From IMG/VR virus record IMGVR_UViG_3300046734_000276, positions 1 to 25,455 of that record: a stretch of 25,455 bases of DNA. The stretch is one strand, 5' to 3'. A model generated the notes under the pieces. The model did not search any database. It was not told the origin of the DNA and saw only the letters and a program-made list of their open reading frames with translations. The translations under genes and the position numbers were made by a program. Numbering within the stretch: the first letter of the stretch is position 1; each line of letters begins with the position of its first letter. The DNA is from a virus. Positions 1 to 25,455 of this stretch are shown here, one piece after another.

Positions 1-1702
1 TTTGTATTCCTGGACCTAAGTTATCAACTACCTCTACTCTGAATGGTAGGTGTGTTATATTTGCGACATCGTAACCTAATTCGTAATTTGCATCTGATGC
101 AGTGATTATAAATGAGTATGACGTTAAACTCTCGTAATCTAAAGAACTTGTTACTTGAACAAGGTCTATATATTTTGATACTCCAGTCGTACCAATTGTA
201 AATGAGAAGTGGTCAGTTCCTAAACTACCTGTTCTAATTGTTAGTGTATCACTATCGGTATCAGTAACATAGACTCTATATTGAGACTTAGTTTCAGCAG
301 ATGATGATTCATCTAAAGATGCGGTAAATGCCGTAATTGTATTTCCACTTACACCATCAATTCTAAAAGATGGTGCTGAGTTTGGGGTTACACGAATGTA
401 TATAGTTTTTTCAACTACATTATTTTGACCATCGGTTACTTTAATTAAGAATGGGTGTGAACCTGATCCTGGAGTATTATCAGTATTCATAGCTCTACTC
501 GAAGAAACCGTAGCTCTAACTACACCAGTAGTAGATACCTCAAAGAAGTTATCACTATACGAGTCTTGAACTGCCCACGTTTGTGTATCACCCGGAGTAA
601 CATCGGTTGCTATAAGTTGACCAATAAATGCACTACTGCCAGTAAATTCAGGAATTGTAAATCCATGTGACGTAATTACAGGTGGGTCACCAAATGAACC
701 ACCACCGCCACCACCACTACCAAAGCCACTCGATGCAGCGGATGCTGATACAGCAGTTCTAAAGAACACAGATGCTGTGTCTAAGAATACAGTAGCGTCA
801 CCAGTATTAGCACCACCACCAATTCCATCACCTGCAATAACTGATGTGATATCACCAGAACCACCACCGGCTCCAAATCCACTTGCAGCAGCAGATGCTG
901 AAATGTATGTATCGTCTATGATTGCTTGTACTTGTGCGGATGAGGATATATTACCACTTGCGTTAGCTAACTCTACCCAATTACCACCATGAGCGAAATA
1001 TGCTTTACCAGTTGCATGAACGTGAGCAAACATACCATGGTAACTTGCAGCATTTGGTAAGTCAGATAATTGAGAATAAACATTCCCAAAGAGGACTTTA
1101 TTACCACCCATGTCTAAATCAGCTGATGTGATTTGAGTTGAACTACTAATTAATCCACTTGGTACATTTGTTAGTTGTGTAAAATCAGATGTGCCACCAC
1201 CAGCACCAAACCCACTTTCAACAGCAGAACGAGATACTTCGGTATCAAAGTTTGTGATACTTGATGTATCAATCGAACCTGTAAATGAAGTTGCGGTAAT
1301 AGAGCCAGTTACATCTAAATCTGCACTTACTTTGTATTTACCACCCACAGTAGTCCATATGGATGAACCACCTCCACCACCTCCACCGGAAAGTGAGGAT
1401 AAGTCAACTGTATTACCTTCGGTAATTGTTAACTCATTACTTGCTTGATTAAACGAAAGAGTTTGAGAATCAGAACCAGTATCATCGGTTAAATTTTCCA
1501 ATGTATTAATTCTGCTATCGAATGATGCCGAATCATTTGGATATGTTACTTCTCTAAACCTATTATTAGCGGTTATAGCATTTTTTTGAAATGCTGAAAT
1601 AGTAGTAGGTTTATTAGTTATTTGTGTATAGCTAACCTGGCTGGATGCTGAAATAACTCCATAAAATGAACCACTAAATGAACCTGTGTAGTCAAATGAC
1701 AT
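1..1702 (-). CDS. Fibre-like structural protein, partial (C-terminus beyond left edge)
   Basis: The reading frame is open from an ATG at 1702 to the window edge, giving about 567 residues without a stop. GGAG lies 6-7 bases before the ATG and decides the start. The N-terminal half is Ser/Thr/Gly-rich with fibre-type phrases such as ITSADLDMGGNKV and HGMFAHVHATGKAYF. Three copies of a SGFGAGGG-like segment occur near residues 162, 270 and 322, followed by poly-Gly linkers. From about residue 337 there are beta-sandwich segments resembling cadherin or Ig-like repeats (PPVITSHGFTIPEF, FLIKVTDGQNNVVEKTIYI, then a second copy from NSAPSFRIDG). I infer a virion surface protein such as a fibre or decoration protein, possibly for host or glycan binding. 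It follows PhoH with a 59-base gap that holds a promoter-like motif. Exact role unknown. Confidence 0.75.
   Translation of the reverse strand, partial: MSFDYTGSFSGSFYGVISASSQVSYTQITNKPTTISAFQKNAITANNRFREVTYPNDSASFDSRINTLENLTDDTGSDSQTLSFNQASNELTITEGNTVDLSSLSGGGGGGGSSIWTTVGGKYKVSADLDVTGSITATSFTGSIDTSSITNFDTEVSRSAVESGFGAGGGTSDFTQLTNVPSGLISSSTQITSADLDMGGNKVLFGNVYSQLSDLPNAASYHGMFAHVHATGKAYFAHGGNWVELANASGNISSSAQVQAIIDDTYISASAAASGFGAGGGSGDITSVIAGDGIGGGANTGDATVFLDTASVFFRTAVSASAASSGFGSGGGGGGSFGDPPVITSHGFTIPEFTGSSAFIGQLIATDVTPGDTQTWAVQDSYSDNFFEVSTTGVVRATVSSSRAMNTDNTPGSGSHPFLIKVTDGQNNVVEKTIYIRVTPNSAPSFRIDGVSGNTITAFTASLDESSSAETKSQYRVYVTDTDSDTLTIRTGSLGTDHFSFTIGTTGVSKYIDLVQVTSSLDYESLTSYSFIITASDANYELGYDVANITHLPFRVEVVDNLGPGIQ
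697..1221 (-). repeat. Three SGFG-Gly linker repeats inside fibre gene
   Basis: Coding-strand copies at about 697-740, 862-896 and 1191-1221 each encode an Ala/Ser stretch, SGFG, then a poly-Gly run (for example SASAAASGFGAGGG). A further Gly run lies at about 1371-1390. They look like flexible hinges between repeated fibre segments, and like recombination-prone sites within the gene. Confidence 0.6.
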
Positions 1703-1735
1703 ATAAATCTCCGATAATTATCCGTTTCCTCAATA

Positions 1736-1743
1736 TATAAATA
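1736..1743 (-). promoter_or_regulatory. Late-promoter-like motif TATTTATA before fibre gene
   Basis: Coding strand ACTATTTATATA, 33 bases before the ATG at 1702 and after the PhoH stop. It is one of eight intergenic copies of TA(T/C)TTATA in the window. Promoter function is inferred from position and recurrence. Confidence 0.45.
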
Positions 1744-1761
1744 GTAACAAATTGATTAGAA

Positions 1762-2424
1762 CTATTGAATAGAGTATAATAATCTTAAAACCTCATCTAA
1801 CGATTCGTGTCTATGATTATCTTTCAAGGTAACAGTGTGTACAAATGTAGATTCTTTTAGTTTTGGTACATCATGAATAGCAGAGTCGTTATTGAATTTT
1901 AAATCAATTTGCTGACCATCTCCACATAATATCATTCGAGAGTTTTTACCCAATCTACCTAATACCATACCAAGTTGTTGTTTGGTTAAGTTTTGAAACT
2001 CATCTACTATAACAATTGAGTTGTCAAATGTTCTACCTCTAAAGTGTGATAGTGATACCAACTCAATACTCTCATCCTTTTCCATCTTTTCTAAAATGGC
2101 TGGTTTGTTATACACCTTTCTCATATTGGAACGAATTGGTACTAACCAAGGTTCCATCTTTTCTTCGAGTGAACCTGGTAGAAATCCATTATCCTCGTTA
2201 GAAACAGTTGGTCGTGTTATTACTATCTTATTTACTTCCCGTTTAAAGAACGAATCTAAAGCTATTTGAACTGCGACTAATGTTTTACCACTACCAGCCT
2301 TTCCTAAAACAAAACTAAATGGGTGTTTTCTAATCTCAGATTTTGTTAACTTTTGTTCGTCTGATAACGTTATTGAAAATTTTATATTCCCCTTCGGAAC
2401 TCTCTTTTCTGTATTCTCTGGCAT
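1762..2424 (-). CDS. phoH: PhoH-like ATPase
   Basis: 220 residues. A P-loop GKAGSGKT lies at residues 41-48, a Walker B segment IVIVDEFQN at 137-145 and GDGQQID at 168-174. With ITRPTVSNEDNGFLPG at 69-84, this is the signature of the PhoH family, a P-loop NTPase related to superfamily 1 helicase cores. The protein is a stand-alone ATPase domain without the extra N-terminal domain of longer bacterial PhoH proteins. PhoH is very common in marine phages, often listed as an auxiliary gene linked to phosphate stress, but its reaction in phages is not established. AAAGGA lies about 8 bases before the ATG. The gene sits downstream of the capsid gene and its terminator and has its own promoter-like motif at 2461-2468, so it may be transcribed separately from the head genes. 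Confidence 0.92.
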   Translation of the reverse strand: MPENTEKRVPKGNIKFSITLSDEQKLTKSEIRKHPFSFVLGKAGSGKTLVAVQIALDSFFKREVNKIVITRPTVSNEDNGFLPGSLEEKMEPWLVPIRSNMRKVYNKPAILEKMEKDESIELVSLSHFRGRTFDNSIVIVDEFQNLTKQQLGMVLGRLGKNSRMILCGDGQQIDLKFNNDSAIHDVPKLKESTFVHTVTLKDNHRHESLDEVLRLLYSIQ

Positions 2425-2460
2425 ACTCGATGTCCTTTACTAATATAACAATTACTTTAG

Positions 2461-2468
2461 TATAAGTA
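2461..2468 (-). promoter_or_regulatory. Late-promoter-like motif TACTTATA before phoH
   Basis: Coding strand GTCATACTTATACT, 36 bases before the phoH ATG and just downstream of the gp23 terminator. This is the expected place for a promoter that restarts transcription. Confidence 0.5.
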
Positions 2469-2481
2469 TGACTTGGGCAAT

Positions 2482-2507
2482 AAAAAAGGGGGACCGAAGT
2501 CCCCCTT
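2482..2507 (-). terminator. Rho-independent terminator after major capsid gene
   Basis: On the coding strand a perfect 9-bp stem (AAGGGGGAC paired with GTCCCCCTT) closes on a TTCG tetraloop and runs into a T tract (2482-2487). It lies 29 bases after the gp23 stop. The T tract is on the minus-strand side only, so it acts on leftward transcripts. Confidence 0.93.
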
Positions 2508-2535
2508 AATTTGGTTTTAATTTAAAAACGTACTA

Positions 2536-4134
2536 CTATGCGAGTGTTTCTAAACCATTAACGTATACCTTACCGTAGAACTCACCTCTTACCATTTGCT
2601 TAGCGTAACGTGTCATTACACCTTTTCTTGGAGTGAAGTTTGTTGGGTCATATACCAACGGAGTCATGATTAATGGAATGTATGGAGCGTAAACTGCGCC
2701 AGTTTCCAAGAATTGAGCACCCTTGAAGCCCATCAATACGACATTAGATGTCAAATATGGGTTTTTGTATACTTGGTAACGATTCGCGAATGAACCTACT
2801 TGAGATACACCCATTGCGAATTGCATATCAGCACCAGTACCATTAGCAGCAAATCCTGGGATTGATTCCAAGATAGTTGCAACGTCAGGAGAAACTACCA
2901 TAAAGTTAGCTCCACCTCTCATGGTCTTAGCATGAATTTGGTTAGATACTCTCTGAAGAACAGTACCAAGAGTTTGGAACCATTGTTGTTGAGTGTAACG
3001 TTGTACGTCATTTGCTGCAGGTGCAGTAAATGCTGAACCATTCCATGAAGAACCTACTTTAGCAGACCAGTGACCTTCAGTCAATGCGTTTTCCATCAAC
3101 ATATCTAAGATTTCGAGGTCGATTTCTTGAGATACGTATTCAGACAACATTGAAGTCAATTCAGCTTCAGCATCAATACTATGGTAAGCGTTCAAATCTT
3201 GAGCGAATTCCGGCGTCCATTGTGCTTTCAACTTACGAGTCTTAGCAACGATTGGCACAGAGCGTAGCTCTACGTTCAATTCTGGAATACCTATGTCAGC
3301 ACCAGTTGTGTCTTCGAAGTCACCACGAGTGATGTCAGTTGGTTGTTTCTGATATTTAACAGTTACATTACCAAAGTCAGTATCACGAGCAACGAATACG
3401 ATGTTTTCACCAGCTAAACGAGTGTACTCAGCGTAGTACTCGTCAACACCTTCAAGTGAGAATGCACGTGCACCTTCACTATCGAAGTTTGCGATAGACG
3501 CAGTTTGAATAGCAACAGTTACGAGGTCAGCATCGTGAACAGCCCATACTGATTGAGAGAATGCTGAATCATAGTTGATATCAGACATACCCAAAGATGC
3601 AGTAGCGTAAGCGTTTGCACCAACTGAAGTAGCTAATGCTTGAGCAGCAGACTCATCTTCATTGATAGAGTATCCGAAACGACCTGCACCATAAAGACCT
3701 TCAGAAACATCACCAGCAACTTCGGTAACACCGAATACTGAGTCAGTTTGTGAATTTTTACCAGCACCAGTTTCGAAACCTGGCTGAGCAGTACCATACT
3801 TGAAGTCAAGATAGAATACAAGACCTGAAGGTAGGTTCATTGGTTGTACTGAGACGAATTCTTTTGCAGCGATTTCGCTGAAGATACGTCTTACTAATGG
3901 AAGAGCGACACCGGCCCACTCTTCAGAGTTTGCAGCAGTACCTGTGCTTGATGCTTCAGATACTAATTGCTTTGCTTGGTTTTCCAACAATGTAGCAATA
4001 CTTGCTCTTTCGAAGTCAGCGTCAACGCCTTCCAAAAGACCAGTTTTTTCCCACTTGGCTACAAGGCCTTTAGCCTCTTCGCTCATTTTTTTGTTGAAAC
4101 CAGCAGATTCGTTTAATAGAGAATTTGTGTTCAT
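2536..4134 (-). CDS. 23: Major capsid protein, T4 gp23-like
   Basis: 532 residues, close to the 521 of T4 gp23. The segment VRRIFSEIAAKEFVSVQPMN at about 81-100, followed by PSGLVFYLDFKYG, matches the conserved gp23 core in which IPNLIAFDICGVQPMN-type sequence precedes the HK97-fold body. Near residue 60 the sequence QLVSE/ASS is in the same place and form as the T4 maturation cut (FLTE/A after residue 65), so residues 1-60 are probably a propeptide removed by gp21. A second LNE/S occurs at residues 7-10. AAAGGA lies about 9 bases before the ATG. The gene follows scaffold gp22 by 30 bases and ends at a strong hairpin terminator, as expected for the most abundant late product. No separate vertex paralogue (gp24) is seen in the window. 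Confidence 0.95.
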   Translation of the reverse strand: MNTNSLLNESAGFNKKMSEEAKGLVAKWEKTGLLEGVDADFERASIATLLENQAKQLVSEASSTGTAANSEEWAGVALPLVRRIFSEIAAKEFVSVQPMNLPSGLVFYLDFKYGTAQPGFETGAGKNSQTDSVFGVTEVAGDVSEGLYGAGRFGYSINEDESAAQALATSVGANAYATASLGMSDINYDSAFSQSVWAVHDADLVTVAIQTASIANFDSEGARAFSLEGVDEYYAEYTRLAGENIVFVARDTDFGNVTVKYQKQPTDITRGDFEDTTGADIGIPELNVELRSVPIVAKTRKLKAQWTPEFAQDLNAYHSIDAEAELTSMLSEYVSQEIDLEILDMLMENALTEGHWSAKVGSSWNGSAFTAPAANDVQRYTQQQWFQTLGTVLQRVSNQIHAKTMRGGANFMVVSPDVATILESIPGFAANGTGADMQFAMGVSQVGSFANRYQVYKNPYLTSNVVLMGFKGAQFLETGAVYAPYIPLIMTPLVYDPTNFTPRKGVMTRYAKQMVRGEFYGKVYVNGLETLA

Positions 4135-4164
4135 CTTATTAATCCTTTTCTTTTAGTTTTTTAA

Positions 4165-5205
4165 TTATTTAATTAAACCAGCAAGCTTCTTAAATCTATC
4201 AGCAACAGCATTACCTTCAGAAATGATTTCTTTCTTAGGTGCAGTCGATGCCATAGGCTTAGACGCTAGTGATTCTTTTACAACTGTTTTTGGTTTTCTT
4301 GCAACATTCAAGTTTTCACCCAATGTAGCGAATACCAATTTTACTTCTCTCAAAGATTCAGCTCTATCGAAGTTTTCGATGACTTTCATCTTCTGACCTT
4401 CGTTCAAGTCGAATGTTCTGAACAACTTGTTAGTGTAAAGAAGTTTAGCATTCAATAAGTTTACCTCATTGATAGTACCTCTCAACGACTCGATAGTAGC
4501 ATATGCTTCTTCCAATTCCGTTGATTCTTCTACTTCTTCAACTTCTTCCGATTCGTAAGTTTCTTCAACTTCTTCTTCTTCAGACATTTCTTTCAAAGTA
4601 GAAATGATTTCTTCCAAAGAAAGTTCTTCGTCAAGTTCTTCCGACTCTTCAACTTCTTCTTCTGATTCCATTACTTCTTCAACTTTTTCAGTTTCTTCAA
4701 CTTCTTCTTCGTCTAAATCTTCACCTTCCATAGCAGCTTCAAGTTCAGCGATTACTGATTCAAGGTCGAGTTCATCTTCTTCCTCTTCATCCATCATCTC
4801 TTCTACTTCATCTTCTACTTCAGCTTCGTCTTCAGCTTCTTCGTCAGCTTCTTCTTCAGCTTCTTCTTCAGAATGCATTTCCTCTTCGTGAGAATCGATT
4901 TCGTCAGAAGCGATATCAGCTACCTCTTCTTCTTCATCTGATTCTAACTCTTCTTCCATTTCTTCCTCTTCAGAAACTTCATCTTCCATTTCAGAAACTT
5001 CGTCATCCGTTTCGGATTTCATCATTTCTTCCATTTCTTCTTCAACTTCTTCTTCTTCATCTAACTCTTCAGCTAGTTTATGAGAAAGCATAGATTGGAG
5101 TTTTGGAGTAAATGCCTCTTCGAGAGCCATTTTTGCGTTTGCTAATGCAGTTTCTTTTACGGCTTTAGCATCGGCGATTGCTTCTTTTAACAAATCTGAT
5201 TTCAT
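4165..5205 (-). CDS. 22: Prohead core scaffold protein, T4 gp22-like
   Basis: 346 residues, longer than T4 gp22 (269). An N-terminal helix (MKSDLLKEAIADAKAVKETA) is followed by an almost uninterrupted Glu/Asp tract, about residues 45-233, then a mixed helical segment and the C-terminal end AVADRFKKLAGLIK. Assignment rests on its position between gp21 and gp23, its extreme acidity and this terminal pattern, which fits the T4-type core protein that templates the shell and is then degraded by gp21. Sites VKE/S (about 311) and ISE/G (about 330), with many V/L-x-E tripeptides in the acidic tract, fit protease digestion. The start has the best Shine-Dalgarno in the window, AGGAGG. A structured leader of about 150 bases precedes it. 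Confidence 0.85.
   Translation of the reverse strand: MKSDLLKEAIADAKAVKETALANAKMALEEAFTPKLQSMLSHKLAEELDEEEEVEEEMEEMMKSETDDEVSEMEDEVSEEEEMEEELESDEEEEVADIASDEIDSHEEEMHSEEEAEEEADEEAEDEAEVEDEVEEMMDEEEEDELDLESVIAELEAAMEGEDLDEEEVEETEKVEEVMESEEEVEESEELDEELSLEEIISTLKEMSEEEEVEETYESEEVEEVEESTELEEAYATIESLRGTINEVNLLNAKLLYTNKLFRTFDLNEGQKMKVIENFDRAESLREVKLVFATLGENLNVARKPKTVVKESLASKPMASTAPKKEIISEGNAVADRFKKLAGLIK
4507..5073 (-). repeat. 22: Low-complexity GAA-rich tract coding poly-acidic scaffold segment
   Basis: About 570 bases are dominated by GAA/GAG/GAT codons, seen as ttc/ttct repeats on the plus strand. They encode the Glu/Asp-rich middle of the scaffold. Such tracts change length by slippage. The opposite strand shows a poly-Ser open frame here that is only the shadow of these codons. 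Confidence 0.8.
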
Positions 5206-5356
5206 TTGTTACCTCCTAAATTAAACTTTTGGATAATAAGATTATTTTAAATCTTAATAGAATATAATAATATAATATGAATCACTCATTAGATTGGAGT
5301 GATATTAATTTACAATAAGTATGTAAATTTTACAATAAACGATAAAGTGTTTACTA
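5206..5356 (-). promoter_or_regulatory. Structured 151-base leader before scaffold gene
   Basis: This is the longest gene-free gap in the window. It holds a degenerate promoter-like motif TACTTATT at 5314-5321 flanked by a 7-bp inverted repeat (5307-5313 with 5323-5329), a direct repeat TTTACAATAA (plus strand, 5309-5318 and 5329-5338), a 7-bp inverted repeat (5281-5287 with 5297-5303), a 6-bp one (5237-5242 with 5251-5256), and AGGAGG just before the gp22 ATG. No short coding frame with a credible start is apparent. A role in tuning scaffold expression is inference. Confidence 0.45.
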
Positions 5357-5614
5357 TTATCTTGCTTCTTGTTGTCTACGGACCCAATCAGCTCGTCTAG
5401 CATCATTCATTTGTTTACGTTTACGTGTAGTCGGTTTAGTGTATTCCCTATTTTGCTTGATAAGGTCAATTACACCATTATCTTTCATAATACGTTTCCA
5501 CTTTCTAAGTGCTGCTTCAATGTTATTATTAATAACCTTTACACCATTAGCATGACCATATAGGAATAACTCCTCACGTTCTTTTCTTACTTTTTTTTCT
5601 CGTTTGTATGACAT
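5357..5614 (-). CDS. rpsU: Phage-encoded ribosomal protein bS21
   Basis: 85 residues. From about residue 25 the sequence follows the bS21 pattern: a short beta-like start (VKVINN), the helix NIEAALRKWKRIMKDNGVID, then NREYTKPTTRKRKQ and a basic C-terminal helix. In bacteria bS21 binds the small-subunit platform near the 3' end of 16S rRNA, next to the anti-Shine-Dalgarno sequence. The first 24 residues (MSYKREKKVRKEREELFLYG) are an extra basic/acidic extension not usual in bacterial bS21. Viral bS21 genes are known from marine and freshwater phages. No Shine-Dalgarno is visible: the bases before the ATG are nearly all A/T, although many neighbours have GGAG or AAGGA. The gene lies inside the head cassette with its own promoter-like motif at 5665-5672, pointing to late expression. 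Confidence 0.88.
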   Translation of the reverse strand: MSYKREKKVRKEREELFLYGHANGVKVINNNIEAALRKWKRIMKDNGVIDLIKQNREYTKPTTRKRKQMNDARRADWVRRQQEAR

Positions 5615-5631
5615 ATATTTTATTTAATAAA

Positions 5632-5663
5632 CAAAAAACACCCATCGAACTAACGATAGGTGT
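5632..5663 (-). terminator. Hairpin terminator between 52-residue gene and bS21
   Basis: On the coding strand ACACCTATCG pairs with CGATGGGTGT (10 bp with one G-U), loop of six, followed by a run of six T and GTTT. It should stop transcripts arriving from the gp21 region. It sits immediately downstream of the motif at 5665-5672, so a transcript starting about 10 bases after that motif would lack an intact left arm. Confidence 0.8.
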
Positions 5664-5664
5664 C

Positions 5665-5672
5665 TATAAATA
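5665..5672 (-). promoter_or_regulatory. Late-promoter-like motif TATTTATA before bS21
   Basis: Coding strand ACACTATTTATAGACA, 50 bases before the bS21 ATG and directly abutting the terminator hairpin at 5632-5663. One of eight intergenic copies. Confidence 0.45.
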
Positions 5673-5688
5673 GTGTTTGTAAAGTTAA

Positions 5689-5847
5689 TTAAGACATTTT
5701 ATCTAAACCATCTTTAAAATCAGATATAAGATTTCCAAATTCTTTTTGTTTATCGGCTGGTAACCTCTTAATCTTTTTAAGGTTCTTTTTGATAAATGAT
5801 GAAAAATCAACACTTATTTCTTGAAGTCGTTCTAAATCACGATTCAT
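5689..5847 (-). CDS. Small hypothetical protein (52 aa)
   Basis: The ATG at 5847 shares its A with the TAA stop of the upstream gene (TAATG), a typical coupled start. The frame runs 52 codons to a TAA at 5689. The product is charged and predicted helical: it begins MNRDLERLQEISVDFSSFIK and ends FKDGLDKMS, with a Lys-rich centre (KKNLKKIKRLP). No family is recognised. Codon use resembles the neighbours, and it fills a gap of about 180 bases that would otherwise be empty in a tightly packed cluster. It lies between the 325-residue core-like protein and the terminator before bS21, so it is probably the last gene of the gp21 transcript. A small head-core component is possible, as T4 has such proteins (gp67, gp68) in this region, but no similarity was established. 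Confidence 0.65.
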   Translation of the reverse strand: MNRDLERLQEISVDFSSFIKKNLKKIKRLPADKQKEFGNLISDFKDGLDKMS

Positions 5848-6824
5848 TATTTCTTAACCTTACCTTTTTTGATATCTCTTTCAAGTTCTTCTGCAGCTCT
5901 TAATACATCTACAACTGATATATTAATTGGTACTTGACGATATTTTGATATTTTACGAACTGCCAACATCACAATTCTTTTTTCTTCGCTAGAAGCACCT
6001 TCTCCAATAATATCTTCGGTTACTGATTCAAAGTAAAGGTCAGACATCTTATCTTGAAGTTTAGGGTTTTTAAAATCAAACTGATACTTTTCCATTGCTC
6101 TTCTGGCTTTCAATGCCGATTTAGCAGCAACTACAAAGTATCCTTTTTTAGAACCACCTAATTTCTTTTGTAGTTTATTTGCTTGGTCTTTAGTACCAAT
6201 ACCCTTTTGGTTTCCCTTTGGGTCTATTATTGAGTATTTGTTTTCACTTAGTATATCAGTTAGTTTCATTGACGATTCTTCATTTACAGATTCTTTAGCG
6301 AATTCTTTAGCGTTTTCCTTGTCGTCCTTATCAACGTCTTTTACTGGAAATTCTTTACCATCTACTTCGAACTCATCATCACCATTAGCAATTGCTTTCG
6401 CTCTTGCAGCGCCGAATTCGTTACCTTCTTTGATTTCGTAATACTTACCAAGAACTTCGCCCATCTCATCGTAACAAGACTCAAGTCTTTGTTGTAGGGT
6501 ATTTACTTCTTTGATTGTATTAGTAAATACTTTGAATGACTCATTCATAGACTTCATGTGTCTACCAACAGTTACCTTGTCAAACCAATCTCCAGTTTCC
6601 TCAAGAGTTACCTTGTGTGCAGTCTCTACAATACCTTTAATAGATTCGTATACTTCTGCCAAATTACCTGAACGGTAGATTGACTCACCGAATTTCTTGT
6701 ATTCAGAAACAGCTTTAAGGAATTCACGCTTTTCTTCGTTAGTCATTCCCTTTTGGGTTTCTTCATCGTTTATCTTCATACGTTTGTATGTAGATTCGTT
6801 TAGTAGTTCTTTTAAATTTTTCAT
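5847..6824 (-). CDS. Putative head-core/internal protein with capsid-targeting-like leader
   Basis: 325 residues. The first ten (MKNLKELLNE, then STYK) match the form and length of the T4 internal-protein leader (MKTYQEFIAE/A), which directs proteins into the prohead and is cut by gp21. Residues 11-180 are helical and charged. At 182 (SVNE/E) a new segment starts with MKLTDILSENKYSI, which itself resembles the leader, suggesting an old fusion of two packaged proteins. Residues 195-270 contain YFVVAAKSALKARRAMEKYQ and end LYFESVTE/D. This module is repeated in the 289-residue protein at 13495-14364. Residues 275-325 are a short basic tail. The ATG shares its A with the gp21 stop (TAATG) and has GGAG before it. 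Function is inferred from position between gp21 and gp22 and from the sites; it could simply be a scaffold partner. Confidence 0.6.
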   Translation of the reverse strand: MKNLKELLNESTYKRMKINDEETQKGMTNEEKREFLKAVSEYKKFGESIYRSGNLAEVYESIKGIVETAHKVTLEETGDWFDKVTVGRHMKSMNESFKVFTNTIKEVNTLQQRLESCYDEMGEVLGKYYEIKEGNEFGAARAKAIANGDDEFEVDGKEFPVKDVDKDDKENAKEFAKESVNEESSMKLTDILSENKYSIIDPKGNQKGIGTKDQANKLQKKLGGSKKGYFVVAAKSALKARRAMEKYQFDFKNPKLQDKMSDLYFESVTEDIIGEGASSEEKRIVMLAVRKISKYRQVPINISVVDVLRAAEELERDIKKGKVKK

Positions 6825-7462
6825 TATACTCCAAAATCACATTCACAATATCCACCAACCTCACACATGATGTCTCTCATCATATTGTTAGCTTTATTGT
6901 ATTTATAAGTATTCTTTTTAACAGTAACCGATTCGTTTATCGTACCCTCGTTTGTTGGTGAAAGAAATGCTCCATGAGTTGATGGGTTAGAAACAAAGTC
7001 CCAACATATCAAATCAAAGTCTTGTTCTACTGCGACGGTGTCTTCACCAATTTGTTTTACGGAACCCATACCTCTTGACGAGATACCAACAGTACACCCA
7101 GCTTTTACTAATTCTTGTAAAATCTTTCCAGCTGGTGTATTTAGTATTTCAACTGTTCCAACAACATCATCACCATTCCATGATACTTCACGGATAATGT
7201 GTGATGTGTTCTTTAATTCGACTACACCACTTTCAGGATGGTCCAATTCACCATAAGCACGATTCTCTTTGATTTCACGTCCTTGGTATTTCTTTACTTC
7301 ACGTTCTAAGATGTTACGTGGATACACTCTACCATTTTGGTTTTTAGCATCAGCACGTTGTAACACACCATTTACTAAGAAACGACCAGTCTGGTCCTTT
7401 GCTTCTTGTAACATAGTAGGTGTTACTTCAAATATCATTGTATCTACAAGTAGTTGTTTCAT
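6824..7462 (-). CDS. 21: Prohead core protease, T4 gp21-like
   Basis: 212 residues from the ATG at 7462, the same length as T4 gp21. A TTG start at 7516 would extend it by 18 residues into the upstream 46-codon gene and is less likely. GRFLVNGVLQRADAKNQNGR near the N-terminus, GELDHPESG at 71-79 (candidate catalytic His75) and GISSRGMGS at 127-134 (candidate nucleophile Ser128 or Ser129) are the marks of the gp21/U9-type serine protease. The family cuts after Glu in (L/I)-x-E contexts in scaffold, capsid and internal proteins. Its own sequence has LQE/A at 18-20 and INE/S at 175-177, which suggests removal of both ends on activation. The C-terminal tail ends in a Cys-rich GGYCECDFGV. It lies between gp20 and gp22 as in T4 and overlaps the next gene by one base. 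Confidence 0.92.
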   Translation of the reverse strand: MKQLLVDTMIFEVTPTMLQEAKDQTGRFLVNGVLQRADAKNQNGRVYPRNILEREVKKYQGREIKENRAYGELDHPESGVVELKNTSHIIREVSWNGDDVVGTVEILNTPAGKILQELVKAGCTVGISSRGMGSVKQIGEDTVAVEQDFDLICWDFVSNPSTHGAFLSPTNEGTINESVTVKKNTYKYNKANNMMRDIMCEVGGYCECDFGV

Positions 7463-7463
7463 C

Positions 7464-7604
7464 TTAGTTTTCCCACACCTTTTTCTTACGATATAAATCA
7501 AAGAACACTCTTGCAAGTTCTCTACGTATCAATAGTCTGATATCTTCGAGGTCTTGTACTTCGAGGTCTTCGTTTAATTTATTTTTATTACACCCACACG
7601 ACAT
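7464..7604 (-). CDS. Small Cys-containing hypothetical protein (46 aa)
   Basis: ATG at 7604, one base after the upstream stop; the frame runs 46 codons to a TAA at 7464, one base before the gp21 ATG. The product starts MSCGCNKNKLNEDLEVQDLE and ends DLYRKKKVWEN, with a C-x-C pair at residues 3-5 and a charged helix after it. The exact fit between two genes in a cluster without spare bases supports a real gene, although there is no clear Shine-Dalgarno and translation may be coupled. In T4 the small core proteins gp67 and gp68 lie between 20 and 21. This gene is in a comparable place but shows no recognisable similarity. No function is claimed. Confidence 0.65.
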   Translation of the reverse strand: MSCGCNKNKLNEDLEVQDLEDIRLLIRRELARVFFDLYRKKKVWEN

Positions 7605-7605
7605 A

Positions 7606-8136
7606 CTATGCGCTCAATTCTTTTAGATTACGAGCAACTTTCAACATTCTTTCTGAAATCTTACCGAATCTTTTTTGTGTAGACTTCCAATATTGTTCAT
7701 TAGATACACCCATTTCGTTTTTCAACTTAGTGTTCTGATTTACAATCTTTTCAACTTCGTACATCATTCGATTAATCTCTTTGATAGATTTATTTACTTT
7801 TTGATGTGCTTTCATAGAGTCATCTTTTTTGTAATCTCTATAAGTAGCTTCGATTATACGTTCTAGCTTATCTTCTAATTTCTTCATAGTTTTAGACTCC
7901 GTATTTATCTTTTTAGTTTTCTTTGGCTTCTTGTAACCAAGTACTTCTATGTGGTCAGTATCTAAATCATCCTCATCTTCACTTTTAGAAAAAGCGTTTG
8001 GAGTTTTAGGTGGGCCTGCTCCCCCATCCATATTAGATGTTACATTAGCCTCATCTACCTCTTCCTCTTTAAGAGTTTCGATTGACTCCAGCTCTTCAAA
8101 CTTACCTTCCAATTGTTCTAGTAAGAATTTAGACAT
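7606..8136 (-). CDS. Hypothetical head-assembly/core protein (176 aa)
   Basis: 176 residues; overlaps the upstream gene by 8 bases and has GGAGG before its ATG. The N-terminal 29 residues are strongly acidic and end EEEVDE/ANV, a possible prohead-protease cut. Then comes a small Gly/Pro segment (NMDGGAGPPKTPNAF), an acidic stretch (SEDEDDLDTDHIEVLGYKKP), a Lys-rich joint and a long helical C-terminal half with coiled-coil character (KLEDKLERIIEATYRDYKKD onwards). Placed between the portal and gp21, it probably takes part in prohead core assembly, by analogy with small acidic core proteins at this place in T4. No specific family is recognised. An intragenic TACTTATA at 7839-7846 may be chance. 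Confidence 0.7.
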   Translation of the reverse strand: MSKFLLEQLEGKFEELESIETLKEEEVDEANVTSNMDGGAGPPKTPNAFSKSEDEDDLDTDHIEVLGYKKPKKTKKINTESKTMKKLEDKLERIIEATYRDYKKDDSMKAHQKVNKSIKEINRMMYEVEKIVNQNTKLKNEMGVSNEQYWKSTQKRFGKISERMLKVARNLKELSA

Positions 8137-8974
8137 TCGAAACCCTCCGTAACTCTTGTAAAAGTTGATGATATCTTAGAAGAGATAAAATCTGATTCTC
8201 ATTGATTATTTTAGAATTTGTAATGTTATCAATAAGATTTACAGTTTCATTTAGTTTTATTTGTGCTACTTTATCCGATACATCTACTGCTTTGAAACTT
8301 TTCTTTAGTTTCTTAACTTCAGTTATAACAAATGACTTTAATTTAGTTGAATTATCAACGTTGTTGATATAATTCTTTAAAATCATTTTTTGTTCTTCTG
8401 ATAAAGTTGTGTACTTTGAGTTAAATGATTCGACCAAGAACTTATAAGCCAACAACCTAACTTCTTTAGATTGGTTGTTATACTCAGTATTATCAGATTC
8501 AGTTACAATCTCAACATTTGATTTAGTGATTACTTCGAGTATTGTATTTTTACAAGTAACGTACTCTTTTGGAGATGCCAAACTTGTATTTTCAAACATT
8601 TTGTAAACCGATGCCATTTCACGATAATTAGTAACACGATATTTAAAGAAGTCCTCCATAACAAATGACTCTTTGATTGATTTAATCAAATTATACTTTT
8701 GTCTACGAAGAATACCCTCATTTAAACTACCACGTTCTTCCAATACAATATTTAAAAACTCCTGAGCCTGATATTGGTTATCAAAGTTTTCTTTAGTTAA
8801 AGATTGATACAATTTTAACTCTTTGTTTAATTCAGTACCTCGTTTGAAATGTTTCTTTATTATTTCCAAGGCAAGAGAATCTTTGTTCGCAAGTGTATCG
8901 GATGCGATTTGCTTTACGAGTAATTCAAATAGAATACCCGTATTTTTAAACTTGCTGTGTTTTAATTTGGCCAT
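8129..8974 (-). CDS. Conserved hypothetical protein downstream of portal (281 aa)
   Basis: 281 residues, predicted all-helical, Lys- and Leu-rich, without signal peptide or membrane segment. The N-terminus SKFKNTGILFELLVKQIASD is a phrase I associate with a conserved but uncharacterised protein next to the portal in marine T4-like phages; this is memory, not a search. L-N-E tripeptides occur at SLNE/G, KLNE/T and IINE/N, so it may also be processed in the prohead, but it is rich in these residues and chance is possible. It starts 49 bases after the gp20 stop behind a promoter-like motif (9004-9011), with a modest AAGG, and its end overlaps the next gene by 8 bases. A role in core or portal-vertex assembly is inferred from position only. 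Confidence 0.7.
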   Translation of the reverse strand: MAKLKHSKFKNTGILFELLVKQIASDTLANKDSLALEIIKKHFKRGTELNKELKLYQSLTKENFDNQYQAQEFLNIVLEERGSLNEGILRRQKYNLIKSIKESFVMEDFFKYRVTNYREMASVYKMFENTSLASPKEYVTCKNTILEVITKSNVEIVTESDNTEYNNQSKEVRLLAYKFLVESFNSKYTTLSEEQKMILKNYINNVDNSTKLKSFVITEVKKLKKSFKAVDVSDKVAQIKLNETVNLIDNITNSKIINENQILSLLRYHQLLQELRRVSNV

Positions 8975-9003
8975 TGTAAACCTTATCTATTACTATTCCA
9001 ATT

Positions 9004-9011
9004 TATAAATA
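9004..9011 (-). promoter_or_regulatory. Late-promoter-like motif TATTTATA after portal gene
   Basis: Coding strand TACATATTTATAAATT, 29 bases before the ATG at 8974. It is the copy closest to the consensus ACATA(T/C)TTATA. Confidence 0.5.
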
Positions 9012-9023
9012 TGTAAAAACTCA

Positions 9024-10874
9024 TCAAATCGTGTCATCGATAAGATTTCTCTCATCTAATAAACCCGATTCAGCCTTTTCATCTTCTAATAAAGATTCAT
9101 TTAGAATCTTAGTTGTTTTGCGTTTAACGTTTTTCAAAGATGATTTCAAAGCTTGTGTTTGCTCGTAAGCAAGTGGTGAATTTTTATACTTATGATATGT
9201 TGCGGCTGGTTTAATATCGGTCTTTTGACCAAGTGGGTCTCTACCAAATGCACTATCATCCGTTTTATAGTTACCTGATGTTGATGGTCTACCAGCACCA
9301 TCAAACCCACCTTCAGGAGAACCACCATCATCGTTAGGTGTTTGATGCATTTGTGCCAAATCGTGTGGTGTACCAAATGACTCGCCAGTTTTAACTGGAT
9401 CATTACCTTCATCTTCAATTTGAGCTTGTCTAAATCCGAGTTTTAAATCTCCAATAACTTTACCTTGTTCAAGAGCCCACTCATCATCACTCATATTGAA
9501 TATGTTCTTATACATCCATTCTTGAGAAACCATTTTGAGGTCTTTCATATCAGATACCAATGATACCTTCTCAGACCACAATGCAGCTTTCTCTTGTTCG
9601 TATATGATAGATGGGTTTGTAAGTTCCAACTCAAAGTTAACAAGGTCTTCGTTTTCGTAACCTTGTGAGTATAAGTGAACGATTGCAATCTTAGTTAATT
9701 CAGAAAGAACAATCTTTTGGATTCTCTCAACTGAACGTGCGAATCTGATATCCTCTTGTGCTAATGTTGCTTTACCTTCAACTGACTCATCGTACCCAAT
9801 AAATGCTTTTGGTACTTTTAGTGCAGCCATCATTCTATTTCTTAGGTATTCGATATCATCAATACCACCGAATTCCATACCACTTAATGTATCTATCTCA
9901 GTACCACTCTGACCACCACGAACTGGTAGGTAGTAATCATCTAACATATTCATTAGATTAAACTTGAGATTGTAGTCACCAGTATTTTGGTCAAGATATG
10001 GTACTTTCTTCATTTGGTCAATGATACCTCTCATGTGGTTATCAACTTCACCAGGTGGAATGTTACCTACATCAATTTTAAATGTACGTCTTTCAGGTGC
10101 TCTCATAATTCTATGAATCATCATAGCATCTTCCATAAGAGTCAACTGCTTCCAAGTCTTTCTTGCACCTTCTAATACCGAACGACCATATGGAAGGAAG
10201 TTTGTATCTGCTAATAAACGGAAATGTGCGATTTGATAGAACTCAAAGTAATCAGCGTTCTTGTTTACACTTGCACCATGAGCAGCACCCATTGAACCTA
10301 ATTTAAATCTTACTTCGTATGGGTTTTCGGGATTAAACCCTTCTTCTCTTTCTACTTCGTATGCTGACATTGGTGATACGTTTACAATACCAACACCTTC
10401 TTCAATATCAAGATGTAGGAAGTAGTCACCATATTTATTCATACCACGAATCCAAGCCCAAAGATTGAACTCAATATTCATTACATCGTAAAATAGGTTG
10501 TGAAGAATCTTTTTTACGTTCTCGTCATCAGTTTTAATTCTAAGAACATCACCCATGTCATTTTTTAGAGTACACTCATCGGCGTATATATCTAATACTG
10601 AGTTTAGAATGGAATCTTTATCCATTGCTTCGTAATCAGTATATAGTTCTAATTTATTTGAATGATAATTAAATTGATTGTTATACGTTTCCCAATTTCT
10701 ACGAGAGGTATGCATTCTACCAAACCTATCGTAATAAGATGAACCACGGAGGTTACCCTGAGATTGTAGTCTTTGAGTATCGATAGTTTGGGTACGGCCC
10801 TTACCAATCCTACGGACAACAACTTGAGTGTTGAATAATTTTCCTAACCTATTAAATAGTGATTTATCTGCCAT
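9024..10874 (-). CDS. 20: Portal vertex protein, T4 gp20-like
   Basis: 616 residues, somewhat longer than T4 gp20 (524). The core contains conserved portal phrases: YTDYEAMDKDSILNSVLDIY, then YADEC, AWIRGMNKYGDYFLHLDI, a segment of the ADTNFLPYGRSVLEGARKTW type, and RIMRAPERRTFKIDVGNIP. The portal forms the dodecameric ring through which DNA is packaged and ejected, and it nucleates the prohead. The C-terminal about 120 residues are Gly/Asp-rich and disordered-looking (GSPEGGFDGAGRPSTSGNYK), and include KILNE/S near residue 593, a possible gp21 site that would remove a 23-residue tail. A promoter-like motif (10913-10920) lies 38 bases before the ATG; the Shine-Dalgarno is weak. It directly follows the terminase gene, with none of the usual sheath or tube genes between. 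Confidence 0.95.
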   Translation of the reverse strand: MADKSLFNRLGKLFNTQVVVRRIGKGRTQTIDTQRLQSQGNLRGSSYYDRFGRMHTSRRNWETYNNQFNYHSNKLELYTDYEAMDKDSILNSVLDIYADECTLKNDMGDVLRIKTDDENVKKILHNLFYDVMNIEFNLWAWIRGMNKYGDYFLHLDIEEGVGIVNVSPMSAYEVEREEGFNPENPYEVRFKLGSMGAAHGASVNKNADYFEFYQIAHFRLLADTNFLPYGRSVLEGARKTWKQLTLMEDAMMIHRIMRAPERRTFKIDVGNIPPGEVDNHMRGIIDQMKKVPYLDQNTGDYNLKFNLMNMLDDYYLPVRGGQSGTEIDTLSGMEFGGIDDIEYLRNRMMAALKVPKAFIGYDESVEGKATLAQEDIRFARSVERIQKIVLSELTKIAIVHLYSQGYENEDLVNFELELTNPSIIYEQEKAALWSEKVSLVSDMKDLKMVSQEWMYKNIFNMSDDEWALEQGKVIGDLKLGFRQAQIEDEGNDPVKTGESFGTPHDLAQMHQTPNDDGGSPEGGFDGAGRPSTSGNYKTDDSAFGRDPLGQKTDIKPAATYHKYKNSPLAYEQTQALKSSLKNVKRKTTKILNESLLEDEKAESGLLDERNLIDDTI

Positions 10875-10912
10875 AATTTCGTCTCTAACTAAAAGTATAT
10901 ACTTCTACAAGT

Positions 10913-10920
10913 TATAAATA
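10913..10920 (-). promoter_or_regulatory. Late-promoter-like motif TATTTATA before portal gene
   Basis: Coding strand TTGTATATTTATAACT, 38 bases before the gp20 ATG, in the 73-base gap after the terminase stop. Confidence 0.5.
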
Positions 10921-10947
10921 TACAAAAAATAAATTAAAGTACCAAAT

Positions 10948-12522
10948 TTAAAGTAACCAAGTTAAATCTTGGTCCTTTCCATGTTGGTCTTTTTGTTTCC
11001 ATGGGTCTTGGCCGAGGTTACGGTTAGAATAAACACCGGTACTTGACTTACCCATATGCCCTAATGTAGTTCTCGTTAAATCCATACCCTGTTGTCTTAA
11101 TTTTAATGCCGTATCACGTACCCAAAGACCGGTGGAGAATGATATCACCAAGTCATCATTATAACCACGTTGTGCTTCAGCTCTACTACCATTCCATATG
11201 AATACAAACAATTCGTCTATAAGTCTCTTAGAATGGATTATAGGGGTTCTCTCTCTCATATACATATCTAACTTAGATATTACTAATGGTCGAGTTCTAC
11301 TTGTCATAGAAAATCCAGGAACCATATCCTCTTTACGTTTTAAGTCAAAACCTTTTCTGAGATGTATATCATCATCTATGTAACCTACATCTCTATATGA
11401 ATAATATAGATTATCATAGTTTCTATCAATTACTTCTTGTATCACTGCCCAACCAATATTTGCGTTTTCAATCACCAACATTGCGTTGTTCCATTCTGCC
11501 GCTACCGAAGTTAACATTGCACCATATTGTTTAGTATCAATCTTACCTTTGTATTCTGCTACTTGTTCAACAGTCTCTACATCGAATACATGGAATGCTG
11601 AATAATCGGATGAGTCACCTCTTGCGACATCGGCAACTACTACATAATCACGAGAATAATTTGGATAGTCCCATAACCAATAGTTACCATCAAACCCACG
11701 TTTTTCAATTGGGTCTTTTACATAAGTTTCTTCGTACCATTGTAATGTAGCACCTTCAACTACCGTATGGCCAGAACTGATAAAGTCACAATCACACTCT
11801 TGTGCTGCGCCCTTAGTTCCTAATAATTTCTCCTGTTCATCTCTCCACGATTGATTTCTCTCAGGATGTACCGTCCAATGTAATTCGGTTGGATTCCACT
11901 GGTCTCCTTGTTGACCTTGAACCCAAATCTTGTGAAACCAATTACCCACACCATTTGGGGTAGATAATACAATAGCACCACCACCGGTAGAAAGTGTAGA
12001 TTGTGCCGAAGTCCAAATCTCTTCTACATTGTTAATGAATGCAGCCTCATCAATAATCAACATCGACAATGCCTCAGAACGACCAGCATCACCTGCAGCA
12101 GATGTTGCTTTAATTTGAGAACCATTACGTAATCTTAGAGATAACTTGTTATCCTCTTCAGTTTGACCTTTTAACCACGTTGGTAAGTTATCGTGCATGA
12201 ATCTTACCTTAGTAACAAGGTTCTTAGCAACCTCTTGTTTGGTTGCAATTACAAGAATGTTTTTGTCTTCGTGAAATAACATCAACCATAGTGAATATCC
12301 GGCTGATAGTGTTGAGATACCCAACTGGCGTGACTTGAGGATTACGTTGAATCGTTCCTCATTTACACTTGTCATTAAGTCTTCTTGAAATGGGTAAAGA
12401 TTAAATAAAATCTTGCCACGGTGGGGGTGTTGGATATAACAATACTTCTTGAAGAAATATACTGGATCCTTAGCACACTTAACCCACTCTTCTCTGATTA
12501 GTGTTTTTATATCTTTTGGCAT
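10948..12522 (-). CDS. 17: Large terminase subunit, T4 gp17-like
   Basis: 524 residues. The ATPase domain shows the variant P-loop SRQLGIST at 64-71 (T4: SRQLGKTT), Walker B LIIDEAAF at 155-162 and a coupling-motif region ending LSTPNG at 186-191. The C-terminal RNase H-like nuclease begins near VVVADVARGDSSDYSAFHVF, with Asp298 the likely first metal ligand; later acidic positions are in VIENANIG and GYNDDLVIS. The protein powers DNA packaging through the portal and makes the headful cuts. In the P-loop, Ile replaces the usual Lys before Ser/Thr, while the upstream Arg of SRQ is kept, as in other terminases with deviant P-loops. No Shine-Dalgarno is evident. It starts 8 bases after the upstream stop. 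No small terminase (gp16) is recognised beside it. Confidence 0.95.
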   Translation of the reverse strand: MPKDIKTLIREEWVKCAKDPVYFFKKYCYIQHPHRGKILFNLYPFQEDLMTSVNEERFNVILKSRQLGISTLSAGYSLWLMLFHEDKNILVIATKQEVAKNLVTKVRFMHDNLPTWLKGQTEEDNKLSLRLRNGSQIKATSAAGDAGRSEALSMLIIDEAAFINNVEEIWTSAQSTLSTGGGAIVLSTPNGVGNWFHKIWVQGQQGDQWNPTELHWTVHPERNQSWRDEQEKLLGTKGAAQECDCDFISSGHTVVEGATLQWYEETYVKDPIEKRGFDGNYWLWDYPNYSRDYVVVADVARGDSSDYSAFHVFDVETVEQVAEYKGKIDTKQYGAMLTSVAAEWNNAMLVIENANIGWAVIQEVIDRNYDNLYYSYRDVGYIDDDIHLRKGFDLKRKEDMVPGFSMTSRTRPLVISKLDMYMRERTPIIHSKRLIDELFVFIWNGSRAEAQRGYNDDLVISFSTGLWVRDTALKLRQQGMDLTRTTLGHMGKSSTGVYSNRNLGQDPWKQKDQHGKDQDLTWLL

Positions 12523-12530
12523 ATCACATA

Positions 12531-13112
12531 TTATTTACCAAACTTCCAATACATACCGATTGTGTAAACGGGCTTGAAGTCACTATCTACACCTACCCCA
12601 ATATTATATACATTACGTTTTTTTGTTTTGTATAAAAGATTACCACTCAAGTTATTTAGTTGAGTTCGGTCACCATTTAACGTAGTACCCACATAGAGTT
12701 CACGTTTGTTGATGTAAACAGTATTAGTAATTGTAGTTGTTGGGATGAGTATTTCGGATTGAACATCTCTAAATGAAATTAGATTACGTGTTATCGTATC
12801 GTTAATAGTAACATAACCCAGCGAATCTATCATAATAGTATCAGTATAAAAGTATTTTGCGTAATAATCTTTTAATACTGATAATGTATCAATTGGTGTA
12901 GTAAATGTATCAATATTAACTACTACCTTCTCCACTACCGTTGGGATGTACTTGGTTTTTTCAATTTGTACAGTATCCCATTTTGTGACTACTTCAGTAA
13001 TAACTTGCGGTTCGGTAATATCAGACCCGTTCTGACAACCACGTGTCAGAAATATAATAACTCCCAATACTACTATCAGAAGGGTCTTGATATCTCCGAA
13101 ATAATTTCTCAC
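12531..13112 (-). CDS. Membrane-anchored protein of unknown function (193 aa)
   Basis: 193 residues from a GTG at 13112, three bases after the upstream stop, with no clear Shine-Dalgarno. Residues 9-23 (KTLLIVVLGVIIFLT) form one membrane segment followed by Arg-Gly-Cys; Cys26 sits in a poor lipobox, so a lipoprotein is possible but not favoured. The rest is Thr/Val/Ile-rich with alternating hydrophobic residues, suggesting extended beta structure (VITEVVTKWDTVQIEKTKYI). The C-terminus YNIGVGVDSDFKPVYTIGMY resembles outer-membrane beta-strands. It may be a cell-envelope protein acting late in infection, for example an inner-membrane spanin-like anchor reaching across the periplasm, but no spanin partner is visible and this is a guess from architecture. 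It lies just before the terminase gene. Confidence 0.65.
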   Translation of the reverse strand: MRNYFGDIKTLLIVVLGVIIFLTRGCQNGSDITEPQVITEVVTKWDTVQIEKTKYIPTVVEKVVVNIDTFTTPIDTLSVLKDYYAKYFYTDTIMIDSLGYVTINDTITRNLISFRDVQSEILIPTTTITNTVYINKRELYVGTTLNGDRTQLNNLSGNLLYKTKKRNVYNIGVGVDSDFKPVYTIGMYWKFGK

Positions 13113-13115
13113 AAA

Positions 13116-13433
13116 TTACTTGTTGTAAAGTTCGTAAACTTTATTAATTAGATTCGTCTTGTTTAATTTAGAATCCAAATCAACATTGTGGTCTTTTTTA
13201 GCAGCCTCAAGCATTTGTACTTTTGTCATCGAACGAAGTTTACTTTTAGTAACCTTCCCTTTGATAGCCGACATTACGTCTTTAAGTTCGTCTGCTACAT
13301 CAGCAAACTCTTCTTTAACTGATTGTAGCTTTTCCTTTGCATCTGATACTGTTTCCATGATTTGTTCATCAATGGTAGTTTTGTTCAATAATCTATTCCA
13401 TAGACCGATGAACCAATTTTTAAGTTTTGTCAT
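13116..13433 (-). CDS. Small helical protein with Rho-N/SAP-like C-terminal motif (105 aa)
   Basis: 105 residues. An amphipathic N-terminal helix (TKLKNWFIGLWNRLLNK) could lie on a membrane. A charged coiled-coil-like segment follows (residues 24-60), then a C-terminal unit of about 40 residues with the pattern LRSMTKVQMLEAAKKDHNVD and NKTNLINKVYELY. This recalls the helix-extended-loop-helix units (HeH/LEM, SAP, Rho N-terminal) that bind nucleic acid or proteins. The match is by eye and weak. A promoter-like motif lies at 13466-13473, 32 bases upstream; the Shine-Dalgarno is weak. It is probably cotranscribed with the membrane protein (3-base gap) and the terminase. It occupies a place where a small terminase might be expected but is shorter than T4 gp16, and no such assignment is made. 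Confidence 0.65.
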   Translation of the reverse strand: MTKLKNWFIGLWNRLLNKTTIDEQIMETVSDAKEKLQSVKEEFADVADELKDVMSAIKGKVTKSKLRSMTKVQMLEAAKKDHNVDLDSKLNKTNLINKVYELYNK

Positions 13434-13465
13434 GATTTTCTTTTTTTGTTAAACTTATTGTATTA

Positions 13466-13473
13466 TATAAGTA
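13466..13473 (-). promoter_or_regulatory. Late-promoter-like motif TACTTATA before terminase operon
   Basis: Coding strand GTTACATACTTATATAAT, 32 bases before the ATG at 13433 and 21 bases after the stop of the preceding gene. It probably heads the 105-aa, membrane-protein and terminase genes. Confidence 0.5.
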
Positions 13474-13494
13474 TGTAACTCAAAGTTAATTAAG

Positions 13495-14364
13495 TTACCA
13501 CTTACGGCAAGACCAATATCTAGCTTTATGTCTTGGTCCTGGATTATCACAATTGTGTCTTGCTCTAAATGCCTTACGTCTCGCAGGGTCATTCTTTTTG
13601 ATAGACATAGTTTTACCCTTTGCTGAAGAGCCACCATGTCCAAAGTTTACCTTTACAACATTTCCTTTTGGATTCTTTACATACACTTTAAACTTTTTAA
13701 CATCACCTTGCATTGGCTTACCAAGTTTTACATCACGACCTTGATACTCTGCTTCATCAAGTGTTGGGTTTAGTGCGTAGATGTCACTATTCTGCTCTTT
13801 ATGTAGATTTAACATCTGAGAATATTCTTTCATAAAGTTTATGAAGTCATGTGTTTCTTCAATACTTTCTACATCATATTCTTCAATCACCTCATCACCT
13901 TCGTTTCTTCTCTTCTTAGAGTAGAGGTAGTCTTTATATAGTTCTTCATAATCAACACCATCTTTCTCATAATCTGATAACGCTTCAGTTGATACTGATT
14001 CCTTGTACAATTTAAACATCGAATCTCTGAACTTAGTATTACTAAGGTCTGACTGATATTTTTTGATAAGTGATTGTGCTTTACTTAGGTTTTTCTTTGA
14101 TACGATGTAGTGTGTTCCTTTACCTCTATATTTCTCAAAGGAATACCACATATTACTTTCAAGACCCTTATCAACGACTTTACCATCTTTGTCAAGTATC
14201 ATATATAATCCACTTGAATATGTAGCTTCATTTTTAAATGATGATACATATGGGTTGTCAATTACCTTACCCAGCTCAGTAGTAAAACCATACTTATCTT
14301 CCATAAAGCCTTTTACGTTATGGTATTCTTCTCTGATTAATTCCTTGAGTTGTGTTTTAGTCAT
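13495..14364 (-). CDS. Modular putative internal head protein with FRARHNCD C-terminal domain
   Basis: 289 residues. N-terminal module about 1-123 begins MTKTQLKELIRE/E, leader-like, and contains THYIVSKKNLSKAQSLIKKY, ending KLYKES. This aligns by eye with residues 229-267 of the 325-residue protein near gp21. An acidic linker follows (about 124-200). At TLDE/A (204/205) the C-terminal module starts: YQGRDVKLGKPMQGDVKKF, VYVKNPKGNVVKVNFGHGG, and a terminal Arg/Cys/His unit with RRKAFRARHNCDNPGP and ARYWSCRKW. His270, Cys272, His279 and Cys286 could bind metal. I know this terminal unit as a recurrent uncharacterised domain in marine phage proteins. The gene starts one base after the 598-residue protein stop with AAAAGG before it. 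I infer a polyprotein cut by gp21; a plain structural protein is the alternative. Confidence 0.65.
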   Translation of the reverse strand: MTKTQLKELIREEYHNVKGFMEDKYGFTTELGKVIDNPYVSSFKNEATYSSGLYMILDKDGKVVDKGLESNMWYSFEKYRGKGTHYIVSKKNLSKAQSLIKKYQSDLSNTKFRDSMFKLYKESVSTEALSDYEKDGVDYEELYKDYLYSKKRRNEGDEVIEEYDVESIEETHDFINFMKEYSQMLNLHKEQNSDIYALNPTLDEAEYQGRDVKLGKPMQGDVKKFKVYVKNPKGNVVKVNFGHGGSSAKGKTMSIKKNDPARRKAFRARHNCDNPGPRHKARYWSCRKW

Positions 14365-14365
14365 C

Positions 14366-16162
14366 TTACTTTACCTTTTTAGCCAATGAGTAAAAGTCAA
14401 TGTTGAATCTAAAACCAGCACCATCGTAATCTCTATCCACTTCAACTGGAACTTTAAGTTGTTTCTCAAGTGTCTTTCTCAATTCTTCTTTCACATCGAC
14501 ATCATTTTCAACTGCACCTTGGAGACCATCTAAGTCATTACCACTTGCAGCGATTAGGGTCAATCCCTTTGAGTCACCCATAACTTTAAAGTTTACTGAG
14601 TCTTTACCCAATCTCACTTTTGCTTCTTTGATGATACCTTCACCGAATTGTTTAACCATTTTCTTTTGAACTGGGTTATTAGGTTTACCTGCGATTGCAG
14701 ATACTAACTTCATTCTATCAGCAAGTTTACCTTTCTTAACGAATTGGTATACTTTCTCAATGTCTAATTTGTTATCATCAACAAACTTTTGGATAGCATC
14801 TTTATTCATGCCAGTCAAACCACCAATTTCCATTGCAGTTCTTGTTGTAGACTCATTTACCTTTACACCAACGGGTTTGTTAGATTTTACAATCATACCC
14901 TTAGCACCATCTTTCTCAACCGATTTTAAGAATTTCTTAGCATCAGCTTCTTTTGCATATACAGCTGATGATGGTTTTATATTTTTGTTAGGTAAATCTT
15001 TTTTGTCCTTAAACATCACTACAAATACTTTATCCTTAGCTTCGTTTACTGATTCGTCTACTTTATACTTGTAGATTACATCACTTCTATCTCTTAACTT
15101 AGTTTTGTTATTTTGTAAATCATAGCTAGGGTTTGCAGTAGTTGCTTTAGCAAACTTACCATTCTTTAAATAAAATGCACCAATACGAGAATTGTTATCA
15201 TCGGTTACATAGAATACTGCGTTTTTCTTTTTCTTAGATAATGCAACAATATCAGTAAGGTTTTTAGCTTTGATGAATTTACCATATCCTTCGTTTACTG
15301 ATTCATTCATATATTTCTTCCAATCTTTGTGTTCAGGCGCGAGTGCAGTACGACCCATATTTTTTTTCAAATCTTTGTTCTGCTCTCTATTATCTGGATG
15401 TGCAATTCTTGATGCAAATTTGTTTTTCATATCTACATAGAAATGTGCTCCAAAGTAATCTATGATATAAGCACCCTTCTTACCTTTGATTGTATCATAT
15501 TCGTTATGAAGTAATACACCAGGAACTTTCAATCCGATTCCTGAGTGACCTGATACATATTTGATTGGAGTATCTCTATACAGCTGATAGTAAGCGTGTC
15601 CTCTTTGTGGAGTAATCATACCTTCTTCTACTGATTCACTTTTCCAACCACCACCTGCTTTTTTGTATTGTTTTGCAGCCCATCCATTTGCGTATGCTGA
15701 TGGGTATACATCAAACTTCTTCTTTGCTTGTGCTTTATAGTAAGACCATTTAGATGGGTTAGTTGGTACATTCTTCTCGTCCAATTGTTCACCCTCTTTA
15801 ACTAATGACTCTTCAATTGATTCTTTTAGTGACATCAATCTATGTCCGAAAGACCCACCAATTGACATACTTAGATAAAATGCAAATGCGTCAATTATAT
15901 CGTGACCATCGTACTTTGCAGCTTTAGCAATAGCAATACCCTTACTTTCAATTACATCTTCCATTGGTGTACCAATGAATTTCTTACCTGCTTTTGGAAA
16001 GTATTTACCTAATTGCTTTGCTTCACTATGAAAGTTAGCATCAGTTAAGGCGCCTCTCATAATCAGCATAACCGATTCGTGATGTTCTGGCGAATTCTTT
16101 TTCTCATCTTTTAGATAATCATCTAAAAACTTTTTAACTGATTTATTTAGTTTAGTATTCAT
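14366..16162 (-). CDS. Large multi-module protein with repeated ES-V-x-E linkers, putative head polyprotein
   Basis: 598 residues, with a strong AAGGAG four bases before the ATG. The protein reads as about seven compact modules separated by protease-type linkers: LKE/S and IEE/S (114-118), LDE/K (129), SVEE/G (180), MNE/S then SVNE/G (287 and 291), VDE/S then SVNE/A (370 and 374), VNE/S (437) and IKE/A (513). Recognisable pieces are the N-terminal helical module (IMRGALTDANFHSEAKQLGK), a small aromatic unit at 137-173 (FDVYPSAYANGWAAKQYKK), a beta-rich unit at 182-280, short alpha/beta units at 292-369 and 375-436, a helical unit at 438-512, and a final alpha/beta unit at 514-598. No enzyme signature is seen. 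The linkers fall in hydrophilic gaps and recur in nearly the same form, which supports cutting into separate head-internal peptides. That is inference. Confidence 0.62.
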   Translation of the reverse strand: MNTKLNKSVKKFLDDYLKDEKKNSPEHHESVMLIMRGALTDANFHSEAKQLGKYFPKAGKKFIGTPMEDVIESKGIAIAKAAKYDGHDIIDAFAFYLSMSIGGSFGHRLMSLKESIEESLVKEGEQLDEKNVPTNPSKWSYYKAQAKKKFDVYPSAYANGWAAKQYKKAGGGWKSESVEEGMITPQRGHAYYQLYRDTPIKYVSGHSGIGLKVPGVLLHNEYDTIKGKKGAYIIDYFGAHFYVDMKNKFASRIAHPDNREQNKDLKKNMGRTALAPEHKDWKKYMNESVNEGYGKFIKAKNLTDIVALSKKKKNAVFYVTDDNNSRIGAFYLKNGKFAKATTANPSYDLQNNKTKLRDRSDVIYKYKVDESVNEAKDKVFVVMFKDKKDLPNKNIKPSSAVYAKEADAKKFLKSVEKDGAKGMIVKSNKPVGVKVNESTTRTAMEIGGLTGMNKDAIQKFVDDNKLDIEKVYQFVKKGKLADRMKLVSAIAGKPNNPVQKKMVKQFGEGIIKEAKVRLGKDSVNFKVMGDSKGLTLIAASGNDLDGLQGAVENDVDVKEELRKTLEKQLKVPVEVDRDYDGAGFRFNIDFYSLAKKVK

Positions 16163-16170
16163 AATACTCC

Positions 16171-16470
16171 TTAGTTGATGTATGCGTTTAACTCATAACC
16201 CTTCTTCATACCATATACTTGGATTTGAAGAGACTTACGTTGTGGTTTACCACCTTTAAGCAATCTAACTGTGAACTCAGTAGTTTTACCTTCACTTGGT
16301 CTTGAACGTTTGTTACGACCACCCATTACAATCTGAGACTGCCAATCGTCTTCATCAATTTCAAATCCACGTTTTTCAGCAAGCTTCCTTGCTTCTTCAG
16401 ATGCCGCGGTAAATGATTTGTGATATATCTTGTAATCACTCTCGTTTAGTAATTGTTTTAGCTTAATCAT
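16171..16470 (-). CDS. Small putative head-internal protein with capsid-targeting-like leader (99 aa)
   Basis: 99 residues from the ATG at 16470, which comes one base after the upstream stop. A longer frame to 16542 exists but overlaps the upstream gene by about 70 bases and is less likely. The N-terminus MIKLKQLLNE/SDYK has the leader form at the same position (10/11) as the 325-residue protein near gp21 and as T4 internal protein III. The rest is a small alpha/beta domain: a helix (ASEEARKLAEKRGFEIDEDD), an Arg-rich turn (MGGRNKRSRPSEGK), and beta strands ending KSLQIQVYGMKKGYELNAYI. I recognise this as a recurrent uncharacterised unit in marine myoviruses. Whether it binds DNA is unknown; the basic turn would allow it. 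It lies 8 bases upstream of the 598-residue polyprotein-like gene. Confidence 0.65.
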   Translation of the reverse strand: MIKLKQLLNESDYKIYHKSFTAASEEARKLAEKRGFEIDEDDWQSQIVMGGRNKRSRPSEGKTTEFTVRLLKGGKPQRKSLQIQVYGMKKGYELNAYIN

Positions 16471-16471
16471 A

Positions 16472-16882
16472 TTATGCCCCAGTTTTTGAGTATGTTGGTT
16501 TTTTTCCTTTGGTACTATTACCACCTCGTTTAGAGTCACCACTTTTCTTTTGTGCAGCTCTTTTTCTATTTACGAAAGACGCTCTACCCTTTGGTCCAAG
16601 TTTTGCAGCCTTTTCTTTTGATAAACATGCAGCGTATGCACCACCATCTTTACCATCACCACACTTACCTAACTTCTTACCATCGGAACTATATCTATCC
16701 CATCCACCACCATCTGATGAACCGGTCTTACCTTTACCAAACCACTTACGCAAATCTTCGGTCATTACACCTTCAGAACATAGTCGTTCGTAAACATCGG
16801 AAATGGTATACTCCATAGCTAATGTATGAGGTATACCATCTTCGGTGTAGAATTTATATGTTTCTTTAATAAATGTTTTCAA
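16472..16882 (-). CDS. Small basic protein with KWFGKGK...CLSKEKAAK unit (136 aa)
   Basis: 136 residues from a TTG at 16882 placed 7 bases after GGAG and one base after the upstream stop; this spacing favours TTG over the internal ATG at 16816. After a short N-terminal part, GVMTE/D (42/43) is a possible prohead-protease cut. The remaining unit is basic and Gly-rich: LRKWFGKGKTG, GGGWDRYSSDGKKLGKCG, AACLSKEKAAKLGPKGRASF and a Lys/Arg/Gly tail ending KPTYSKTGA. Cys74 and Cys86 are the only cysteines in this unit. I know similar KWFG-to-CLSKEKA units from phage and large-virus proteins, without assigned function. The strong positive charge fits a DNA-associated protein packed into the head. The gene is followed by the 99-residue leader protein with a one-base gap. 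Confidence 0.65.
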   Translation of the reverse strand: MKTFIKETYKFYTEDGIPHTLAMEYTISDVYERLCSEGVMTEDLRKWFGKGKTGSSDGGGWDRYSSDGKKLGKCGDGKDGGAYAACLSKEKAAKLGPKGRASFVNRKRAAQKKSGDSKRGGNSTKGKKPTYSKTGA

Positions 16883-16883
16883 T

Positions 16884-17462
16884 TTATTTCTCCAATTTTT
16901 GGATAAAGGTTTCTTTAAAATTTTGAAACTCAGTTTCTATCTTTTCTTCAATCTCTTCCCATGAACCACCATCCCAATCTTCAAGTGACCCATCTTCATT
17001 CACAAACCTAGCTTTCATAGCTAACTTTATAGTATCCTTTTCCAACTCAGCTTGGGCTAACCAAGCTTTTGCGTTTTCTAGCTTCTTTTTACGTTCATAC
17101 TCACTATACGTACCATCAATTTTCATTTGATGTTCCATACTAATAACACAATTTAGACACATACCATGAATGGCCTGCATCTTAATATCGTTACGAGTTG
17201 GATTCGTATGCGACGTACACGTATCTTTTTTACAATTAGGAAAGTCCTTGAGCGTGTTTCTCAATTCCGAAAGTTTACCAAGTTTTACTTTGTATCCTTT
17301 CTTCTGCTCCCATGTATTTCCATCATCATCAATCCACTGGTCACCAACTTCTCGTTTGACGAACTCTTTATGTGCATCAAATGCCACCGTGTTCTTTGTT
17401 TGTGTTCGGTGGTTTCCAGCAATCATTTCTTTGACTGCCTTGATGTTGTTTAATTTTGACAT
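16884..17462 (-). CDS. Conserved hypothetical protein with Cys4-type cluster (192 aa)
   Basis: 192 residues. The N-terminal phrase NNIKAVKEMIAGNHRTQTK is followed by a beta-like region with DQWIDDDGNTWEQKKGYKVK, then a candidate zinc site: Cys77 and Cys82 (NCKKDTC), and Cys102 and Cys105 (HGMCLNC), with His85, His99 and His111 nearby. The C-terminal half is a charged helix (YERKKKLENAKAWLAQAELE) and an acidic tail with FVNEDGSLEDWDGGSW. I recall this as a conserved uncharacterised protein in marine T4-like phages. A small zinc protein acting on nucleic acid or assembly is possible, but no fold is certain. There is no Shine-Dalgarno: only A/T-rich sequence lies between the promoter-like motif at 17489-17496 and the ATG. 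It is the first gene of a tight run down to 13495. Confidence 0.68.
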   Translation of the reverse strand: MSKLNNIKAVKEMIAGNHRTQTKNTVAFDAHKEFVKREVGDQWIDDDGNTWEQKKGYKVKLGKLSELRNTLKDFPNCKKDTCTSHTNPTRNDIKMQAIHGMCLNCVISMEHQMKIDGTYSEYERKKKLENAKAWLAQAELEKDTIKLAMKARFVNEDGSLEDWDGGSWEEIEEKIETEFQNFKETFIQKLEK

Positions 17463-17488
17463 AACTTTTTATATATAACTTTTATTAC

Positions 17489-17496
17489 TATAAGTA
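17489..17496 (-). promoter_or_regulatory. Late-promoter-like motif TACTTATA before the modular-protein operon
   Basis: Coding strand TTAACATACTTATAGTAA, directly after the stop of the nucleotidyltransferase-ligase gene and 26 bases before the ATG at 17462. It probably drives the run of five genes down to 13495. Confidence 0.5.
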
Positions 17497-17498
17497 TG

Positions 17499-19787
17499 TT
17501 AAAAATACATTAAACCAAGGATTTGGTTGAGTGATGCAAATGTACCTGTAAGTTTCATGGTGTATCCTTTATATGCGAATACCAATCCCTCATTTGGAAC
17601 AATCTTATCTCTACCACCTACGGCTTTTAGTCTTTCTAATTCTAATTTTAATTTTTCAATCTTTTTTGGGTCGCCTGATTTCCTAACGTCTTTGATGGTT
17701 TGGTCGAGTCGTTTTTGCATTGCACGAAGAGCTTTGTCTGGATTTACAGTTAAAGCTGATGACATAAAGGATAATACCTCGGCACCTACACCTAAGAATA
17801 TATCTTCAAACTTACGTATGTTTTGTTTGGATATTTTAATTTGGTCTATTTTATCAGTCTTCTTTGCCCAATCTAATGTTTTAGAATCAGAAATGTTTTT
17901 CTTATCCAAACGGAATCCCTTATCATAAAATGCCCAACGTTTAACAAGACCCATTTTGGTTTTGTTGTCTAATGAAGATGGTGAGTTTTTATCAACATAC
18001 TGTTCCCACCAACGTTGATGGTATTCAGCTACACCATCACTATCTTTAAGTTTAAATTCTTTTTGAACTTTAGATAATTGACTAAAGAACTTTGATTTCA
18101 TTTTTGATAGTTCTTGATTCTTTGGGAGAGTTACAACCGGAGGGCCTTGTATTGTATATGCATCTTGTACATCCGCATTTACTTGTTTAATCATACCGGC
18201 TAAGATTCTTGCATCAGAGGTGTCTGCTCCAATAGCTTCACCTTTTTCGTTGTATTCCATAGTTCCATGAAATACTAATAGGGGTTGACCATATGGTACT
18301 ACGTTTACTGACTCCGGCCAGATGACTTCGATGTTCATAAACTTTGAACCATTCTTGAAGACTTTTTCTTTTTGTGCTTTTGATAGTTTTGAAATCGCAG
18401 ATTCCAAATCTCTCATAGCGAAATTATACGCATCGGTCAAACCACCTCTATTAGCAAATTTATCTGAAACACCCTTAATGTCTAATGCATTAAGTCCTTT
18501 ATCTTTTAGATGTGATTTATTTCTTGCAGCGATGATACCTTTGTCACTTCTATATGATATAGCAAGTGCTTGTCCATCGGTTTTTTCTCGTGTAAATTCT
18601 AACTTACCATTTAGAGCGTTATCTATTATTATTTTTAAATCACCAAATGTAAGGCCTAACTCAATATCAAATGGGTGATTCATATGACCATATGCACCAC
18701 CTTCATTAAGAATACCTTCTTTTAGATTATTTTTTTTATCTTTAGTTTTTTCATTATCAATTTTAGAAGTAAGATTTTCAATATCCTTTGGTTCAGCAAA
18801 CTTAACGAATTCCATACCCAAACGAAGGGCAACTTTCTTAATATGTTTAGCCCACTTTTTATATCCTGGTCTGCCGGTTACATCCGTTCCATATCTCGCT
18901 TTCTGACCATCCATGGTATCACCACTTGGAAAAAATGATACCGGATATCTACCAGACCCATTAGGGTATGATGTATCAAATGACTCCATGGAATCATCAT
19001 CCATTAGGTATGATATAATTTGCCAACCTAATGTAGAAGTTACATCATTCATCTCTTTCTTAAAAGTTTTCATATTACCATAGAAAGCGCCAGGACCATC
19101 ATCTACTATACCCTTACCACTTGGTGGTAATGATGAAGCTTCGGATAACATTTCATTAATATCAAATGTTTGTAAGAACGATTCCATTACGGATTCTACT
19201 TTTATTAAACGACCTGAAACTAAATCATAAATCTTTTGGTTGAACTTTGGGTATACTGACTTGAAAAACTTAATACGAGATTTCTCATCCGAATCAGACA
19301 TACCTTTACGAACTTGAGTACCAGATATTCCGTTTCCTTGTGATGGGGATACATAAACATAACCAGCATCAGCATAACCCTTTTCTACCTTACCCTTATA
19401 TGGTTCAAAGTATTTACCACCCAATCTACTCTTGTCCTTCTCACCAACTACTGTGATAAATGCAGTAGTCTCTTCTGAAAATGATTGTAGAATCTCTTTT
19501 GGTGAATATGGGTTTTTTACCTTTACTATTTTATTTTTGGGAATACCAAACATAGTAGTCATTATCTTAACTTTCTCTTTGAAAGTGAATGGTGACTTTG
19601 GTAATTGTACCTTATCAGACGTACCTATATACACATTATCTTTACCAAACTTTTTAACTAAGTGTTGGTATGTTGCGTTATGGCCAGAATGGAATGGATG
19701 AAACCTACCTACGTAAGTTACCACTGTTTTTTTAATGTCTTCGGTAAGGATTGATTCCGTTACCCATTCGTTTATTAATTTTCCCAT
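17499..19787 (-). CDS. Nucleotidyltransferase - unknown module - ATP-dependent ligase-like fusion (762 aa)
   Basis: 762 residues. Residues 21-200 are a cytidylyltransferase-like (NMN adenylyltransferase type) domain: GRFHPFHSGH at 27-36 with the HxGH site, and ISGTQVRKGM at 154-163, matching the second ISxTxxR nucleotide-binding motif. Residues 217-360 form an unassigned module (IVDDGPGAFYGNMKTFKKEM onwards). From about 363 a covalent nucleotidyltransferase (DNA/RNA ligase) domain follows: motif I EKTDG with candidate Lys402, FMNIEVIW at 483-490, EGLVF at 733-737 (motif IV) and MKLTG at 744-748 (motif V, Lys745). Protease-type sites fall at the N-terminus (INE 7, VTE 11, LTE 16) and between modules (VME/S 202, INE 212, LSE/A 216; LKE/G 357, LNE/G 362). 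AGGA is 12 bases before the ATG. Roles could include NAD synthesis, RNA or DNA end repair, or counter-defence; substrates are not shown. Confidence 0.78.
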   Translation of the reverse strand: MGKLINEWVTESILTEDIKKTVVTYVGRFHPFHSGHNATYQHLVKKFGKDNVYIGTSDKVQLPKSPFTFKEKVKIMTTMFGIPKNKIVKVKNPYSPKEILQSFSEETTAFITVVGEKDKSRLGGKYFEPYKGKVEKGYADAGYVYVSPSQGNGISGTQVRKGMSDSDEKSRIKFFKSVYPKFNQKIYDLVSGRLIKVESVMESFLQTFDINEMLSEASSLPPSGKGIVDDGPGAFYGNMKTFKKEMNDVTSTLGWQIISYLMDDDSMESFDTSYPNGSGRYPVSFFPSGDTMDGQKARYGTDVTGRPGYKKWAKHIKKVALRLGMEFVKFAEPKDIENLTSKIDNEKTKDKKNNLKEGILNEGGAYGHMNHPFDIELGLTFGDLKIIIDNALNGKLEFTREKTDGQALAISYRSDKGIIAARNKSHLKDKGLNALDIKGVSDKFANRGGLTDAYNFAMRDLESAISKLSKAQKEKVFKNGSKFMNIEVIWPESVNVVPYGQPLLVFHGTMEYNEKGEAIGADTSDARILAGMIKQVNADVQDAYTIQGPPVVTLPKNQELSKMKSKFFSQLSKVQKEFKLKDSDGVAEYHQRWWEQYVDKNSPSSLDNKTKMGLVKRWAFYDKGFRLDKKNISDSKTLDWAKKTDKIDQIKISKQNIRKFEDIFLGVGAEVLSFMSSALTVNPDKALRAMQKRLDQTIKDVRKSGDPKKIEKLKLELERLKAVGGRDKIVPNEGLVFAYKGYTMKLTGTFASLNQILGLMYF

Positions 19788-19822
19788 ACTAATAAGTATC
19801 CTAAATTATTTTTAAATTCCAA

Positions 19823-22800
19823 TTATGGAAGACCAAACCCACCATTGTTCGGTTGAACTGGAAGTGCCTCAAATGTACTAGCTAATCCACGTGATGTCCA
19901 AACTGATATATTTTTTATTTTAACTCTTGAAGTTCCTGTTGTTGTTATGAGGTTCTGAACATATGGTTCGAGTTCAAGTTTAAATAATTGTGTTTGATAT
20001 TTTTCGTGATTATATGTACTTAACCCATCGGTGTAATTATCAATTTCAAACGTAAAAGCGTCAGGACCAATATTCGATTCCGATGCAGAATAGGGTGTAT
20101 TTGTGCCAGTAGTTCCAAATACAGCCATACCTTGATTAGTACGTAACGATTGCCAATTATCATAATAAGTGTCAGCAGAATTATCAGAGCCTGATATTGC
20201 AGTGTATAACGAACCTTGAAATCCACCTATCGCTTTTCCACTGCCATGTTTTTCGAATAACCCCTGAAATGAAATATTAACACGCGTTTCGTGTCTAAAC
20301 CCCTGCCATATAATTGTAATTTTATCAGATGATACTGTTTTTCCTGAAGTACTATTTGAGTTTTGGAGTATATGCTCATCGGAACTCATGTATAGTTGTC
20401 TACCAACATTCTTAGCATCAATTATACCCTTAGTGGTGTCAAGGACTTCGTACAGCTGAGTACCAACTGTTGTGGTTAAACGTACTGCTGATCCTGTAAT
20501 ATGCCCATTATTCTTTAGAATTAATGCTGAATTAGATGATGATATCTGATTACTTCCTATTTCAAAACCACCGACTATTCCGTTGTTAAATAATACATTA
20601 GAGCCGGTAATTTCACCATTCGATTTTAAAACTAAATCGCCATTTGATGATGATATAATATTAGACCCCAATTCAAACCCACCAATAGTACCACCATTGA
20701 ATAACACATTAGAACCAGTAATATCACCAGCAGAATTTACTTTGAAGTTTGTTGAGTTTAAAGTAAAGTCTTCTACGTCAATCACAACATCACTACCACT
20801 TAATAATGCAGCTGAACCGGTTATCTGACCATTACTTCTTAAAATAAGATTATTGTTTGATGATGATATTGTAGTGGCGTTTATACCAAACCCACCGATT
20901 TCACCAAAGGTTGCAATGATACCACCTTGAAGGAATACATTATCAGTAGCTAAACCAAAACCAGGAGTATTATTACCCAATACCATATTACTACCGGCTA
21001 ACCCACTAAGGTCACCCAAACGTGCTTTAAGGTCTACATCATATAAACCACTACCCGTTCTTTCTACAATATCAATATATGGTGTAGATGGGTCATTTGG
21101 ATTTGCGTTAATTCTAATGTAACCACTTCCAATTTTACCAGTAGATACCAAAACCTGACCAGTATCGTATTCTTGTGCTACCGATGCAATATCCCCAAGT
21201 GAGGCAGTATCTCCGGTCGTACCACTACCATATGAACGTGTAACGTCTAATATACCTGTTAGGTCGGTATCACTACCACCATCCAATCGTGATGAACTAT
21301 GTACTCTAACGTACTCAGTTGTAAATCCAGTATTATTTACTTTTTTTAAAGTTAGTATTTCACCTTCTGCAAAGCCTGTTACATTTTCTACTATAAATCT
21401 ACTTGCAGATGGTGATATGTTATCATAAATAAATTGTGTTGTTGTGGATGTACCAGCGTTTATAGTTCGTGTGTCGGATAACGATTGTGAATATTTACCA
21501 GATGCGGCTACAAACGACGCGCTGGTATTTGGTTTATGTGATGATGTGTCTATTCTTAGTTGTGTATTACTAACACGCTCGAGGATATCGAATGTATGAC
21601 TACCACCACCATCGTCAAATGTAATCTCCCCATCATCTACAATTGAAGTTGGCCAGGTTCCAACTTGCTTATGAACAATATTAGTTGCTTGGGCTTCAGT
21701 TACACTCGTAGAGTTTGTAAATGATAATGCGAATTCTAAAGTTTGACCACCATAAGCTCCATTAAATGAAACCCCACTTAAAAGTGTCATCTCAGTTGGA
21801 GGGCCTAACGAGGTCAACATAGCGGTGGCTGTATCACTACTATTACTAAATACGATTGCCCCATTCACTTCCGTAATGGTACATATTATATTTTGGAAAT
21901 GGGCTTCTTCACCCGCTGGTGGTGTCGGCGTTTGTACAACAAAGCTAGTGTATTCAAAGCTACTCTGACCATTACTAACAGGAGTCCGATTTTGGAACGA
22001 TGCTGAATATGGTATTGTTGTACTTACTGTAACTTCTTCACTTGCCGAGACTTGTGAACCAAATGCGTTACTTGAACTATAATACAAATATGCAGTACCA
22101 CCATCTGCGAAGATTGGTGTATCAATAGTAAACTTTGTGGAATCTTCAACAGATACTAATTGATATGGAGTAAATTGTGGAAATTCAATCTTATCCGTAC
22201 TATTATCACCAAACTCAGTTGGTAGTGATGTAGACGATGTTACCCCACTCGAAGGTACTGGCGTTATACTTGAACTATATGACCCACTCAAAGTAGTAGA
22301 ATTAGCAACATATAGCTGACCACCTACTGCGTTTACACTTTCCTTCTCAAAAGTTGTAGTTGCAAGAGTACCACGAATCTTAACATTAGCGAATTCAGCT
22401 ATACCAGTCTCGTCAATCAACCACCCCTTAGTGTCTGATATGTAATCTCTCGTTTTTATCTTACCTGTTGAATTTATCTCTAAATTATCACTAAAGATTG
22501 AACCAGTGTCTACATTCCAACCACCAATACTTGCGGATACAAATCGAGCGAATCCATCTTGTGTTATAGATGAACTTGCATTTAGGTCGGTGGATTGGTT
22601 ACCACCAATTGTTGCAGGAGTACGAATATTGTTTGCCGATAAGTCTGCTTCTATAATAGCGTCAGCGCCAATTACTAATCGGTCATTCTTGGGGTCTAAG
22701 TGAAATAGTGACGAACTGATTTCTATATTAGAATCAGACCCACTTATAAATTGAGTGTTGGTTGTACCAATAAAAAACTTATCAGTTTTGACATCCAACA

Positions 22801-24580
22801 ACCCACCATCGGCTGTTGTAAATATTAAGTGTCTATCGTCATTGTCACCAACAAACTGCATACCAACACCACGTAGTACATCACTACCCATTTGTAATGC
22901 GTTACTACCACTATATAGTATGAACCCACCAGGTCCTTTACCTTCCGATGCCGAAATTTGACCATCGTACCCTACTGATTTTAGAAAACCACTGGAATGA
23001 CCACCTATTTCTAAACCACTACCAATAGCGTTGGATACGAATATAGAACCAGTAATTATGGATTCGGACCCACCTATATAAACGTTACCACCCTCAAATA
23101 TAACACCTTCAATTAGTATTTCAGTATTAGATACATTACCATTCTTATTTAAGAATTGAATCTTTAAAGTTTTAGGGTCGTTTAATTGTTCTGTTGGTAT
23201 TACAACTTTATATGAAATATCAGGTTCGTTTGGAACGTCAGTATTTGATATTATCTCAAAATCAGAGTTTGGTAACCCTTGTGATTTAATCAAGGTATTT
23301 ACAGAGCTAATTCTACCCGATACCGGATTTACATTTGATAATGTAATATTTGCAACTGCTACTTGATTTTGAGTTGTATTTAACGAACCAGTTGACTGAT
23401 ATCGTATTGTGCCGGTTATGGTGTCGTTGGAATATTCATATGTATGAATTGAACCATCACTACGATTATCACTTGATGTTATTGGTAATTTTACTCTAAA
23501 TATACTATCACTTATAATTTCAGTAATACTTGAAGTAACTTTAGTTGGTTGTAGTTGACCACCAGTCAGTCGTGGGAATAGAGTGGTAGATGATAAATCT
23601 AATTCAAGAGTACCATCCAACATTTCACCATTTATAGTTGTAGATGGTATAAGCGTAGAGGACGCACTTACAAATTCAAAACTTTGTGGAGATAGTTGTG
23701 ATACTAATTGGTAACTAATAGTAGAACCATCCACAGATGAGTCTATTGTATACCCACTAGCTAATGTAAGTAGGTTAGTATCAAACGTATCTATTAAAGC
23801 GGTTCTTAGTAATACACCACCTTGTCTAAATGTCTGAGTGTTTGAATAAATGTAAACTGACCCAGTGTTTTCGTAAAAGTTAGGCCATGGTGACGAGTTG
23901 TCAATAAGATTTGATGGTGTGAGTGGTATCGTAGTACTACCACCAGTCAATGCATTCGATGTAAAAGACGCACTAACAGTTGTATTACTTATAGATTCAC
24001 TCAACCCTACCTCAAACGAAACATCGTCACCATATATAGACTTTTTATATGTAAACTCACCATTTACTGAAACCTTTGATAGTACACCATTTGTTTGGGG
24101 TAGTTCTGTAAATGAATCAACTGAGGCTGATACATCTCCATTCGGAGTATCTACGAAAACAATATCAGATATTGATTTTTGATTTTTTACAACATTTACT
24201 TCACGAGTGTATCTGATAGGACCTTCCGTGGTATTTGCTACGATTGTTACCGTACATATTCCATCAGGAGTATGATACCTATCGTTATCGTCAGAGTAAA
24301 CCCAAACAGTAATCAGTTGAGATTTATCGTCATCCTTATACTTGGGAGCTTCCCAATATATCGTATTACCATTACTATCCAATACCTCAACGTCAATTTG
24401 AGTATTAGTAACAATCGAACGTGGTTGTGGTTTTATTCTAAACGAGTTCTTACCCTCTCCAAAAAATTCTGGAAAGTTTCTGATACCAAATACCCTAACT
24501 GCTTCTTTATCATCTAAATCAAGAGCGTTTGATATTTTACTTAAAAATTGCTTAGACCTTCGTTTTAGTTCTAATCCCAT
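19823..24580 (-). CDS. Very large tail/fibre structural protein (1585 aa)
   Basis: 1585 residues with GGAG before the ATG. After a basic helical N-terminus (GLELKRRSKQFLSKISNALD), residues about 35-135 look like an Ig-type beta sandwich (SQLITVWVYSDD, GICTVTIVANTTEG). The long middle is Ser/Thr/Gly-rich. Near 685-740 lies a phrase typical of tail-tip or host-specificity proteins: GWLIDETGIAEFANVKIRGT. Three 28-residue repeats of the form GGFELGSNIISSSNGDLVLK, followed by SNGEITGS, start near residues 1229, 1300 and 1337. The C-terminal 200 residues form a separate, aromatic-rich domain (ITIIWQGFRHETRVNISFQG), perhaps a receptor-binding head. I infer a baseplate/tail fibre or long surface protein. 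It follows the gp46-like gene, with a promoter-like motif overlapping that gene's stop, and precedes the nucleotidyltransferase-ligase fusion by 35 bases. Confidence 0.78.
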   Translation of the reverse strand: MGLELKRRSKQFLSKISNALDLDDKEAVRVFGIRNFPEFFGEGKNSFRIKPQPRSIVTNTQIDVEVLDSNGNTIYWEAPKYKDDDKSQLITVWVYSDDNDRYHTPDGICTVTIVANTTEGPIRYTREVNVVKNQKSISDIVFVDTPNGDVSASVDSFTELPQTNGVLSKVSVNGEFTYKKSIYGDDVSFEVGLSESISNTTVSASFTSNALTGGSTTIPLTPSNLIDNSSPWPNFYENTGSVYIYSNTQTFRQGGVLLRTALIDTFDTNLLTLASGYTIDSSVDGSTISYQLVSQLSPQSFEFVSASSTLIPSTTINGEMLDGTLELDLSSTTLFPRLTGGQLQPTKVTSSITEIISDSIFRVKLPITSSDNRSDGSIHTYEYSNDTITGTIRYQSTGSLNTTQNQVAVANITLSNVNPVSGRISSVNTLIKSQGLPNSDFEIISNTDVPNEPDISYKVVIPTEQLNDPKTLKIQFLNKNGNVSNTEILIEGVIFEGGNVYIGGSESIITGSIFVSNAIGSGLEIGGHSSGFLKSVGYDGQISASEGKGPGGFILYSGSNALQMGSDVLRGVGMQFVGDNDDRHLIFTTADGGLLDVKTDKFFIGTTNTQFISGSDSNIEISSSLFHLDPKNDRLVIGADAIIEADLSANNIRTPATIGGNQSTDLNASSSITQDGFARFVSASIGGWNVDTGSIFSDNLEINSTGKIKTRDYISDTKGWLIDETGIAEFANVKIRGTLATTTFEKESVNAVGGQLYVANSTTLSGSYSSSITPVPSSGVTSSTSLPTEFGDNSTDKIEFPQFTPYQLVSVEDSTKFTIDTPIFADGGTAYLYYSSSNAFGSQVSASEEVTVSTTIPYSASFQNRTPVSNGQSSFEYTSFVVQTPTPPAGEEAHFQNIICTITEVNGAIVFSNSSDTATAMLTSLGPPTEMTLLSGVSFNGAYGGQTLEFALSFTNSTSVTEAQATNIVHKQVGTWPTSIVDDGEITFDDGGGSHTFDILERVSNTQLRIDTSSHKPNTSASFVAASGKYSQSLSDTRTINAGTSTTTQFIYDNISPSASRFIVENVTGFAEGEILTLKKVNNTGFTTEYVRVHSSSRLDGGSDTDLTGILDVTRSYGSGTTGDTASLGDIASVAQEYDTGQVLVSTGKIGSGYIRINANPNDPSTPYIDIVERTGSGLYDVDLKARLGDLSGLAGSNMVLGNNTPGFGLATDNVFLQGGIIATFGEIGGFGINATTISSSNNNLILRSNGQITGSAALLSGSDVVIDVEDFTLNSTNFKVNSAGDITGSNVLFNGGTIGGFELGSNIISSSNGDLVLKSNGEITGSNVLFNNGIVGGFEIGSNQISSSNSALILKNNGHITGSAVRLTTTVGTQLYEVLDTTKGIIDAKNVGRQLYMSSDEHILQNSNSTSGKTVSSDKITIIWQGFRHETRVNISFQGLFEKHGSGKAIGGFQGSLYTAISGSDNSADTYYDNWQSLRTNQGMAVFGTTGTNTPYSASESNIGPDAFTFEIDNYTDGLSTYNHEKYQTQLFKLELEPYVQNLITTTGTSRVKIKNISVWTSRGLASTFEALPVQPNNGGFGLP
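20489..20896 (-). repeat. Three 84-base coding repeats in the large fibre gene
   Basis: Copies at 20813-20896, 20600-20683 and 20489-20572 encode GGF-(G/E)-I/L...ISSSN...L-(R/K)-(S/N)-NG-x-ITGS. Start-to-start distances are 213 and 111 bases (71 and 37 codons), so the last two copies are nearly tandem. This is a fibre-shaft type repeat. Confidence 0.75.
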
Positions 24581-24600
24581 TAACGGACTCCATTACTTTC

Positions 24601-25455
24601 TTATAAATATGACACCTTAGAGAATCCCCTAACTTTATTGATATCAATTATCTGGTCAACCATATCTCTGGTCTTATCAATGTGTGATATTGTTATGATA
24701 AAATCAAATTGTGTCTTTAGGTAGTCAAATAATAAATATAAAGAATTAAAGTTATCCGTGTCTAATGAACCAAATCCCTCATCAATAGCGATGAAGTTTG
24801 GTCTTGGTAGATTCGATACATTAATCAATGCGGTTCTAATTGCAATTGACGATATGAACTTTTCCATACCACTTGTAAGTTCTAATGGCCAGTATTCCTC
24901 AGTACCATATGCAATGTATGAGTTGATATTCTTACCATCAGTATTTAGTAGTACTTGAAAGTCTACTATTGGTTGTAGTATGTTGTTAATCTCAACCTCT
25001 AACTTAGGTAAGACATCTGAAATAAGATTATATGGTATACCATCTCTCTTTACACATTTAAGATAATATTCATAACCATCAAAACGAACTTCCATATCAC
25101 GAAGTTTATCGATTGACGTATTTACCATATCTATTGTTTTTTCGGCTAACTTAATATCCGAATTAACATCCATAATCTCGGTGGTAATATCACGAATCTC
25201 ATCTTTAAGTTTATCTCGTGTGATTTTAAAAGATTTTACCTTTTCTTGTATTTGAGCATTATGGGTTACAGCTTCTTGTTGATTTTTAGCACGAGTTACC
25301 TTTTCTTTTAAAGATTCCATCTCTAAGGTCATATTATCAACACGAAGAATACACCCATCATACTCAGATTCATACTTACTTAACTTACTATGTAACTCTT
25401 TAGAATCTAATACTAACTCATTATATACTTTTAATTTGTCCGATACATTGTGGGT
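24601..25455 (-). CDS. 46: Recombination endonuclease subunit, gp46/SbcC-like ATPase, partial (N-terminus beyond right edge)
   Basis: The frame is open to the right edge, giving the last 284 residues of a longer protein. The first about 130 visible residues are a charged coiled coil (SKELHSKLSKYESEYDG, then KSFKITRDKLKDEIRDITTE). The C-terminal ATPase lobe contains the ABC-type signature ELTSGMEKFISSIAIR, Walker B NFIAIDEGFGSLD and the switch His in IITISH, in the order of SbcC/Rad50 and T4 gp46. With gp47 (Mre11-like, not in the window) this complex resects DNA ends for recombination-dependent replication. The Walker A and N-terminal lobe lie outside the window. The stop codon overlaps a promoter-like motif for the next, structural gene. 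In T4 this is an early/middle function, so the boundary to the late region may lie here. Confidence 0.92.
   Translation of the reverse strand, partial: THNVSDKLKVYNELVLDSKELHSKLSKYESEYDGCILRVDNMTLEMESLKEKVTRAKNQQEAVTHNAQIQEKVKSFKITRDKLKDEIRDITTEIMDVNSDIKLAEKTIDMVNTSIDKLRDMEVRFDGYEYYLKCVKRDGIPYNLISDVLPKLEVEINNILQPIVDFQVLLNTDGKNINSYIAYGTEEYWPLELTSGMEKFISSIAIRTALINVSNLPRPNFIAIDEGFGSLDTDNFNSLYLLFDYLKTQFDFIITISHIDKTRDMVDQIIDINKVRGFSKVSYL
24602..24609 (-). promoter_or_regulatory. Late-promoter-like motif TATTTATA overlapping gp46 stop
   Basis: Coding strand GTGTCATATTTATAAGAA, 21 bases before the ATG at 24580. The motif is built from the final Tyr and Leu codons and stop of the gp46-like gene (TAT TTA TAA), so promoter and coding end are constrained together. 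Confidence 0.5.

Follow-up and report, generated by a model that had tools for sequence, protein, structure and literature searches.

The window analysed here, 25,455 nucleotides long, comprises positions 1 to 25,455 of IMG/VR virus record IMGVR_UViG_3300046734_000276. Four open reading frames of 762, 136, 598 and 289 residues were present as an earlier note on this DNA had given them, all on the minus strand (Table 1). Two intervening genes, of 192 and 99 residues, were absent from that note; the shorter one lies within a 123-residue GTG frame in the ORF list. The gp21 homologue that had also been proposed was real (Peptidase_S77, E 2.9e-31), and 7462, the start placed earlier, is also its likely start here. 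This S77 protease, encoded within the same head cluster as the candidate substrates, is 33% identical to T4 gp21 over 161 residues and has GEL(D/N)HP and SSRG in common with it. Self-cleavage is predicted near its C terminus at TINE/SV, a position taken from alignment, and the C-terminal cut position of T4 gp21 is likewise inferred. The gp23-like capsid protein is predicted to be cleaved at LVSE60/A. At the matching place, judged by eye, seven relatives and Immutovirus carry (L/V/I)xE/A, and T4 has FLTE/A. The sites in the cluster proteins described below resemble these capsid-protein and protease cleavage sites, the protease sites being themselves predictions.

Table 1. Genes and predicted junctions in the window (a slash marks a predicted cut; residues are numbered within each protein).
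Feature	Position	Strand	Basis or remark
gp23-like major capsid protein gene	2536..4134	-	Pfam Gp23, E 1.5e-77
325-residue gene	5847..6824	-	Start MKNLKELLNE/S; inner ESVNEESSMKLTDILSE/N; outside the range of the earlier note
gp21-family prohead protease gene	6824..7462	-	Peptidase_S77 profile; alignment to T4 gp21
289-residue protein gene	13495..14364	-	C-terminal module 205-289 = phrog_7595
289-residue protein, junction LDE/AEYQGR, residues 202-204	13753..13761	-	Comparison across relatives
598-residue protein gene, modular candidate polyprotein	14366..16162	-	Module edges from separately matching segments in relatives
598-residue protein, seam GIIKE/A, residues 509-513	14624..14638	-	Adjoins pLDDT<50 segment; Glu in 4/5 relatives
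598-residue protein, seam KVNE/S, residues 434-437	14852..14863	-	Glu in 9/9 aligned relatives; pLDDT<50
598-residue protein, seam VDE/SVNE/A, residues 368-374	15041..15061	-	Predicted structure, relatives, exact DNA word GAATCAGTAAACGAA
598-residue protein, seam MNE/SVNE/G, residues 285-291	15290..15310	-	Predicted structure, relatives, exact DNA word GAATCAGTAAACGAA
598-residue protein, seam ESVEE/G, residues 176-180	15623..15637	-	Glu in 26/26 aligned relatives; pLDDT<50
598-residue protein, linker LKE/SIEE/SLVKE/GEQLDE/K, residues 112-129	15776..15829	-	Sites 123 and 129 at or within pLDDT<50 segment 124-130
99-residue gene, targeting-like start MIKLKQLLNE/S	16171..16470	-	E10 conservation and T4 register
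136-residue cluster protein, TTG start	16472..16882	-	No demonstrated junction
192-residue cluster gene	16884..17462	-	No visible junction (alignments with relatives)
762-residue protein gene, candidate polyprotein	17499..19787	-	ORF list; profile and fold matches
762-residue protein, linker LKE/GILNE/GGAYGHM, residues 355-362	18702..18725	-	Comparison across relatives
762-residue protein, linker with VME/S, INE/M, LSE/A, residues 197-216	19140..19199	-	Low pLDDT, as throughout the middle part

The 598-residue protein is built of modules at about residues 1-115, 130-175, 181-290, 292-370, 375-437, 438-513 and 514-598, and small ORFs standing on their own in three relatives (L039, L073 and L077) match its residues 522-598. 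The doubled forms MNESVNE and VDESVNE, which the earlier note had reported for the cluster, were confirmed, both in this protein. Nine of its 13 [LIVM]xE sites lie within 2 residues of segments with pLDDT<50, a number reached by 1 of 597 circular shifts (mean 2.73). A placement in linkers is supported by the predicted structure for these nine, but sites 72, 114, 118 and 559 lie in predicted helices; sites 114 and 118 belong to the linker at residues 112-129. Four of the ten low-confidence segments had no site. Model confidence was low (pTM 0.30 and 0.37 for the 598- and 762-residue models). Foldseek gave no match to the 598-residue model at E <= 0.001 and a second search nothing above Z 5.4, which proves little because the model is weak. 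The protein starts with MNTKLNKSVKK and does not carry a targeting-like peptide.

Site numbers were compared with 400 shuffles for the motif (L/I/V/M)-x-E-(S/A/G/D), using the copies in the relative G001 (178 kb, 215 ORFs). The G001 copy of the 598-residue protein differs slightly, having ESVNE at the first seam where the window has ESVEE. It contained 11 sites versus 2.1 in shuffles, reached by none of the 400 and the largest excess among the 215 ORFs; the window copy likewise has 11. The form ES[VLI]xE occurred 5 times versus 0.0. The 762-residue protein had 6 sites versus 2.6 (17/400 shuffles), and neither the 289- nor the 136-residue protein was among the printed enriched proteins. Some proteins outside the head cluster were also site-rich (8 vs 3.6, 6 vs 2.4 and 4 vs 1.0). 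For the whole genome, head genes included, the general motif showed a mild excess (249 vs 209.4) and its NE[SAG] form a larger one (22 vs 9.2). The mild excess of the bare motif, the 136-residue protein and several single sites would fit a chance origin, in which L-x-E arises by composition in Glu-rich, ordinary non-virion proteins. We regard such an origin as very improbable in view of the excess in the 598-residue protein and of the kept sites at two junctions of its neighbours, and the alignment-edge controls given below largely disfavour it.

The first of these junctions lies in the 762-residue protein, which has a NMNAT/cytidylyltransferase-fold domain at about residues 20-198 (PF01467, E 1.1e-4; phrog_395, E 4.6e-14; fold match with Z up to 13.0), a middle module at about 217-356, the edges of which we infer, and a domain at 363-762 that is ligase-like by its KTDG motif only. 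The C-terminal domain matched no ligase family in Pfam; Foldseek placed an RNA ligase at rank 50 (E 0.036), the matched region not being displayed. Comparison of the C-terminal domain with T4 RnlB gave no significant likeness, hhalign aligning motif I at a probability of 0.1%. The model is of low confidence across residues 212-372 except for a short stretch, and therefore the sites there are beyond its reach. In the relatives, [LIVM]xE directly precedes GGAYGHM of the ligase-like domain in 56 of 56 distinct sequences, while the surrounding residues vary. At the second junction, in the 289-residue protein, all 49 aligned relatives have Glu204 and the Ala that follows it, and in each of 43 distinct sequences [LIVM]xE stands just before A-EYQGR. 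The P3 column was hydrophobic in 61% of the 49 pairwise alignments; some P3 percentages from these alignments exceeded 100 (142, 150) through a gap-counting flaw, and the Glu column alone was relied on. In relatives, the module behind this junction either forms a gene of its own or closes a long string as its last bead. Alignments with relatives revealed no module junction in the 136-residue protein and no seam in the 192-residue gene product. The earlier note had described linker sites in all four proteins and had read all four as polyproteins. The sites were recovered in two of them (598 and 762 residues), partly in a third (289 residues) and not in the fourth (136 residues); the polyprotein reading stands for the first two and for the C-terminal junction of the third.

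We place the 325-residue gene with the cluster strings, because two relatives have it within longer strings, of 676 and 755 residues. Glu at its sites was conserved in 63% versus 52% for other Glu, which is little difference. Both the 325- and the 99-residue genes carry an N-terminal targeting-like peptide that ends in a cut-site motif. In the latter, E10 was found in 13 of 13 aligned relatives and was followed by Ala or Ser. T4-like targeting starts occurred in 13 of 88 cluster proteins versus 0.39 expected, and inner copies 15 times versus 1.4, counts in which four proteins were added by hand and several copies are orthologous. Strict starts were found in 2 of 19 cluster genes of G001 versus 2 of 196 others. 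Looser starts, unmatched by the search patterns, are MGKLINEWVTE (762 residues) and MTKTQLKELIRE (289 residues).

The cluster genes of relatives are mosaics, in which several unrelated domains per polypeptide, mostly modules of 50-150 residues, are shuffled and change their order. Among the 38 proteins with at least three modules, a module-family count distinguished 37 architectures, a rough figure because single-linkage grouping put 108 of the 288 pieces into one family. Among 99 non-redundant cluster proteins, local alignments started within 5 residues of [LIVM]xE[SAGD] in 158 of 472 cases (59.7 expected) and ended there in 147 of 398 (51.4 expected), which is 2.65-2.86 times the expectation and partly helped by the shared motif itself. 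Plain [LIVMF]xE gave 1.91 and 2.03 times. As controls, twelve other residues replacing Glu gave 0.48-1.26 times, and 131 upstream neighbouring proteins 0.71-0.92 times. CCA-type heads had [LIVM]xE no more than 45 residues upstream in 11 of 11 cases. The ESVNE linker was also conserved as DNA, an observation that is new here: 41 of 61 copies were identical versus 3.9 expected. Of 76 exact 20-mer occurrences in IMG/VR, all encode N-ESVNE-A when translated in the longest ORF that spans them, and 65 of the 76 loci had a head or cluster marker. Thus cut signal and recombination joint may coincide.

Recombination alone could account for this DNA conservation, ESVNE being a flexible linker and recombination joint in uncut multidomain proteins that are packaged whole or not packaged. 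Proteins of this 'polyvalent' kind are already known, and some of them are packaged without being cut, according to the accessible part of PMC5512222. We consider this explanation unlikely; the sites resemble predicted protease sites, and it is weakened because recombination fails to explain a hydrophobic-x-Glu kept in every ligase-like junction next to variable neighbours. About equally unlikely are scaffold-like prohead core proteins, which would be cut like T4 gp22, gp67 and gp68, with fragments that mostly exit and no delivery. The strings are located among core genes, and T4 core-protein fragments are mostly removed after cutting, as stated in the accessible part of PMC9026906. The gp22-like scaffold itself had 10 sites versus 6.4 expected, which was not significant, and the expected depletion of sites inside modules was absent (68 vs 36.2, a count that may include unrecognised seams). 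Conserved enzyme-fold modules (NMNAT-like fold, CCA-adding-enzyme domains), sites at seams and module shuffling would nevertheless be unexpected in a disposable scaffold.

Judged from sequence, the 598- and 762-residue genes, with the related 289- and 325-residue genes, probably encode head-cargo polyproteins cut by the prohead protease. Comparative evidence supports this reading strongly: modules shuffle at the sites, the hydrophobic-x-Glu is kept while its neighbours vary, sites fall at low-confidence seams of a predicted structure and resemble predicted protease and capsid sites, and T4-like targeting peptides are present. The precursors would consist of several small modules joined by linkers with gp21-family cut sites, a hydrophobic-x-Glu followed by Ser, Ala or Gly. 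Late in infection they would co-assemble into the prohead core, partly via N-terminal peptides that resemble the targeting peptides of T4 internal proteins. Once activated in the finished prohead, the protease would act on itself as well as on capsid protein and scaffold, and would also free the modules as separate proteins, to be retained with the DNA in the head and to enter the next host. The linker DNA GAATCAGTAAACGAA may serve as short repeated homology for module exchange.

The NAD-synthesis-type adenylyltransferase and ligase-like domain found here, with CCA-adding-enzyme and HD domains in relatives, suggest that delivered modules might help against NAD-depleting and tRNA-cutting defences. 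A PADLOC scan of five window proteins gave no match at E <= 0.01. It is an even call whether the strings form a 'cargo array', exchangeable coding cassettes joined by a 15-bp DNA seam that is both recombination joint and translated protease cut site. If so, new cassettes would automatically be packaged, released inside the head and injected, a phage population could exchange the counter-defence proteins it delivers one gene fragment at a time, and virion maturation would be joined to rapid cargo exchange. Modules flanked by seams or headed by targeting peptides would be marked candidates for injected phage proteins, and the unknown-function modules of these T4-like phages a directly testable list of delivered counter-defence candidates. 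Searches for prohead protease together with polyprotein, ejection or internal proteins found no paper describing such a cargo polyprotein, subscription journals lying mostly outside the search, and no paper on Immutovirus proteomics was recognised.

Among known systems, the T4 core proteins gp22, gp67 and gp68 offer a parallel in being cut at many places within the prohead. Another is found in the inner body and ejection proteins of phiKZ and SPN3US, head cargo that gp175/gp245 cut after Glu at multiple sites. In the accessible text on SPN3US (PMC10052503), all identified cuts except self-cleavage make N-terminal propeptides, so that retention of many pieces would have no precedent there. T4 IPI, IPII, IPIII and Alt are cut by gp21, likewise an S77 protease cutting after Glu; the available parts of PMC9026906 and PMC9958956 provide precedent for cleavage behind Glu, for targeting peptides and for the injection of IPI. 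T4 starts are in the same register (hydrophobic 4, 7 and 8, Glu 10), with MKTYQEFIAE/A in IPII/IPIII and MAKINELLRE/S in gp24 corresponding to the starts of the 99- and 325-residue genes. The T4 precursors, as far as these sources describe them, lose end peptides and leave one retained protein each, whereas a single window gene would yield many, its cut sites recurring inside the protein and its modules being shuffled. As the accessible part of Iyer et al. 2017 (PMC5512222) describes them, polyvalent proteins are large phage proteins of several domains, among them diverse conflict-type ones, for which packaging and injection are predicted, and the authors themselves draw the polyprotein analogy. 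That paper attributes processing mainly to peptidase domains within the proteins, which are common but not universal. In contrast, in the window strings it is ascribed to a separate prohead protease acting at uniform linkers. Profile searches listed no peptidase family in these strings; in the cultured relative, Flavobacterium phage vB_FspM_immuto_2-6A, gp088 had a weak Peptidase_M91 match below the cut-off (E 0.0063). The candidate cargo polyproteins are best read as a variant on two known themes, the T4 internal proteins and the polyvalent proteins.

The window, which is the entire virus record of 25,455 bases and possibly a fragment, carries a T4-like head cluster on its minus strand. A gp21-family protease and a gp23-like capsid protein were identified by profile; terminase, portal and scaffold were assigned by position against the annotated Microcystis phage Mel-JY01 and Flavobacterium phage vB_FspM_immuto_2-6A (immuto, an Immutovirus), whose capsid proteins are the closest among named phages (57% and 55% identity, respectively). 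The cargo-candidate genes precede the head genes in transcription order, and the same locus, with gene order retained, was found in a 178-kb relative, G001. We consider it probable that these genes encode cargo polyproteins cut by the prohead protease.

Features of the window and of relatives (a slash marks a predicted cut after Glu; L-numbers are loci of relatives)
Feature	Location	Strand	Remark
Capsid protein	window 2536-4134	-	
Small basic ORF	window 5357-5614	-	among head genes; positional counterpart in Mel-JY01 annotated ribosomal protein S21 (RpsU)
325-aa gene	window 5847-6824	-	
Protease	window 6824-7462	-	
Portal C-terminus	window 9051-9107	-	ends with candidate sites LNE/SLLE and LLDE/R
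289-aa gene	window 13495-14364	-	
phrog_7595 module	window 13495-13752	-	also present in phages infecting Pelagibacter, Roseobacter, Methylophilales and Flavobacterium
598-aa gene	window 14366-16162	-	
DUF5872-like module	window 15647-15766	-	also present in phages infecting Synechococcus and Roseobacter-group bacteria
99-aa gene	window 16171-16470	-	
136-aa gene	window 16472-16882	-	
762-aa gene	window 17499-19787	-	
762-aa family	L076:5756-11317		PolyA_pol and HD between adenylyltransferase and ligase-like parts
762-aa family	L053:6110-11317		as L076
762-aa family	L043:5686-9822		as L076
762-aa family	L034:9041-12949		PolyA_pol without HD, same position
immuto gp088	L201:19132-21855		907 aa, annotated NadR; two HExxH-like stretches (by eye); resembles polyvalent proteins
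G001 ORF	start 28659		remote from head cluster; targeting-like start MHSRYAELLNE
G001 ORF	start 78463		remote from head cluster; targeting-like start MKLKQLILEG
G001 ORF	start 81052		remote from head cluster; targeting-like start MNLINKLIKE

The earlier note had proposed cutting after Glu in linkers of the 762-, 136-, 598- and 289-aa proteins. Sites were counted per ORF in 215 G001 ORFs, each against 400 shuffles. The 598-aa protein had the top excess of all (11 [LIVM]xE[SAGD] versus 2.1) and the 762-aa protein a modest one (6 versus 2.6); the 289-aa and 136-aa proteins were absent among the enriched proteins listed. Further excesses in the head cluster were those of the capsid protein (7 versus 2.6), the 325-aa protein (6 versus 2.1) and a 281-aa protein (5 versus 1.2); site-rich proteins also occurred outside it (8 versus 3.6, 6 versus 2.4 and 4 versus 1.0). 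The structural model of the 598-aa protein was built from 30 sequences and reached a mean pLDDT of 66.9. Low-confidence breaks in it coincide with the predicted seams (124-130, 175-180, 286-294, 371-377, 429-439 and 509-511), and 9/13 sites lie near a break, equalled by 1/597 circular shifts; four further breaks have no site.

T4 gp23 loses 65 residues (PMC9958956), which corresponds to a cut at FLTE/A in the T4 sequence. By eye, LVSE/A stands at the matching place in the window capsid protein; sites of this form were also found in seven relatives and Immutovirus. According to PMC9026906, T4 gp21 is expected to undergo C-terminal processing. In 11 aligned proteases, read by eye, every tail contains [LIVM]xE with Ser or Gly as the next residue, although the position shifts a little from one protease to another. 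The predicted sites are TINE/SV in the window, EITE/SQ in T4, NESVINE/G in G006 (another relative), LNE/G in immuto, and (V/M)NE/S or LKE/(S/G) in the remainder. The polyprotein seam NESVNE/(A/G/S) is of the same sequence type as these predicted sites.

We scanned viral contigs with the 762-aa protein and analyzed the best 78 loci of 133 relatives. Here the 598-aa and 289-aa genes consist of modules strung together in variable number and order, reaching up to 1123 residues. Of 63 loci with a match to the last module of the 289-aa protein, 28 encode it as an ORF of its own (125-138 aa); in others it closes a long string. The longest 762-aa family member has 1853 residues; among five long members scanned, a CCA-adding-enzyme (PolyA_pol) domain is present in four and an HD domain in three. 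Uncut polyvalent proteins are a main rival explanation. [LIVM]xE immediately precedes the ligase-like domain (GGAYGHM) in 56/56 distinct sequences, window form included, in forms as unlike as GLITE, KLLQE, NIISE and EVITE. Judged from these sequences, the junction keeps a protease-type pattern, whereas a recombination seam would keep DNA. The pattern also precedes the A-EYQGR module in 43/43, and CCA-type heads have a site at most 45 residues upstream in 11/11. With G001 copies as queries, mean Glu conservation at sites was 84% versus 57% for other Glu in the 598-aa protein (289-aa, 78 versus 59%; 325-aa, 63 versus 52%).

In 99 non-redundant cluster proteins, with 762-aa and portal families excluded, local-alignment edges fell near [LIVM]xE[SAGD] at 2.65x (starts) and 2.86x (ends) the expected rate, and near plain [LIVMF]xE at 1.91x and 2.03x. 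Swapping Glu for any of twelve other residues gave 0.48-1.26, and 131 control proteins encoded upstream, presumably tail proteins, gave 0.71-0.92. Because a shared motif can itself stretch alignments, we count this as supporting evidence.

The ESVNE seam is also conserved as DNA. Identical 15 bases encode 41/61 copies (32 proteins), where codon usage in those proteins predicts 3.9; orthologous peptides have drifted further (VYPSA, top word 8/22). All 76 exact 20-base seam matches in IMG/VR encode N-ESVNE-A when the longest ORF spanning each is translated, and 65/76 loci have a head or cluster marker; the stored stretches of the other 11 (L134, L146, L147, L153, L154, L174, L184, L185, L187, L192, L196) have no head marker. 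L134 and L184 share contigs with L027 and L011, which have the cluster. The exact 15-mer occurs three times in G001, each time at a 598-aa gene seam, once in G006 and not in Mel-JY01; the seam word is therefore restricted to part of the group.

In the T4 ten-residue signal, experiments assign targeting mainly to residues 4 and 7 and processing to 8 and 10 (PMC9026906). The start peptides of the 99-aa and 325-aa genes share its register. A looser targeting pattern matched 10/215 G001 ORFs versus 3.88 in shuffles, some matches not being at residue 1. The strict pattern matched 13/88 cluster proteins (four hand-added to the set) versus 0.39 expected, and 2/19 cluster genes and 2/196 others within G001 alone. 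Inner copies, partly orthologous, numbered 15 versus 1.4 expected; several retain Met, e.g. ESKSMKLTSMLNE, and resemble the product of end-to-start gene fusion. The three remote G001 ORFs in the table are possible further cargo. The other main rival, core proteins that are cut up and then expelled from the head, shares the cutting with the cargo reading and differs in the fate of the products.

Cultured Immutovirus has a comparable cluster adjoining its head genes, with site counts of 8 versus 2.1 (gp071), 8 versus 4.5 (gp067), 5 versus 2.8 (gp077) and 7 versus 5.1 (gp088). MNE/SVNE/G is present in gp079, yet this protein shows no overall site excess (6 versus 5.5). Against Peptidase_M91, gp088 gave a weak match below cut-off (E 0.0063).

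For the favored reading, cargo polyproteins cut in the prohead, the domains suggest a possible role. In the 762-aa protein, the N-terminal domain is similar to NMN adenylyltransferases (NCBIfam E 9.1e-7, well short of the model cut-off; PDB profile matches, E about 2e-5), and the weak structural model of the whole protein (60.5) supports the adenylyltransferase fold only (Z 13.0, rmsd 3.8, 162 residues). The C-terminal domain, with KTDG, is ligase-like by motif only. Taken with the CCA-type and HD domains that relatives carry, these features make it plausible that the proteins act in NAD supply and tRNA repair. Such a role would agree with ideas published about packaged NAD-related and RNA-repair proteins (PMC9503650).
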